64,000 bases of DNA, from the NCBI RefSeq assembly GCF_007750395.1, contig NZ_CP036281.1, positions 2,813,001-2,877,000 on the forward strand, given 5' to 3'. Of this stretch, positions 1 through 64,000 are shown piece by piece. A program made the position numbers and the translations under genes. Positions within the stretch are counted from its first letter, which is position 1. Every line of letters starts with the position of its first letter. The stretch comes from Polystyrenella longa. Lineage in GTDB: Bacteria > Planctomycetota > Planctomycetia > Planctomycetales > Planctomycetaceae. The notes under the pieces were generated by a model. The model saw only the letters and a program-made list of their open reading frames with translations. It had not been told where the DNA came from and ran no database searches.

Positions 1-225
1 AATATCCATATTGAGGACATGGTCCGCGGTGTGCACGATCACCTGAGGTTTGGTGAAGGTGAAATCGACTTTGTCTCTGTCTTGCAAGCGTTAGCCGAAG
101 TCGACTACGCCGGCGGTCTCTATGTGGAACTCAGTCGCCACAGTCATATGGCTCCCGATGTCCTCGCGGAGTCGATTGATTTTCTGCAAGCCAAAGCAGA
201 GAGTGCCGGCGTAGAACTCTCATAG
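1..225 (+). CDS. Sugar phosphate isomerase/epimerase (TIM barrel), C-terminal fragment
   Basis: The reading frame is already open at base 1, so only the last 74 residues are present. The fragment begins NIHIED and contains H-x-R-FGEGEIDF followed by a YAGGLYVELSRHSH stretch. This is the usual end of the AP-endonuclease-2-like sugar isomerase fold, in which a metal-binding His-Glu pair sits in the HxED and late Glu strands. Members of this family isomerise or epimerise free or phosphorylated sugars and are very abundant in planctomycetes. The substrate cannot be told from the fragment. Family assignment is fairly secure; the specific reaction is unknown. Confidence 0.72.
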   Translation, partial: NIHIEDMVRGVHDHLRFGEGEIDFVSVLQALAEVDYAGGLYVELSRHSHMAPDVLAESIDFLQAKAESAGVELS

Positions 226-255
226 GCTTGCTAACAGCGAGTATCTATCCTCAGC

Positions 256-1302
256 TTAATGAATTCCTCCGGGCAGGAAGATCATTGTCAGGGCATATAA
301 AGCCAGTAGGATCACACCAAAACCGCGGGACAGTCTTTCGGGCGAGAAAAAGATACCCACGCGGAAGACGACCAGAATCAGCATCATGGCCGGAAATAGC
401 AGAGTGTAGAACTTGGGACCGGCTGTCAGTCCCTGTTGAGTAACCGCAGCAGCGGCACCAGTCACGAATAAGACGTTGAGAATATCGGCACCGACAATAT
501 TTCCTACTGCCAGTTCTCCATGCCCCCTGCGGGCGGCAGTGACGGCGGTGACGAGTTCCGGCAGCGATGTTCCGAAGGCGACCAGTGAGGCACTGATGAC
601 GGCTTGAGGCACACCGATTCGCTCAGCGGCAACCTGTACCAGCGGGATCAAAAACTTGGACGTGGCGACGACAACGAAGATTCCGACGCACAGTTTCAGG
701 ATAACCTTCCAGAGTGGGGCAGAGGCGTCTTGTTCGAATTCTTCGAGCGTTGTGGTGCCGTCCCGTTCTTTCCGTGCCCAATAGGCAGACATCCATAAGT
801 AAAGTGCCAGCAGACCGAGGAAAACGAAACCTACCCACTGTTTCATATTCCCCTGTGCATTACCGGCCATGATGTCGCCCCAACTGGAGCCCCAGGGCCA
901 GCAGACCAATACCAACAGAAGCCCCGCCAGAAGTTGCAGCCAACCCTGACGATTGACAATCCGTTTAGGAAGCGGCAAGGGCGTAATGAGGCACGCGATT
1001 CCAAGGATCAGGCCAGTATCACAAATAATAGAACCGACGGCATTGCCCAGCGCCATATCAGGGTTACCCTCAATGGCCGCCAGAACTGAAACCGCCGTTT
1101 CGGGCATGGTCGTTCCGAGGCTGACCACAGTCGCCCCAATGACGATTTTCGGGATTTGAGCACGTTCTGACAGAACCACCGCCTCGTTTACAAGCGTATC
1201 GGCAGCCAGGCCCAACAGGAGCAGCAACCCCAGGATTGAAGGTACGAGGTAGTACCAGGGCCACGGGTTAATCAATTCGTAAAACAGGTGGTCGATGTCC
1301 AT
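256..1302 (-). CDS. Calcium/sodium antiporter (CaCA family, YrbG-like)
   Basis: This 348-residue membrane protein has the two inverted alpha-repeats that define the cation/Ca2+ exchanger superfamily. The first is GATVVSLGTTMPETAVS near residues 57-73, followed by GNAVGS. The second is SASLVAFGTSLPELVTAV near residues 240-257, followed by GNIVGADILN. The paired acidic residues in the (G)T-x-x-PE motifs form the cation site. About ten hydrophobic segments are visible, with a charged cytoplasmic linker (ERDGTTTLEEFEQD) between the halves. Family knowledge says such proteins exchange Na+ (or K+/H+) for Ca2+ across the cytoplasmic membrane. The gene is divergent from the ornithine cyclodeaminase-like gene, with 400 bp between them. 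Ion specificity is inferred only. Confidence 0.88.
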   Translation of the reverse strand: MDIDHLFYELINPWPWYYLVPSILGLLLLLGLAADTLVNEAVVLSERAQIPKIVIGATVVSLGTTMPETAVSVLAAIEGNPDMALGNAVGSIICDTGLILGIACLITPLPLPKRIVNRQGWLQLLAGLLLVLVCWPWGSSWGDIMAGNAQGNMKQWVGFVFLGLLALYLWMSAYWARKERDGTTTLEEFEQDASAPLWKVILKLCVGIFVVVATSKFLIPLVQVAAERIGVPQAVISASLVAFGTSLPELVTAVTAARRGHGELAVGNIVGADILNVLFVTGAAAAVTQQGLTAGPKFYTLLFPAMMLILVVFRVGIFFSPERLSRGFGVILLALYALTMIFLPGGIH

Positions 1303-1702
1303 CAGAGGTCCGACTTTCGGGTGAATTTCAGGCGAAGTTTTTTATCGGAAAAGTATGAATTCAAACAACGGAGTATCGGCAGCAGAGTTCCACCGTCGAG
1401 GATTTAAAAAAGCGGATCCAGATGCGGAAATCAAGAAGTATTCGGTGGGATCTCACCCTCAGGTTAAAAAGGTGTATTACTTTCCCTCACTTCTTCTTTT
1501 CGTTCCGTAAAATTGCAGTGTAACGAATGTTTCAGAACAGAACGATCCAGCCTGCATGGGGGATCAATCGGTTCCTGCAGATTCCTGAATTTTCTGAAGA
1601 AAGTTCTGGTACAAATGTAGAGGAGACGTTCCATTGGGATGGTGGCCACCCACTTTATTTTGGCTCGTTATACATCACTCTGTTTTCCCTCGAAAGGTAA
1701 TC
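1303..1702. other. Intergenic region between divergent antiporter and cyclodeaminase genes
   Basis: This 400-bp stretch separates two divergently transcribed genes and must carry both promoters. I see AT-rich patches but no reading frame with coding character, no clear hairpin with a T-run and no recognisable riboswitch. A purine-rich ribosome site (GAAAGG) lies just before the start at 1703. Confidence 0.5.
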
Positions 1703-2971
1703 ATGCCTCACAATCAGGAAACGTCAGCGAATTCAGAAGACCCTGCGCCCCAGTTTTGGGAGAAGGTGACATTAGAGGGGCATATTATTGACAGTCTGTT
1801 GCTTCCGAAGGTTCTTGATCTGATTCTATCTATGAGAGGGTCGTTTGAATTTGAAGAAGTCGAGATCGGAAAGAAGCAACAGGACGACAGTTATGCCGTG
1901 ATTAATGTGGGTGCTGACGATGCGTCGACGTTAAACGATATACTTCAGCAGATTGCTCAGCATGGGGCGCGGTTAGTCGATCAGGTCGATTGCAAACTGG
2001 AACCTGTTGATATGGCGGGGGTGCTTCCTGATGACTTCTATGCGACGACCAATATGGCGACCGAAATACGAATCGACGAGAACTGGATACCCGTAACCAG
2101 ACAGGAAATGGATTGTGGGATTCGATATGAACCGAAAACAGGTGTGGCAGATTGTATTCCCATGTCGGATGTCGCAGTGGGAGAGCAGATCGTCGTTGGC
2201 CATCGTGGAGTCCGCATTCAACCGGAGCAGCGTCCTCGCAGTGGAAAAACGGACCTGTTCCAGTTCATGAACAGCACTGTATCCAGCGAGAAGCCGAAGC
2301 ATGTGACCGTGAAAGAGATAGCGCGGGCGATGCGGGATGCAAAAGCAGGAAGCGGAAAGATTCTGGTGGTAGGTGGGCCCGCAGTGGTACACACGGGAAG
2401 TCGCCAGCACTTGAGTTATCTGATTCGTGAGGGATTTGTTGATGTGCTCTTTGCCGGGAATGCCCTGGCGACTCATGACATTGAACAGTCTTTCTTCAAT
2501 ACCAGTCTTGGTATTTCGATGGAGCATGGTGGATCAATCGAAGAAGGGCATGAGCACCACTTGCGTACAATCAATCGAATACGCCGTGCAGGCAGTATTC
2601 AACAGGCGGTTGATTCCGGGTTGCTGACCAATGGGATAATGTACGAATGCATTAAACGCCCGATTCCTTATTTGCTCGCTGGAAGTATTCGCGATGATGG
2701 CCCCCTGCCCGATGTGATCACGGATGCACTCGAAGCTCAACGGAGGATGCGGGAACTCGTGCAAGGAGTCTCCTTTGCACTGATGATCGCGACAACATTA
2801 CATTCGATTGCAGTCGGGAACTTATTGCCTGCCTCGGTAAAAGTAGTCTGCGTTGATATCAACCCGGCGACGGTAACCAAACTCGCCGATCGAGGAACTT
2901 TCCAAACGGTTGGATTGGTGACCGATGTGGAGCCTTTCCTTCGTATTCTGAAACAGGAACTGAGGGAATAG
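1703..2971 (+). CDS. COG1915/TIGR00300-type protein, probable ornithine cyclodeaminase
   Basis: The 422-residue product matches the layout of the LOR/SDH-like COG1915 family. An N-terminal alpha/beta domain begins VTLEGHIIDSLLLPKVLDLI. The C-terminal half is Rossmann-like with ILVVGGPAVVHTG, a nucleotide-domain LFAGNALATHD, and GGSIEEGHEHHLRTINRIR. Archaeal members are reported as an alternative ornithine cyclodeaminase making proline from ornithine, and the same domain forms the N-terminal part of cyanobacterial arginine dihydrolase enzymes. I therefore infer a role in arginine/ornithine/proline metabolism in the cytoplasm. The frame is open upstream to 1634, but the ATG at 1703 is preceded by GAAAGG and starts where the family alignment would begin. 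No partner amino-acid genes are adjacent. Confidence 0.75.
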   Translation: MPHNQETSANSEDPAPQFWEKVTLEGHIIDSLLLPKVLDLILSMRGSFEFEEVEIGKKQQDDSYAVINVGADDASTLNDILQQIAQHGARLVDQVDCKLEPVDMAGVLPDDFYATTNMATEIRIDENWIPVTRQEMDCGIRYEPKTGVADCIPMSDVAVGEQIVVGHRGVRIQPEQRPRSGKTDLFQFMNSTVSSEKPKHVTVKEIARAMRDAKAGSGKILVVGGPAVVHTGSRQHLSYLIREGFVDVLFAGNALATHDIEQSFFNTSLGISMEHGGSIEEGHEHHLRTINRIRRAGSIQQAVDSGLLTNGIMYECIKRPIPYLLAGSIRDDGPLPDVITDALEAQRRMRELVQGVSFALMIATTLHSIAVGNLLPASVKVVCVDINPATVTKLADRGTFQTVGLVTDVEPFLRILKQELRE

Positions 2972-3127
2972 GCAGAATGAATGTTTTGGGAGGGCAGGCA
3001 TGAAGGCGGACTGGATAACTTTAAAAGAGGCGGTTTAGAACGACTTTTTCGATTAAAGTATCTTTGCGGGTTACGCCGATCTGTCTGAGAGAGAGTAGAT
3101 CTGTTTCTCAGAGAGAAAGTACGCCCT

Positions 3128-4708
3128 ATGCGGCTTTGTTTGCCTATTTTATTATGCGTCTCCCTGCTCACGGGGTGTGTCGTCACCGATACAGGTGTGA
3201 CCAATCCGGTGCCTGGGCTCTCTACCGTTGCGGTTGCACCGTTTCTCAACTTGAGTACTGAACGAGCCGTAGATGGTCGCCAATTTGCTGAAGCCTATTA
3301 CGCGGAACTCCAGAAAGTACCCGGTTTTGAAGTCGTTCCCGTTGGTGTCGTCGAAACAGCTATGGTCCAACATGGCTTGGAAGAAATGCGCGGACCTGAA
3401 GATGCGGTTCGCCTCGCCAAAATACTTAATGTCGATGCCGTCGTTGTTGGTGCCGTAACGGACTACAAGGCTTACGCACCGCCTCGGATGGGATTGAAAG
3501 TCTCCTGGTATTCACCATACGACTGGAGCTTCACTCCAGGCATTCCCATCGATCCTCTGGCGCGCACGCGTCTGGAAAACGAACAGGAACTGCGAGAGAA
3601 CATGTACCGGGAAGCCAACCGGCGTCCGTTGGAGTTAGGCGATTGTTGTACCTGCCCGCCCGGAGAATGCGATGGACGTTGTCTCGCACAAGCTAATTGT
3701 GATTGCGAACATGGCCTGGAAAGTTGTCAGAGTGGCCAATGCAGTGGTCTCTGTTCCGGTTCGGACTGTCAGCAATGTTCGGCTGGGAATGACGGGATGA
3801 GCGGCTGGTTTCATCAGAAGAGTGAACGAAACAAAGTGCGGTGGGAACGATTCAAAAAAGAAATGAAAGACCCGTTCGAGCTGCATAAAGGGCCTCGCGA
3901 AGACAAATTACGGGTACCAGTTCCCTGGCCTGATTACCGTGGTCAGTCTCCGGATAATCCGAGTGCGGAATTCGGACATTCGATGACCTCCAATCAGCCG
4001 ATGGCGCTCTCTGCTACAGGAACAGCTGATCAGGTGAGAATGGCTTCTGGTCATGCTGTGGAATCATTCCAGAATACGACATGGAAGCTGCAACTCAGTT
4101 CCGAGCAGATCGATCCCCAACAGTCAGCATATCAGCAGGTGGCCGCGAGTCAGCAGCCTCAATTCACCGCAAATTCGCAAATGGCATTGGTCGATGGACC
4201 GCTTCTTTTTTTACCAGGATCCAGTTCAGAGACTGTGATGATTTCACAAATGCCGCAGGCACCGCCAGTTCCGGATTCGGTAAAAAAAACGCCTGTGGAA
4301 CCACAGCCAGCATTGAGTGTACCCAAACAGACTGAGCCAGAGCCTATTGTTCCTCCAGTACCCAAATCTACAGTACAGCCACTGCCACAGAAAGAACCAG
4401 TACTGGAGATGTACCAGGTTACTCCAGGGGAGCCGCTGGAATTGCCGATGTATCAAGAGGCCTTAAACAGCCGACCCTTTATGGAATACAGCCGCATGTT
4501 TGACGCAACAGATGCGGATTTGGTGGCGAATTTCCGAGATTATTACGAATTAAGTGGTGATCCCCGAAGTGGAAGCTGGGAGTCTCGGCTTCACCGAACT
4601 GATGACTATATCCGGTTTGTATCACATTTAATGATTAAAGAGATGTTGATGCTGCACGGCGGAGAAGCCCGTCGGCGAATCATCTTTGTCCCCCGAAAGT
4701 TCAAGTGA
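3128..4708 (+). CDS. Secreted lipoprotein with CsgG-like N-terminal domain and 12-cysteine cluster
   Basis: The 526-residue product starts with a lipoprotein signal: a hydrophobic stretch ending SLLTG-C17. Residues 31-120 (STVAVAPFLNLS...VDAVVVGAVTDY) resemble the alpha/beta domain of CsgG/GNA1162-type outer membrane lipoproteins, where a conserved strand is followed by a helix and another strand. Residues 173-217 then hold 12 cysteines in 45 positions, including CC and CxC pairs. A Pro/Gln-rich low-complexity region spans roughly 330-440. The last 90 residues look folded again and end in a basic FVPRKFK. A likely role is an envelope scaffold or assembly factor, but I do not recognise the full protein. 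The start is supported by GAGAGAAAG upstream. Confidence 0.7.
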   Translation: MRLCLPILLCVSLLTGCVVTDTGVTNPVPGLSTVAVAPFLNLSTERAVDGRQFAEAYYAELQKVPGFEVVPVGVVETAMVQHGLEEMRGPEDAVRLAKILNVDAVVVGAVTDYKAYAPPRMGLKVSWYSPYDWSFTPGIPIDPLARTRLENEQELRENMYREANRRPLELGDCCTCPPGECDGRCLAQANCDCEHGLESCQSGQCSGLCSGSDCQQCSAGNDGMSGWFHQKSERNKVRWERFKKEMKDPFELHKGPREDKLRVPVPWPDYRGQSPDNPSAEFGHSMTSNQPMALSATGTADQVRMASGHAVESFQNTTWKLQLSSEQIDPQQSAYQQVAASQQPQFTANSQMALVDGPLLFLPGSSSETVMISQMPQAPPVPDSVKKTPVEPQPALSVPKQTEPEPIVPPVPKSTVQPLPQKEPVLEMYQVTPGEPLELPMYQEALNSRPFMEYSRMFDATDADLVANFRDYYELSGDPRSGSWESRLHRTDDYIRFVSHLMIKEMLMLHGGEARRRIIFVPRKFK

Positions 4709-4843
4709 TCACTACCTGGTTTTACCGATAAGGAAGATGGTCCCAAAAGTTTAATAGAGTTCGCCTGACCGTGCTTTGATCCCCTTTTGTCAGGCACTGT
4801 CTCTCCAGGACGGATTTGAGAGACCATTCAAGGAAAGAATCTA

Positions 4844-5098
4844 ATGCACCGTGGAATGAACGTAATTGCTCTGGTCAAAGAATCGGAACGTTATATATTT
4901 TTATATGATGATTCGAGTCCACGGGTATTACTTGAGCAACTGGGCAAGAAGGCAGCCGATCCGGATTTGAACTTTACCTGGTATGATGCGGCCATTCTCA
5001 GTCAGAAAGTGCGCCGTCTCCAGGAAGAGCAGCAGGAAAAAACATTCCAGCCGCATTTCCCGAAGAAGCTGCCAGGTAGTACGCGACAGATTTTCTAA
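4844..5098 (+). CDS. Conserved small hypothetical protein upstream of xer gene
   Basis: An 84-residue soluble protein of unknown function. The N-terminal half (NVIALVKESERYIFLYDD) reads like paired beta-strands, followed by a helix and a basic, Gln/Lys-rich tail (RRLQEEQQEKTF). An AAGGAAAG ribosome site lies nine bases before the ATG at 4844. A second ATG at 4856 is also possible. It lies 89 bp before the Xer recombinase and on the same strand, so the two may be cotranscribed. I do not recognise a family; the balanced codon use, clean ribosome site and folded-looking sequence argue that it is real. Confidence 0.62.
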   Translation: MHRGMNVIALVKESERYIFLYDDSSPRVLLEQLGKKAADPDLNFTWYDAAILSQKVRRLQEEQQEKTFQPHFPKKLPGSTRQIF

Positions 5099-5187
5099 CG
5101 ACCTCGGAAACGTAGACACCCCTGGGTATCGCAATTCTCCCGGTCGTGATTGATCTGCTTGTTACTCTTTCCGCAGGTATATGATTT

Positions 5188-6096
5188 ATGTATGCAGCCA
5201 TTGACGCGTTTATTCGATACATGACCATCGAAAGAAATGCGTCGGAGCTGACAGAAAAGTCGTATGCAGAAGATCTGAGAAGTCTGGTCGAGTTCTTCAC
5301 CGACTTTGTAGGCCATCTGCCGGAACCGCGGGAGGTCGATGTGGCTCAACTACGGCAATACGTGGCCTACCTGCATGAATGTCAGTATTCCCGACGAACT
5401 ATTGCCCGCCGCCTTGCTTGCTTGCGTAGTTTCTTTCGATTCTGTTGTCGCGAAGGTTTGGCTGATAATAACCCGGCCAAGCCACTGCGAACGCCTCGAC
5501 TAGGATCCAGCCTTCCGCATTTTCTGACGACTGAGCAAGTCGGGTTGTTACTGGAAGCTCCTGCTAAAGACGACACTCAGGGTCTCCGGGATCGCGCGAT
5601 TCTGGAGACAATGTATTCGGCCGGTTTGCGTGTGAGTGAACTCGTCGGTCTGGACGTCGATGATTGGGATCAGGACGCCGGTATTCTCCGCGTGTTTGGT
5701 AAAGGGCGTAAAGAACGAATTGCACCTGTTGGAAGTTATGCGACTCAAGCCCTGCTGGAATGGGTGGATGTCCGGGAACCAAACCCCAAGGGAGGTGCCG
5801 AGTCTACTGCGACATTATTCTTAAATCGCTTCGGTAATCGAATCACCACTCGGAGTATTGGTCGAATGTTAGAGAAGTATCTCAAACAGACCGGACTCGA
5901 TACTCTTACATCACCGCACACCCTTCGGCACAGTTTTGCTACCCATCTCCTGGATGGTGGTGCTGATTTGCGTAGTGTGCAGGAATTGCTCGGACACAAA
6001 AGTCTGAGCACCACGCAGATTTATACCCATGTCAGTACGCGACGTTTACGGGAAACTTACGAGAAATCTCATCCGCATGCGGCTCCTGCTTCGTAA
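5188..6096 (+). CDS. xerC: Tyrosine recombinase XerC/XerD
   Basis: The 302-residue protein has the complete chromosome-dimer-resolution recombinase layout. An N-terminal SAM-like core-binding domain spans residues 1-90. The catalytic domain carries R148 (SAGLRVSEL), K172 (GKGRKE), H244-x-x-R247 (HTLRHSF), H270 (LLGHKSL) and the nucleophile Y279 (TQIYTHV). Length and spacing match XerC/XerD exactly. Such enzymes resolve chromosome dimers at dif with FtsK. Whether this copy is XerC or XerD cannot be settled from sequence by eye, so the symbol is provisional. The start ATG at 5188 is the one that gives the normal N-terminus. It is unrelated to the island integrase near 57.2 kb. Confidence 0.92.
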
Positions 6097-6175
6097 AACG
6101 ATTTCGTGTTTTACTGATGCGGTTGTATAATATCCTTCCAGAGGATCATTCAAGTTCACGCAGGGTAGAGAAATT

Positions 6176-6571
6176 ATGGACCGTCACGAAGAGGCTTTGT
6201 TAGACTTCCTGGAACTGGCTGCAGTATCCGATCAGAAAAAGCAGTATCCCAGTCGAGATAAACTATTGTTACTGGCAGGTTGGGAAGCGTGCCAGACGGG
6301 CTTATTGAACGTGGCGGACCGTTGTCGCGATGCCATTTTAAAACATAACCCACAGCATCTCGTCGGTAAGTATGATCGTTTTCATGAGATGATGAAGACG
6401 GAAGCAGGTTCGTCTTTGATTCATCAACTGGAACGTCAGATTTCCAGAGAACGCGTCGAATTTCTGCTTGAGGAACTTTCGGGGGGGCAAACAAAAACCC
6501 CTCGGCCTTCTTCAACAGAAGGCGAGGGGTATCATGAATTTATTGATCAATTGCTGGCTGAAATAGGTTAA
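6176..6571 (+). CDS. Hypothetical helical protein; its 3' end carries a terminator for the opposite strand
   Basis: This 131-residue, mostly helical, charged protein has no recognised domain. The middle segment (LLLLAGWEACQTGLLNVADRCRDAILKHNPQHLVG) looks TPR-like, with a helix-turn-helix rhythm and a NPQH turn. An upstream AGGGTAG may be its ribosome site. Planctomycetes often carry short TPR-like proteins of this size. The gene converges on the pilus operon with only 18 bp between stop codons. The codons for residues about 108-119 lie within a strong hairpin that serves as terminator for the opposite strand, so this part of the protein (PRPSSTEGEG) may be dictated by RNA rather than by protein function. 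Confidence 0.62.
   Translation: MDRHEEALLDFLELAAVSDQKKQYPSRDKLLLLAGWEACQTGLLNVADRCRDAILKHNPQHLVGKYDRFHEMMKTEAGSSLIHQLERQISRERVEFLLEELSGGQTKTPRPSSTEGEGYHEFIDQLLAEIG
6497..6530 (-). terminator. Rho-independent terminator of the pilus-like operon, inside the convergent gene
   Basis: Bases 6497-6511 and 6517-6530 form a stem of 14 pairs with one bulged base and a five-base loop. Read on the minus strand the stem is followed immediately by TTTTTGTTTG. It lies 60-93 bases after the stop of the gene ending at 6590, so it fits as the terminator of the 12.7-6.6 kb operon. On the plus strand it has A residues before it and no T-run after it, so it is directional. Confidence 0.82.
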
Positions 6572-6589
6572 CTAACTGACATAATTTCA

Positions 6590-8656
6590 TCATCTACGGC
6601 TCGACCGCCGCTGAGTTGGATTAAAATTAGTGCCTCTGTCGCGTGAGCCTCGGCGGTCGTCACCGTCAGACCCCTCCGTGGCAGTCGCACTACTTTGATC
6701 GTACGTAAGTCGTTCATACTTGACTGTGTTCTCGAGTTGCGATTCAGTACTTTTCTCTGCAATGTCGTCCTTAATTTTCAGGACTCCTTTTGAGTTCGTA
6801 AACAGCCCTAAAGTTGGGATGCCTGGTAAATTTCGTCCTGTTGAATCAGGAAACTGTAAGTCAGTATGAAGTTCGGGACTCAATTCAATGGGACTCTCAA
6901 ATGCCAATGCCATGTCTAGTGAATGAAAACTGACGTCCTCTTTCTCCACTTTTTGTTCGTCCGGTTTCACGACTTCGGTTCTCGTACGATCCGCTACGAA
7001 ATCTCCCAGTTTGACGCTGATTGATGAATTAATCAAAGTCCCGAGGTTCTCCAACCATTGGAATGCCTCAACTCGAGACGACCAGCGGCCTTGAACCTCA
7101 ACAGGTTCTTTAACGATGTAATATTGCAAGTCGTCCACCACGGCGACAGGCAGTGTAGGATTGCTCCAAGAGGACTCTCGGAATTCTCCTTCAACGATCT
7201 CTGGAGAGGCGACTTTGTAAAGCTCTTTCTGATAGTTCGGATTGCGAAAAACCAGTTTGACGCGATAGCGATAAATCTGGCCAGGTTCAACGGCGAAATC
7301 CAGGAACCGAAATAGCAGGAGGTTGGATTCTGCTGTAGCGGCCGACTTCAGTTTATCAATAATTTTCTTTTCGCGATCGTCGGGGGATTCTTTAAGCAGG
7401 CTATCGAGGAAGGATTCAGAGGAAGCGTTCTGTAACTGATTTACGTTATACGAAAAAGTACTAAACCCACCCTGGTTCTTCTGTGCTTCCTGTTGAACAC
7501 GAAGTTTTTCAAGTTCGCGATCGACCATCTCAGATACGATATTCTTTTGCTGTTCAATTTCTTCCGGTGAGAGAACGTAGTTTTCAATCAGTGGATGAGT
7601 GGCGTATTTCCCCCAGTTTCCGCGGGTACGAGAAGGTAGAGGCATCGTGAAAATGTTGTTGGTAACGAATTGATTCACACTCTCTGGAGAAAATCCAGCG
7701 GACCGCTGCAGAATGTTTTCCGTCACGGGGCGACTTACTTCTCGCCATTCACCCGTCCAGGGATCTTTTCCCGGCTCGGCGACCTGTCGTTCGATCTTGA
7801 AATCATAAAGGAGCTCGTCGATATTCATAACAGATTGTGCCATGGATGAGGAATTCATGGCTTTAAGTAATTCAAGCTTTTGCTGACGGACAGGGAAAAC
7901 GCCGGTGACGGAGACGAACCTATGAGGTTCAGACACAGAGGCACTCTGTCGCACCAGTCCCCCAAGTTCGCGGCGGGACCGTCGATCTTCTCGTTCAGTT
8001 TCTCGATTCGATCCGTTGCTGGCATTGTTAGCATTAGGGGTGGGACGTTGACGTCCGCGGTTATTGGTTTGCTTGGCTTCCTTTTCTTTTTTCTTGGCAT
8101 CTTCAATTCTTTGAAGTTGTTCTGAGGAGATACCAAACTGATTCATTAACTGCTGTTCCTGTTCAGACAGTTTATCTGCGCTGGTCGTATCCAATGTTTT
8201 CTCGGCCGCTTTAACCGCTTCGACTTTGTTTAAGTCAATCAAATCAAGTAAAGTTCTGCCACCATAGGCTTGTAGACCGCGTACGGTAAGAAATTCCGGC
8301 TCAACAGCAGGTTCGGTTATTTCATAGATGGGCCAATCCATGTCGGTACTGAAACCATATTTGTGTACCGCGATGGGATAAAGAATCTGTTGAATTTTAT
8401 TGTCAAGGTTCGAGTTCGCCTCAAATTGACTTCGTTCTTCTGCGGCCCAGTTGTTATCAAGGTAATCAACTCGGGCCTGATCGACCTTTGCCGTGAGCTC
8501 TTGGGGCTCAATGGGTGCGAATGACCAGTTCGTGGCGTACAAACAGTAGACCACGAATAAGACAGCGAAACTGACAAGGAACTTTTCGACATGGTTAATG
8601 AAGAAAACCTTGTAGTCCGTGGTTTTGATTTTGGTGATTACATTTTTGAAATTCAT
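6590..8656 (-). CDS. Membrane-anchored hypothetical protein, third gene of PilM operon
   Basis: The 688-residue product has a short cytoplasmic N-terminus, one transmembrane segment near residues 25-46 (KFLVSFAVLFVVYCLYATNW) and a large extracytoplasmic part. A charged, Gln/Asn/Arg-rich disordered stretch lies at about residues 190-235. A region around 445-560 (LLLFRFLDFAVEPGQIYRYRVKLVFRNPNY) looks like a beta-sandwich and is probably the main folded domain. The C-terminus is again Arg/Ser-rich. It follows the second gene with 71 bp between, and shares the operon led by PilM-PilN. The topology fits a PilO/PilP-like alignment-complex part, but I cannot identify a PilP domain, so the role is inferred from context. 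Confidence 0.72.
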   Translation of the reverse strand: MNFKNVITKIKTTDYKVFFINHVEKFLVSFAVLFVVYCLYATNWSFAPIEPQELTAKVDQARVDYLDNNWAAEERSQFEANSNLDNKIQQILYPIAVHKYGFSTDMDWPIYEITEPAVEPEFLTVRGLQAYGGRTLLDLIDLNKVEAVKAAEKTLDTTSADKLSEQEQQLMNQFGISSEQLQRIEDAKKKEKEAKQTNNRGRQRPTPNANNASNGSNRETEREDRRSRRELGGLVRQSASVSEPHRFVSVTGVFPVRQQKLELLKAMNSSSMAQSVMNIDELLYDFKIERQVAEPGKDPWTGEWREVSRPVTENILQRSAGFSPESVNQFVTNNIFTMPLPSRTRGNWGKYATHPLIENYVLSPEEIEQQKNIVSEMVDRELEKLRVQQEAQKNQGGFSTFSYNVNQLQNASSESFLDSLLKESPDDREKKIIDKLKSAATAESNLLLFRFLDFAVEPGQIYRYRVKLVFRNPNYQKELYKVASPEIVEGEFRESSWSNPTLPVAVVDDLQYYIVKEPVEVQGRWSSRVEAFQWLENLGTLINSSISVKLGDFVADRTRTEVVKPDEQKVEKEDVSFHSLDMALAFESPIELSPELHTDLQFPDSTGRNLPGIPTLGLFTNSKGVLKIKDDIAEKSTESQLENTVKYERLTYDQSSATATEGSDGDDRRGSRDRGTNFNPTQRRSSRR

Positions 8657-8727
8657 GGTTGGTTCCGAATTTCAGAGTATTTTAAAAGAGTATATGTACG
8701 GTGTTGGCTAAAGTTTCGACTTTGTAC

Positions 8728-10410
8728 TTAGTCTCTACCATTTCTGTTCGTGGCTGGTAATGCACGATTCAGTTCACCCGGCTGATTTTCTTCCTGGTCG
8801 GCTGGAACCTCTTCTTGCGTATTCAATTTATCCAGCATTGTTTCCAGTTTGAAAACAGCCATGTACCCTGCGATTGCAACATCCGCCAGGTATGGGTTAG
8901 ACAAGATGTCCGTCTCAACTGAACCAGTCGCGACTCCTGGAGCTTTGCTGGTGCCTGTTGGGGAGGGAGAGGCCTCTTCATTCTCTTCGTCTTCATCTCG
9001 ACTCCGTCGAATGGAACCTGAACCTTGGCTGCGAGTAGCAAGCTCGCTTTGGTTATGTTTGCGTGATACCGCCTGAACGCGGGCGATCACGGTTGGGTAC
9101 TTCATGTTAGTCAAGTTACCAATGAGTTCAGGAAGTTTTCGATGGTCCATAGTGACTTCGATATAGAATCCCCGTGTCACGAATTCCTTAGTGTCATCGA
9201 TGTCAATATACCGCGTTTCTTTACGTGGAACGAAAGTGGCAGTGTCGATCGATACCTTGTCTAATTCAGGAGCGGCTTCTTGAGTGGTTGCTTCCCTCAG
9301 TGCAGCTAATCTTGCCCGATCTTCAGCAGATAGTCCACCTCCTCTTCTACCATCGTCTTCTTGAGAAGTATCTGCAGCTGTTTTCTGTTTCTCCTGCTGT
9401 TTAAATTGGTCGGATTCTGGGTCAAGGTGAGGCATGCCAAACTGAGTAGAGGGGTCGAAACCGGCCAAATTACCTTCGACTGCTGTCCGAGCTACGCTTT
9501 TCGCCGGCGTGTCATCTTTAGCATTCGCTTTGGTTATTTCTTCATCTCGGATTCGGGCTACCGCTCCTTTAGAAATATTTGATTTTCCCGATGCACCAAT
9601 ACGTTCGAGAACGCGCTGATCGATGTCTCCACCTCCTCCACCAGACTGATTGATGTCAACATCCTCATATCCAGCCGGATCTCGGAAGTCAGAAATACTT
9701 CCTCCCAAAAGTTGGATTTGCTGAATTTGCTTTATGGGAGCCTTTCCGATAGAGATAGCCGAGGAGTTGATATTGCGGATCGCTTCTACAAGTGAAGCCT
9801 GAAGCGAAAGATCCTCCAGGGAATCCCAAATTTGCAGATCTGATGGCATTGCTCCGCTGGGAGATAGCCAGTCATCTGAATTTGGATAGCGTTGCAGAAC
9901 AGTTTCAGGGTTGAGGAAAATGTTACCTGATTTGGTAAATGGATCGTAAGGTTCAAGACTTTCGACAAGTTTATCGATCTCTTTCTTGTAACCGTCGTCC
10001 AATCGTTTTCCACCACTGCCCAGAGTACCGGCGAAATGACGGCGTACTTCCAGGTCATTAAACTGTTGCCGATACTGAAACTCTTTTTCTTCAACAATAC
10101 TCGCAACCGACGCGGGCCAGGTGAGGTCTAATTGCTGAGATCGGAACAGCTTTTCAATCGAAGCCTGCTGTTGGGCCTCGTTGACTTCATTCAGCTTTTC
10201 AGCATTTTCAATCCAGTTTTGGTTTGGTCCACTGATATTCTGGACTTTGTTTTCCGCCTCAACAATTGCATTCTTGCGTTGATCAATGATGGATGTGGTC
10301 GCAGCAGCCATATTCTGCCAAGCCCAGATCGGTAGAATGATCACAACTACGGCGAGGATCCAGTAATGGTGTCGAGTCGCTCCGGCGAAAAATGATTTAA
10401 CATATTCCAT
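8728..10410 (-). CDS. Membrane-anchored PilO-like protein of the PilM operon
   Basis: Using the ATG at 10410, which has AGGAAA eight bases upstream, the product is 560 residues with one N-terminal transmembrane segment (HYWILAVVVIILPIWAWQNMAA, about residues 14-35). A helical region predicted to coil (IDQRKNAIVEAENKVQNI...) comes next. A second folded domain near residues 400-460 reads VTRGFYIEVTMDHRKLPELIGNLTNMKYPTVIARVQAVSR. That is the pattern of the PilO/GspM ferredoxin-like domain, in which a strand is followed by a helix that selects a small loop. Long Gly/Glu/Asp-rich linkers separate the parts. Position directly after PilM-PilN is where PilO sits in standard operons. PilO identity is an inference. 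The frame is open to 10446, but the upstream codons have no ribosome site. Confidence 0.72.
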   Translation of the reverse strand: MEYVKSFFAGATRHHYWILAVVVIILPIWAWQNMAAATTSIIDQRKNAIVEAENKVQNISGPNQNWIENAEKLNEVNEAQQQASIEKLFRSQQLDLTWPASVASIVEEKEFQYRQQFNDLEVRRHFAGTLGSGGKRLDDGYKKEIDKLVESLEPYDPFTKSGNIFLNPETVLQRYPNSDDWLSPSGAMPSDLQIWDSLEDLSLQASLVEAIRNINSSAISIGKAPIKQIQQIQLLGGSISDFRDPAGYEDVDINQSGGGGGDIDQRVLERIGASGKSNISKGAVARIRDEEITKANAKDDTPAKSVARTAVEGNLAGFDPSTQFGMPHLDPESDQFKQQEKQKTAADTSQEDDGRRGGGLSAEDRARLAALREATTQEAAPELDKVSIDTATFVPRKETRYIDIDDTKEFVTRGFYIEVTMDHRKLPELIGNLTNMKYPTVIARVQAVSRKHNQSELATRSQGSGSIRRSRDEDEENEEASPSPTGTSKAPGVATGSVETDILSNPYLADVAIAGYMAVFKLETMLDKLNTQEEVPADQEENQPGELNRALPATNRNGRD

Positions 10411-10500
10411 ATTAATTTTCCTGGATTGGATTCTCGTAAGATGCAAATTGAAGTCAGAAGTAAAAGTTTAATAAGAAAGAACTAGCAGTAATCCTGAGTG

Positions 10501-12681
10501 TTAGTCTCTGCCAGATCCGAAGGTACGAGTCTCTGGTTCCGCTTTCAATGGCTTCGTCCCCGAACCAAGTTTTGATCTCAGTTCCATCCCTTCAGCTACA
10601 GTTTCGCCACGAAATTCAGTAGGAGTTGGAATCCAGATAAATTGAATCATAAAAGTCGTTTCCAAAATCGACTTTTTTTCTTCGACTTCCGTACCCGGGG
10701 TGGTCGATCGAATGGGGGTTCTCGATTGACCACGGCCTCTGCTTCTCCGGCGATCGCGTTCCTCGTCGACATTCTGATTACCTGCATCCGGTTTCGGTTG
10801 TTCCTCCAACTTAACGTTGGGGCCTTCCAGAAACTCGTTAGGATCAAACTCGTTACCAGAGAGATCAAGTTCGCGAGCTATTAATTCGTAATTCGCCAAG
10901 ACGGGATAACTGATTCCCTGTTTTCCAATTGGAAAAGAGAATCCGCCTGATAAAGGAATCGTCCATTCCTGTAGATTCTTCAATACAGTGTTCTTGATGT
11001 ATCCCTCTGCCTGCCCCTTCAGAAGATCGTTTTCATCGTAGTGGTAACTAATGCCTTCCAATGTGAACAGATAACCGTTTGCATTGGGTGGATTGTCTCT
11101 GTCTCGATCCGAGAGGGTGGCCGCTGCCAGGTCGTCCGCCAGTATTTCATTGTACCAGTTAGTAAGCTGGCTAGCGCTCTGTTTGTTCGCAGTAATGGAA
11201 GTCAATCGAATCTGCTCGCGATCAGGAAGATCCATGTCATCGATGAGGTCAGGATTGTCTCGAGGGAGAGATTCATTAATCGCTTTATAGACTTCCAGCC
11301 ATAGTTCCCGATTCTCGACGAAACTGGTAAAGCTGTTGGCCTTCGCTGCAATTTTCTTGTTGGCAGCAACAAGTTCATCGTATTTGGATTTAGCCTGATC
11401 AACTGTGGTCTTCAGGCTAGTGGCTGCATTTTCTGCATCACCAAACCGTTCCTCGGAAACAGAGCCGCTGACCATTGAGTAGGCCAATGTGGAGAACGTG
11501 ACGCCTGCCATAATGGTAGCCGCAGTCACCATCGCCCACGGTTTTTTCTGACGTATTTTACGTGTCGTTAGGATCTCGGGAGGAAGCAGGTTGGTTTTGA
11601 TTCGGCATTGATCCAGCATCTGTAGAGCAATACCGTAGGGAACGGCATAAGTGAGGATGTTCTCAGTAAACATTGGCTCGCTGATGACTTTGTCACCGAC
11701 GAGTTCGTTAAACGAATCGAGTCGTTCGACGTCATATTGGAGGTTCTGTTGGAGGAACTTCTGCAGGCCGGCCATGCGGAAGCCGTTACCGACCCCCACG
11801 ACGCGGCTGATCTGAGCGTCGCGGTTCACACTGGAGAAGAATCCGATAGACCGCTGAATCTCGGCGACGAAATTATTGAATACGGGGCGTAATGCCTGAA
11901 AAACAGCGCGTGGGTCGGGAGAACGAGTGGCATTGCATTTGAGATGCTCCGCTTTGGCGAAGGTTAACTTCATTTCCTTCGTTAACGCTCTGGTGAAGTG
12001 GTTTCCACCAATACCAACATTTCGCGTCCAGATTTTCTGACCGTTGGAGACGATCAAGGTGGTGTTGTCGACACCCATATCAAGTAGCAGGATATACTCG
12101 CCATCAGTCGCGGGCTGGTCTTCTGCTTTTAAGCCAAGTTGATCGAAGGTGAGGAAGTTGAACAGTGCCAGCGGTGCTGTCTGGATTAGATCAAGTTCGA
12201 TTTTGACTTCAGAGAAGGGACGAAAATGCTGTTCGATGAGGTCGCGTTTCATGGCGAACAGACCGACTTCGGCATCGAGCATGTAGCCCGTTTCTTCGTC
12301 GGCAGTTCCGAATGTCTGGTAGTCCCAGATAACTTCGTCGAGGTCGAAAGGAATCTGCTGCCGTGCTTCGAACTGGACAATGTCTTTGATTTTGCTGGCG
12401 TCCACCGGTGGCAGTTGGACGAATCGAGTCAGTGCCGCCTGACCTGGAACACTGATACCGACGACATCGTTGTTCAGCTTATTGCGGGACAGAAACTTTT
12501 CGATTGATTGGGCAATCAATTCTTCCGGTATCGCGTCCGGTTGGCTGAGAATCTTGGGATGGGGCACGAAGTCGAATGCGGTGGCGACCACCTGCTCCGT
12601 GTTCTCATTGAATTCCAATCGAATCGCTTTAAGGGCGGATTGTCCAATTTCAATGCCCCATGCGCCTCGTTTGCTTGCCAT
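10501..12681 (-). CDS. pilM: PilM-PilN fusion, type IV pilus inner-membrane alignment protein
   Basis: Residues 1-360 of this 726-residue protein are an actin-like PilM ATPase fold: GIEIGQSALKAIRL phosphate-1-like strand pair, FEARQQIPFDLDEVIWDY (a PilM hallmark), LLLDMGVDNTTLIV phosphate-2, and GVGNGFRMAGL adenosine motif. PilM normally ends there. Here the chain continues with IKTNLLPPEI, the PilN N-terminal peptide that binds PilM, a basic patch, a transmembrane helix at residues 381-403 and a coiled-coil plus ferredoxin-like periplasmic region with SITANKQSASQLTNWYNEI. The result is PilM and PilN covalently joined. The C-terminal 80 residues are Pro/Arg-rich. The ATG at 12681 is preceded by GAGGA. 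It leads a three-gene operon. Confidence 0.88.
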   Translation of the reverse strand: MASKRGAWGIEIGQSALKAIRLEFNENTEQVVATAFDFVPHPKILSQPDAIPEELIAQSIEKFLSRNKLNNDVVGISVPGQAALTRFVQLPPVDASKIKDIVQFEARQQIPFDLDEVIWDYQTFGTADEETGYMLDAEVGLFAMKRDLIEQHFRPFSEVKIELDLIQTAPLALFNFLTFDQLGLKAEDQPATDGEYILLLDMGVDNTTLIVSNGQKIWTRNVGIGGNHFTRALTKEMKLTFAKAEHLKCNATRSPDPRAVFQALRPVFNNFVAEIQRSIGFFSSVNRDAQISRVVGVGNGFRMAGLQKFLQQNLQYDVERLDSFNELVGDKVISEPMFTENILTYAVPYGIALQMLDQCRIKTNLLPPEILTTRKIRQKKPWAMVTAATIMAGVTFSTLAYSMVSGSVSEERFGDAENAATSLKTTVDQAKSKYDELVAANKKIAAKANSFTSFVENRELWLEVYKAINESLPRDNPDLIDDMDLPDREQIRLTSITANKQSASQLTNWYNEILADDLAAATLSDRDRDNPPNANGYLFTLEGISYHYDENDLLKGQAEGYIKNTVLKNLQEWTIPLSGGFSFPIGKQGISYPVLANYELIARELDLSGNEFDPNEFLEGPNVKLEEQPKPDAGNQNVDEERDRRRSRGRGQSRTPIRSTTPGTEVEEKKSILETTFMIQFIWIPTPTEFRGETVAEGMELRSKLGSGTKPLKAEPETRTFGSGRD

Positions 12682-13660
12682 CAGAAATCCTCGTTACTCG
12701 ATGCAGGAGTCTTACGTCTGTAAAACCGTTTTAAAATTCACGTGAAGGTTGAATGACCGGGAATTCTAAACCGCTACCAGACGAGAAAACTCGACCTGTG
12801 ACGTTTGAGATTGTTTAGTATTTTATGTTTTGAATCGACCACGGAAAACGTGGTGAGAAAATATATTCGAGATCGCCTCTCCGAGAGCCGGAGAGGTACG
12901 AAATGGTTTTTATTGAAATCTGACTAGATATCCTCCGACAACCTGCCGCCATGAATCGACTTAAAATTCGTTTGGAGGACGATATGTTGGATGTACCAGC
13001 TGCTTTTTAAGCGACCGGGAATCGGGTCCGTATCGTATTATATAAGTATTATCACTATACAGTACGAATCAGTTTGGCTGAATGTCTGGAAATCAATCAG
13101 GGGATTTTGGCCTCAGAGACTGGAGAATTGCCAGAGTTCAAGTATTTATCCTAAGTTAAAGCTATCAAGCAACTTCTGGATTAGTCAACCACAGTTCTCC
13201 CGGATCACCGAGTTTTAACCGTTCGACCCCTGCAATCGGTAAGATGAACAGGGGAAACGATGCTGTATTCGTGGCTAACGGATTGTTTGAAGTCTGTATG
13301 TAAAGGCCCGCCGAACGTAGTAGCAATATCGTCCGAATGACGATTACATGTATTGTATCAGTATTAAGATGCGAATTTCCCGAAAAGAGTTCCGTTATCG
13401 AATGGAAATTTAAAAATTAGTCAGAAGTGGCCCTGAGTGTCGGATTGGGGCTGTTTCGACCATATTCAAAAGGTTCAAGTCGGGATTATTCCAAATTCCG
13501 CTACTGCTGAAACAGACTTGAAATTGGAATCTGATAGAATTCCGTTCGGAAAGATCGCCCTGGAATAGGGTGATTTCCGGGTTGCTCCGTGGACGAGAAA
13601 CTCGGTGAGACCTTTTGCTAACCAGTCGTTGTTTCAATCGGATTAGAGAGTTCCCTGCCC
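12682..13660. other. 979-bp intergenic region between divergent pilM and GH38-like genes
   Basis: No gene is supported here. It must contain promoters for both flanking genes. A perfect 8-bp stem with a five-base loop lies at 12876-12896 (CCTCTCCG paired with CGGAGAGG), with no T-run directly after it. The stretch 13000-13250 is AT-rich; a 75-codon open frame there lacks a ribosome site and folded-looking sequence. The length is unusual for this window and could hide an unrecognised RNA. Confidence 0.5.
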
Positions 13661-16600
13661 GTGATGAGTTATCAGGAAATCTGCACCCTCATTCCTACTT
13701 ACGATCTGGAAGATTTTCCAACCGATCTAGAGGAGTCTCAGGCCGAGAGTCTGCTCAACTGTTTTGCAGTGATGTGGCATCCGCTGCTGATCGCAAACAT
13801 GACGCAGCTCCCTTCCTGGCGACGGTTGGAATCGGAACCGGAGATCTTTGCGGACCGTTTGGTCTTTGTGCCGACTGCCTGTAGCTGGATCAGTCCAGAC
13901 TTCGCGGACCGGGTTCTTGAAAATGGAGGGACTGTGATTGAGGGGCTGGTCACGCGAGATGAATGGATCGAAGCGATTCACGTCGTGTTACGCAACAATC
14001 AACCCACCCTGTATAAACGGCCTCCGCAGCACGATCAGGAACACGACTTCGATTATGTCCATGATGATGGCCATTCTCCCTCTGTCGACGACCAACTGGT
14101 GTTAACAGACCCCCATGAGGCAGCTTCTCAGTTGGTTTCTGATTTGATGATCAAAACCAGGAGCGAACTACTGGCGGAAGCAAAATCAGAGAGTGTGAGC
14201 GAGGCAGATGACGCACAGCAGATAATTGAGGAAACTGCCGATACGCAGAATATTCCGGAAGTCGTAGATTTGTCGGAGATGCTTAGCCGGTTATCCCCTG
14301 ATTTAGAACGCGATTTTATGGCGCTCGGATTCGCCTACCTTCAGATTGAACTTCTCTCCCGACAGATGCATCATTTTTCGTCAGTGGATGATATCGCCCT
14401 GCGACTGTCGGCCTCGAAGGCGGCAAAGAGCGCGCTGGAAGGGGACGAACCGGCAGCTCGGAGGGGGTTAAGTCGCTGTTTTGAGCTATTGCAGGACGTC
14501 CGCGAGATTTTCTATCCCGTCGAATCTTATCTGGTTGATCTCTGCCTGTTAGCCCCTGATTCGGATCCGGAAAAGCTGAAAGCAATCTGTGAACAGGCCA
14601 GTCGTAAGCATGATCGAGAAGAGACTGGAGAAGAGGAACCGGCTCCCGGTTCTGCTTATCGTCATCCTGTCAACTTTATGCTGAGTGCAGCGGAACTACA
14701 GGAGCTTGATGAGGCGCAACCTGAAGCGTGTGCTGAGTTGGCCACGACCTGGAATCAGGGGAAGATCGATTTCTGTGGTGGCGAACAGCTTGACCGTCCA
14801 GCATCTTTATTGCCAGTGGAGTCGGTATTATGGAATTTTAATAAGGGACATGAGACTTACGAGCGGATTCTTAATCAGAGACCGAAAATGTGGGCCCGAC
14901 GTAGGTTTGGGTTTTCAACATTATTGCCCATGTTATTAAAACGGATGGGTTACAAATCAGCGTTGCATTTCGCACTCGACGATGGAATTTACCCGGACGA
15001 AGAGCATACCCGTTTTCAGTGGGAAGGTGCAGACGGTTCATTTATCGATACCTGCAGCCGAATTCCCATGGCGGCGGATTCGGCCAGTAGTTTTCTTAAG
15101 TTCCCGCAACGGCTTTCCGAAAGCATGCAGGGAGACAATGTGGCGGGAGTTATTCTGGCTCGCTATCCGGAAGAAAAAACTCCCTGGATGGAAGACCTTC
15201 GCCGCATCGCCGCTTACGCGCCTGTCCTGGGTAAGTTTGTGACTTGGTCGGAACTCTTCAATCATAAAGACCATTACAGCAAACAGTCGCGATACTCTCA
15301 GAAAGAGTATCTGAGTCCCGTATTAATACAACGAGTGGCTTATGAACTATCGGATCCCATCAGCCAATTCCGCGAGCATTATGGCCAGCGGGCCGAGTTG
15401 AGCCGGATTGAATGGGCGACGGCCATTGAACGAATCCTGAGAAGCAAACCTCTCGAAAACGCAGAACTATACGAATTGGAAGAAGCGATTGAAGCTATCG
15501 GTCCCGTTAGCGAGTTGACTCCACCGTCAAGTTGGAATGAATCACAGCAAGAGTCGGAGTCCGATACCGACGAAGAAAAACAAACCGAATTCAGCGTGGA
15601 TGTTCGTCTGGACAAAGCGCTGAATGGAGCCGTACAGCAGTTAGCGTCAATGCTGGCTCAGGGGGCGGGCGATCGTCCGGGGAGTCTGTTGTTTAATCCA
15701 CTGCCACACTCAAGGCGCACGGTTGTCTTCTGGCCAGAGGGTGCTTCTCTTCCCGAAGTGAGTGATGTTGTTCGCGCGGTTCAGGGAGAGGGCCCACGGA
15801 AGGTGGTTGTGGTCGATTTACCCGCTAGTGGTTTTACCTGGCTCGCCGATGCCACATCGCCTCATCCTTCGTTACCCGAGTTACGATTTCCGGCGGTGGA
15901 AGAGAATATTCTTCGAAACGAGTTCTTCGAGGTGCACATTAACCCGAGTACAGGCGGAATCGCGAAGATAAAAGGGATGGAGCGTTCCCCCGTTCGTTTG
16001 AGCCAGCAGGTCGCCTACCGATTTCCGCGTGAGCAGGAATATGTCTTCTCTGTTGACGGCGAGTCGAAAACGATCCAGTCATTCTACTCTGAGCCTGTTT
16101 GCCGACGTTGCGATTTGACGGCTACTGGACCGGTGATGAATGAAATTACGACCGAAACGGATTTGTATGATCCCGTGCGTTCTCTCAAACTGGCGCGAGT
16201 CAAACAGGTCACGCGAGTCTATCGAGGGTGCAAATTCGTCGATGTGGAATTGGAACTGGATGTCAAGCAGATGCCGCTGGCGGATCCGTGGAGCAATTAT
16301 TACGGCATTCGGTTCGCCTGGAACGATGCCGGAGCAGCTGTCACTCGATCGATTCAACATGCCGGTTTCAGCTTTCAGGAAGATCGGTTTGAGAGCACCG
16401 AATACATCGAAATCGCCGAAGAGGAAAACCAGACAACGATCCTAATGCCCGGAATGCCTTTCCATAGGGCCCAGGGAAGCCGCATGCTGGATACGCTATT
16501 GATCACTGGCAAGGAATCGGCACGAAAGTTTCAGTTCCGTATTTCTCTGGATGAATCTGCGGCCGGTTATGCATTGAATAATTACACGCAGCCACCAGTG

Positions 16601-16948
16601 TTGTTGTCAGAGCAGCCGGGTCCCCCGGCGAGTGGTCAGAGCGGCTGGTTCTTCCATTTCAATTCTCGGCACGTTCAACTGTTGAGATTTCTGCCCGCGG
16701 CGCCTCTGGAAGAGGAGGACTCGACTCATGCCGCAGACGACAGACTTAAATATGGTTTCTGTATGAGGGTCATGGAGACATCGGGTATCAAACGTCAGTT
16801 GCAGATCAAGACCTACCGCCCTGCTCAGTTCGCGCGGCAACGAGATTACACTGGTCGGACTATTACGGAATTGCTGACGACCGAAGAAGGAGTCTCTGTT
16901 TATCTTTCTCCTTACGAAGTTGCGGAGATAGAGATCTGGTTTGGTTGA
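13661..16948 (+). CDS. GH38-like (alpha-mannosidase fold) protein lacking the usual nucleophile
   Basis: The 1095-residue protein has the layout of glycoside hydrolase family 38: an N-terminal alpha/beta domain, a central region with RFGFSTLLPMLLKRMGYKSALHFALDDGIYPDEEHTRFQWEGADGS (residues 416-460), and a large C-terminal beta-sandwich region (FFEVHINPSTGGIAKIKG onwards). The central segment corresponds to the W-x-P-D-x-F-G...LPQLL-x-x-x-G...F-W-x-G-x-DGS run of alpha-mannosidases. At the nucleophile Asp position, however, the sequence is W411-A-R-R414-R-F-G. Residues 125-190 hold an acidic, probably disordered insertion. I conclude a divergent, possibly inactive or re-purposed GH38 relative. 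It starts GTG-ATG; either codon may be used. It is followed 101 bp later by cmk. Confidence 0.68.
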   Translation: MMSYQEICTLIPTYDLEDFPTDLEESQAESLLNCFAVMWHPLLIANMTQLPSWRRLESEPEIFADRLVFVPTACSWISPDFADRVLENGGTVIEGLVTRDEWIEAIHVVLRNNQPTLYKRPPQHDQEHDFDYVHDDGHSPSVDDQLVLTDPHEAASQLVSDLMIKTRSELLAEAKSESVSEADDAQQIIEETADTQNIPEVVDLSEMLSRLSPDLERDFMALGFAYLQIELLSRQMHHFSSVDDIALRLSASKAAKSALEGDEPAARRGLSRCFELLQDVREIFYPVESYLVDLCLLAPDSDPEKLKAICEQASRKHDREETGEEEPAPGSAYRHPVNFMLSAAELQELDEAQPEACAELATTWNQGKIDFCGGEQLDRPASLLPVESVLWNFNKGHETYERILNQRPKMWARRRFGFSTLLPMLLKRMGYKSALHFALDDGIYPDEEHTRFQWEGADGSFIDTCSRIPMAADSASSFLKFPQRLSESMQGDNVAGVILARYPEEKTPWMEDLRRIAAYAPVLGKFVTWSELFNHKDHYSKQSRYSQKEYLSPVLIQRVAYELSDPISQFREHYGQRAELSRIEWATAIERILRSKPLENAELYELEEAIEAIGPVSELTPPSSWNESQQESESDTDEEKQTEFSVDVRLDKALNGAVQQLASMLAQGAGDRPGSLLFNPLPHSRRTVVFWPEGASLPEVSDVVRAVQGEGPRKVVVVDLPASGFTWLADATSPHPSLPELRFPAVEENILRNEFFEVHINPSTGGIAKIKGMERSPVRLSQQVAYRFPREQEYVFSVDGESKTIQSFYSEPVCRRCDLTATGPVMNEITTETDLYDPVRSLKLARVKQVTRVYRGCKFVDVELELDVKQMPLADPWSNYYGIRFAWNDAGAAVTRSIQHAGFSFQEDRFESTEYIEIAEEENQTTILMPGMPFHRAQGSRMLDTLLITGKESARKFQFRISLDESAAGYALNNYTQPPVLLSEQPGPPASGQSGWFFHFNSRHVQLLRFLPAAPLEEEDSTHAADDRLKYGFCMRVMETSGIKRQLQIKTYRPAQFARQRDYTGRTITELLTTEEGVSVYLSPYEVAEIEIWFG

Positions 16949-17049
16949 TTTCTGTCTATAAATTGTTACTGTCTGCTGTGAGATGTTGTCTCTGTTGAGC
17001 AGACGTCTGTCCGGTGAGTGTGTCGACTCACGTCATGGAAACGGAAATC

Positions 17050-17709
17050 ATGATCATTACCATCGATGGCCCGGCTGGAACGGGAAAGAGCACGGTCGCC
17101 AGAGCACTGGCGGAACGGCTTGGTTTCGAGTTTCTCGACACGGGAGCCTTGTACCGCGCGATCGCCTGGTATTGTCTGGAAAATAACGTTTCCCACGACG
17201 ACGCTACGAGAATCGTAGAGCTCACAAGCACAGTTCACATTCGATGGGAAGATGCTCGGCTGTGGGTGAATGAAGAGGAAGTGACCGAAAAGATACGGTC
17301 CGAGGAAGTCACGTTAGGTGCCTCGCGAGTGGCTGTTATTTCAGAAGTTCGCGATGCCCTTAACGACGTCCAGCGGAAAATTGCCGAAGCCCAGAACATT
17401 GTCACGGAAGGCCGTGACCAGGGGACGGTTGTGTTCCCTCACGCTCAATGCAAGTTCTATTTGAATGCCTCTGCAGAAGAGCGAGCACGAAGACGTTTTC
17501 TAGAGCTGACGAATAATGGCGAATTGGCGGAATACGAGACCATTCTCGAACAAATACGAGAACGGGACGAACGAGACGCCACCCGCGAAATTGCACCCCT
17601 GAAACCTGCTCCTGATGCCATTTTAATCGACAGTACCAACCTCAAGCCGGAACGTGTTCTGGATAAACTTGAGCAGACCGCCCGTAAAATGTACGCCCCG
17701 GAGAAGTAA
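17050..17709 (+). CDS. cmk: Cytidylate kinase
   Basis: The product phosphorylates CMP and dCMP with ATP in the cytoplasm, feeding CTP and dCTP synthesis. From the ATG at 17050 it has 219 residues, the normal size. It begins MIITIDGPAGTGKST, the P-loop of this family, and has FLDTGALYRAIAWYCL, the CMP-binding helix, then ITEGRDQGTVVFPHAQCKFYLNAS and RARRRFLEL, the lid region. The start choice follows the family N-terminus and has GGAA five bases upstream. In-frame codons at 17014 (GTG) and 17035 (ATG) could add 12 or 5 residues. Assignment is secure. Confidence 0.95.
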   Translation: MIITIDGPAGTGKSTVARALAERLGFEFLDTGALYRAIAWYCLENNVSHDDATRIVELTSTVHIRWEDARLWVNEEEVTEKIRSEEVTLGASRVAVISEVRDALNDVQRKIAEAQNIVTEGRDQGTVVFPHAQCKFYLNASAEERARRRFLELTNNGELAEYETILEQIRERDERDATREIAPLKPAPDAILIDSTNLKPERVLDKLEQTARKMYAPEK

Positions 17710-17853
17710 AACTTCCCTTTACCGAACTGCTCCTCTGAGCTACCGGTCTGTCCTGTGCTACGGCTGCGCGACGCTCCCCCCTCGTTATAAAAACGGATTT
17801 TGCTATTATTGAATTAAACGGATCCGAATTAACTAAATGAAATGGAATGAATA

Positions 17854-19413
17854 ATGGAACCGCTGGATTTAAGTGACTTCGAATTGAAGACCGTCATCCG
17901 CAAATTGACGATAGACGATTACGATCAACTGCTTGAAATGGCTCACCTCTGTTTTCCTGGAATGCTACCGTGGGACAGAGATCAGATTGAGAGCCAGTTG
18001 GAAGTCTTTCCTGAGGGACAGATTTGCGTCGAGATCGATGGCAAGCTGGCCGCGTCGTCTTCCAGCCTGGTTCTGGAATACGATCCCAGCCTTGAATGGC
18101 ACAACTGGAAAGCAGTGGCTGATGAAGGTTATATCCGGAATCACAAAAAGAAGGGGGACACGCTCTACGGTATCGAGATCATGGTACACCCCGATTATCG
18201 TGGGATGAAGCTCTCCCGCCGGTTGTACGATGCCCGTAAAGATGTCTGCCGAGACATGAACCTGGCTCGCATCATCATCGCGGGACGTATCCCCGGATAT
18301 CATAAGATGTCTGAGAAAATGACGGCTCGGGAATATATCGATCATGTTCTGAATAAGCAGACGTACGACCCGGTTCTAACGGCGCAACTTTCGAACGGCT
18401 TTGCAGTGCAGGGATTGATTCCAAACTACCTGCCGACAGACCTCGAATCGTGTGGATACGCGACTTATCTGGAGTGGACGAATCTGGACTATGTTCGCGG
18501 CGCCAAGCGTCGCTTCCATCATATCGTCGAACCGATTCGAATCTGCGCAGTACAATATCAACTTCGTACAATCAGTGGCTTTGATGAATTCGCGCAGCAG
18601 TGTGAGTTCTTCCTGGATACGGCTTCAGATTATAAGTGCGATTTCGTGCTATTTCCGGAGTTATTTACAACACAATTACTCTCTTGTGTGAAATCCAGTC
18701 GTCCGGGGCAAGCGGCGCGGCAACTGGCTGACTTCACTGAGCAGTACCTCGACTTTTTCACTGAGATGGCGGTGAAGTACGACGTGAATGTGATCGGGGG
18801 ATCTCAGTTCGTCGTTGAGCATGACAACTTGTATAATGTGTCATATCTGTTTCGACGCGACGGATCGATTGGCAAACAGTACAAGATTCATATTACCCCC
18901 AGCGAACGCAAATGGTGGGGTGTCGTACCGGGAGATCGGGTAGAAGTCTTTGATACTGATTGCGGCGTGATCGCGATTCAGATCTGCTACGACATTGAAT
19001 TCCCCGAATTGACCCGCATCGCTGCCGACAAAGGGGCACAGATTATTTTCGTTCCATTCAATACCGACACACGTCATGGTTACTTGAGGGTACGACATTG
19101 CGCTCAGGCACGCTGTATTGAAAATCATTTGTACGTCGCCATTTCCGGGTGTACGGGGAACTTGCCGTTTGTCGAAAACGCCGATATTCACTATGCCCAG
19201 TCAGGGATCTTCACACCGGCAGACGCCGAATTCGCACGGGACGCAGTCGCTGCGGAGTGTAATCCAAACGTGGAAACTGTCATCATTCATGACCTCGATT
19301 TCGAGCAACTGCGTCGGCACAAAGAATCGGGCAGTGTTCAGAACTGGAACGACCGCCGCCGCGACTTGTACCGGGTGACGTATCGCGAAGGAGACCAGAC
19401 TTTCGAAATCTGA
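17854..19413 (+). CDS. Bifunctional GNAT acetyltransferase / carbon-nitrogen hydrolase
   Basis: Two enzymes are joined in one 519-residue chain. Residues 14-215 are a GNAT domain with the acetyl-CoA strand [25 protein letters not shown] (residues 108-132). Residues 226-505 are a nitrilase-superfamily domain with the complete catalytic triad E269 (FPELF), K344 (KQYKIHIT) and C378 ([12 protein letters not shown]). Fused GNAT-nitrilase proteins are known in bacteria, but their substrates are poorly defined. The nitrilase part hydrolyses a C-N bond (amide or nitrile) and the GNAT part acetylates an amine. Both active sites appear intact. It stands alone with 144 bp upstream from cmk. Subcellular location is cytoplasmic, with no signal. 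Confidence 0.9.
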
Positions 19414-19489
19414 GTCAACGTTTGGGTCAACGTCTGAAATCAGATTGGAATTAATTCGAAATCAATTCGAAAGTAAAGGGTGCTGGAGA

Positions 19490-19520
19490 ACCCGGGCAAC
19501 ATTATCAGAGTTGTCCGGGT
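19490..19520 (+). other. Stem-loop between GNAT-nitrilase and sulfatase genes
   Basis: Bases 19490-19500 and 19510-19520 pair over 11 positions with one G-U and a nine-base loop. There is no T-run after it, so it is not a classical terminator, but it may limit read-through or protect the 3' end of the upstream mRNA. It lies 76 bases after the stop at 19413. Confidence 0.5.
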
Positions 19521-19639
19521 CGCCATGCTTTAAGCTCGCGTAATCGAGGGGCGATTTTGAATAGGATTTGCGTCCGAGGGCGGATGGCGGTAGAACAGGA
19601 TGTACTCCCATTCACTTATTCTGTCGAGAAAATCTGCTG

Positions 19640-21115
19640 ATGATTCATCGTTTGACCTTTCGATTGTTTACGATTCTGTTCGTGATGTCCGTGTTTCCCC
19701 GCATCCTTTTATCCGGAGAGACGCCGCGTCCGAACTTTATTTTGATTTATTGCGACAACTTGGGGTATGGTGATATCGAGCCTTTCGGTTCCACCGTCCA
19801 TCGCACGCCGCGGCTCAACGAGATGGCGGCGGAAGGTCGTCGGTTTACCGATTTCAATGTCACGGCAGGAGTCTGTACTCCGTCTCGGGCGTCAATCCTG
19901 ACAGGCTGCTATTCCCAACGGGTCGGCATGCACCACAATTCCCGCGATGGGATTGTACTACGGCCCGTATCTCCGTACGGGTTAAACCCAGATGAAGAGA
20001 CTGTCGCCGAGGTGTTAAAGCAGTCGGGATATACAACGGGATGTATTGGCAAATGGCATTTGGGCGACCAACCGAAGTTCCTTCCGACTCGCCAGGGGTT
20101 CGACTACTTCTATGGCATCCCTTATAGCGACGACATGACAGAGGCGGTCGGCAAACGGATTGGCGATCGATTCAATGGAAACCAGTGGCCTCCCCTGCCC
20201 CTGATGATCAATGACGAAGTCGTCGACGCCCCCGTTGATCGGGATATGCTGACCGTCGACTATACCGAGAAAACAATCTCATTTATTGAAGAGCATCAGG
20301 ACGAACCTTTCTTTCTCTACCTGCCACAAGCGATGCCCGGCAGTACTTCGACTCCTTTTGCCAGTCCGAGGTTTAAAGGGAAAAGTAAGAATGGTCCCTG
20401 GGGAGATTCGGTCGAGGAACTCGACTGGTCGACGGGAGAGATTCTGGACAAGCTGAAAGAACTCAATCTCGACGAACGGACGTTAGTCATCTTTACTTCG
20501 GACAACGGAGCCCCACTCGCAACCGATGTTGAAAGTCCGTCGCGTGGCTCGAACAAGCCATTCCACGGGAGAGGATACACCACGGCCGAGGGAGCCTTCC
20601 GTGTTCCCACAATTATGTGGTGGCCAGGGAAAATCGCAGCTGACTCCCGGTGTGATACGCTCACGAGTACGCTGGATGTGTTACCCACTTTTGCCGCTAT
20701 GGCGGGGATTGATTACGAACCGACGCAGAAAATCGACGGGAAAGAGATCAGTTCGATCATCCTGAGTGATCAACACGTCGAAGATCGCGAGTCCCCACAC
20801 AGCGCATACTATTATTACTCAGCCGAACAATTACAGGCCGTTCGCTCTGGCCCGTGGAAGCTGTTTCTACCACTACAAAACCCCGGAAGACATCCCCATT
20901 TCAAAAAGAATGAGGGATCGGAACCGCTCCTGTTCAATGTCAAAGAGGATATCGGTTCGACTGAGAATGTGGCCGCCTCCCACCCGGAAATTGTCGCTAA
21001 GCTTACCCAGCTTGCAGAGGAAGCGAGAGCTGATCTCGGTGACACTGGAACACGAGGCACTGGACAACGTACGATCGGACAGGTCGTAAATCCGAAACCG
21101 CAGATTAAGCAGTGA
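19640..21115 (+). CDS. Secreted sulfatase (type I, formylglycine)
   Basis: The 491-residue product begins with a signal peptide (hydrophobic residues 7-24, probable cut near LLSG-ET). The catalytic signature C79-T-P-S-R-A-S-I-L-T-G has the cysteine that is oxidised to formylglycine. The metal-binding N-terminal motif is CDNLGYGD, with Asn where many arylsulfatases have a second Asp. IGKWHLGD and FTSDNGAP, the usual metal and sulfate-binding motifs, follow. It removes sulfate esters, probably from marine polysaccharides, outside the cytoplasm. The natural substrate is not visible. The start ATG at 19640 begins the signal peptide; the frame is open further up to 19568 but that part is not signal-like. 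A perfect hairpin follows the stop. Confidence 0.92.
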   Translation: MIHRLTFRLFTILFVMSVFPRILLSGETPRPNFILIYCDNLGYGDIEPFGSTVHRTPRLNEMAAEGRRFTDFNVTAGVCTPSRASILTGCYSQRVGMHHNSRDGIVLRPVSPYGLNPDEETVAEVLKQSGYTTGCIGKWHLGDQPKFLPTRQGFDYFYGIPYSDDMTEAVGKRIGDRFNGNQWPPLPLMINDEVVDAPVDRDMLTVDYTEKTISFIEEHQDEPFFLYLPQAMPGSTSTPFASPRFKGKSKNGPWGDSVEELDWSTGEILDKLKELNLDERTLVIFTSDNGAPLATDVESPSRGSNKPFHGRGYTTAEGAFRVPTIMWWPGKIAADSRCDTLTSTLDVLPTFAAMAGIDYEPTQKIDGKEISSIILSDQHVEDRESPHSAYYYYSAEQLQAVRSGPWKLFLPLQNPGRHPHFKKNEGSEPLLFNVKEDIGSTENVAASHPEIVAKLTQLAEEARADLGDTGTRGTGQRTIGQVVNPKPQIKQ

Positions 21116-21126
21116 CACCCATAAAA

Positions 21127-21158
21127 AAACGAGGTATCGACGAATCGATACCTCGTTT
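21127..21158. terminator. Bidirectional terminator between convergent sulfatase and autotransporter genes
   Basis: A perfect 14-bp stem (21127-21140 with 21145-21158) with a CGAA tetraloop. It is flanked by an A-run on the left and a short T-run within the right arm, so it can stop transcription from both sides. It lies 11 bases after the sulfatase stop and 47 bases past the autotransporter stop. Confidence 0.82.
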
Positions 21159-21205
21159 CGAAACAAGGAGTGTTTCTTTGTTTTCTAGTTTGTTTTCTAA
21201 GTGAC

Positions 21206-24200
21206 CTACCAACTGTAGGTCAGTGTTCCTGAACCGAGATGGAAGACTTGGCGGTCGTTGAACTGGGAGTTGTAATCGGCACGGACTTCCCAGTGGTTGG
21301 TGAGTTGAGTACTGACACCGGTACCGAGAACGGCCCAGTCCCGACCCAAGTTCAGGCCGTTGACGGAGTACCCTGCTCCGCCGACTCCAGCGAACTGAGC
21401 GTTGACGGGGGAAGTGGGCTCAAGAAACTCATGAATCCACATGGCACGTACTTCAGGGGTGACGTTAAAGTTGTCCATCAGAGTGATGTCGGTCAGGGCG
21501 ACACGGCTACCGAGAATACCTCGGAGTGAGTGAGTGTCGACGCCAGCCACATCCAGATTGATACCTGGAGCACCCGTTTCAGAGAAGCTGTTCTGACGAG
21601 CATAAACGTATTGCATTCCGAGGTAAGGTTGCCAGAGAACTCCCGGAGCAACAACAAAGTTTAAACCCTGTTCGCCATACAGAAAGCCTTGCCAGCCTTC
21701 CGATTCCCCTTCTGCTTCGAATATTGTTCCGGCGATATTGACCTGACGGGTACTGTCGTAGTCGTCGAACTGCAAACCACTGAGTGCAATGGTGTACCAG
21801 TCGCCTTGTGTGTGGGTCAGGATGGTACCGAAGTTTCCGCCATCAATATCGAGGTTCTGGTTCATGCCATCCTGCTGGATGTAAGACCCGACGTAACCAC
21901 CGAAGAATCCGAGTCGGGTATCCTGGTCGATGTCTTTTTCGATTCCGAATGTGGAGCCTCCCATGCGGTAGTTAATGCCCGCAGCGTTGCCGTCCGTTTC
22001 AGCCGAACCTCCGAGTCCGTATCCGGTGACCCAGCCCCGCCATTCCAATGCCGACTGACAATGACAGGCGACCGGGGTGAAGAAATGAGACGGGTTGGAT
22101 TGTTCATAACTAACGAGCGAGATACCAGGTGACGCCGTAAGCGTATCGGTATAGCCCGGAGAGCGGTAATTGTTAGTGCGGACATAGCCGCTTCCATTCC
22201 CATTTACTGAATTCATGGTACTACGAAGTTGCTGTGTAATATTCATTAACATGAAAGTCGTCGTATGAACGCCAAACTGTCCACCGCTCCCATAGACGGC
22301 ACCATCGAGTTGCGATAGAGCCGTGTTGACCTGGCCGTTCGTAGCGAACCGAAGTTGGTCGATTATGTTTCCAAAGTCCCCGGTCGCCCCTTGGGAATTA
22401 TCGTCAATGTACTGTCCTACCGAGCCTTGATTCCCTGTTTGAGAAAGGGCGGCAAAGTCTGTTTCGAGTGCCTGCAGCGTGAAAAAGGCAGACGTCCCGG
22501 TATACCCGAGGATGGCATCAAAGAAGGCGAGGTCATCAGCAATGCTGTCGTAAGTACCAGTGACTCCTCCGGAAGCGGACAGAAATGTGTATTCTGCTCC
22601 GTTTGTGAAGGTCTGAGAATTAATATAGCCTCCACCTTTGACGGCGACATTCCCTCCATTAATCACCGCATTCCCTGTGACATTTAGATGGTCGTTATCC
22701 GTTCCAGCCACGGGATTGGCAGAGGGTTGTAATTCAATTTCGATAGAACTACCGCTGTTGGAGGTATGAGTTCCAATGACATTCAATGCTCCAATTGAAT
22801 TCCCGGTGGCCAGCGTTCCATTGTTGATGAGATTTCCGGTGATGGTTCCGTTGCCACCCAGTTCTGCCCCCGAATTAACGGTGGTATCACTGGTAATCGA
22901 ACCGTTGACAGCCAAGCGTCCTGCGAAGACTCGGGTGTCGCCTGTGTAGGTGTTGTTCCCGGTCAGTGAGAGCGTTCCGGTTCCGTTTTTATTAAGTGAT
23001 CCCGATCCACTGATGACACCAGAGAATGTCGAATTGAATCCATTGGTATCGACTCCTCCCCCTCCCGCCTGAATCGAATAGTCACGACTGTTGTCAAAGG
23101 ATTGCAGCGTCTTCAGGGTTCCGCCATCGAATATGACATTTCCAGAGCCGAGGTTGTCGTTAGTGGAAATGGCGAGCGTACCGCTATTGATACCGGTTGT
23201 ACCAGTGTAGGTATTGGTGCCGGAAAGGGTGAGCGTTCCGCTCCCAAGCTTGTTGAGGTTTCCCGATCCGCTGACGACGCCGGAGAACGTAGAATCGAAT
23301 CCATTAGTGTTGATGGTTCCTCCTCCACCTTGCAGGGAGAAGTTGCGACTCGTATCAAACGTTTGAAGTGTCTTCAACGTTCCCCCATTAAAAATCACGT
23401 TTCCGGAACCGAGATTGTCATTGGTGGAGATGGCTAGCGTACCATTATTGATACTGGTTGTGCCCGTGTAGGTGTTGTTCCCGGAAAGGGTGACTGTCCC
23501 CGATCCCATTTTGCTGAGAGATCCCGTTCCAGACATCACACCGGAATAGGTTCCGTCGGTAGATTGGTTAAACTCAACTTGTGAGTTGTTCGCGATGTCA
23601 CCTTGTAAACCACTGGTCGTTCCCTGGAGCTTACCCGCTGTAACAGTCGTGCCGCCGGAGTAATTGTTTGTACCGGAGAGAATGAGTGTCCCCACACCGG
23701 TTTTGGAAAGTGAGCCATTAGAAGTACCGCTAATGGCGTCTTCAAACGTCATTGTCTCTCCGTTGCCGATTTCAAAGACAGCATTGACGTCGTGGAGAAA
23801 GAGGCCCGTCCCTTCGGCAGAACCCGGCCCTCCAAATGACCCTGTCGAACCACCTGCGACGGTTCCTCCACTGAAACTACCATTTTTGATAGTTAACTGC
23901 CCACCGGAACGAACAAAAATAGCACCACCGAATCCAGCTCCACCACCTCCATTGTCACTAAGGCCATTCGCCCCGCCGTATCCACCTGTACCAGGTGATC
24001 CAAAAGTCGTGCCCCCTCCACCTCCTCCGAAGCCTCCGTCTCCAGCTATGTTATTATGATAGTAAGATCCTCCTCCACCTCCTGCGTAACCACCGTCTTT
24101 TCCGTCTTGATCGCCCACTGACTGGCCTCCATCGCCTCCACCATAAGAGCCACCTGATGCACCAGAAGCATTTCCCACAACGCCTCCCCCCCCACCACCG

Positions 24201-24721
24201 ATGAAGCCGATTAAAGGATCGTAAACCCCTCCGTCTCCCCCTACGGCACTATTGTTGGAGAAGTTGACATTGTCTAGAGTCAGACCAGCAATATCGTTGA
24301 CTAAAATTGCTCCACCCGCTCCGAGACCACCACCTCCTCCGTTGTAGCCGTCTGCGCCATTTCCGCCCTTTCCCAATCCATTTTGAATGGTGAGATTATT
24401 GATCTCTACAGAACCGCTTTCAATAAAGAAGGGGCGGTAGCTATCAGCACCATCGATCGTATTATTGTTGCCATTCACCGTTACATCGGCGGTGAGGTGC
24501 CCCGGTGCGCTGGAAAGGGTAACATTGGAATTAATGTTGATGACGTCACCATCGACGGCGTTCTGAATGGCGGTCGCGAACGTGGCCGAGTCAGTCACAT
24601 TGAACGTCGCAGCGTTTAGTGATATTCCCGACAGACCGACACATCCTGCGGCAATGAGGATTGAAGTTCGAGGGATTCTTTTTGAGAACAAAAAAAATAG
24701 ATAGGCTGGAGTGAGTTTCAT
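21206..24721 (-). CDS. Autotransporter with beta-strand repeats and C-terminal outer-membrane barrel
   Basis: A 1171-residue type V secretion protein. It has a signal peptide (hydrophobic residues 19-36, cut near LNA-AT). The passenger begins as a right-handed beta-helix (NVTDSATFATAIQNAVDGDVININSN), followed by a Gly-rich zone at about residues 107-270. It then has 87-residue repeats of the autotransporter-associated kind (LSGTNTYTGTT...GTLAISTNDNLGSGNVIF). From about 890 there is a barrel domain (EWRGWVTGYGLGGSAE...YLGMQYVYARQNSFSETG) ending in the aromatic LTYSW, as expected for Bam insertion. It should be surface-exposed and may mediate adhesion or cell-cell contact. A short 5' untranslated region, with no neighbours on the same strand for 420 bp, suggests a single-gene unit. 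Confidence 0.88.
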   Translation of the reverse strand: MKLTPAYLFFLFSKRIPRTSILIAAGCVGLSGISLNAATFNVTDSATFATAIQNAVDGDVININSNVTLSSAPGHLTADVTVNGNNNTIDGADSYRPFFIESGSVEINNLTIQNGLGKGGNGADGYNGGGGGLGAGGAILVNDIAGLTLDNVNFSNNSAVGGDGGVYDPLIGFIGGGGGGVVGNASGASGGSYGGGDGGQSVGDQDGKDGGYAGGGGGSYYHNNIAGDGGFGGGGGGTTFGSPGTGGYGGANGLSDNGGGGAGFGGAIFVRSGGQLTIKNGSFSGGTVAGGSTGSFGGPGSAEGTGLFLHDVNAVFEIGNGETMTFEDAISGTSNGSLSKTGVGTLILSGTNNYSGGTTVTAGKLQGTTSGLQGDIANNSQVEFNQSTDGTYSGVMSGTGSLSKMGSGTVTLSGNNTYTGTTSINNGTLAISTNDNLGSGNVIFNGGTLKTLQTFDTSRNFSLQGGGGTINTNGFDSTFSGVVSGSGNLNKLGSGTLTLSGTNTYTGTTGINSGTLAISTNDNLGSGNVIFDGGTLKTLQSFDNSRDYSIQAGGGGVDTNGFNSTFSGVISGSGSLNKNGTGTLSLTGNNTYTGDTRVFAGRLAVNGSITSDTTVNSGAELGGNGTITGNLINNGTLATGNSIGALNVIGTHTSNSGSSIEIELQPSANPVAGTDNDHLNVTGNAVINGGNVAVKGGGYINSQTFTNGAEYTFLSASGGVTGTYDSIADDLAFFDAILGYTGTSAFFTLQALETDFAALSQTGNQGSVGQYIDDNSQGATGDFGNIIDQLRFATNGQVNTALSQLDGAVYGSGGQFGVHTTTFMLMNITQQLRSTMNSVNGNGSGYVRTNNYRSPGYTDTLTASPGISLVSYEQSNPSHFFTPVACHCQSALEWRGWVTGYGLGGSAETDGNAAGINYRMGGSTFGIEKDIDQDTRLGFFGGYVGSYIQQDGMNQNLDIDGGNFGTILTHTQGDWYTIALSGLQFDDYDSTRQVNIAGTIFEAEGESEGWQGFLYGEQGLNFVVAPGVLWQPYLGMQYVYARQNSFSETGAPGINLDVAGVDTHSLRGILGSRVALTDITLMDNFNVTPEVRAMWIHEFLEPTSPVNAQFAGVGGAGYSVNGLNLGRDWAVLGTGVSTQLTNHWEVRADYNSQFNDRQVFHLGSGTLTYSW
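22946..23530 (-). repeat. 261-bp tandem repeats encoding 87-residue passenger units
   Basis: The NTYTGTT-coding segment recurs with an exact 261-bp period (near 22946, 23207 and 23468 on the plus strand), giving two full copies and a partial third. Each unit encodes NTYTGTT, GTLAISTNDNLGSGNVIF, a GGG turn and a TFSGV-SGSG-L-K-G-GTL strand. The copies differ at many positions, so they are old, not a recent slippage product. Confidence 0.85.
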
Positions 24722-25141
24722 TAGGTGTGCTTCCTGCGTGGATGACTAACATCAAAAGAAGGCTGGCTTTTCTAATCCAAACGATATCGTCGATCAGAGG
24801 AGAGCAAAGAGTGCCACCATGTTTGTCTTTTAAAAATCATCGGCAGGGCTTATCGATGGCCTGAACAATTTGACCGTACGATGGAGAACCCAACCATCCC
24901 ACATTCCTATTTCAAGTAGGGTATATTGCCACGAATGAAAAACAGGATAATTCAATACGGGATGTAACGGTTGTTGCGGCCAATAATGCACGAATAAAAC
25001 GACTGAATGCATTGCAGTAGATAGACTGTCAGGCCGAATATAGGGACGCGAGGCTTCGTGCGTATTTTCAGGGGTGAAGCCTTGGAGCAACTAACCGCTG
25101 AGCAAATCGAGATGCAGGTGCGGGATTGATTATCAACCTCT
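24722..25141. other. Intergenic region upstream of autotransporter
   Basis: A 420-bp stretch before the autotransporter start, also holding whatever ends the symporter accessory gene. An AT-rich region at 24760-25010 is the best candidate for the promoter. No convincing hairpin-plus-T-run or gene was seen. Confidence 0.4.
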
Positions 25142-25318
25142 TCAGATCTCTTTATCGAGCTCTTCCGGATGGGAGGTGGCCTCATCAGTATCCGCGCGGA
25201 GGTCATCGAAAGTCATTTTGAGTTCTTTGATCGCGCCGCCACCGATGACAATCATCATGATGAGGAACGATAGCAGACTGATCGCGAGCACGACGAGCCA
25301 GATATTGAGCCAAGTCAT
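25142..25318 (-). CDS. 58-residue symporter small accessory protein
   Basis: A short ORF from the ATG at 25318 to the stop at 25142. It begins MTWLNIWLVVLAISLLSFLIMMIVIGGGAIKEL, one transmembrane helix, then an acidic tail (DDLRADTDEATSHPEELDKEI). GAGAGGAAAG, a strong ribosome site, lies just upstream. It begins 45 bases after the stop of the sodium:solute symporter gene on the same strand. One-helix accessory proteins beside SSS symporters are a known arrangement, often missed because of size; I infer that it stabilises or regulates the transporter. Confidence 0.82.
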   Translation of the reverse strand: MTWLNIWLVVLAISLLSFLIMMIVIGGGAIKELKMTFDDLRADTDEATSHPEELDKEI

Positions 25319-25362
25319 AATCTTACTTTCCTCTCTCTACTTAGTGACTGTGAAACTGTTGA

Positions 25363-26940
25363 TTACTTTTCCAATACAGTAGCTGACTTCGTCAGTAATG
25401 AAGTGATGATGTATCCCACGGTCGAAAGTACGAACGTGAAAATGGTCATGATGGCACCGTTGAGAATGAACGTTTCTGGTAATGCGCCCAACTCATGCAA
25501 CTTCAGATCGAGCCATGCTACCGGGTTACCGAGGGCCATGATCCCGGTCAGCCCAAGTAGTATCGCGGCGACTGCGCCCTGGCTGGTCCCTTTTTTCCAG
25601 TAGAGACCCCCAACGATGGTGGGGAGGGCTCCCGCGAAGTAGACGGTTCCCGTAATCGCCATGTAATCCCAGAGTTGATCGCTCAGTTCATACCACAATC
25701 CCCAGGTCAGCAGCATGATGCCGATGACGACAATCGAAACACGAGTGATCAGAATCCGGGTTCGCTGCGACATTGGTCCAAACAACGGACCACAAATGTC
25801 TTGCGTAATGACACCCGACCAAGTCAGCAGGTAGCTGTCGTGAGTCGACATAAATGCAGCCAGCATTCCAGCGGCAATGATTCCGAGCAGGCCGGTCGGG
25901 ATCAGCTTCGCGAGATAAAGAGGCATGGCGGCTAGTGTGCTGACTTCTCCGGTGCCGACTTTTTCCATCAACTCTGTACCGAGGTCGACATTCGACGCGA
26001 AGAAAGCGAACGTCCCCAAACCCAGGAAGACAGGAATCGCGCGTCGGGCGAGGAGCGGAATTGCTGACCAGAAGAAAAGTTGACGGGCAACTTTGGTGTT
26101 TTTAACAGAGAGCGTCCGAGAGGCGGTGGTCGGCCAGAGGAAACTGGCGGCACCGACGATAATCATCATTTGGAAGATTGTGGTAAATCCAATACCGGCC
26201 TGATCGCCATTAACGATGTTAAAGGCTCCTTCTGGCTTCAAGCTGTCGAACGGATTAACGTATCCGTGCTGATCTGTGGCGATTGACCTCAGTCCATCCA
26301 GACCCAAGTCTCCCAGAATAAAGACACAGGCAACCAGAAGAGAAGTGCCCAGCACAAAGAATTGAATGAGGTCGGTGATGACGACGGAGACCATTCCTCC
26401 GAGAACAGTATAAAAGAGCACGAGCAGGAGCATCACCGTCATGACCCACTTAATGAGATCGGGATCGTCCATACCGGTCAGAGCGGTGACAAAGATAGAA
26501 CCTGCCTTCAGGAACAGGCCCATGTTGAGCACGCCTGCCAGTACCATCACCGTGCCGCCCAACACGCGTACGCCGGACGAATACCGTTGTTCGTAGTATT
26601 CAGGGATTGTCATGACTTCTGTTTGACGCAATTTAACGACGACAAACCCTGTCGCCCCGATCATCAGCAATGCCACTCCTTCCAAAACACCGAGGTACAA
26701 AGCCGCGTATTGCTGAGTGAAACCGAGTTGAGCCATATAGATCACGGTGACCAGGCCGAGTTCGGTACCTGTCATACTGGCGAGGGCCAACCGGATTCGA
26801 AGAGTTCGGCCCGCGACGAGATAATCGGATAGATTACCTACATATTTGTTTGCCCATAGACCAACGAGGGCGGACGCCGCGATATAGACAATCACGATCC
26901 CCCAGTCGAGAGAAGTGAAGTTCGTTTGGAACAGCTCCAT
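25363..26940 (-). CDS. Sodium:solute symporter family protein
   Basis: The 525-residue membrane protein has about 13 hydrophobic helices and the SSS features. These include NKYVGNLSDYLVAGRTLRIRLALASMTGTELGLVTV (residues 30-65), FLWPTTASRTLSVKNTKVARQLFFWSA and a GIIAAGMLAAFMSTHDSYLLTWSGVITQDI signature near residues 355-385, which is the family's Na+-site region. It imports an unidentified organic solute with Na+. The small 58-residue gene follows in the same operon, 45 bases later. Both would come from a single promoter upstream of 26940. Substrate (amino acid, sugar, vitamin or nucleoside) cannot be read from the sequence. Confidence 0.9.
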   Translation of the reverse strand: MELFQTNFTSLDWGIVIVYIAASALVGLWANKYVGNLSDYLVAGRTLRIRLALASMTGTELGLVTVIYMAQLGFTQQYAALYLGVLEGVALLMIGATGFVVVKLRQTEVMTIPEYYEQRYSSGVRVLGGTVMVLAGVLNMGLFLKAGSIFVTALTGMDDPDLIKWVMTVMLLLVLFYTVLGGMVSVVITDLIQFFVLGTSLLVACVFILGDLGLDGLRSIATDQHGYVNPFDSLKPEGAFNIVNGDQAGIGFTTIFQMMIIVGAASFLWPTTASRTLSVKNTKVARQLFFWSAIPLLARRAIPVFLGLGTFAFFASNVDLGTELMEKVGTGEVSTLAAMPLYLAKLIPTGLLGIIAAGMLAAFMSTHDSYLLTWSGVITQDICGPLFGPMSQRTRILITRVSIVVIGIMLLTWGLWYELSDQLWDYMAITGTVYFAGALPTIVGGLYWKKGTSQGAVAAILLGLTGIMALGNPVAWLDLKLHELGALPETFILNGAIMTIFTFVLSTVGYIITSLLTKSATVLEK

Positions 26941-27434
26941 CCTTATAAATCTCCAACCTCACGATTGAGGCGACTAAATGACGGAAGGTGGTAATGTTGC
27001 GTCGATCCAGAGTGAAACTACGGCCCGAAAAGCACTTCACGAGCGACAATAGAGTTTTGAAGGGGATTTTCAGCCATTCAACTGGTCCCAGTCTGGAAAT
27101 GTCGCTATAAAAGCGTCCGACAGTGGTTGATTTGGCTGTGGTACGTTCATTACAATGCCGCTCTGGTTTTAAATGGCGACAGAGGTACAGTGCTTAGGTC
27201 CGGTAGGACTCGACGATGATACCTTTGATATCCACTTTCAAAACCATAAACAGCCTAACCAGCTGGATTTAATTCTACAAATCATCAGCAGGCGGTTTCT
27301 GGATTTATTAGGTCGGACAGAAAAAACGACTGGTATCAGAAGTTTTGGCTTCGTCCGTCTAGAATCCATTTTGAGCCTGCACTGTGGTCTATAACTGAAC
27401 AGACAGAGTTTCGAATACTATTGGAGTTGGTCTC
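26941..27434. other. Intergenic region between divergent symporter and small basic protein genes
   Basis: About 490 bp with no gene that I can support. An open frame at 27173-27394 has no ribosome site and no recognised family. Both flanking promoters must lie here. A GGAGTTGG ribosome site sits just before the GTG at 27435. Confidence 0.45.
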
Positions 27435-27641
27435 GTGACAATCGACAAAAGTTTACGCCGTGGTAGTCGCCTGGTTCGCAGCCGGAATGTTTTGACTCGC
27501 GATGAGCGTATTGAACGCCTGCAAATGGAAGATCGTTGGACTGACGATTCTTCAGCCCTCGGTCTGCCGAAGGTCCGCGTTATCAAAACCGTTGCTGGTA
27601 AAAAGAAGAAGAAAAAGAAAAAAGACGACGACGAAGATTAA
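27435..27641 (+). CDS. Small basic protein, PVC-superphylum type (TIGR04137-like)
   Basis: A 68-residue protein starting at GTG with GGAG nine bases before. The N-terminal part ([30 protein letters not shown]) and the mid-part [21 protein letters not shown] are typical of the small basic protein shared by Planctomycetes, Verrucomicrobia and Chlamydiae. This one has the group's Arg/Lys density followed by an acidic DDDED tail. It is thought to be RNA- or ribosome-associated, but function is not established. A strong terminator follows 40 bases after the stop, so the gene is a single unit. The lysine run (eight in a row) is a DNA poly-A/G tract and may be length-variable. Confidence 0.85.
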
Positions 27642-27681
27642 GTCTTCGACGAATCTCGTATAGTCAAAAACTAATACAGAC

Positions 27682-27717
27682 AAAACGCCTCCAGCGATAT
27701 TCGTTGGCGGGCGTTTT
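27682..27717 (+). terminator. Terminator of the small basic protein gene
   Basis: AAAACGCC and GGCGTTTT arms extend through TCCAGCG/CGTTGG to a 15-pair stem with one bulged base and a five-base loop (ATATT), followed by CTTTG. The T-rich right arm and its position 41 bases after the stop make this a likely rho-independent terminator. Confidence 0.8.
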
Positions 27718-28072
27718 CTTTGCGCGCGAATCAAATCGCTGCGATTCCTCACTTTGGCTTTTCATGTCGCATGATGTTCAATGTGTTTCAAGTATTCATG
27801 CTCCTCCCCAATGCCGGTCTTATGTGTTCAAACGCACTCTGGTGAGGGAAATTGCGTCACTGAACAGGATAAAAAACGGAACTGGTGGTCAATTCCGTCC
27901 ATGACAGTTAAACACTTTGGAGCGAAAAAGCCGATCTAACCCGATATTCATATATGAAAATGAACTCTTCTTAACTTGATTGTCGGTGGCCGTTCCCGAA
28001 GGGCTGATTTGTCAGGCAGCACCGAGTCAGGAAAAGAATCGAAGGAGTTCACTGGCCGGAGACGAATTCAGG
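27718..28072. other. Leader region before GH3-like gene
   Basis: About 355 bp between the terminator and the chosen start. A possible TTG start at 27980 lies within this stretch and is discussed under the GH3-like gene. No hairpin or RNA motif was recognised. Confidence 0.4.
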
Positions 28073-29824
28073 ATGCAGGTAGTCGGCAAAATCAGAGCCA
28101 TGGTTGGAGCGCTTCCGAAGGCGTATATTGCCCGTGAAGCGGACAAAAGTTTTCGACGCATGAAGAGTTGCCGCAAAGTACAGCGCCGTCTCTTAGACGA
28201 ATTACTGGCAATGCATCGGGACAGTCATTTCGCTCATGCGTTCAAATTGAACCGGATGAGTACGGTGGATAACTTCCGCAAGTTTTTTCCGGTCACCAAC
28301 TTCGAAGACTATCGCCCTTACATCGAACAGCTCAAAAAAGGCAATCTTCGCGCGATGCTTGGTCGCGATAGTAAGCTTTTGATGTTTTCCCTCAGCTCGG
28401 GAACGACCTCGGAATCAAAATTCATTCCGATTACAGATCGCTTTCTGAAAGATTATCGCCGAGGTTGGCGGATCTGGGGCGTTCGCGTATTAAATGAACA
28501 TAAACCGCTCTGTTCCCGATCGATCGTGCAGCTAACCAGCGACTATGACAAATGTCGCACGCCCGGTGGAACCCCTTGTGGCAACATCAGCGGATTGGTC
28601 GCGACGATGCAATTGAAGATCGTTCGGGCAATGTACACGATTCCGCCGGTCGTCAGCAAAATCGAGACACCGGAAACGAAAACGTACACTGCTCTGCGAC
28701 TTGCACTGGCCGATCCAGAAGTTGCCATGTTGACGACAGCCAATCCCAGTACCTTAATTCACTGGGCTCGGTTTGCCGAAACACACAGCGAAGAACTGAT
28801 CCGCGATATTCACGACGGTACATTGTCAGTCAATGTTAATGCCAAGGTACGAGGCGAACTGGAAAAACAGATCTCCAAACCACAGCCAGTTCGCGCAAGA
28901 CGGCTCCATAAGATTCTGGAACGTCATGGTTCACTGGTCCCACGCGAGTGTTGGCCAAACCTTTCCGTACTTGCCGTATGGACGGGGGGAAGTTCGGGGG
29001 CATTCCTGCCAAAGGTTCAAGACATTTATGGCGACGTTCCTGTCCGTGACCACGGGCTCTCTGCCAGCGAAGGGCGCATGACGATTCCCATTGAGGATGG
29101 AATCTCTTCCGGTATTCTGGATGTGGAATCGCATTACTTCGAGTTTATCCCGGCGGAAGAATACGAAACAAAAGATCCGACGATCCTGGAAGCACATGAA
29201 CTGGAAGAAAACCGCGATTATTACATCCTGCTCACTACATCCAGCGGTTTTTATCGATACGATATCTGCGATGTCGTTCGCTGTACTGGTTTCCATGGAA
29301 CCACTCCCCTTCTGAAGTTTCTCCATAAAGGGGCGCATATTTCAAATGTTACCGGCGAGAAAATCACGGAACATCAGGCAATTCAAGCAATCGATGTTGC
29401 GAAACAACGCCTCGGGATCTCATGTGAACACTTCACCTTAGCGCCGACCTGGAGTGACCCTCCTTTCTATCATGTGATCTCAGATGATCTGCATGGTGAA
29501 CAAGGCCCCGTTTCTCGAGAGCATGCAGACCGATTCGCGCATGAGGTGGATTCGCAATTAAAACGACTCAATTGCGAGTATGAAGAAAAAAGGGCAACGG
29601 GCCGCTTAGAGCAAATCCGTTGGTATCATATTCCTCACGACGCCTGGCAGCAGTTCTCACGTAGTCGACAACTGAATGTGGGGGGAAGTTTTGAACAATA
29701 CAAACACCTCTGCCTTTCACCCAGTTTGAACTTCCTCCAAGATTTGCAGAAAAGTGCCGCCGAAGTGAAAATCCGTGAGAAGAACATCATTCGACTGGAG
29801 ACAATGGATCGCGCAGCATCTTAG
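28073..29824 (+). CDS. GH3 auxin-responsive-promoter-family acyl-adenylating enzyme
   Basis: From the ATG at 28073 the product is 583 residues. It begins like other bacterial GH3 proteins (VGKIRAMVGALPKAYIAREADKSFRRMKSC). It has MLFSLSSGTTSESKFIPITDRFLKDY, the ANL-superfamily ATP/phosphate loop (SSGTTS), LSVLAVWTGGSSGAF and HGLSASEGRMTIP, and the hinge FYRYDICDVVRCTGF. ANL enzymes activate a carboxylic acid by adenylation and join it to an acceptor; plant GH3s conjugate amino acids to hormones. The bacterial substrate is unknown. A TTG at 27980 would add 31 residues, but the extra stretch is not family-like. It lies 203 bp before the PSCyt1 gene. Confidence 0.88.
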   Translation: MQVVGKIRAMVGALPKAYIAREADKSFRRMKSCRKVQRRLLDELLAMHRDSHFAHAFKLNRMSTVDNFRKFFPVTNFEDYRPYIEQLKKGNLRAMLGRDSKLLMFSLSSGTTSESKFIPITDRFLKDYRRGWRIWGVRVLNEHKPLCSRSIVQLTSDYDKCRTPGGTPCGNISGLVATMQLKIVRAMYTIPPVVSKIETPETKTYTALRLALADPEVAMLTTANPSTLIHWARFAETHSEELIRDIHDGTLSVNVNAKVRGELEKQISKPQPVRARRLHKILERHGSLVPRECWPNLSVLAVWTGGSSGAFLPKVQDIYGDVPVRDHGLSASEGRMTIPIEDGISSGILDVESHYFEFIPAEEYETKDPTILEAHELEENRDYYILLTTSSGFYRYDICDVVRCTGFHGTTPLLKFLHKGAHISNVTGEKITEHQAIQAIDVAKQRLGISCEHFTLAPTWSDPPFYHVISDDLHGEQGPVSREHADRFAHEVDSQLKRLNCEYEEKRATGRLEQIRWYHIPHDAWQQFSRSRQLNVGGSFEQYKHLCLSPSLNFLQDLQKSAAEVKIREKNIIRLETMDRAAS

Positions 29825-30027
29825 TGCCTCTAATGTAGGTGACCCGCGATTATCCTTATGTGAAGGCGGCATTTAGAGAACCGAGTAAATACCGGAAGAT
29901 ACGATTCCCAGTTTCTACTCTGGCTAACCGGTTTCTCAATCTGGTAAGATAAAAGAACGTTTATCTGTTGTCCCCCCGGGACGATCGATCCTCTCTCGCG
30001 TTGCTTTTTTATGACCAGGTTTGAACT

Positions 30028-32445
30028 GTGAGCATTTTGCGTCCAAGTCGTCTTCGTCATAGCTTTCTTTTCCATTGCGGAACGCTCCTTTTCAGTCTGA
30101 TCATGGGGCAGAGTGCTGGCGTGCTTGCCGATGACGATATCGACTTCAATCGGGATATCCGGCTTATCCTCTCCGCGAAATGCTTTCAATGTCACGGCCC
30201 CGACGCCCGTTCGCGTGAGGCTGATCTCCGTTTAGACACTCAGGAGGGTTTATTTGGTGCAGACGATTCCTCAGGAGTCGTTATCCCTCATGCGATCAAT
30301 GAAAGCGAACTCTTTCGGCGATTGACTTCCGAAGACGAAGTTGAGCAAATGCCGCCTGCGGACTCCGACATCGAAATGACCGATGCCGAGATCGCCACGC
30401 TAAAAAAATGGATAGAGAGCGGAGCCAATTGGGCGGGACACTGGGCCTATATTCCACCTGAAATGCCCGAAATTCCGGCGGTTGAGTCCAACAATGAAGA
30501 CTTAACTGATATCGATCATTTCATCTTACAAACATTACAGGCTAATGAGCTTGGGCTCTCTCCAGTTGCCGATCCCATCACCTTAGTAAGGCGGCTTTCA
30601 TTCGACCTGACAGGGCTTCCACCTGATCCAGCACAGGTTGCAGCATTCTTAACACATCCATCTGAGCAAGAATACGAGCAACTGGTTGATCGACTATTGG
30701 CGTCCCCTCATTTTGGGGAGCGGTTGGCAATGTACTGGCTCGATCTTGTGCGATACGGAGATACTATCGGATATCATAGCGACGCTCCGCAACATATCTC
30801 ACCCTATCGCGATTACGTTATCGATTCGTTCAATTCAAACAAACCGTTTGATCAATTCACACGAGAGCAACTTGCGGGTGATCTACTGGAGTCTCCGACG
30901 GAAGAGCAAATCATTGCGACTGGTTATAATCGCTTGAACAAGAAGACTGAAGAGGGAGGTGCTCAACCCGAAGAGTATCTGACAAAGCACGCGGCAGATC
31001 GGGTGCGAACAACCTCAGGCGCCTGGTTGGGAGTGACGTTAGGTTGTGCAGAATGCCACGACCATAAATACGATCCATTTTCGGCAAAAGACTTCTATAG
31101 CATGGCCGCCTTCTTCTCCGACATTCAAGAGGTGGGATACTACCGCTCGGGGAAACATGATCCTTATATCGAATTAGGGGTCGATGACAAATTAATTAAA
31201 CTTCAGTTCCGGTTGGAGGATCAACTTTCCGAATTGCGTAATCCAGCGAAAGAAGACAGGTCACTAACGAGTGAGGAGCGCGCCAGCAAAATCAAAGAAG
31301 TAGAAGAACAATTAAAAGTACACAAACAGAAGCTGGAAACTGCGGTTAACAATGGTCGTAAATCGATGATCACCGTTGCTGTGGAACCACGTGAAATGCG
31401 TGTGTTACCGCGAGGAAATTGGTTGGATAAGACGGGAGAGGTCGTTCAAGCTGCCCTGCCCGAGTCGTTGGTGCCTGCCCAACAGTCGTCTGATCGATTG
31501 ACTCGTCTTGATCTCGCGAACTGGCTTGTGTCCGAAGAGAATCCCCTTACGGCGCGTGTCTTTATGAACCGGATGTGGAAATTGTTCTACGGTCATGGTT
31601 TATCTCGACGCCTGGACGATGTCGGAAGCCAGGGAGAATGGCCCACACATCCGGAATTGCTCGATTATCTTGCCATAGATTTTCACAGTAACGGATGGGA
31701 TATCAAACGAGCGATTAAAAATCTGGTGATGACGAAAACCTATCGTCAAACTTCGATTGCTTCTCCGGAACTGCTCAAGCGAGATCCGGAGAACAGGCTC
31801 CTTGCGAGACAGTCGCGTTGGAGGTTGGATGCCGAAATGATTCGCGATAACGCCTTGGCGACGTCGGGGTTATTAGTGCGAACCGTCGGCGGAGAAAGCG
31901 TCAAACCTTATCAGCCTGCCGGCTACTGGCAGCATCTCAACTTCCCGACGCGAACATGGGAACACGATAAAAATGAGAATCAGTACAGAAGAGGGCTTTA
32001 CGTTTTCTGGCAACGTACGTTTCTACACCCTAGCCTCCTTGCGTTTGATGCACCTTCCCGGGAAGAGTGTACGGCCGAGCGGCCAATATCGAATACCCCC
32101 AAAGCGGCGCTGATACTATTGAACGATCCCAGCTTCGTAGAGGCGGCTCGCTGTTTTGCCGTTCACTCATTGGAAGAGAATAATAACCTCTTCATAACCG
32201 ACCGCATTGAAAGTCTGTGGACGAGCGCCCTCACCCGCCCCGCATCTTCCACCGAACAACAATTCCTGTTGGAATTATTTGAAACCGAACATCAGTATTA
32301 TCAACAACATCCTGAAGCTGCCGCGGAGTTACTCTCCGTCGGAATGCAACCGACACCGGAGCAACTCGATCCAGTCGAGGTCGCATCGTGGACGTCCGTG
32401 ACTCGAGCGATTATGAACCTGCACGAATTTATCACGCGTAATTAG
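30028..32445 (+). CDS. PSCyt1/DUF1549/DUF1553 domain protein (planctomycete cytochrome-type)
   Basis: An 805-residue secreted protein starting at GTG with a signal peptide (SFLFHCGTLLFSLIMGQSAGVLA). Residues 40-125 are a PSCyt1 haem-binding domain with C-FQ-CH (ILSAKCFQCHGPDARSREADLRLD) and a later Met-containing loop (EQMPP). A DUF1549 domain (PSCyt2) covers roughly 150-360, with a second C-AE-CH (LGCAECHDHKYDPF). DUF1553 follows (ARVFMNRMWKLFYGHGLSRRLDDVG). This set is the hallmark planctomycete extracytoplasmic protein, in hundreds of copies per genome. Function is unproven, perhaps carbohydrate oxidation or electron transfer. It pairs with the DUF1501 gene 102 bp downstream, the usual tandem. 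Confidence 0.95.
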   Translation: MSILRPSRLRHSFLFHCGTLLFSLIMGQSAGVLADDDIDFNRDIRLILSAKCFQCHGPDARSREADLRLDTQEGLFGADDSSGVVIPHAINESELFRRLTSEDEVEQMPPADSDIEMTDAEIATLKKWIESGANWAGHWAYIPPEMPEIPAVESNNEDLTDIDHFILQTLQANELGLSPVADPITLVRRLSFDLTGLPPDPAQVAAFLTHPSEQEYEQLVDRLLASPHFGERLAMYWLDLVRYGDTIGYHSDAPQHISPYRDYVIDSFNSNKPFDQFTREQLAGDLLESPTEEQIIATGYNRLNKKTEEGGAQPEEYLTKHAADRVRTTSGAWLGVTLGCAECHDHKYDPFSAKDFYSMAAFFSDIQEVGYYRSGKHDPYIELGVDDKLIKLQFRLEDQLSELRNPAKEDRSLTSEERASKIKEVEEQLKVHKQKLETAVNNGRKSMITVAVEPREMRVLPRGNWLDKTGEVVQAALPESLVPAQQSSDRLTRLDLANWLVSEENPLTARVFMNRMWKLFYGHGLSRRLDDVGSQGEWPTHPELLDYLAIDFHSNGWDIKRAIKNLVMTKTYRQTSIASPELLKRDPENRLLARQSRWRLDAEMIRDNALATSGLLVRTVGGESVKPYQPAGYWQHLNFPTRTWEHDKNENQYRRGLYVFWQRTFLHPSLLAFDAPSREECTAERPISNTPKAALILLNDPSFVEAARCFAVHSLEENNNLFITDRIESLWTSALTRPASSTEQQFLLELFETEHQYYQQHPEAAAELLSVGMQPTPEQLDPVEVASWTSVTRAIMNLHEFITRN

Positions 32446-32448
32446 CCT

Positions 32449-32468
32449 GGGATAATCTAGATTATCCC
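32449..32468. other. Perfect 20-bp palindrome between PSCyt1 and DUF1501 genes
   Basis: GGGATAATCTAGATTATCCC is self-complementary over its full length. It lies three bases after the PSCyt1 stop codon. There is no T-run, so it could be a binding site for a dimeric protein or a stem that separates expression of the two genes. Confidence 0.65.
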
Positions 32469-32547
32469 GTACTTCGACGAATCCTCTTTTGCTTCAAACT
32501 AATCTAATTGCTTAATAACCTGCTTAACCTGATCGAGAATTCTCGTC

Positions 32548-34008
32548 ATGAGTTATCTGTCTCAAGAACATCATCAACTATTACGCCGTACCTTCCTGAA
32601 GCGGTCGACGCTCAGTGTGGGTACTGTGGCGCTTTCATCGCTTCTTAGCGAATCGTTGCTGAATCCGTCGCCGGTGCAAGCCGAAATGAAAGCTCGGCTC
32701 GGTTTGGAACCGGCGGTGCCGAATATGCCGCACCTGCCACCGCAGATCAAGCGGGTGATCTTTCTGAGTATGTCGGGTGGTCCGTCTCAGTTTGAGACTT
32801 TCGACCATAAACCGAAACTTGATGAGATGCACGGTAAGCCGATGCCTGCATCGGTCACCAGCGGACAACCAATCGCGCAGTTGCAGGGTCAGGACTTGCT
32901 GTGCCAGAAATCGATGTTCAAATTCAATCGGCACGGGGAGAGTGGGCAACAGATTTCAGAGTTGTTTCCGCATCTTGGAACAGTCGCCGATGACATTTGT
33001 ATCGTGCGGTCGATGCATACAGATCAAATTAATCATGACCCTGCTAATACGGTCATGAATACGGGAACGTCGATTTCGGGGCGTCCCAGTATGGGTTCCT
33101 GGTTACTCTATGGTTTAGGAGCGGAGACTGCTGATCTGCCTGGCTTCGTTGTCCTTACGAGTAAAGGGGGCCGAAACCCGCAACCGATAGCGACACGGCA
33201 GTGGCACAGTGGGTTTCTGCCGGGGCGATATCAAGGTGTTGAATTTTATTCGCAAGGTGATCCGGTTCACTTCGTTCGCAATCCATTTGGAGTGGATCGC
33301 GACAGTCAGCGCCGTTTAGTCGACACCGTCGGTCAATTGAATCGTCTTCAGCAACAACAACGGTTTGATCCGGAAATCGAGACACGCATTAATCAATACG
33401 AGATGGCATTTCGGATGCAGGCTTCTGTTCCCGAATTGATGGATATTCAAGACGAACCGAAGCATATACTCGACATGTACGGAACGGAGGGAGCGGATGG
33501 TTCCTACGCTTACAATTGTCTGCTGGCTCGGCGATTGGCCGAACGGGGCGTCCGTTTTATTCAGCTGTATCACCGGGGTTGGGATCATCACAACGATTTG
33601 AACAAGTACATGAAAGTTTGTTCCAATCTGACCGATCAACCGACGGCGGCGCTGATTCAGGATCTCAAACAGCGGGATATGCTCAAAGATACTCTCATCG
33701 TCTGGACGGGGGAATTCGGACGAACGCCTATGGCACAGTCCAATAAAGGAGATACCGGTCGAGACCACCACATGCGGTCATTCAGCCTGTTTATGTGTGG
33801 TGGAGGTATTCGTGGTGGACAAACTTATGGTGCTACTGATGAATTAGGCTATCATGCGACAGAGAATCCGGTGCATGTGAACGACTTACACGCCACGATG
33901 CTGCATCTACTTGGAATTGAGCATAAAAAACTGACCTATTTCTACCAGGGTCGGCAATTTCGTTTAACGGATGTTGCTGGTGAGGTATTGCATGATATTC
34001 TGGTTTGA
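32548..34008 (+). CDS. DUF1501 family Tat-exported protein
   Basis: The 486-residue product starts with a twin-arginine signal (LLRRTFLKRSTLSVGTVALSSLLSE, RR at 13-14) and is therefore exported folded. The mature part has an alkaline-phosphatase-like fold: IFLSMSGGPSQFETFDHKPKLDEMHG near residue 71, HTDQINHDPANTVMNTG, and VVWTGEFGRTPMAQ followed by GRDHH. The conserved Asp/His residues suggest metal binding. DUF1501 genes follow PSCyt1/DUF1549/DUF1553 genes throughout planctomycetes, as here, and I infer that the two act together. Reaction unknown. The start ATG is 102 bp after the previous stop. Confidence 0.95.
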   Translation: MSYLSQEHHQLLRRTFLKRSTLSVGTVALSSLLSESLLNPSPVQAEMKARLGLEPAVPNMPHLPPQIKRVIFLSMSGGPSQFETFDHKPKLDEMHGKPMPASVTSGQPIAQLQGQDLLCQKSMFKFNRHGESGQQISELFPHLGTVADDICIVRSMHTDQINHDPANTVMNTGTSISGRPSMGSWLLYGLGAETADLPGFVVLTSKGGRNPQPIATRQWHSGFLPGRYQGVEFYSQGDPVHFVRNPFGVDRDSQRRLVDTVGQLNRLQQQQRFDPEIETRINQYEMAFRMQASVPELMDIQDEPKHILDMYGTEGADGSYAYNCLLARRLAERGVRFIQLYHRGWDHHNDLNKYMKVCSNLTDQPTAALIQDLKQRDMLKDTLIVWTGEFGRTPMAQSNKGDTGRDHHMRSFSLFMCGGGIRGGQTYGATDELGYHATENPVHVNDLHATMLHLLGIEHKKLTYFYQGRQFRLTDVAGEVLHDILV

Positions 34009-34072
34009 TCGTTTGAAGTGAAATGTCCGGTTATAATAGCCGTGAGACGGTCCTTAAGTCTGGAAATAGAAT

Positions 34073-34091
34073 GGTTTTCCGCAGGAAAACC
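34073..34091 (+). other. Stem-loop downstream of DUF1501 gene
   Basis: GGTTTTCC-GCA-GGAAAACC is an 8-bp perfect stem with a three-base loop, 65 bases after the DUF1501 stop. No T-run follows, so it is a weak terminator candidate at best. Confidence 0.5.
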
Positions 34092-34285
34092 GTCCCTTGC
34101 CAGTTATACTGTTAATAGTTCTGTTTTAATCATTTCGCTACCATTTCGTTTGCGGGCTAAAAGCAACTGAAACCTCGAAGACCTCCAATTCTCATTTGGA
34201 CATCACAGACTCAATATGTTCAGTACCGGCAACGGATTCGTTGCTTATTAGGTTCTGGCTAGCTTTCAAATAAACTGAACCGTTT

Positions 34286-37200
34286 ATGGCCCCGAAACCC
34301 TCCGACGAAAACGCACAATCGAAGCCTGTACCCAGACCGGCTAACGAATCCAAACCGACGGACACTCCTCGAAAGATGTTCAGTAAGTTTGAGATTCACA
34401 AGAAGCTGGGTTCTGGTGGTATGGGATCGGTCTATCTCGCCCGCGATACCGAACTCGACCGCTTCGTTGCGTTGAAGATTCTTCCTAAAGACAAGGCTGA
34501 CAATCCGACGCTCCTCAAGCGATTCAAGTCAGAAGCCCAAGCCGCCGCTACTCTGAGACATGACAATATTGTCATGGTCTATGGAGCAGGTGAGCACGAA
34601 GGCTACTACTATATGGTCATGGAGTATGTCGAAGGGGTCGATGTCCATCGGCTGATTGCCAAGAAGGACCAATTGAGCGTGAAACGGTCGATCGAGATCG
34701 TCAAACAGGTCGGTTCGGCTTTGGAGCATATTAACAGTAAGGGAATCGTACACCGCGATATCAAACCTTCGAACCTGTTTATTCAACGAGACGGAATTGT
34801 GAAACTGGGCGACCTTGGTCTGGCTCGATCACTTGAAGATTCTGAAGAAGCGGGAGTCACTCGTGCTGGGACCACCGTTGGGACCGTTGACTACATTTCA
34901 CCCGAGCAGGCGCGGAACAGTAAAGCGGCCGATATTCGGAGCGATATCTATTCTCTGGGCTGCACTTGGTATCACATGCTGACAGGACTGCCCCCTTTTC
35001 CGGATGGTAGCCTGACCAATAAATTACATGCCCACGCCGTTAAACCTCCGCCTAATCCGCAAATCGTAAATGAGGCGGTGCCGGATGGAGTGGTTGCCAT
35101 TATGCATCGGATGATGGCAAAACGTCCTGAGGACCGTTATCAGACTCCGACCGAGTTGATCCAGGATCTCGAACAATCGATCCTGACTAAACAGGATATT
35201 GCGAATACCGTTCTCGCATCATTGCAGGAAGAGGATGATTTTATCGAGGCAGAGTCAAAAACACCCATTCCTCCGACAACTGCACCGCAAGATCATTCTC
35301 CCAAAACACCTTCGCCGCGAAACCAGCCGATTCAGACTCCACTGCCGAAGGCGGCTAATAAGCAAAAGGGTTCGACTGAAGCCGGGCAAACCACGACAAC
35401 ATCGTCCGAGGTTCAGCCTACAGAGAATCCAAATAACTCGTCGATTCGTAAGATGACAATTCCATCCCAACGGATTGATGCTTCGACTAAAGGGCCCACG
35501 GACGACTCGTTTAGAATGCAGGTCGATCCGTTGAAACTGGTGCTTGCAGGGGGAAGCACACTCATTCTGCTGGCAGCACTCATTTATGGAGTAAATTTTC
35601 TTTTCCAGACTATGACAACTCATGGCAACTCAAATCAAAGCGGAGTCGTAAACGAGGTTGGGCCGCTGGACAACCGGCAAAAGGATGAGCAAGGAAATCC
35701 GGAGGAGAATCCACAGGGTTCCCAAGATGGCTCCGAGTCCAAGGACGAAAAGGACAAGACTGCGTCCGTTACTGTTAAAAGTATCGCTCAGGTGGAAGTC
35801 GAAAAGCGTGCCGACCAATTATCAAAAGAGTTCTTTCCAATTCTTGATGCTTCCCAGCGATTACATCTACAGAACTATTCCTGGTTAAATAAATTTTTGA
35901 TATCAAATGCCGCTTCCGATTTAAAAACCTTAAAAGTGCAACGGTTTTCCAACCGAGCGACAGCGAACGATGCATTTGATTCAGTGCCCCTCGCCTATAA
36001 AAATGCGCCTAACAAAGGGGCCGTGATTGAGATTGCCGGGGATCAATCCCTCACACTGAGGCCCATCCGACTTGTTCCTTCGCAGCATATTGTTTTACGG
36101 GGGATTTCCAGCCGGGATGGATCACGTCCTTTGCTGATGATTGAACCTTCCGACGTAGATCCACTGTTTGCTGTAAGTAAGGGGACTCTCGAGATTGAAA
36201 ATCTTGATCTGGTAATTCTCCCTCCCCGTCGCATGACCTCGTCAGCGCGACCTCTGTTCCAACTGGATGGTGGCGAACTCTTTCTTAATGATTCCTCCAT
36301 CTCTTCGATTCATCCCGCTCCGAACTCCCTGATAGAGATGGTTCCGAATGCACAACTGGCCAATCGAGTTGTGATGCAGGATGTGGTCGTACGCGGCGAC
36401 GGATTAACTGTCGCAGAGGAGATGAGTTCCACTGATGAACTTGTTTCAGTAAATAGCCTGTTTATCAATAAATCAGTTCCACTATTTAAACTGGCATCAT
36501 CGAGCGAAGGAACTTCGGAAAGTCAGATATCGCCACCCGCGATCAACCTGCAATTGTTCTCGTCGACTTGCATTTCGGGCAAAAACGGACTGAGTATTCC
36601 TGCTGGGCTTGAGGGTGTCTTCCGCGTTTACTCTTTCAAAAACCTTTACGCTGCATTGGAATCTGGGAATCATTTTATTCCTTCAGGCAGTCCAATCACG
36701 ATGACTAAATTGGGAGTCGACTCTTCAAGACCCGGAGTGAAAATGCGTTGGTTTGAGAAAGGCTCGAACTATTCGGGATGGGCGACGTTATTACATTTCG
36801 CCGACGATTCGAGGACGCCAGTCAAGAATGCTAAAGACTGGAATAAGCTCTGGGATTTGGCAGTGACGGATAATCAGGTGAAATTCGACGTTTGGACGAC
36901 CGCGAATCAAAATCGAATGGGGCCACTCAAAGAACTGAAAGCTACTAACCTATTGGGAGAAAGAGGCGATGGGATCGGATGCAATATCTCGTCCCTCGAA
37001 GCGCCGGAAGGTCGTTTGTTACTGGAGCGATACGAAACCCGTTTACTGACGAAATTTGCCGCCTTATTCCCGTTGGAATCAGAAGGATCTACTGCGGAAG
37101 AATTCAAGATCCCTAAAGAATCCACTGAATTCTTCGAGCGGTTGCAGTCGGATGAATGGGCGGATAATACGCACTTTGTATTAACTAGTTCCGTCAACAA

Positions 37201-38311
37201 TAAAGACACCTTGGAGATACCTTGGAAACCGGTTTCGGTTACGGGCAAAAGTTTAACAATTGAATTCAGACCCTCGAAGTCGAGTCAAAAAGTCTTGTTT
37301 CGTCCGGAAACGACAACGGGAGACAGGGCTCTGATTACCGTCGAACGCGGCGATCTTCGATTGTTAAATCTGGGCTTCGACGCACGCACGGCGCGAAATG
37401 GTGAGCTTCCCCGGTCTGTGGTAGACGTGCTTGATGGTAGCTTTCTACTTGAGCACTGCTTAGTTCAAACGACATTTCAGGATCCTGAAGAGAAAATGGA
37501 GCCTGTACTGGAGTCGGTGATTCGATGGCGGGAGACCGAAGCGGTAGAGAAAGAGTTTCGCACGGGCCGCATCATCGACTCGTTTTTGTACAGTTTCAAT
37601 CCACCAGTTCACTCTTCAGTAGAAAAGTCTCGTCTTCAGATCTTAAACAGTTGCCTCCTTTCAGGAAGTTCTGTCGTTCGGCAAGAGATCATTCCCGAAC
37701 ACCAGAATCCAGATAACGAGAACTTCTGGACGAATAGTACTTTGTCGAGTTGGAATCAGTTCTTTGAAATCGTTGACCGGCGGAACCAATCGCTTGATTC
37801 CAACTCGATTGAACTGGAAATGTTCCATCTCTTCCTGGGGCCTGCTTATTTGAACAACCAGAAAACTCCTGAACTTGTGAGGTTCAACGGACAATCGCTC
37901 GAAAAGCCATTTTTAAGAACGACCATTGCTTATGTTGGCCGTGATGACAGTGTGAGAACGGTGATGGCCTACCGTAATCCAGACGAAAATGAATCGACCG
38001 TGACGACAGAAGATCAAACGCGGCTCTTAACCGGTTATGCGAATCCGTTCGACACGTTGCCTGAGGCCGGTAAGCTCTTATCGCTGAAGGCTCCTCTGCC
38101 TGAAAAACAGGAGCGATATGTATCGCCCTTGTCGTATGCGATCGATCCAAACAGCGCGGGTGACAATGTGGATGGGACACCAGAATTCGGCGCCGACCTC
38201 GACAGTTTGCCTTCTTACATGACGGGGAAGAAGGGTGCCTATTCCAAGGGGTCAAACAATAAAGCCTGGAATCGCAATTCTAACGCGGGGTCACGTGGCC
38301 CTGAGTTCTAA
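34286..38311 (+). CDS. Membrane-bound Ser/Thr protein kinase with large extracytoplasmic beta-helix-like region
   Basis: The 1341-residue protein has an N-terminal Hanks-type kinase (residues 34-297). It has the Gly loop LGSGGMGSVYLA, catalytic K64 (VALKIL), HRD-KPSN (H156-R157-D158) and the metal-binding D176 in DLG (usually DFG), then an intact SPEQARN activation end. A Pro/Gln/Thr-rich linker leads to one transmembrane helix near 413-438 (LVLAGGSTLILLAALIYGVNFLF). The remaining 900 residues lie outside and hold short beta repeats (IVLRGISSRDGSRPLLMIE; LTIEFRPSKSSQKVLFRPE) resembling a parallel beta-helix. Such kinases sense envelope signals by phosphorylation. The neighbouring FHA protein is a plausible reader of its phosphothreonines. 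The long extracytoplasmic part is unique to planctomycetes. Confidence 0.9.
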   Translation: MAPKPSDENAQSKPVPRPANESKPTDTPRKMFSKFEIHKKLGSGGMGSVYLARDTELDRFVALKILPKDKADNPTLLKRFKSEAQAAATLRHDNIVMVYGAGEHEGYYYMVMEYVEGVDVHRLIAKKDQLSVKRSIEIVKQVGSALEHINSKGIVHRDIKPSNLFIQRDGIVKLGDLGLARSLEDSEEAGVTRAGTTVGTVDYISPEQARNSKAADIRSDIYSLGCTWYHMLTGLPPFPDGSLTNKLHAHAVKPPPNPQIVNEAVPDGVVAIMHRMMAKRPEDRYQTPTELIQDLEQSILTKQDIANTVLASLQEEDDFIEAESKTPIPPTTAPQDHSPKTPSPRNQPIQTPLPKAANKQKGSTEAGQTTTTSSEVQPTENPNNSSIRKMTIPSQRIDASTKGPTDDSFRMQVDPLKLVLAGGSTLILLAALIYGVNFLFQTMTTHGNSNQSGVVNEVGPLDNRQKDEQGNPEENPQGSQDGSESKDEKDKTASVTVKSIAQVEVEKRADQLSKEFFPILDASQRLHLQNYSWLNKFLISNAASDLKTLKVQRFSNRATANDAFDSVPLAYKNAPNKGAVIEIAGDQSLTLRPIRLVPSQHIVLRGISSRDGSRPLLMIEPSDVDPLFAVSKGTLEIENLDLVILPPRRMTSSARPLFQLDGGELFLNDSSISSIHPAPNSLIEMVPNAQLANRVVMQDVVVRGDGLTVAEEMSSTDELVSVNSLFINKSVPLFKLASSSEGTSESQISPPAINLQLFSSTCISGKNGLSIPAGLEGVFRVYSFKNLYAALESGNHFIPSGSPITMTKLGVDSSRPGVKMRWFEKGSNYSGWATLLHFADDSRTPVKNAKDWNKLWDLAVTDNQVKFDVWTTANQNRMGPLKELKATNLLGERGDGIGCNISSLEAPEGRLLLERYETRLLTKFAALFPLESEGSTAEEFKIPKESTEFFERLQSDEWADNTHFVLTSSVNNKDTLEIPWKPVSVTGKSLTIEFRPSKSSQKVLFRPETTTGDRALITVERGDLRLLNLGFDARTARNGELPRSVVDVLDGSFLLEHCLVQTTFQDPEEKMEPVLESVIRWRETEAVEKEFRTGRIIDSFLYSFNPPVHSSVEKSRLQILNSCLLSGSSVVRQEIIPEHQNPDNENFWTNSTLSSWNQFFEIVDRRNQSLDSNSIELEMFHLFLGPAYLNNQKTPELVRFNGQSLEKPFLRTTIAYVGRDDSVRTVMAYRNPDENESTVTTEDQTRLLTGYANPFDTLPEAGKLLSLKAPLPEKQERYVSPLSYAIDPNSAGDNVDGTPEFGADLDSLPSYMTGKKGAYSKGSNNKAWNRNSNAGSRGPEF

Positions 38312-38369
38312 ATATCGGGGCCTTTGCGACTATCGATGGAATACTTGACTGGTTCTGTCTTGCCGGTTC

Positions 38370-40076
38370 TTATGCCATGGTGGGGCTTTCAACGATTCTG
38401 TGTTCATCGTCCATGCGGGGCCAATTCAAAGTAAACTTACACCCCAATCCAGGGCGGCTTTCAACAGTGATTTCGCCGTTGTGTTCATGTAGAATTTTCT
38501 GGCTAACCGCCAGTCCAAGGCCGGTACCTCGCGAGCCTTTTGTCGATTCAAACATGTTAAAGACTTTTTCAAGTTGCGGAGCTGGAATACCGGGCCCATT
38601 GTCTTCTACGGTGATGGAAATCCGATCTCGATTCGCGTCGTACTCGGTAGCGATCTGGACCTCACCCTCGTCACCCTGCTTTTCAGCAACAGCGTCAATA
38701 GCATTGCTCACTATATTTAACAGGGCACGATGAATCCCCTCTTCATCGAACCAGGCCGGAGGTATCTGGGTATCAAGATCAAGAGAGATAATCACATGAG
38801 CTTCCTCTGCTTTGCCTTTTACCAGTTCTTCAACGTCAGTAGCGAGTTTGTTAACGTCTCCTTCGCAGTAAGCAGGTGCTCGTTCTTTGCTGAATGTGAG
38901 CATGTCCATTACTAAGTTGTAGATCCGGTTCTGGTTTTTCTCAACGATCTGCCACCCTTTTTGCAGCAGCTCTTCGTTCATGTCATTGAGGCCATTGTTG
39001 ACGAGATAACTGCCGCCACGAATTCCCTGCATAATATTTTTGATGTGATGGCTGAGCATGGCGATCGTCTGACCCATCGCGGCCAGTCGCTCTGCCTTTA
39101 GTAATGCATTCTGATAACGATGGTTTTCAATGGCGAGAGCCGCTTGCCCGCCAATAGCGATGAGTAGCCTCAACTTGGAATCGGAGAAATGGCTTCCCTC
39201 CTGAGAACGATAAAGCATTTCCTCGGAAGTCATCGTGGTGTCGACATAAACGACCCCCAGCAAGTCATCTCGGCCCTGCAAAGGAACGCACATGGCCTCG
39301 CGAACGCCTGCCTGAAAAATGGACTGCCCATGGTCGAACCGTTGATCGGTTTGAGCGTCAGAGGTACGTACACCCTGCCCTTTTTTGACGACATAATCAA
39401 CGATACTCATCGAGACTGGCATCCGTTCAGATTGCCCCGTTCTATCGATAAAGACACGCGGGATTATCTTTCCTCCTTCGGGCGAGAAGAGGAGGACACA
39501 ACCTCGATCTGCACCGACAACTTCCGTCGTCAGATACAAAATACGATCAAGGAGCTGATCAGGCGAAAGTGTCGGTCTGACGACTTCTTCGGTGATCTGG
39601 TAGAGGGTCGTCAGTTGGGCCACCATCTCGGCCTGTTCAGCGATTCCCTCTGCTGGATTTACACCTGTAAAAGCGGCGACAGTGCGGTCGCTGACTTCGC
39701 CCACAATTCGAGATCGTTCGAATTCGGGAGCTTGTCTTACAAACGAAATTCGCGACGCGGCTATCTCCTGCGAGGAATGAAACTCATCGCAGGTAAACAG
39801 GAAAACTGTTTCGCCGACTTGGATTCGGTCACCGTTGGTCAGAGAGTGTTCGGCAACGGGTTTGCCATTGACCAGGGTTCCATTGGAACTGTTATTGTCC
39901 AATAAAGTGAAGTTGCCCGTTTTGTGCTGTATCGTGGCATGAGCTCGCGAAACCAGATTATCCGTGACGCGGATCTGACATAATGAACCGCGTCCAATTT
40001 GATATCGGCGTCCGGTCAAATCGTAACGGTTTCCATGGTTTTTGCCTTCGATGACCAATAAATTTGCCTGGGTCAC
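38370..40076 (-). CDS. FHA-GAF sensor histidine kinase
   Basis: A 568-residue cytoplasmic protein. Residues 1-95 are an FHA domain (IGRGSLCQIRV, VSRAHATI, NNSSNGTLVNG) that binds phosphothreonine. Residues 151-290 are a GAF domain (DRGCVLLF...VREAMCVPLQ...GVVYVDT). Residues 320-560 are a histidine kinase with H343/H344 (LSHHIKNIMQG), N-box NIVSNAIDAV, DNGPGIP and GTGLGLAVSQ. The combination lets a phosphothreonine signal control a two-component output. It converges with the Ser/Thr kinase 58 bp away; I infer, without proof, that the kinase phosphorylates a partner or this protein. No cognate response regulator is adjacent. No transmembrane segment. Confidence 0.9.
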   Translation of the reverse strand: MTQANLLVIEGKNHGNRYDLTGRRYQIGRGSLCQIRVTDNLVSRAHATIQHKTGNFTLLDNNSSNGTLVNGKPVAEHSLTNGDRIQVGETVFLFTCDEFHSSQEIAASRISFVRQAPEFERSRIVGEVSDRTVAAFTGVNPAEGIAEQAEMVAQLTTLYQITEEVVRPTLSPDQLLDRILYLTTEVVGADRGCVLLFSPEGGKIIPRVFIDRTGQSERMPVSMSIVDYVVKKGQGVRTSDAQTDQRFDHGQSIFQAGVREAMCVPLQGRDDLLGVVYVDTTMTSEEMLYRSQEGSHFSDSKLRLLIAIGGQAALAIENHRYQNALLKAERLAAMGQTIAMLSHHIKNIMQGIRGGSYLVNNGLNDMNEELLQKGWQIVEKNQNRIYNLVMDMLTFSKERAPAYCEGDVNKLATDVEELVKGKAEEAHVIISLDLDTQIPPAWFDEEGIHRALLNIVSNAIDAVAEKQGDEGEVQIATEYDANRDRISITVEDNGPGIPAPQLEKVFNMFESTKGSRGTGLGLAVSQKILHEHNGEITVESRPGLGCKFTLNWPRMDDEHRIVESPTMA

Positions 40077-40466
40077 GATGACGACCTTTATTTGTTCAAG
40101 AATGAGGAGGAGTTACAGGACAGTTATTGAACGCAGAAATGACGAGATGGAAAGTGAACGAGTGCCAAAGTCTGGGAACTGGAAAGCAGAGGTAAATAAT
40201 GCGAACGGAAATACTGGGTATTAAAAATGTGTATTAAAACTGTGACTTAAATCAGTGTACGACATCCCGGGGGTGTTGTGAATTCGTCTCGACTGAAAAA
40301 GCGGGACATATCCGGTCTGCCCGCTTTGTTTTGGTGGAAGAGTTCCCCGCAAATCTCAGGTCGGGCTGGAACAGAGTCGAAAGACGTGCCAGAATGGAGA
40401 TAGGGTCGCTTTAGCTCCCAAATGGACTTCACCTGGATACTGAGAATCTTCAACAGGAAACTGGCT

Positions 40467-40961
40467 ATGCAAATCCGAATCTCTAAATGGATGTTCCCAA
40501 TGTTAATATTGGGGATGTTAACTACCAACTCATTTCTATCTGCTGCCGAACCAACAGCGAATGAGGTCTCCGCACGCGAACTGGCGTTTTCACAATTATT
40601 GAATAACTCCGTGTTGGTAGGGCAGTTCAGTATCGATGGTCAGAAATCAACAGACCCGCATGAGGAAAGGTACGAGATTGAAAGTGTGAAGAAATATCAG
40701 GGAGATTTATGGACTTTCACTGCCCGCATTAAGTATGGAAAACACGATCTCAAAATTCCGATGACGCTGAAAGTAATCTGGGCCGGGGACACGCCCATGA
40801 TTAGTATGACTGATGTGAGCGTCCCTCCGCTGGGAACGTTTACGGCGCGTGTTTTCTTCCACGATTCCCGATACGCAGGTACATGGCAACATGGCGATGT
40901 CGGTGGACACATGTGGGGCCGCATAGAAACAGCTAAAGCCCCCGCTGTTGATTCAAATTAA
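40467..40961 (+). CDS. Secreted hypothetical protein
   Basis: A 164-residue protein with a signal peptide (hydrophobic residues 6-24, cut near LSAA-EP). The mature part (LAFSQLLNNSVLVGQFSIDGQKSTDPHEERYEIESVKKYQGDLWTFTARIKYGKHDLKIPMTLKVIWAGDTPMISMTDVSVPPLGTFTARVFFHDSRYAGTW) is a beta-rich single domain, perhaps a lipocalin-like barrel. Planctomycetes have many such secreted proteins of unknown function. An AGGAAA site lies seven bases before the ATG at 40467. It precedes an esterase gene by 70 bp on the same strand, so the two may be cotranscribed. No family recognised. Confidence 0.62.
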   Translation: MQIRISKWMFPMLILGMLTTNSFLSAAEPTANEVSARELAFSQLLNNSVLVGQFSIDGQKSTDPHEERYEIESVKKYQGDLWTFTARIKYGKHDLKIPMTLKVIWAGDTPMISMTDVSVPPLGTFTARVFFHDSRYAGTWQHGDVGGHMWGRIETAKAPAVDSN

Positions 40962-41031
40962 TAGACGTCATTTTCGTCAGAAGAATTGCTCACAAACATC
41001 CTTTGAACTACATAGAAACATTTGTCTGATT

Positions 41032-42045
41032 ATGACTTCTCTTTCTGCTTCTCGATTGACCGTTGCACTGCTTGTCCTGTGTATTTCCTTGTCTCAGGCA
41101 GTGGCCTCTGCTCAAGGCAAGGCCAAAACCACACTGGAACAGATCACTCAGATTCCGACTGCTGATGGAAAACAACAACCGATTCGGGTGTTCGTCCCGG
41201 AATTGGAAAAGAAAGAAGCGGTACCGCTGCTCGTCTTCCTGCATTCCTGGTCAGGGAATTACAAACAGTCAAATATGAAATGGGTAATGCAGGCTCAAGA
41301 GCGAAACTGGGCCGTGGTGCTTCCCAATTTTCAAGGTCCTAACTTTCAGCCCACGGCCTGTGGATCGGAGCTGGCGCAGCAGGAAATTCTCGACGCCCTT
41401 GATTACATGATGAGCACTTATCATATTGACAGTAGCCGCATCTACCTCGCGGGGGCTTCGGGGGGCGGGCACATGTCGATGTTAATGGCGGCGAAACATT
41501 CCAGTCGATTCTCGGCAGTCTCGGCTTGGGTCGGGATTACTGACTTGAATGCCTGGCATGAATTTCACACGCGCGGAGAGAAACCAACTGGCTACGCACT
41601 TAATATCGAGGCCAGCTGCGGTGGGAAACCGGGAGACTCCGACGAAGTCGACGCTCAATACGTTGCACGATCTCCTTTGTTCCACCTCGGGAATACTGGC
41701 GATTTACCCTTGGATATCGCCGCAGGAATTCATGATGGCCATACAGGTTCAGTTCCCGTCAGTCACTCATTGAATGCTTTTAATGTAATCGCTTCCTCTC
41801 GCAATGAACCGACGATTCCTGAACAGCTGATTCAGGAAATTGTGGAGACAGAAGAGGTTTCCGCAGATGTTTCCGTATTCGATTCCGGGAGTGACTCAAA
41901 CGAGAACTACCCACGGAAGATTCATCTACGCAGAACAGCGGGGCCTGCACGCGTGACTATTTTTGAAGGTGGGCATGAGGGTTTGGCAGCGGCTGCCATA
42001 GAATGGCTTGCTCAGCAGCAGCGGGAAACGAAGTCGGACGAATAA
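41032..42045 (+). CDS. Secreted alpha/beta-hydrolase, esterase/peptidase-like
   Basis: The 337-residue product carries a signal peptide (ASRLTVALLVLCISLSQAVASA) and a prolyl-oligopeptidase/feruloyl-esterase-like alpha/beta hydrolase domain. The oxyanion region is LLVFLHSWSGNY, the nucleophile elbow is G-A-S143-G-G-G, and the likely catalytic His lies in FEGGHEGLAAAA at the C-terminus. The catalytic Asp may be the one in AGIHDGHTGSVPV. It would act outside the cytoplasm on a plant or algal ester or a peptide. The frame is open upstream to 40948, overlapping the previous gene, but the signal peptide starts at 41032. Substrate not identifiable. Confidence 0.82.
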   Translation: MTSLSASRLTVALLVLCISLSQAVASAQGKAKTTLEQITQIPTADGKQQPIRVFVPELEKKEAVPLLVFLHSWSGNYKQSNMKWVMQAQERNWAVVLPNFQGPNFQPTACGSELAQQEILDALDYMMSTYHIDSSRIYLAGASGGGHMSMLMAAKHSSRFSAVSAWVGITDLNAWHEFHTRGEKPTGYALNIEASCGGKPGDSDEVDAQYVARSPLFHLGNTGDLPLDIAAGIHDGHTGSVPVSHSLNAFNVIASSRNEPTIPEQLIQEIVETEEVSADVSVFDSGSDSNENYPRKIHLRRTAGPARVTIFEGGHEGLAAAAIEWLAQQQRETKSDE

Positions 42046-42079
42046 TTGAAATCATCCATCGGCCGAGCGATTGATGGTA

Positions 42080-42979
42080 TCATATCGCAGGATTTCGCAG
42101 ACCGAATATTCTTGTCAGGACAAGGACGCCGACGGCCAGGAAGACCATCATCAGAGAGACGGCGACGGCGTCGTTTAATCGACCCAGACTGAGTTCCAGG
42201 AAGACGCTGACGGACATCACTTCTGTTTTATTTCGAGTGGTCCCTGCGAAGACAAGTAGCGGTCCAAACTCTCCTAGTGCGCGAGCCCAAGCGAGAGTCC
42301 CCGCTGTCAGAATGCCGTGCCATGCTTGAGGCAGACAGACACGGCTGAATGCCTGCCGTTCATTGCAACCGAGGGTGAGAGCAACCTGTTCCAACCGGGG
42401 GTTAATCTGATCGAAAGTCGCCCGCATCATCTGGATGGAGAATGCTGCTGCGACCATAAACTGGGCGAGAACCACCCCGGGAATCTGAAAAACGAAATAA
42501 GGGGCGAACTGCTTAAAGGGTTGGAACTGAAACAGTACGAGCAGACTGATCCCCAATACCAGTGGTGGCAGGACGATGGGGACATACAGGATCGCTTCGA
42601 GAATAGTCTTGCCATAGAAGTTGTAGCGGGAAAACAGATACCCAATGGGAATCGCTACAAGGACGGATAGAATCGAACTCATCAGGCAGGATATCAACGT
42701 TAACTTGACCGAATACTGAATCTCTGGTTGTTCCAGCAACCTGGCCATGGAGACCAGGGGACGGCCAATTGGTTTGAGCCAGTCGGGCCAATTCTGCATA
42801 AGTTGATTTGCTTCATCGCTCCGAGCCAGATAGCCGATATCCCCAGCAAGCATGCTGATCAGGAAACCGATATACATCAGGCCAATACCAGCCATCACGA
42901 TATAAAACACCACGTCGGATCCGACCCGGTGTTTTCTTTTAACGATCGTTGGAGTGATGTTTTGACTGGTGTCCGGCAT
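42080..42979 (-). CDS. ABC transporter permease, molybdate/tungstate-type
   Basis: A 299-residue membrane protein with six hydrophobic segments and the inner-membrane signature for the ATPase coupling helix: EQVALTLGCNERQAFSRVCLPQAWHGILTAGTLAWARALGEFGPLLVFAGT. This is the EAA-G motif of ModB/TupB/CysT permeases. It would form the channel of a high-affinity oxyanion importer. The binding protein gene lies upstream on the same strand 127 bp away. There is no ATPase gene adjacent, so a ModC-like partner must be supplied from elsewhere. Substrate is inferred from the binding protein. Confidence 0.86.
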   Translation of the reverse strand: MPDTSQNITPTIVKRKHRVGSDVVFYIVMAGIGLMYIGFLISMLAGDIGYLARSDEANQLMQNWPDWLKPIGRPLVSMARLLEQPEIQYSVKLTLISCLMSSILSVLVAIPIGYLFSRYNFYGKTILEAILYVPIVLPPLVLGISLLVLFQFQPFKQFAPYFVFQIPGVVLAQFMVAAAFSIQMMRATFDQINPRLEQVALTLGCNERQAFSRVCLPQAWHGILTAGTLAWARALGEFGPLLVFAGTTRNKTEVMSVSVFLELSLGRLNDAVAVSLMMVFLAVGVLVLTRIFGLRNPAI

Positions 42980-43106
42980 ATTAAAGCGGTTGGAACTCGT
43001 GGAAGTTAGTGGAGTGGCTATCAGGTCCTCATAGTCGATCTACAAGACTGCGGAAAATCTCCGCTGATGTAAACACAGAATCAGTGATACGATCAGGGAG
43101 TCATTT

Positions 43107-44675
43107 TTATTGCTCTGCGGGTTCGGGTTCCAGCAGCCAGGTAAAGCCGGCGGTTTCGAAAGCCTGCTGAGAATGGGCGACCTTTTCATATAAACGCCGC
43201 GATAGATATTTCTTTTCACTCGACTTCGCGATGCTGAATGGCTGGATCGCCTTAGACTCGTCTGTCTTAATTGGGATGACGTCGAGGTTGTCCTGTTCCG
43301 CCTTAGTATCTGTAAGATAGGCAAGAACCGCGTCTACGGAATTTGTCAGCACCAACGGTACAAGCTGAGCGGAACTCGTTGTTTGAGTCGCGATGTTCGG
43401 TTGGATTTCTTCCGTTAAACTTTGTGCGTCGAAAATTTGTTTCGTGAGTACGCCAATCGTGCATTGTTCGGGTTGGCCGACAGCCACGCGCATCCCTTCT
43501 CGCGTCAGGTCGTGGAGCGACTCAATCTTTTTCGGATTGCCTTTGGGAACTGCGATCACGACGTCGGTGGAGGAAATGTTGACATCTTCCTGAAAGAGAT
43601 CGTTTACCTGTTCGAGGTAATATCGGTCGCAGGCCATATAGGTGTCAGGAAAACCTGCTCCCTGATCCTGGTCGAGAATCGTACGCATTTGACCGACAAG
43701 AATTCCACAACCATCGTAGCGAGTGTTGACGGTCACTCCTTCTCGAGCTTCGAATTGTTTAATCGCTTCTTCAACAGCACGTCGATTGACGGAGCCACAG
43801 TAGAAATTCAATTCTGGATGTTCGGCCCAGATGTCTCCATCAGGGATGGCGTTGAATCCATGCTCGGTGAAGGACTCCAGTCCTCTATCACGAGCGGCAA
43901 TATAGCGGGCGAACTTAAGAGCAGCGGTAGGATTGCTGGCACTGGTTAGGACGCCAATCTTTACTTGTGCTTTTCCCGCATCCAGTTCGGGCAATTCAAT
44001 AACTTCCAGGTCGGGATAGTTTAATGCGGTCGTATCCCAGACGATACCGACATCGGCGCTACCGATTTTGACATCATTCGCGACTTCGGGAACGGTGGCC
44101 TTCATCACTCCTTTGTTGCGAATCTTTGCTTCGAGTTTCTTCCAGTGGCCCGAGTCAGTGAGAAGCTTTTCTGTTTTACGCCCAACAGCGGCCTGCCCCG
44201 GATTGCCAATGGCGATAATCAAATCTTTACTGACCAGGTCATCGGCAGACAGTATCCCTTTCGGATTTCCGCCAGCAACGAGTAAGACAGGTTTCATCGT
44301 CGCCAATGGAAGCGTTTCCTGTATAAGTCCCTTGGCTTGACCTTGAGTCATGTAGACTTCGTCAGCGGAGAGAAAGAGGTCGCCAGTCTGGCTGGCCTCA
44401 ATCTGACTGAGTAACGTGTTTGATCCACCGTACTGAAGTTGAACCTCGACGCCATACTCTTCCATGTATTGCTTAGCAACATCTTCCGTGACAGGTCGAA
44501 TGCCTGCTGCACAGAACATGACCAGATTCTTACCTTCACTGGTCGAGTCAGTCTTGTCGAGCGAATACAGGCTCCAACTCAGGACTGCAATCACAAGCAG
44601 CGCACCGCCTACTAGCAGGAACAGGCTGTCAATCTTTCCGTTACGTTCGGTGAGTTTCTTTTCCAGAATGATCAT
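43107..44675 (-). CDS. Molybdate-type binding protein with two tandem ModA-like domains
   Basis: The 522-residue protein has an N-terminal membrane anchor (SLFLLVGGALLVIAVLSWSLYSL) and two successive type-2 periplasmic binding domains. Numbering from the upstream TTG at 44687, the first is at residues 53-284 (NLVMFCAAGIRP...YGGSNTLLSQI...GDLFLSAD...VGIVWDTTAL) and the second at 293-505 (LNFYCGSVNRRAVEEAIKQFE...YDGCGILVGQM...FPDTYMACDRYY...DAVLAYLTDT). Each starts with a beta-strand and a Ser/Cys-Gly-Ala that normally hold the oxyanion. ModA is usually a single domain of about 250 residues, so this looks like a duplication. Transport of molybdate or tungstate is inferred. Start: ATG at 44675 rather than the TTG at 44687. 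Confidence 0.84.
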   Translation of the reverse strand: MIILEKKLTERNGKIDSLFLLVGGALLVIAVLSWSLYSLDKTDSTSEGKNLVMFCAAGIRPVTEDVAKQYMEEYGVEVQLQYGGSNTLLSQIEASQTGDLFLSADEVYMTQGQAKGLIQETLPLATMKPVLLVAGGNPKGILSADDLVSKDLIIAIGNPGQAAVGRKTEKLLTDSGHWKKLEAKIRNKGVMKATVPEVANDVKIGSADVGIVWDTTALNYPDLEVIELPELDAGKAQVKIGVLTSASNPTAALKFARYIAARDRGLESFTEHGFNAIPDGDIWAEHPELNFYCGSVNRRAVEEAIKQFEAREGVTVNTRYDGCGILVGQMRTILDQDQGAGFPDTYMACDRYYLEQVNDLFQEDVNISSTDVVIAVPKGNPKKIESLHDLTREGMRVAVGQPEQCTIGVLTKQIFDAQSLTEEIQPNIATQTTSSAQLVPLVLTNSVDAVLAYLTDTKAEQDNLDVIPIKTDESKAIQPFSIAKSSEKKYLSRRLYEKVAHSQQAFETAGFTWLLEPEPAEQ

Positions 44676-44820
44676 AAGTTTCAGCAAAAATAGGGGGAGT
44701 GAATCGAGGGAGGAGATAGAACGATCTTTGCTGGAATGTTCTGTCGAGGTTTCTGCTGCGACATCCGTGTCGAACAGCAGCCTACATCAAATATCTGAGT
44801 TAACTGAGCTAAAGATGAAA

Positions 44821-45678
44821 TTATTCAGCAGCGGCTTTCGTATCTTTCTTGGCTTTCGCTTCCAATTCAGCGGACACTTCCGGGTTGGGGGTGGCATCGG
44901 CTTCAATTTGTCCTGAAGTCCATTTGATGCCTTCCTGAATTGATTTCAGGAAATCAGGGTTGGACCAGGTTTCCTCGCGGTGTCCCAGATTGTTGACGTA
45001 AACCCGTCCTTCTCCGTAATCTTTAATCCAGGCGACGGGCACCATGTAAGGCCGTTTTACTTTACTCTTGGCCATGTTGATGCTTAGCAAGACACGCACT
45101 TTTTCAGGTTGCCAATTCTTATACTGATAGATCTCATCCTGAATGACGTATTCTTCGCCGAACGACTTCATCATTGGGTTTTTCGTGTCGTTGACAGAAA
45201 GTGTCACTTTGCCGTTGGAAGTCCAGGGATGGCCGTTAAAAGTTCCGCCAATCATATCCCAGAATGGTTCGTATTCGTGAAAGGTATCGGTGGCTGAGTG
45301 AATCCCAATGACACCGTGTCCTTTAGTGGGTAACCACTCATTGAAGAAGTACTCCAGGTCCTCTTCCGCGATCGGCAAATTACCAGTCGTGTAAAACATG
45401 ACCAGATCGTAATTCTGGAGATTCTCTTTTGTAAAGTCGGCGGCAGAGTCTTGAGTGCAATGAACTTCAAACTCACCCGTTTGCTGCGCAAGTTGAGTCA
45501 TCGCGATTTCAGAAGGAGAAAGAGTCTTTTCCTTCCGGTTAACGGAACCATGAACAAAGCCGGCGCTTTGGGTCACCATCAGTATTTTGACCTTCTCAGC
45601 CGCATGGAGTGTCTCTGATAGAGACATTCCACCACAGATCAATCCGATCATAAGAAAATGAGTAAGCCAACGTTGCAT
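44821..45678 (-). CDS. Secreted ThuA-domain protein
   Basis: From the ATG at 45678, which has GGAG upstream, the product is 285 residues with a signal peptide (LTHFLMIGLICGGMSLSETLHA). The mature part is a ThuA/type-1 glutamine-amidotransferase-like fold: VKILMVTQSAGFVHGSV, NYDLVMFYTTGNLPI, GHGVIGIHSATDTFHEYEPFWDMIGGTFNGHPW and KVRVLLSINMAKS. ThuA was first linked to trehalose use in rhizobia; in planctomycetes it is widespread and extracytoplasmic, and reaction is not established. Tail residues are Lys/Glu/Ala-rich. It is divergent from NUDIX with 376 bp between. An alternative start at 45741 would include an upstream run unlike a signal. Confidence 0.87.
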   Translation of the reverse strand: MQRWLTHFLMIGLICGGMSLSETLHAAEKVKILMVTQSAGFVHGSVNRKEKTLSPSEIAMTQLAQQTGEFEVHCTQDSAADFTKENLQNYDLVMFYTTGNLPIAEEDLEYFFNEWLPTKGHGVIGIHSATDTFHEYEPFWDMIGGTFNGHPWTSNGKVTLSVNDTKNPMMKSFGEEYVIQDEIYQYKNWQPEKVRVLLSINMAKSKVKRPYMVPVAWIKDYGEGRVYVNNLGHREETWSNPDFLKSIQEGIKWTSGQIEADATPNPEVSAELEAKAKKDTKAAAE

Positions 45679-46054
45679 AGTGATCTCCAGAAGCGGTTTC
45701 AGTAAAATGATAGCCGGCGACAATAAGTTTTCGATGAACATGACATTGGAAAACTTCCTGTAAACGAAAATGTTCTGGCGAACAAACGCTCACAGGTTGC
45801 TCTCTACCAGTTTAATGGCTGCCAGAACTGAAAACTATCGAAACTTAACACGGAATCTCAATCATTTCCCCATCCTGTCGGAACCGATCGATTCGAAAAA
45901 CAGTATTCTTTTGAGCGTATCGGCAGGTATTGGAGAGCAGCAGGTGGAGCGGGAATCGCAGTCACACGGATCACGAATTATCTAACTATTTCATTGCGAC
46001 TGATTCAGTACACCTGAGAAATCTGTATTTCAATCCCTTAGATAAGAGCAACGC
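45679..46054. other. Intergenic region between divergent thuA-like and NUDIX genes
   Basis: About 375 bp with no coding feature that I accept. The AT-rich stretch 45700-45990 likely carries both promoters. No strong hairpin. Confidence 0.4.
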
Positions 46055-46579
46055 ATGTCCAATACTGAAACCGTATATCCAGGCAAATATCTGAATGTGC
46101 TCCGGAAGGGGAGATGGGAGTACACTGAGCGAGCGAAATCGTCTGGTGTCGTGGCGATTGCGGCCTGTTATCGGGAACAATTGATTCTGACCGAACAATT
46201 CCGCCATCCCGTTGATCGTATCGTGATCGATTTACCCGCTGGACTGGTGGGCGACTCGAATGAAGATGAGAACGAAGCAGCACAATCAGCCGCAGAAAGG
46301 GAACTACTTGAGGAAACTGGATTCCGAGCCAGGCACTGGCAAAACGCCCTGACGATCCCGACTTCGCCCGGACTAACATCTGAGTTGGTGGAGATCTTTG
46401 TAGCCAAAGAATTGGAAAAGGCTTCTGCAGGCGGAGGGGTTGGAGAGGAAGATATTAAGGTACATCTCGTTCCACCGACTAACCTGAACCGCTTTTGGAA
46501 AGAACAACGAACTGCGGGAAAGTTGATCGATCCGAAAGTGTATGTCGCTTTGCACCTGTTGGAGTATCGTGCCGAATAA
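46055..46579 (+). CDS. NUDIX hydrolase, ADP-ribose pyrophosphatase-like
   Basis: A 174-residue cytoplasmic enzyme with a NUDIX box at about residues 67-89, reading E-x7-R-E-L-L-E-E-T-G-F after an insertion (GDSNEDENEAAQSAAERELLEETGF), which makes the box two residues longer than the standard GX5E. The Arg-Glu-x-x-Glu-Glu residues that bind Mg2+ are all present. DLPAGLV upstream and TSPGLTSELVEIFVAKEL downstream match the ADP-ribose pyrophosphatase subgroup. It hydrolyses a nucleoside diphosphate linked to another moiety, probably ADP-ribose. Start ATG at 46055. Confidence 0.9.
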   Translation: MSNTETVYPGKYLNVLRKGRWEYTERAKSSGVVAIAACYREQLILTEQFRHPVDRIVIDLPAGLVGDSNEDENEAAQSAAERELLEETGFRARHWQNALTIPTSPGLTSELVEIFVAKELEKASAGGGVGEEDIKVHLVPPTNLNRFWKEQRTAGKLIDPKVYVALHLLEYRAE

Positions 46580-46615
46580 GGCGGTGGATTCCAATGTCTT
46601 ATACAGTGCTCTGCC

Positions 46616-48376
46616 CTAGCCACCCTCGGAGAAGTAGGGCCAGATTTCAATTTGAAATGCCTGTAAGGTGAAGTATCCGAAGAAGGCACAGGCCCATATC
46701 AGAATGACGAATCGAAGCGGAGTAATGCTGATACTGCGTGGGAGAATCTTACTGTTCAGATAAAGCAGAACGATGGAATACAAAAACATCACCCCGCCAT
46801 TCATAGCGGCTGAGATCGTGAGCAGTACCAGAGGTTGCTTGAACGTGGCATCAAACTGACTATAGAGAAGAATCACGGAACCGAGGAAAATCTCGCCCCA
46901 GAGAAACATGAAGTAAAGTCGGCTTACAGAGAAGCGGTCATTCGTTCGCAGGTAATTCACTTTGACGATATCGGCGGAGATACGAGCCGTTGCATCGAGG
47001 ACACCCAATTCCGTCGTCAGTAGAATGGTCGCTCCCATGATCATGAACAGATATTGAGGAAAACTTCCAAACTCGGACTTAATAATACTCGCCTGCCCCC
47101 AGATGAAATTGAGGCCGCTGCCATACTGGTCGGCGCCGGCGATCAGTTCGCCATCCTCATTATAAAACATGGAATAGGCGATTAATGTCAAAAGTAGAAT
47201 GCATCCGAAACAGGTGACGAAGAAACTGAGGAAGTGCTCGATGTTGGCACCGCGCCACCAACCTTGCCAGCGAGCCATGTTTTCTTCGTCGTGTGGGAAG
47301 TGAAATCCCGTCTGACTGATCGGTTCCTCCTGGCCGGTTAGCGGACTCGTAATGCGTCCGATGTATTTACCCATCCCGTAGCCTTTATCCATGATAAAGT
47401 TGCTCTGACTGAGATTCATCGAACCCCCTGCTCCGGCGAAGGCAAGTGCACCGAGCAGCGTCATTGTGCCCAATCCAGACGCCGCATTGGGCATTTCCCC
47501 GAAATTGACCAGGCCCGCTAACATTGCTTCAACGGCATAAGGTTTGATCAGAAAGATCCCGAGCACAATCGCACAGAAAAAGACGATTCCGACGAGCACG
47601 AACTGGATCTTTTCCACGGTGTTGTAGACAACGGGCCCCGCTGTCAGCACCAGTCCGACAAGAATCAATCCAGCTATCCCGAAGATCTCGTTGTAACGAG
47701 CCGTGTAGGTGAGTCCGGTGCCTTGTTCGAGATTGCTTCGTAATGTTCGAATCCCGTCACTGATCTCCGTCGATTCGGGAAGGGAACCGAGTTGTGTGTG
47801 CCAGCCGGCTGCGTCTTCGGAAGTCATCGTTCCGGTCCAGCTGATGGTCTGTTTAGAATCATCAACAGTAACTTCGCTTGGAAGCGCCGTGGTTTTTAGA
47901 GCGGCGAAGGCATCCTCGTCCAGACGCACCGTCGCAGTCGGTTCCGGACCAAAGAGGGTCCAACTAAGCATCGATCCCGCCCCCGTCGCCCAACCGGGCC
48001 AGGCCCACGGGATGATGTTCATCAAGAGCATGATCCACGCCCAATGCTTCGACAGCCGGCAAAATCCAGTGATCGCGGTTTCACCCGTCACCAGCGTGTA
48101 CCGCTCGATTTCCATGTTCACAAAATACTGTGTGATAACACCCAGCAGACATGCCCAGAAAAAAACGAATCCCGATTTGAAGGTGATATAGGGCCATAGG
48201 ACGAATTCACCCGAGCCCAGGCTGAGACCGGCCAGCAGAATACTGGGACCGATCATCTTTCGCCACGGGATCGAATCCGGCATCTGTTTGTATAACAGCG
48301 GAGGGAGATTTTTGTGAGGAATCATCTCGTCGGGAACAGGTTGGTCCTCGGTGGGCGTGTCAGCAGAGCTGGACAT
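46616..48376 (-). CDS. Divergent Nramp-family transporter with extracytoplasmic insertion
   Basis: From the ATG at 48376 the product has 586 residues and about 11 membrane helices. Helix 1 reads GPSILLAGLSLGSGEFVLWPYI (residues 43-64), corresponding to the Nramp helix with DPGN. Here the sequence is GSGE, so the metal-binding Asp and Asn are missing. Helix 6 reads AFAGAGGSMNLSQSNFIMDKGYG, where canonical Nramp has M-P-H. A soluble loop of about 85 residues (143-228, DEDAFAALKTTALPSEV...) is inserted between helices. Family members move Mn2+, Fe2+ or other divalent metals; these changes leave the substrate open. Adjacent to the NUDIX gene in the convergent direction. Confidence 0.8.
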   Translation of the reverse strand: MSSSADTPTEDQPVPDEMIPHKNLPPLLYKQMPDSIPWRKMIGPSILLAGLSLGSGEFVLWPYITFKSGFVFFWACLLGVITQYFVNMEIERYTLVTGETAITGFCRLSKHWAWIMLLMNIIPWAWPGWATGAGSMLSWTLFGPEPTATVRLDEDAFAALKTTALPSEVTVDDSKQTISWTGTMTSEDAAGWHTQLGSLPESTEISDGIRTLRSNLEQGTGLTYTARYNEIFGIAGLILVGLVLTAGPVVYNTVEKIQFVLVGIVFFCAIVLGIFLIKPYAVEAMLAGLVNFGEMPNAASGLGTMTLLGALAFAGAGGSMNLSQSNFIMDKGYGMGKYIGRITSPLTGQEEPISQTGFHFPHDEENMARWQGWWRGANIEHFLSFFVTCFGCILLLTLIAYSMFYNEDGELIAGADQYGSGLNFIWGQASIIKSEFGSFPQYLFMIMGATILLTTELGVLDATARISADIVKVNYLRTNDRFSVSRLYFMFLWGEIFLGSVILLYSQFDATFKQPLVLLTISAAMNGGVMFLYSIVLLYLNSKILPRSISITPLRFVILIWACAFFGYFTLQAFQIEIWPYFSEGG

Positions 48377-48456
48377 CACGAGACTTTCATGATTGTCTAA
48401 AAGAGGCGCGAGCGGCAAATTAGTGATAATGAAGATCGAATCGATCTGAGAGAATG

Positions 48457-49878
48457 CTAATTCTCTTTTTTAGGATCGAGTTCCTGCAAGAGGCGGACGG
48501 CAGTTTCGACCATCTTCTCCCCTTCACCGGAGATAACACGCGAGTTTACCGTTTCGTAACTTCCCTCAGCGAATGCTTTTTGTGTGGGGATATACCCGGG
48601 GGCCGCGTTAGCAAGTTCAACGACCAGCGTGGTTTCGAAGGGAGACTCCTGTTTGATCGCCATGCCTAATTCAACAAATACTTCACCAGGCAAGGTGACA
48701 ATGGCCACTTCAGGAGCAAGACGGAAAACCTGAACTTCCAATGGGATCGTTTTGTCGGGGTACAACTGGAGTGCGAGGATCTTGTAAGTCTCCACGCGAG
48801 ACAGAAAAGGAACTTTGCTGTCGGCGACATGGGCAATGTCGATCTCAGCTTGTTTGATCTCATCCTGAGTGTATTTCTGTTTGGGTGAATGAAGGATTTC
48901 ACTCCGAATTGCAAGCGAAGGGGAACTCGTAGGTTTCAACTCGGGGATCGCTTTTAACATTGATTCGGATAACATCGTGCCGATTTCTTCAGTCGTTAAT
49001 CGATGTTTATTCGTGACATCGACGTGATTAATATCACCACAGGTCCCGATGCCAAAGACGGAGACGAAATCGTCACCGTACTTTTCAGACAGAGTCTTTT
49101 GTAGATAGAACGGATAGTCGGCCGAGTATTTGATTCCGCCAACAGTATCGAGATGCAGTGCGAAGGAAGTCAGCGAAGCGGAAGGGGTGGCGTTCTCTGT
49201 GGTGGGCTTAAACAGGATCATGCCGATTTCTGGGTCGACTGGTCCGGCTACTCTCAAGACATTGGGGTTCTGCACACCTGGATTGAAACGGACAGTGCCA
49301 TTCTTCATATGAAAACGGCGATTGAAATTGACGCGAGTTTCATGTCCATAGCCCGCTTCCATTTCCGATGGTTGGCGATTCTCTACCGCCTGCCAGGAGG
49401 ATTTGGTTAACTGCTGGACAACGAATGCCGGGTAGTCGACTTTCTCGACAGGGTCTTCTCCATGTTCCTCAACTGCTAATTGATGAAACCGATTACGTAA
49501 GGCTCCAAAGTATTGAGGCCCTGTGTGAGAATGGGTCGCTGTAATTGCGATATGTTCCACAGGAATTCCCGTTTGTTTCGATATGCTTTTCCGAGCCTTT
49601 TGTGCCAGATTGAGATCGATCCCGACCAGATCGCAAACAATAAAGAGAGCTTCGGTTTCACCCTGAGCAAAATACAAAGTCTTGGCCTGAAGTGGGTCCT
49701 TAATCCCTTTATTGAGCCGCTCGTAGAAATAACCGCTCATGCGGTATCCCTCGGGAGGAGTGATATCGATCGTGGCTGCACCGACGTAAAGTGGTTCTGG
49801 GTCAGCGGCCGCGCAGAATGGTGAGATTTGGTGAATCAACAGGAGCGTGAAGCAGAATGTAAGAAGCGATCGTATCAT
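48457..49878 (-). CDS. Secreted neutral/alkaline ceramidase-like protein
   Basis: The 473-residue product has a signal peptide (LLTFCFTLLLIHQISPFCAA) and the N-terminal domain of neutral/alkaline non-lysosomal ceramidases. Features are YVGAATIDITPPEGYRMSGYFYERL, ITATHSHTGPQYFGALR (the His pair that holds zinc), FVSVFGIGTCGDINH and LPGEVFVELGMAIKQ. The C-terminal catalytic-Ser segment of full-length ceramidases is not evident, so this is a shorter member, as seen throughout planctomycetes. Amide hydrolysis of a lipid is a family-based guess. It lies 80 bp upstream of the Nramp gene on the same strand, possibly the same operon. Confidence 0.86.
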   Translation of the reverse strand: MIRSLLTFCFTLLLIHQISPFCAAADPEPLYVGAATIDITPPEGYRMSGYFYERLNKGIKDPLQAKTLYFAQGETEALFIVCDLVGIDLNLAQKARKSISKQTGIPVEHIAITATHSHTGPQYFGALRNRFHQLAVEEHGEDPVEKVDYPAFVVQQLTKSSWQAVENRQPSEMEAGYGHETRVNFNRRFHMKNGTVRFNPGVQNPNVLRVAGPVDPEIGMILFKPTTENATPSASLTSFALHLDTVGGIKYSADYPFYLQKTLSEKYGDDFVSVFGIGTCGDINHVDVTNKHRLTTEEIGTMLSESMLKAIPELKPTSSPSLAIRSEILHSPKQKYTQDEIKQAEIDIAHVADSKVPFLSRVETYKILALQLYPDKTIPLEVQVFRLAPEVAIVTLPGEVFVELGMAIKQESPFETTLVVELANAAPGYIPTQKAFAEGSYETVNSRVISGEGEKMVETAVRLLQELDPKKEN

Positions 49879-50090
49879 GATAGGTTTCTACGTTGTTTCA
49901 GGTTCAGGGTTTGTCTTCAGGTCCAGGATGTGGAAGAAACGATGTTCGTCTGAAAAGCAGAAAAACGAGCCAGCTGGGTAATGAACTGATTCTGACAAGT
50001 TCATACTATGATATTCAATTCGTAAATTCGATGATAATCGATGCTATAGACGAATGTCGTTCCAACCTTTAGTCTGATTTTTCTAAACAC

Positions 50091-50828
50091 ATGCCACCCA
50101 AACTGTTGAATAAGACCGCCGTTGTCACGGGCGGGAGCCGCGGAATTGGTCGGGCGGTTGTGGAGCTACTTCTACAAGAGGGAGCCCGCGTCATCGCCGT
50201 TTCCCGGTCCATTGATCAACCTGATGGGCTGGAAGAACTTGCCTCGCCTCGTTTGATTACCCATCTAACGGACGTGACCAACCCGTCGGATCTGGCGAGA
50301 TTGGTGGAATTCACTCAGCGCCGCATTCGCAATGTTGACATTCTCTGTCCACTGGCGGGACGTCTATTCCATGCTGATTTATTAGAGACGTCTCGGGAGT
50401 TAATCGAAGAAAACATCCGGATCAACAGTATTTCGGCTTGGGAGACCTTTCAAAAGTTCCGACCCATACTTTCTAAACAAGCGGCTGTTTGTTTCATTAC
50501 GTTTGCTCCCCTGTTCGAACAAATGGCCGGCCTCGAACAGTTTGCGGGGAGTAAGGCGCTGCTTCGATCTTACGTGCGGTCATTGAGTGATTCCGGTTTG
50601 CCTGATCAACGCGTGAATGCAGTCGCGTGCACACCGACACAGACGACAGCTTGGAATGCACCGGATCTGTTACCTCTTGTGAAAGAGAAAAAGTGGAACT
50701 GGCTTACTCCTGAAGAAGTTGCCGATACAATTCTCTTTCTGGTCTCCGAAGAGTCGAGAGCGTTACGAGGAACGGAACTGGTTCTGTCGGCACCGGCGAA
50801 AAAGAGCGGAAATCGGGTAAGTCGCTGA
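50091..50828 (+). CDS. Degenerate SDR-family protein
   Basis: A 245-residue Rossmann-fold protein of the short-chain dehydrogenase/reductase family. The nucleotide loop TGGSRGIGRAV (13-23) is intact. The catalytic Tyr of the YxxxK motif is Phe in F151-A-G-S-K155, and the catalytic Ser region reads CFITFAP. The cofactor-side NNAG motif is CPLAG. With Tyr missing, normal reduction would be impaired, so it may bind NAD(P) without turnover, or act in a non-redox way. The 116-bp gap to the FhcA gene is consistent with cotranscription and with a link to the C1 pathway, but this is only inference. Confidence 0.85.
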   Translation: MPPKLLNKTAVVTGGSRGIGRAVVELLLQEGARVIAVSRSIDQPDGLEELASPRLITHLTDVTNPSDLARLVEFTQRRIRNVDILCPLAGRLFHADLLETSRELIEENIRINSISAWETFQKFRPILSKQAAVCFITFAPLFEQMAGLEQFAGSKALLRSYVRSLSDSGLPDQRVNAVACTPTQTTAWNAPDLLPLVKEKKWNWLTPEEVADTILFLVSEESRALRGTELVLSAPAKKSGNRVSR

Positions 50829-50944
50829 TTCGTCTCACCGCCGAACTGCAATTCTGCTGATTCGCCGTTCCCCGTCATGCTCCTCTTTCGGTATGATGAA
50901 TCAACACGAATTTTGCCGATCTCCATTCGAAAGACGATTCACCG

Positions 50945-52573
50945 ATGACCTTGCTCCGTATTCAGGGAGGAACAATTTACGACCCCGCTCACGGGATTGA
51001 TGGCGAGGTGAGTGATCTGTGGGTCGAGGATGGTCGGATTATTGCTACTCCAACATCTCCTGATGTTAAACCGGATCGGACATTAGATGCACATGGATTG
51101 GTGGTCATGCCGGCCGGAGTCGATATGCATTGCCATATTGCCGGACCGAAAGTGAATACGGCTCGAAAGATGATTCCCGAGGAAAAACGACGTTCGGAAC
51201 CGATCCATAAAACCGATTTGACTCGCTCGGGGACGATTGGTTCCGTTCCGAGTACATTCTCAACTGGCTACCTGTACGCCGGATTGGGATACACCACCGC
51301 ATTTGATGCCGCCATTCCTCCACTCACAGCCCGTCACGCGCATGAAGAGTTCGCCGATACTCCCCTGCTCGACAAGGGGTTCTATGTAATGATGGGTAAC
51401 AATCATTTTCTGATGGAGCGTATCAAAGCGAACGAGCAGAAATTGGTGAAGGATTACATCGCCTGGTTACTGAACGCGACGCGTGGATATGCCTGCAAAC
51501 TGGTGAACCCGGGTGGCGTGGAAACGTGGAAACAGAACGGAGAGAAAACGTCGGGCCTCGATCAGACCATCGGGCATTTTGATATCACTCCCCGGGCGAT
51601 CATCCGCGACATAGCCCGCGCCGCCGACGAGCTACAGCTTCCCCATGCAGTACACATTCATTGCAATAATCTGGGTTTACCGGGTAACTACGAAACGACA
51701 TTGGAAACGATGAAGGCGCTGGAAGGTTCTCGGGGGCATTTAACGCACATTCAGTTTCATAGCTACGGCGGTGATCCTGATGACCAATCCACCTTCTGTA
51801 GCCGAGTGCCAGAGTTGGTTGATTATGTGAACAATCATGAGAATATCACAGTCGATGTCGGTCAGGTGATGTTCGGTGAGACAACCTCCATGACGGGAGA
51901 TGGACCGCTCGGTCATTTTCTGCATAAAGTAACGGGCAACAAATGGTTCAGCGGCGACATCGAAATGGAAGCAGGCTGCGGAATCGTGCCGATTGTCTAT
52001 AAAAACAAAAGTCTGATTCATTCGCTGCAGTGGGCCGTCGGTCTGGAGTGGTATCTGATGATGGAGGACCCGTGGCGAATCGCCATGAGCACGGACCACC
52101 CTAATGGAGGCTCTTTTCTCGCCTACCCCGAAATTATCGCCCTGCTCATGGACTCTCGCTTGCGTGAAGAGATGTTGCAACAGGTTCCCGCAGGACTGCA
52201 CTCTATCTGCACTCTTCCTGAGTTGACTCGTGAATACACTCTCAGCGAGATCACGATTATCACCCGTGCCGCGCCGGCACGAATGCTCGGTTTAACGCAG
52301 AAAGGGCATTTAGGCCCAGGGGCAGATGCGGACATCACCCTCTATCAGCCTCAGGATGATAAACGGAAAATGTTCGAACTTCCCCGCTACGTACTTAGCG
52401 CAGGAGAGGTGATCGTCGACGATGGCGAAATTCGCAAGGTGACCCAGGGAAATCTACAGTCGGTTACCCCCGACTACGACCTCGACTGCCGTCCTTACTT
52501 CAAAGACTGGTTCGAAAAGCACTACACGATCGCATTCGATAACTTCGAAATCTCTGATGAAGAACCGTTGTAA
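50945..52573 (+). CDS. fhcA: Formylmethanofuran dehydrogenase subunit A
   Basis: The 542-residue protein belongs to the amidohydrolase-like FmdA/FhcA family. It begins LLRIQGGTIYDPAHGIDGEVSDLWVEDGRI and has the metal site GVDMHCHIAGPKVNTARKM (H62, H64). It then has GYTTAFDAAIPP, NPGGVETWKQNG, HIHCNNLG and AMSTDHPNGGSF, the last including the Asp that takes part in formyl transfer. It catalyses hydrolysis of formyl-methanofuran in the tetrahydromethanopterin C1 pathway, known from planctomycetes as well as methylotrophs and archaea. Other Fhc subunits (B, C, D) are not nearby. ClC converges 14 bp away. Confidence 0.93.
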   Translation: MTLLRIQGGTIYDPAHGIDGEVSDLWVEDGRIIATPTSPDVKPDRTLDAHGLVVMPAGVDMHCHIAGPKVNTARKMIPEEKRRSEPIHKTDLTRSGTIGSVPSTFSTGYLYAGLGYTTAFDAAIPPLTARHAHEEFADTPLLDKGFYVMMGNNHFLMERIKANEQKLVKDYIAWLLNATRGYACKLVNPGGVETWKQNGEKTSGLDQTIGHFDITPRAIIRDIARAADELQLPHAVHIHCNNLGLPGNYETTLETMKALEGSRGHLTHIQFHSYGGDPDDQSTFCSRVPELVDYVNNHENITVDVGQVMFGETTSMTGDGPLGHFLHKVTGNKWFSGDIEMEAGCGIVPIVYKNKSLIHSLQWAVGLEWYLMMEDPWRIAMSTDHPNGGSFLAYPEIIALLMDSRLREEMLQQVPAGLHSICTLPELTREYTLSEITIITRAAPARMLGLTQKGHLGPGADADITLYQPQDDKRKMFELPRYVLSAGEVIVDDGEIRKVTQGNLQSVTPDYDLDCRPYFKDWFEKHYTIAFDNFEISDEEPL

Positions 52574-52587
52574 ACGCCGGTTTCTCC

Positions 52588-54528
52588 CTAATAGTGCCGC
52601 AGCATTTCCTGGCGATAACGGAGCATTACTTCGGAGCGAAGTAGGACACCGACGAGCTGTCGTTGGCCGTTGATGATTCGTTCAACGGGAAGGCTGTCCA
52701 CATCTCGAGTGCCGAAGTCGCGGATCGCTTCGAGCAGGTTTTCGTCGGGAGAAACAGAGATTGGGCTGGCGAGTGCAATGTCATCCGCGTTCAGGAGATG
52801 GGGCGGGATGTCCGTATCAAGCATGCGGTGTAGATCTTCAGGGCGAATAATGCCGATCAGTTGCTTCTCTACGTTCATCACGGGGATCGACTCGATGTGG
52901 CTATTCTTTTGAGCGACCTGAATAATTTGCGTCAGATTGTCTGTGTTGAGTACTGTCGGGAAATTGCGGATCATGACATCGCGCACCATCACATGCTCGA
53001 GATGGTGCATGTCGAGACCACGAGCGACGGTTTCACCACGACGGCTCAGTTTTTTATCGTAGATACTCTCGGGATCGACGAAGCGGGCCACCAGACTTGC
53101 GAGTCCAGCGGAAACCATAATTGGAAGAATAATGCGGTAGTCACTCGTCATTTCATAAACAATGATAATGGCACTCATTATCCCGTGGGTCGTCCCTGCA
53201 ACCACGGCTCCCATACCGACGATAGCATAGACCCCAGGGTGCGCGCTGAACTGTTCGGGCAGATACAGGTTCAGTAAAAGACCGAAGCAGGCGCCTGTCG
53301 TGGCACCAATATATAAGGAAGGAGCAAAGATTCCCCCGGAGCCACCTCCACCCAAGGTAATGCTGGTCAGGAGTGGTTTGAGCAGTGCCAACGGAAGGAG
53401 CCACCAGAAGGTGCTGATCATTTGCGGCTCGCTGAGTTGCACGACCTTTTCCTGTCCGGCTTCCAGTTCGTGGTCACGGATCGAGCTGGTCTTTTCGCTG
53501 AACTCTAGATGAAGTGCATGATCGACGACCTCATATCCGACACCGAATAACGGTGGTTCTCGGTGCTCTCCTGCTTCCTGGCGATAGTTACTGTAGTTGG
53601 ATGGGGCGGGAGGAACAGGGGGATAAAGAATGCCAGCTAGTCCGACAATAAAGCCCGCGAGAACGGCACGTTGCCACCAGCGCGAAACATTTTTTAGTGC
53701 CAGATCTTCAGTGTAATAAACGAGCTTAGTAAAGGAGACGGCGATTAATCCACAGACAACCCCCAGAATCAGATAGGAAGGAAGCTGAGCCCAAGCCCCT
53801 TCAAACTGATGATACAGTTGTGTGAAGGCAGGATTGAAACCGTGTTCTCCAATTTCGGACTGCACTACGGCGGCCAAGACCGAAGCAATTACAATCGGTG
53901 TCAGGCTTTCGACCGCGAAGTTTCCTAACACAATCTCGCTGGCGAACATCACCCCGGCGAGGGGGGCGTTAAATGTCGCGCTGATTCCAGCGGCGGAACC
54001 CGAGGCGACAAGCACCTTCATGTTTCGCGCTGACAGTTTCAAGAACTGACCGGAGATACTCCCGAGGGCCGCTCCAATTTGCACGATCGGGCCTTCACGA
54101 CCGACGGACCCACCCGTACCGATGCAGATACCACTTGCCAGAATCTTCACGAAGGCGACGCGGGGTCGGATCAGGCCATCTCGTCGTGCGACGGCGGCGA
54201 TCACTTCGGGAACTCCGTGCCCTTGAGCTTCAGGCGCGAATCTCAGTGTTAGCCAGGAGACTATAAGTAAACCGAGAATCGGAGTGAAGAGGAGCAGGTA
54301 GAAGGCGGGTGGTTTATCGTCGCTCCAAGCCAGAATCGCATCGACACTCACATAGCTGACCGCATGGATGAGATGAGTAAATACAACAGAGCCCAGTCCG
54401 CCGGCGATGCCAATCAGAATGGCCAGAAAGATCGTCAATGTGACTTCATGCGTGAACCATTGGCGCAATGAGGACACAATCCAGTTCTGGGCGCGTGAGA
54501 AGACGTTATCTTTGCGGGGCGGCTCCAT
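52588..54528 (-). CDS. ClC chloride channel/antiporter with C-terminal CBS pair
   Basis: From the ATG at 54528 the product is 646 residues. The ClC signature is present: G-HGVPEVI (GSGIP equivalent), G-REGP with the gating Glu (VGREGPIVQIGAA), and GGGGSGGIFAPSLYIG (GKxGP/GxFxP equivalent). A CBS pair is at the C-terminus (RDVMIRNFPTVLNTDNLTQIIQVAQ; SPISVSPDENLLEAIRDFG). Bacterial ClC proteins exchange Cl- for H+; an intact gating Glu favours an antiporter. CBS domains bind adenine nucleotides and would tune activity by energy state. The frame is open to 54642, but the chosen ATG is at the normal family start. Confidence 0.92.
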   Translation of the reverse strand: MEPPRKDNVFSRAQNWIVSSLRQWFTHEVTLTIFLAILIGIAGGLGSVVFTHLIHAVSYVSVDAILAWSDDKPPAFYLLLFTPILGLLIVSWLTLRFAPEAQGHGVPEVIAAVARRDGLIRPRVAFVKILASGICIGTGGSVGREGPIVQIGAALGSISGQFLKLSARNMKVLVASGSAAGISATFNAPLAGVMFASEIVLGNFAVESLTPIVIASVLAAVVQSEIGEHGFNPAFTQLYHQFEGAWAQLPSYLILGVVCGLIAVSFTKLVYYTEDLALKNVSRWWQRAVLAGFIVGLAGILYPPVPPAPSNYSNYRQEAGEHREPPLFGVGYEVVDHALHLEFSEKTSSIRDHELEAGQEKVVQLSEPQMISTFWWLLPLALLKPLLTSITLGGGGSGGIFAPSLYIGATTGACFGLLLNLYLPEQFSAHPGVYAIVGMGAVVAGTTHGIMSAIIIVYEMTSDYRIILPIMVSAGLASLVARFVDPESIYDKKLSRRGETVARGLDMHHLEHVMVRDVMIRNFPTVLNTDNLTQIIQVAQKNSHIESIPVMNVEKQLIGIIRPEDLHRMLDTDIPPHLLNADDIALASPISVSPDENLLEAIRDFGTRDVDSLPVERIINGQRQLVGVLLRSEVMLRYRQEMLRHY

Positions 54529-54950
54529 AATTTTATTAACTAGGAGAATCGGCGAAGCGATTGTTATTTTAGAGGCAGGGGAAAAGGTGGGACCAGGCAG
54601 ACAGCATCTCGGAAAATCGTCTTGGACGAGATTATTCTTCATTCGCTAATCAACGAAGCCGGTCGCAATAAGGGGGTCGGATCGAACTCACGAACTGCAA
54701 AATCGCGTGCATTGTCCCAAAGAGATCGATAGAATAAAACTCCCCTCGTGGGGATGCCAGTCCCCTGCTCTCGAATTAAGGTGAATTCCCGGAGAGTAAG
54801 CAGAATTAAATCCAATCTGGAGTCATCTCTGCAACTTCCTGCAGTTTCTGGGTCTCAACTTCATTTCCCGGTCCTCTCTGGACGGCTGATCTTTAATTCG
54901 ACGGCCACAATCCCTATTACAATTTGATCTCCATTTTGTCTGGTGTCAGT
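54529..54950. other. Intergenic region between divergent ClC and HTTM genes
   Basis: About 420 bp with both promoters. No gene or strong hairpin was recognised. A pair of short G/C-rich runs near 54745-54775 could form a small stem, but it is not convincing. Confidence 0.4.
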
Positions 54951-56471
54951 ATGAGCGTCTCTCCTTCAAAATCCCATATGCAAAATCCCTCGCAGACAGG
55001 GGGAGACGGCTTCTGGAGCCGATGGACAGCTACTTGGTTCGAGCCCGTTCCTATTCACGGACTCGTTTTCTTCCGCATCGTGTTTGGTTTACTGATTGCG
55101 TCTCTGATCATCAGTAAGTACTTCGGACTCGACTTAATTGGCCAGTACTATATTAAGCCAAATTTCCACTTCACTTACTACGGTTTTTCCTGGGTCAAAC
55201 CTCTGCCTCCAGCGGGGATGTATGCTGTCTTCTGGGCAATGCTCGCCGCCTCTCTGGGAGTCGCCTTCGGATTTTGCTACCGCTTCTCTGCAGCAACCCT
55301 GTTTGGACTTTGGACTTATGTATTTCTGTTGGAGAAAGCGGTTTACCAGAACCATCACTACCTGGCGATGCTAATCGCCTTCGTTCTGATTTTCATTCCG
55401 GCCCACCGAAAGTTTTCACTGGATGCCCTCTTCCGTAAGAAGATAAGGCAGGATGTCGCCCCCGCCTGGTCGCTCTGGGCGATTCGTATCTTAATTGCCA
55501 TTCCATACATATACGGTGCGTTTGCAAAGATGAACGGCGACTGGCTTGCCGCCCGTCCGCTATGGATCTGGATCAATGTCGGTACCATATCGGAGGCGAT
55601 GCCCGAGGCGATGAAGGTGGAATCGACAGCTTGGTTCATGAGCTACTATGGACTGTTGTTTGACTTGCTGGTTGTCCCAGCCCTCTTCTGGGGACGCACG
55701 CGATTGCTTGCCTGCCTGGGAATTCTGGCATTTCATGGTTCAAACATTTTTCTGTTTTACATCGGGATCTTCCCTCCCATGATGCTGGCCAGCACCTTGC
55801 TCTTTTTCCCAAAAGATTTCTTTCCGAACTTGGTGGCGGCAATCAAAAGAGAAAGAAAATTCGACTGGTCCCTCTTGTGGAAAACAGAAAAGATCGAATT
55901 ACCTGAAACGGGACTTCAAAACCCGACGGGCTCTCAGCGATTGGCAATCTGTTCGCTCGTGCTTTTTTTCGGGTTCCAGTTTCTGTTCCCATTCCGGCAT
56001 TTAATGTACGCAGGGAATCCATCTTGGAATGGACGGGGTGATCTGTTCGCCTGGCGGATGATGTTGGATGATAAACGAGGTCAGGCACAATTCCGGATGA
56101 TGGACTTCAAAAACAAACAGGAAATGTCCGTTCGGACACTCGATCCAAAAGCGAAAATCAACCTGTCTTTGGTCCAGCAACTCAGTATGCTGCGGCAACC
56201 GGATATGGTGCTGGAGTATGCCCAGTTTCTGGAGGACGAATATGTAACCGCCCGCAAGGGAGCTGTTTCCAAGGAAGATGTGCGGGTATATGCCCGTGTT
56301 CTTGCCAGCTTGAACGGTCGCCCATACCTCGATATGATTAATCCCTCGGCGGATCTCACTGAGATTAATCGTCGCTTGATTGAATCTGACGACTGGATAA
56401 TCCCAGAGCTGCCAGCAAGTCAAACACCTAAGCACTTGTCAGACTTGATGTTACCGGAATTGGAAAAATAA
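54951..56471 (+). CDS. HTTM-domain membrane protein
   Basis: The 506-residue membrane protein has an HTTM (vitamin K-dependent gamma-carboxylase-like) N-terminal region: FEPVPIHGLVFFRIVFGLLIASLIISKYFGL, then NFHFTYYGFSWVKPLPPAGMYAVFWAMLAASL, EKAVYQNHHYLAMLIAFVLIFIPA and IRILIAIPYIYGAFAKMNGDWLAARPL. These are the four helices and the Asn-His pair of the family. The C-terminal half (residues 300 on, after further helices) is hydrophilic. Bacterial HTTM proteins have unknown reactions. A TTG at 54924 would add nine residues. It ends 147 bp before the tmRNA gene. Confidence 0.85.
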   Translation: MSVSPSKSHMQNPSQTGGDGFWSRWTATWFEPVPIHGLVFFRIVFGLLIASLIISKYFGLDLIGQYYIKPNFHFTYYGFSWVKPLPPAGMYAVFWAMLAASLGVAFGFCYRFSAATLFGLWTYVFLLEKAVYQNHHYLAMLIAFVLIFIPAHRKFSLDALFRKKIRQDVAPAWSLWAIRILIAIPYIYGAFAKMNGDWLAARPLWIWINVGTISEAMPEAMKVESTAWFMSYYGLLFDLLVVPALFWGRTRLLACLGILAFHGSNIFLFYIGIFPPMMLASTLLFFPKDFFPNLVAAIKRERKFDWSLLWKTEKIELPETGLQNPTGSQRLAICSLVLFFGFQFLFPFRHLMYAGNPSWNGRGDLFAWRMMLDDKRGQAQFRMMDFKNKQEMSVRTLDPKAKINLSLVQQLSMLRQPDMVLEYAQFLEDEYVTARKGAVSKEDVRVYARVLASLNGRPYLDMINPSADLTEINRRLIESDDWIIPELPASQTPKHLSDLMLPELEK

Positions 56472-56710
56472 GGTGAATTCCTCAAACAATGCGAACTCGG
56501 ACGACGTATATAATGTCTGAAGAGATAGAATATGGTGATTTTCGGTTCGGATTAGCGTCCGGATTGCCGAATAACTGAAGTGAGAAGATGATCTTTTACA
56601 ATTGAGAGTCACGAATTGGGGGCGATCGGCTTCGACTGGATCGCCGTAGATTGAGGTGGCGTGTCGTGGTTAATCTGCAGGCCACGTAAAAAGCAGATTA
56701 AACAATAACT

Positions 56711-56743
56711 GCAAATAATAAACAATTTGCAATGGCTTGCTAA
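56711..56743 (+). other. tmRNA tag reading frame, AMAC-ending
   Basis: Resume codon GCA followed by nine sense codons and TAA; the peptide is ANNKQFAMAC (plus the charged Ala before it). Most bacterial tags end in Ala-Ala, which is what ClpXP and related proteases read. The last residue here is Cys. The frame choice rests on the usual Ala resume codon and the position between the two pairing domains; another frame gives an atypical hydrophobic tag. Confidence 0.72.
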
Positions 56744-56949
56744 TTTAGGTTAGCGTAGCTCCAGCCTAGGGATCCCTGACTGAGGAGACCGAAAGCTGGT
56801 TGACAAAATCAGTCTGGTATCAGGTCAATGTTCGCTACGCCTGATACGAGATAAGTGGTGAACTGGTTACTGGAGGTTTTGTTTATTGACCCAAAGGTAA
56901 CGAGAAACAATCGATAAACTACACACGTAGAGGCTTCTCTCAAAGCATC

Positions 56950-56981
56950 ACAGGACGCGGGTTCGATTCCCGCCGCCTCCA
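56950..56981 (+). other. Candidate attL at the 3' end of ssrA
   Basis: The T-arm/acceptor end of tmRNA is a well known target of tyrosine recombinases. Here an integrase gene starts 213 bp downstream and the sequence beyond has a different character. A matching direct repeat should lie at the far end of the element, outside this window, so the call is inference. Confidence 0.55.
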
Positions 56982-56985
56982 TTCA

Positions 56986-57021
56986 GGGTTCAAGGTCTTA
57001 ATTGACTTTGAACCCTTTTTT
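56986..57021 (+). terminator. Rho-independent terminator after ssrA
   Basis: A 12-bp stem with one G-U (56986-56997 with 57004-57015), six-base loop, then a six-base T-run at 57016-57021. It begins four bases after the tmRNA end. Confidence 0.88.
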
Positions 57022-57194
57022 AATGTATTGAAGTTGATGTTTCAGGTGCAGTTGTGGCAGTCCAAAAAACCGAAAAACAGGCGGAATTGACTAAATAAGT
57101 GACTAAATATGCCTTGCCAATTGACTACAACTTTCCCAAACTGAACTATTGTCGAAATGACTAGTATCCCTGTTCTGCGAATTGAAGGCTCAGA

Positions 57195-58856
57195 ATGGCA
57201 GCCAGTTCCAAGAAAAAACCAGCCAACAATCGCCCGAATATCGGCTGGGTGAAAACCTCAAATGGGAAGCGGGTTCCGAAGAGATTCACCATCAATGGTA
57301 CACCTGCTGAGTTTCGCCAAAGAGTCACTGCGTTAAAACAACTTTGGGATGACGTCTGTGTGGACCAACAGACTATATCTGGTCCGGGCGTAGACTTGCC
57401 TAACCCCAATCCACCAGTGTGGTCAGGTTGGGCCGTATCGTTTGCGGAGAGACTTCAAAAGGGGGAACTGACCATAACCGTTCCTCCCGTTCAATATGAA
57501 CGACCGCTCAACTACGCAATCAGAATCAATATGCTCAAAGCAACGTATCCCTCGCTGCACATAATCGCCACTGGCGATTATGAGATTGGTCAAGCTGAAC
57601 TGACTGAAGGCATGAACGAACATGTCAAAAGAGATTATGTCAAAACCGGTCGTATTCAAACAGCAGCGCCATTCACCTCAGGCGAGTTGGGAACATTGCA
57701 TGGTGCTCTGTCAGACTACATCGAATGGTTGCAGGTCGAATACGAATCGCCTGAAGCCAATGAAACCATCACTGATACTGGTGATGGCAAAACTCGAATG
57801 GCAAAATCATTTCTCAATCGCTTCGATGACATGCCTTTGCAGGCTCTAGACATCGATGGGATAGAAACCATCGTCCAGTATTTTCGCAATCGTCCAGCGA
57901 AAATGTTGCCCAATGGAAAACCATCGGGAAAATCAATGGCAGTTCGATCCTGTCGAAATGCAATCAAAGAACTTTTCTTTTTCATGAGGTGGCTCCATCG
58001 CAACAAAAAATACCAATGGCAGCTTCCTCCTGACGCCATGTTTATCAGTCGGCAAATAAAAGAGACTGAAGACGAAGTCAACGAACAAGCAAAAGACACT
58101 CCCGTTTATACAATCGAACAACTTACCATCCTCAACAAATATGCCACACCTATTGAACGTGTCTTTTTTCTCTTGGGTCTCAATTGTGCCTATGGTGCAG
58201 ACCAGTCAACAAGGCTGAGAGTTTGCGAAGTGGACTGGAAAACACATTTGATTGAACGTGTTAGGTATAAGAAGAAAACAAAATCAACACACAAACTATG
58301 GGCTCAGACCATGCAGGGTCTGCTGTGGTGTAAAGGTGACCGAACAAATGGTTCTACGGAAAGGCTGATCCTCAAAAAGAATGGTGAGAGTTACTGGAGA
58401 AAAACCAAAGGTGGCGCAAGGGCTAAAGATGCACCTAAACTTTTCAATAACCTAGTCATGAGAGTTCAGAACGATTTTCCTGATTTTCCTTGGTTAGGTT
58501 TCAACGCACTGAGGGATACATCGATAAACTTAGTCAGACAACATTCAGATGGAGAACTGTCATCGACGCATGCTGCTCATAAACATCAAACAGACGATAA
58601 GCATCTAAATGCTTACTCAAATCCCAGAATACAGAAGTTGTTTCTGGTGCTGGATATGCTCGAATTAAAATTAGCACCTGTCTTTGAGGCTGCTGGTCTT
58701 CATCCATTTGAGCAACCTCCAAAGAACTATCTTGGTCACAAGACCATTGAGCAGATAAATGACATGTTGAAGGATGGGAAGCGACCAGTAGAAATTGCCA
58801 GAGAATGTAGAGTGAGTAACGCAACAGTCTACCGGTACAGAAACAAGCTCAAATAA
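57195..58856 (+). CDS. Divergent tyrosine recombinase (integrase-like) with C-terminal HTH
   Basis: The 553-residue protein has the layout of an integrase. An N-terminal DNA-binding region leads to a core-binding domain near residues 160-290 (TLHGALSDYIEWLQVEYE). The catalytic domain at 305-500 shows LLGLNCAYGADQSTRLRVCEVDW (Arg box), KKKTKS (beta-hairpin Lys), N437-A-L-R440 (normally H-x-x-R), H462-K-H464 and the likely nucleophile Y474 (LNAYSNPR). After it, residues 514-550 (TIEQINDMLKDGKRPVEIARECRVSNATVYRYRNKLK) form a resolvase-type HTH, which is not standard for this family. It lies just past the 3' end of ssrA, so it is probably the element's integrase. N437 in place of His and the HTH make it unusual. 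Confidence 0.78.
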   Translation: MAASSKKKPANNRPNIGWVKTSNGKRVPKRFTINGTPAEFRQRVTALKQLWDDVCVDQQTISGPGVDLPNPNPPVWSGWAVSFAERLQKGELTITVPPVQYERPLNYAIRINMLKATYPSLHIIATGDYEIGQAELTEGMNEHVKRDYVKTGRIQTAAPFTSGELGTLHGALSDYIEWLQVEYESPEANETITDTGDGKTRMAKSFLNRFDDMPLQALDIDGIETIVQYFRNRPAKMLPNGKPSGKSMAVRSCRNAIKELFFFMRWLHRNKKYQWQLPPDAMFISRQIKETEDEVNEQAKDTPVYTIEQLTILNKYATPIERVFFLLGLNCAYGADQSTRLRVCEVDWKTHLIERVRYKKKTKSTHKLWAQTMQGLLWCKGDRTNGSTERLILKKNGESYWRKTKGGARAKDAPKLFNNLVMRVQNDFPDFPWLGFNALRDTSINLVRQHSDGELSSTHAAHKHQTDDKHLNAYSNPRIQKLFLVLDMLELKLAPVFEAAGLHPFEQPPKNYLGHKTIEQINDMLKDGKRPVEIARECRVSNATVYRYRNKLK

Positions 58857-58870
58857 GAGGACCTAGGGGG

Positions 58871-58896
58871 CGGTACACTGAGAATGTGCCGTTTTT
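58871..58896 (+). terminator. Terminator of the integrase gene
   Basis: CGGTACA and TGTGCCG pair over seven positions (one wobble) with a seven-base loop between, followed by TTTTT. It begins 15 bases after the integrase stop. Confidence 0.7.
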
Positions 58897-59061
58897 GCGG
58901 GGACTGAAAAATACTGCCGCAAAATGGTCTTCGGTGTAGACCAACCTAGAACGTCTGCAAATCTTTTTCAAGAAACCGCCAATTTCTGGTGTACCGGTTT
59001 TCAAACCATTTCAGCCTGTCCAGCCAGCGACGATTGCACTCAAGAAGTCAAAATGGGAAGC

Positions 59062-59484
59062 TCACTCTCTTCCAAGCTGTGACACAACATCTGAAATCAA
59101 TTCCAAATACTCTGTCTCACCGTCGAATACCTCTGAGCCTCCATTGAGAAATGCGGTCGTCAATCCTGTGCGAGCCTTCTCAGGATCACCGAGTTGATGA
59201 AACACTTGCCCTCGGCGTAGTCGAATGAATGGGTTTGACGCTCCACCGGGACAGAGCAAGATGTCGTTCAACGCTGCTTGTGCTTTAGCACACTCCCGTA
59301 ACTTGTAGAAGCAGTCTGCAATCGCACCAATTGCCTGTGTGGCCTCTTCGTGATCCCGTTTCGGGTCAGGGATCAACTTGGATGCGTCTTGAAATAGCAG
59401 GCGTTCCGCTTCATAGTCTTCTCCATCGAAGCAGAGTTCGCCATCGGTCATCAGATTGCGAAACTGATATTGCCAGCTTTCCAT
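59062..59484 (-). CDS. TPR-like small protein of the island
   Basis: A 140-residue soluble, acidic protein that reads as two to three TPR units: LCFDGEDYEAERLLFQDASKLIPD, ATQAIGAIADCFYKLRECAKAQAALNDILLCPG and PFIRLRRGQVFHQLGDPEKARTGLTTAFLNGG, each with the Gly/Ala-x-Tyr/Leu pattern. The ATG at 59484 has GAGGA upstream. Short TPR proteins of this kind occur in bacterial toxin-immunity neighbourhoods as well as elsewhere; no toxin gene is visible here. The gene is on the strand opposite to the integrase and follows the 117-residue gene with 42 bp between, so the two probably form an operon. Function unknown. Confidence 0.7.
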   Translation of the reverse strand: MESWQYQFRNLMTDGELCFDGEDYEAERLLFQDASKLIPDPKRDHEEATQAIGAIADCFYKLRECAKAQAALNDILLCPGGASNPFIRLRRGQVFHQLGDPEKARTGLTTAFLNGGSEVFDGETEYLELISDVVSQLGRE

Positions 59485-59526
59485 CAGAGTCCTCGTTTCC
59501 TGATTTCTACTCTCTTTTAAGCTGCG

Positions 59527-59880
59527 TCACTCACCTTGTTGCCGGTCAAACTCTGCGTCGGCTTCATTCAAGATATTCGCAAGAACTTCGGTGCTAATTT
59601 GACACTTGTCGAGAAACGTGCAGGTGTCGATTGTCTCACCCTCGGGTAATTCGTAAATCCTGCTGTCTATCGAGAGTTCGCCTAGAGTTGCCATGACCTT
59701 TCGAAGAAGTCCAGCGTTGAAGTCATAATCGCTGTTGAACAGATCAAGTTCAATCACAGGAGCGTTGGTCGCCAGTGATGTGCGAAGTTCCTCTAAACTC
59801 TTCTGGGTCACTTTGTGAAGCCGGAACACCACGTCTGCACGTTGTGCCTGCTGTTCCAAATAGACAACAATACGAGACAT
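59527..59880 (-). CDS. Hypothetical small island protein
   Basis: A 117-residue soluble acidic protein with alternate strands and helices (RIVVYLEQQAQRADVVFRLHKVTQKSLEELRTSL, APVIELDLFNSDYDFNAGLLRKVMATLGEL) and a Glu/Asp-rich tail. The composition and length resemble immunity proteins, but I recognise no family and no toxin lies beside it. It heads a two-gene minus-strand operon with the TPR-like gene. Start ATG at 59880; the frame ends at 59527. Confidence 0.58.
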   Translation of the reverse strand: MSRIVVYLEQQAQRADVVFRLHKVTQKSLEELRTSLATNAPVIELDLFNSDYDFNAGLLRKVMATLGELSIDSRIYELPEGETIDTCTFLDKCQISTEVLANILNEADAEFDRQQGE

Positions 59881-60470
59881 TGTTTTTCTCTGACAAATAG
59901 GTTCTCACATAAGCCACGACTGAAAACACGGGAGTTTTGCGAGCCGAGCCGTCGCTCCAGTCGTGCCAAAAAGACTTTACGCTTCTCAACAATCGCCCCG
60001 ACTTAAATATAGTCAGGTCTATTTCAAGAATTACAGATTAGGCCAATTCAAAAGACGTGGATAAACTCACCCTATCATTCATGGTGAGATAGCTCATTAA
60101 TATCTGCTCACTCGTTTTGAAATTTAGCATGCTCTTTTGCTGTACTTCATGTTTCATGCAGTCAATCTCGGAACTGGTCTTTCTGGTTTTCGTCAATCAC
60201 ATCCATTTGCCAAAGGTTGGTAGATCTAATCATATCAATCTATTGTTTCAGCGATTTCTATTCGTAGTCGTGCCCTAATTGCCACGACAATACCTGCTCA
60301 CTTTAAAGTCTGCAATGACGAAATACAGTCGCATGAAGTTCTCCAGACAAATGTCCTGACAATGTCGGATGTCAATTGATAGAGAATCGTTCCTAAGATG
60401 TCACAACTGGCATTTCGCCGGTAACGCCGATTCGGCGGTATTTCTTTTTTAGATCAGAAAGATTGTGACA
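59881..60470. other. 590-bp intergenic region of the island
   Basis: No gene that I can support lies here. It is AT-rich (about 60%). A CGCCG-ATT-CGGCG hairpin at 60426-60438 followed by TATTTCTTTTTT looks like a terminator or attenuator 33 bases before the 60471 start. The promoters of the two flanking, divergent genes should also be here. Confidence 0.5.
60426..60450 (+). terminator. Terminator-like hairpin in the leader of the 213-residue gene
   Basis: CGCCG/CGGCG stem with a three-base loop and a T-rich tail (12 bases, ten T). It lies upstream of, not after, a gene on the plus strand, so it could be an attenuator, or a terminator for an unrecognised transcript. Confidence 0.45.
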
Positions 60471-61109
60471 ATGAATTTGGAAAATGAGAATGCTGAAAGC
60501 ATAGATTACCAGAGGACTCAGCTATGGAGCTATATTACAGGCGAGCACTTTAAGAATGGCAATAGACGATACATCTTGGGCGAATGCAGGGCACTTGCTC
60601 GTGAGATTGATACCGACATGACCTATGATGGAGAGCTCTCTCCCTACACCAGTGATGCCTTAGGAGAATATGTTGATCCGAAGGGCGGAGTTAGTGTAGT
60701 GAAGTATTCCGATGATGTTTACTACTACGTTTCGAGAGACGGGGAGATCTTCATCGATGGAGACATGTTGAAGTCATTGCTCTTTAGAAGCGTCACGAGA
60801 GAATTGCGATTTGATGTGTCCAAACAAATGACATTGGACCCAATGTCGATCATTCCGAATCCAGTCCCTAACAGCCAAGTGAGAAAAATATGTAATGTGC
60901 CCCCGGAATTCAATGAATTTTACCACGGAATAACAGATGGTCTAGTTCTCGCTTTAGTGCATCATGATGGAGTCCGTGCATTTATCTATTTTGAAATAGA
61001 AGATCTGCAATATGAAATCGACACTTACGTCGAAAAGATTTTGCCCCTGATGCCCGTGGGGACTGAAGTCGTCACGTGTTCCCCATCTCGTTACCAGTTG
61101 TGTTTTTAG
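60471..61109 (+). CDS. Hypothetical island protein, 212 residues
   Basis: A soluble acidic protein without recognised motifs. The middle (DALGEYVDPKGGVSVVKYSDDVYYYVSRDGEIFIDGDML) is beta-rich and looks like an enclosed barrel strand set, followed by a helical segment and a C-terminal strand pair (AFIYFEIEDLQYEIDTYVEKILPLMPVGTEVV). An upstream GTG at 60465 would add two residues. It stands alone between two intergenic stretches. No transmembrane segment or signal. Its AT-rich codon use agrees with the neighbouring island genes and differs from the host genes left of ssrA. Confidence 0.6.
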   Translation: MNLENENAESIDYQRTQLWSYITGEHFKNGNRRYILGECRALAREIDTDMTYDGELSPYTSDALGEYVDPKGGVSVVKYSDDVYYYVSRDGEIFIDGDMLKSLLFRSVTRELRFDVSKQMTLDPMSIIPNPVPNSQVRKICNVPPEFNEFYHGITDGLVLALVHHDGVRAFIYFEIEDLQYEIDTYVEKILPLMPVGTEVVTCSPSRYQLCF

Positions 61110-61337
61110 AGCGATTGAAATCACATAAGCCATTATTTGTAAACGGGGATATGACTATGCGTTAAGAGCCCCTACTCGCATTTCCTTTTGCTGGCTATAT
61201 GGTCTAATCACTCAAGTCGAAGATAGATACAGTACAGAGGGGTCTCGTTCAAACACATCCATTGATGTGAATGCTCATTCCCCTACTTACTGACACCTTC
61301 TGACTCTCCGATAACTTACTCGTAATCGGAGAAATCA

Positions 61338-61724
61338 ATGTCCAACTTTCCTGCACTTTCCTTGATCCCCACGGGAACTCCAGAGCATCCACGCTTCGTA
61401 ATTTCCAAGCTACCTCGTCTGTATTGGACAGGCGATGACTGGAGCCCCGAACTGAAGACCGCCCTACTCTTTTCTGATCAACAGGTCGCCGGTAAAGCTG
61501 CATTCGAGCTCCTGTCAAAATCGTCAGAAAGTAGTAAGAAGTTTCGATTCGTAGCCCCGATTGAGGTCGAGGTACGGGCTGATGATGTTCTTGATCTAAT
61601 CGATCTGCAAGTATGGCTCATTAATGCATCCCGTCTCTATGTTGACTACAAGAAAGCCGGTCTCCCCAATGCCACAGCATTGTTATCGATTGATTGGACT
61701 GAATTGAAGGAGGTAGAGGAATGA
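61338..61724 (+). CDS. Hypothetical island protein, first of a two-gene unit
   Basis: A 128-residue acidic soluble protein with no recognised family. Pattern: N-terminal loops (FPALSLIPTGTPEHPRFVISKLPRLYW), a helix pair, and a C-terminal strand-helix unit (IEVEVRADDVLDLIDLQVWLINASRLYVDYKKAG). Its stop overlaps the start of the next gene at ATGA (61721-61724), so translation of the two is probably coupled. Charge and length recall phage or element accessory proteins, with no direct evidence. Function unknown. Confidence 0.58.
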   Translation: MSNFPALSLIPTGTPEHPRFVISKLPRLYWTGDDWSPELKTALLFSDQQVAGKAAFELLSKSSESSKKFRFVAPIEVEVRADDVLDLIDLQVWLINASRLYVDYKKAGLPNATALLSIDWTELKEVEE

Positions 61725-62020
61725 AGAAGCTGATTACAATTTTTGTATTGGTAGGAGTGGCTGTCGTTTATGGTGCCCAAGAAGCTCCGAAACCGAAGGG
61801 CATCTTCTCGATGCTCACTGCTGGTCAGTCAGTGGACCTTAAGAATGAAGGGGCGGCGTACACGATCTGTACTTATGATGGCGATGCACCGACGAGTCAT
61901 ACCGTTCTTGAGGTTGGAGAAGATTACGTCATATTGCGAGATATCGCCGGTGTTACGGAGACGGCGGTGTCAGTTTACTCAGTGAAGTCAATTGAGAAGG
62001 TGAAGCTGACGTTGGAGTGA
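61721..62020 (+). CDS. Small secreted hypothetical protein
   Basis: A 99-residue protein with a signal peptide (MKKLITIFVLVGVAVVYGAQE, cut near GAQ) and a short beta-rich mature part (GIFSMLTAGQSVDLKNEGAAYTICTYDGDAPTSHTVLEVGEDYVILRDIAGVTETAVSVYSVKSIEKVKLTLE) that resembles an Sm-like or SH3-like barrel. A perfect GGAGGTAGAGG ribosome site lies before the ATG inside the previous gene. A perfect hairpin follows at 62026-62051. Unknown function. Confidence 0.68.
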   Translation: MKKLITIFVLVGVAVVYGAQEAPKPKGIFSMLTAGQSVDLKNEGAAYTICTYDGDAPTSHTVLEVGEDYVILRDIAGVTETAVSVYSVKSIEKVKLTLE

Positions 62021-62025
62021 TGTAA

Positions 62026-62051
62026 TCTCCTACATGCATCCATGTAGGAGA
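62026..62051 (+). other. Perfect 11-bp hairpin after the secreted protein gene
   Basis: TCTCCTACATG and CATGTAGGAGA pair fully over a CATC loop, six bases after the stop at 62020. No T-run follows, so termination would be weak. Confidence 0.6.
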
Positions 62052-62186
62052 AGGTCACAAACAATAGTGGATATAAAACTGCCTTCAAAGAGGACTCCAC
62101 CTTTACATATTCGCATGGGCATGATTAGATAAAGGGGCAGGTAGACAACTGTCCCAGTGTGCATTGCCTTATGAGACTTCAGAAAT

Positions 62187-64000
62187 ATGATTCCTGATCC
62201 GTTCAATCGATCAAATCTTGATCCCTATTCAGTATGGCTCGGTATTCCAGCTCATAAGAGACCGCCAACTTATTTCGATCTACTGCATCTTTCGCCAAAG
62301 GTCAATGATCGTGAAACCATCAAGTTAGCAGCCAAAAGACAAAAGTCTGTCGTTGATTCATTTCGAGGAAGCGAACATGAGGAATGGGCGGCCCGCATCT
62401 CTTATGAAATTAATGAAGCGACCGTATGCCTATTGGACCCCACGTTGCGAAGGAGCTATAGGAATCGACTAAGAAATGCCGCACGAAAAGGCAAACTTTA
62501 TTCAGCGAATGTCAAAGAGTCGATTCCCGCTTATATATATCGACAAATCGTTGGTGAAGAATCTGGCATTACTCGGGAGTTCGCTGGAGTAATGCTTGTC
62601 CTCACGACAGCCATTCTCGTTACTTTAGTAGTCTCATTTCTTCTCCCTTGGGGATCTCTTCCTGAAATAGCACGAGAGCGTAGAGGTGTCCACGTCGATG
62701 ATGTTGCTGCTCAGCCACCTAAGGATGTTGGAGAGAAAGCTCCAAATCCAATGGTTCCTGCCAAGGCATCAGACAACGCCCCGGTAGAAAAGATAGCGGA
62801 GACGGAACAAGTCGGCGAGGTCAGGGTGTTCCAAGGTCATCAACAAGCGATCAATTCGGTCGCATTCTCTCCTGATGGAATGCTTATTGCATCGGGAAGC
62901 GACGACAAGACTGTCCGTGTCTGGGATGTGAAAACTGGAATGTCTATTTGGACCGCATCACCATTTGGAACTCGGGTATTGAAAGTGTTGTTCAGTCCAG
63001 ATGGAAAAAAGTTGCTTGCTTGCGACCGAAAAGAACTCTACGAGTTCGAAAGTCGTAAAGGGAAAGTGCTGGAGACCTTTGAAATCGGAATGAGCGATTA
63101 TGTGGACATCAGTCGTGACGGTCGATTGCTGCTTAAGGCTCACAAGCAGGGAGCTCTCGTTGTATTTGATTTGGATCAAAAAAATCAGATCCTAAATCAG
63201 GAGCGTAATTGGGGCACAGCTATCGCCACATTTGATCCCAGTGGTGAGCATATCATCTACGGGGAGTATGGACTGGATCGTCAGAATCTCAAATCAAAGA
63301 ATATACAGAAAAGACTCATCAAACAGCTAGGTTATTTCGAAGGTCTCGATGTCTCACCAGATGGGCGTATATTAGCAACCGGCAGTGGTAAATTGTGGGA
63401 AGACAATCAAAACAAACTTGGCAATTGTCTCGTGAGATTGTGGAACTTGTATGATGGTTCGGAAGTAAAGCAGTTCTCAGAACATAGTGATTGGGTTCGG
63501 GCAGTGGCATTCTCGCCAAGCGGACAACATCTTCTTTCTGGAGGGGGAGGAACACCCAACGACTGGCATGGACATAGGGCCGGAGCCGACAGGAAGCTGC
63601 GATTGTGGAATGTCAATCCCCCTAAACTTAATAAAGAATTTGATGGACACAGGGCAGGTATTCTGTCCGTATGCTTTTCTCCAGATGGTCAATATGCCTT
63701 GAGTGGTAGTGCTGATAAAACGCTTAGACTCTGGAAACTTCCTGATGAACTCCCGATGGCGATAGCAAGAAAGTCGAATACCCCCCAGTCCAAAGCTGCA
63801 TTGCAAGAAAAAAAGAACACCACCCCACCCGTCACTACAGTCACCTACACGTTCGAGAATCGAGATTCCCTCAGACCATTCCGCTGTTCGGGGCGGTATA
63901 ACATCAAAGGCGGGGGTGGTCTGGAATTTCGCAAGCCAGAAAATGCAAATTTACCACATTCTAAGGCTGTATCAGCGTCAGAATTCACCTATCCGATCAC
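62187..64000 (+). CDS. J-like/WD40 membrane protein, 3' end cut by the window
   Basis: An ATG at 62187 opens a frame that stays open to the window end (604 codons). It begins NLDPYSVWLGIPAHKRPPTYFDLLHLSPKVNDRETIKLAAKRQKSVVDSF, the J-like N-terminal domain seen in many planctomycete kinases and WD40 proteins, with a second helix ISYEINEATVCLLDPTLRRSYRN. One transmembrane helix follows (FAGVMLVLTTAILVTLVVSFLLPWGS, about residues 131-156). WD40 repeats then appear: GHQQAINSVAFSPDGMLIASGSDDKTVRVWD, VRAVAFSPSGQHLLSGG and GHRAGILSVCFSPDGQYALSGSADKTLRLWKL. The start of a further C-terminal domain is near the window end. Domain types are secure; function is not. Confidence 0.82.
   Translation, partial: MIPDPFNRSNLDPYSVWLGIPAHKRPPTYFDLLHLSPKVNDRETIKLAAKRQKSVVDSFRGSEHEEWAARISYEINEATVCLLDPTLRRSYRNRLRNAARKGKLYSANVKESIPAYIYRQIVGEESGITREFAGVMLVLTTAILVTLVVSFLLPWGSLPEIARERRGVHVDDVAAQPPKDVGEKAPNPMVPAKASDNAPVEKIAETEQVGEVRVFQGHQQAINSVAFSPDGMLIASGSDDKTVRVWDVKTGMSIWTASPFGTRVLKVLFSPDGKKLLACDRKELYEFESRKGKVLETFEIGMSDYVDISRDGRLLLKAHKQGALVVFDLDQKNQILNQERNWGTAIATFDPSGEHIIYGEYGLDRQNLKSKNIQKRLIKQLGYFEGLDVSPDGRILATGSGKLWEDNQNKLGNCLVRLWNLYDGSEVKQFSEHSDWVRAVAFSPSGQHLLSGGGGTPNDWHGHRAGADRKLRLWNVNPPKLNKEFDGHRAGILSVCFSPDGQYALSGSADKTLRLWKLPDELPMAIARKSNTPQSKAALQEKKNTTPPVTTVTYTFENRDSLRPFRCSGRYNIKGGGGLEFRKPENANLPHSKAVSASEFTYPI

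Follow-up and report, generated by a model that had tools for sequence, protein, structure and literature searches.

Three adjacent genes of the planctomycete Polystyrenella longa, here called P1, P2 and P3, probably encode an alignment complex in the inner membrane, belonging to a machine like the type IV pilus and joined to a secretin, secB, whose gene lies elsewhere on the same chromosome. This reading rests on the domains of P1, the predicted fold of P2, the gene order of secretins in other genomes and the displaced position of secB. It points to a machine, spread across the phylum, that may build the attachment fibres of planctomycetes, and it puts a name to the missing pore gene.

The locus and its PilM-PilN chain

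The window, the whole stretch of 64,000 nucleotides that was analysed, lies on a single contig of 6.13 Mb, at positions 2813001-2877000. The original prediction, made from the letters of this window, had placed three genes at 6590-12681, and the open reading frames were indeed found there, co-directional on the minus strand and separated by gaps of 90 and 71 bp: P1 (10501..12681, 726 aa), P2 (8728..10410, 560 aa when counted from the ATG, the mechanical frame beginning 12 codons earlier) and P3 (6590..8656, 688 aa).

Residues 9-354 of P1 (11620..12657, minus strand) constitute a PilM actin-like cytoplasmic domain, matched over its full length by the Pfam model PilM_2 (PF11104, 4e-34) and by PDB profiles (3jc8_Ma, 2.9e-42, and also 2ych), and P1 scores 162 bits with TIGR01175, above the cut-off of 133. 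The NCBIfam Amuc_1101 model extends past the PilM domain, over residues 49-492 (3.8e-66), but its score of 224 bits does not reach the cut-off (650), so P1 is regarded as a relative of Amuc_1101 and not as its equivalog. The chain then continues, with no stop codon, into an NLLP peptide (residues 364-367, 11581..11592), corresponding to the PilM-binding peptide of PilN, a membrane helix defined by hydropathy and aligned to that of PilN (residues about 382-400, 11482..11538), and, by profile comparison, a PilN-like region made up of coiled coil and periplasmic domain, in which a low-complexity insert occurs late (residues 410-700, 10582..11454), all on the minus strand. The profile built from 54 P1 relatives could be aligned to PilM chains of solved structure and, through the NLLP motif, to the engineered PilM-PilN chain 5EOU; the motif is conserved phylum-wide in P1, as INLLP in some deep lineages. 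From residue 350 onwards, P1 matches the profile of ordinary planctomycete PilN (hhalign, 97.6%, E 4.6e-12), and the controls fail (3.1% for the reversed alignment, at most 0.1% for shuffled columns). The peptide and membrane helix alone reach 95.9% and carry the bulk of the signal, the periplasmic part alone (410-726) giving 74%. The Pfam PilN model did not match P1, and no GspL family model was present among its Pfam and NCBIfam matches.

Judged from its sequence, P1 is a natural fusion of PilM with PilN, of which it has the binding peptide, the membrane-spanning helix, the coiled coil and the beginning of the periplasmic domain, in agreement with the predicted succession of the two proteins without a break. 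Such a one-chain layout is not unprecedented, since GspL of type II secretion combines an actin-like cytoplasmic domain, a membrane helix and a ferredoxin-like periplasmic domain in one chain. The genome also encodes separate, normal PilM and PilN proteins (G000:C1:4736133-4737847), a situation in which the original prediction would regard the fusion as a side branch.

The nearest relatives of the window were recorded as Planctomycetaceae, including Gimesia, Schlesneria and Fuerstiella, and the P1-P2-P3 order recurs across the class and the phylum. The proposal that the partners of P1 are lineage-specific is thus not sustained, P2 being moreover Amuc_1100/PilO-like. P1 matches were obtained in 195 of 199 genomes, a tally that takes in ordinary PilM, and an uninterrupted fused frame of at least 530 aa was observed in at least 117 genomes (E up to about 1e-43 among the matches listed). 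Neither a P1 match nor a close PilB was detected in G193, G236 and G238. G091, a 100% complete genome, has no P1 match and keeps a secretin like those of the three sister genomes of its genus, which have P1. The proteins are compact in deep lineages (584, 303 and 266 aa for P1, P2 and P3 in L126), from which we consider the large size of P2 and P3 in P. longa to be the result of growth by inserts.

Just upstream of P1, a divergent gene encodes a GH38-like glycosidase (window 13661-16948, plus strand). Such a divergent gene (about 950-1095 aa) lies beside P1 in about 50 of 120 loci, from several orders, 99 of the 120 having at least 4 kb upstream and a few records being duplicated, and it is often followed by a cytidylate kinase gene; the gene may be tied to the pilus operon in function or regulation. 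A further gene of the window (3128-4708, plus strand) encodes what is probably a lipoprotein, 526 aa long and rich in cysteine over one stretch, with no match in Pfam or NCBIfam.

P2, P3 and the displaced secretin

Sequence searches with P2, including Pfam and NCBIfam, returned no family match, and its sequence profile showed a weak likeness to PilO (hhalign, 76% over only 45 columns). A compact relative (L127, 301 aa) matches the NCBIfam Amuc_1100 model with an E-value of 6.6e-4, far under the cut-off. An AlphaFold2 model of P2 was obtained from an alignment of 58 relatives (mean pLDDT 74, core above 90), and its ten best Foldseek matches in the PDB are exclusively Amuc_1100 or PilO chains; despite weak Foldseek E-values (0.1-0.65), the Z-scores and the specificity of these matches are good. 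VIA alignment of the model yielded Z 11.4 with Amuc_1100 (162 of 171 residues, 3.2 Å), Z 7.5 with PilO 2rjz (122 residues) and Z 5.7 with XcpY, the periplasmic domain of GspL, unrelated folds reaching at most 5.3. A single N-terminal membrane helix was identified in P2, and the Amuc_1100/PilO-like core, as delimited by VIA alignment (residues 80-522, 8845..10173, minus strand), is broken by low-confidence, probably disordered stretches (245-313, 376-397 and about 468-494). P2 is predicted from this model to fold like PilO and to be closest to Amuc_1100 of Akkermansia, which has been investigated as a pilus protein of the cell surface with a role in signalling to the host.

P3 likewise possesses a single N-terminal membrane helix. 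Its AlphaFold2 model (pLDDT 80) contains low-confidence, probably disordered regions at residues 192-234 and in the C-terminal tail, so that the disordered inserts that had been foreseen in these 560- and 688-residue proteins are probably present in both. The main part of an Ig/FN3-like domain was located by VIA alignment at residues 446-509 (7130..7321, minus strand), with a first strand at about 118-140: the model aligns with an FN3-bearing chain with Z 7.5 over 102 residues (2.9 Å), Ig/FN3 domains make up most of the Foldseek and VIA lists, and the compact P3 of L122 matches Pfam fn3 with 2.8e-4, just under the cut-off. No other domain was recognised in the P3 model. P3 is regarded as a linker because its gene comes after the PilO-like one and before that of the secretin.

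We also considered P3 as a PilP or a GspC. Neither phmmer nor the PDB profile search gave a match to these proteins, hhalign gave none with 15 planctomycete PilP-like sequences, and fold searches with the P3 model (Foldseek, VIA) revealed no PilP or GspC likeness; the assignment is unsupported by these searches, the absence of a match not being proof.

Four secretins are encoded in the genome. One of them, secB (1522 aa, L025:6135-10703, equal to G000:C1:4524135-4528703), is the ortholog of the secretins that adjoin P3 elsewhere: operon-adjacent secretins taken from three other genomes reach 397-558 bits with secB and no more than 38 bits with the remaining three. The secB gene is located on the same chromosome, 1.7 Mb from the P1-P2-P3 locus. 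A secretin gene lies at most 0.7 kb downstream of P1-P2-P3 and on the same strand in 20 loci (e.g., Singulisphaera acidiphila, L191), a count that leaves aside short secB matches in L135 and L139 (confined to the secretin model's C-terminal part) and a match upstream of P1 in L151/L063. It is not adjacent in 51 loci that have at least 4 kb downstream, many Planctomycetaceae among them. The Pfam Secretin domain is recognised in secB with 8.6e-22, its TPRs being sub-threshold, and both TPR and Secretin are found by Pfam in the P3-adjacent secretins of L122, L126 and L127. Orthology thus indicates that the secretin of the P1-P2-P3 system is displaced in the genome, not absent. The predicted lack of both PilP and PilQ holds within the locus, where neither a PilP gene nor a secretin gene was found, but not for the system, whose PilQ would be secB.

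The secretin domain of secB is split by long low-complexity inserts rich in Gly and Thr (residues 1095-1169 and 1334-1436), and a similar insert is present in the Singulisphaera secretin. Just upstream of secB, a gene (L025:4438-5712) encodes a lipoprotein-like PpiC-type peptidyl-prolyl isomerase, which could assist the folding of secB.

Motor genes and alternative readings

The genome contains separate pilB, pilC and secretin genes, a point that the original prediction had proposed to check: PilB and PilC are encoded in two clusters, L019 and L021, in addition to the four secretins. L019 is an ordinary set, composed of PilB, PilC, PilM, PilN (PF05137, above cut-off), PilO (PF04350, above cut-off) and, where PilP would be expected, a short membrane protein. 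L021 (C1:4632-4648 kb) comprises PilB, PilT (432 bits, above cut-off), PilB', PilC and several pilin-like genes, with no PilMNOPQ of its own, and is the best candidate for the motor and pilins of P1-P3 and secB. Its PilB is nearly universal in the phylum, for which reason the co-occurrence of PilB and P1 is uninformative as a motor link. Beside the operon, no PilB or PilC was found in 120 loci except one PilB-like ATPase in L073. Pilin-like genes directly follow the secretin in one deep lineage (L127), the others near the operon in the 120 loci being scattered single ORFs.

An N-terminal cyclic di-GMP-binding motif of the MshE type scores above cut-off in the PilB-type ATPases at L021:10206-11912 and L019:14789-16537, which suggests that cyclic di-GMP may control pilus assembly.

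In the machine that we infer, P1, P2 and P3 would form a complex in which P1 supplies both PilN and the actin-like PilM subunit of the cytoplasmic ring as a single chain, P2 acts as PilO and pairs with P1 in the periplasm, and P3 serves as a membrane-anchored periplasmic linker in the position of PilP, with its Ig/FN3-like domain. Together they would connect a PilB/PilC motor, presumably that of L021, to the TPR-bearing secretin secB, through which a filament, probably made of pilins, would leave the cell, most likely for attachment. Several observations speak against this arrangement, namely the absent link of P3 to PilP or GspC, the lack of an adjacent motor in the 120 loci save L073, the loci with a non-adjacent secretin, the weak Foldseek E-values of P2, and G091, in which the secretin is kept without P1.

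A rival reading is a type II secretion-like assembly, in which P1, P2 and P3 would be GspL, GspM and GspC and a short pseudopilus would push proteins out through secB. The layout of GspL equals that of P1, P2 also matches XcpY, and P3 resembles GspC in its membrane anchor and is not evidently a lipoprotein, as PilP is. We consider this assembly unlikely, however, as P1 is matched by PilM models and by no GspL family in Pfam or NCBIfam, PilO and Amuc_1100 resemble P2 more than XcpY does, and the genome already has a type II-like GspE-F-G-H-I-J-K-like cluster (L020), to which a PilM/GspL-like protein and a secretin of the GspD type belong. Still less probable, and in our estimation very unlikely, is a pilus-independent, envelope-spanning attachment structure, consisting of the alignment complex and the secretin and having no dedicated motor or pilin. 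The absence of motor genes beside the operon in the 120 loci and the restriction of an adjacent pilin gene cluster to one lineage fit this structure, and the gene list of the described Akkermansia locus is likewise devoid of a motor (PMC13174399). Yet the PilM domain and the PilN peptide, which couple to the motor in known systems, are conserved, and PilB, PilT, PilC and pilins that have no alignment complex of their own are present in the genome, the L021-type PilB being found, like PilM-type proteins, almost throughout the phylum. Our preferred reading remains an alignment complex that serves a machine of the type IV pilus kind.

Relation to known systems

The nearest described relative of P1-P2-P3 is the Akkermansia locus Amuc_1098-1102, named MUL2 and proposed to build an attachment pilus, in which amuc_1099 and amuc_1100 are termed uncharacterised (PMC13174399). 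The placement of the three proteins on an inner-membrane machine related to type IV pili or type II secretion is borne out by profiles and by the predicted fold; such a machine is not undescribed, as had been suggested, but of a known, MUL2-related kind. Amuc_1101 is PilM-like with an extra C-terminal part that matches P1 up to residue 492, the predicted fold of P2 is that of Amuc_1100, and Amuc_1098 is an outer-membrane secretin with N-terminal TPRs (PMC4960237), and TPRs are also borne by the P3-adjacent secretins of L122, L126 and L127. The described MUL2 gene list includes no motor (PMC13174399), as is the case for the planctomycete operon. The planctomycete system differs from MUL2 in its much longer P2 and P3, with disordered inserts, in a P1 that stays below the 650-bit equivalog cut-off of Amuc_1101, and in the secretin gene, which is relocated in the Polystyrenella genome; no counterpart of Amuc_1102 was identified.

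We tentatively propose, with somewhat more doubt than confidence, that a PilM-PilN fusion, an Amuc_1100-like PilO, an Ig-domain P3 and a TPR-secretin define a distinct class, of ancient origin, among type IV filament machines, common to Planctomycetota and Verrucomicrobiota, of which Amuc_1100 would at root be the inner-membrane PilO subunit. The gene order adds an evolutionary argument on the role of Amuc_1100, its relatives being encoded throughout a phylum directly after the PilM-PilN fusion and before the secretin, in the place of PilO.

P1 shares the one-chain layout of GspL and differs from it in matching PilM, not GspL, models. In contrast to the type IVa PilMNOP-PilQ system, the planctomycete system has PilM and PilN as a single polypeptide, P1, a P3 in which an Ig/FN3-like domain but no likeness to PilP could be detected, and a TPR-bearing secretin, whereas the PilM domain, the PilN peptide and coiled coil, the PilO-like fold and the secretin itself are common to both.
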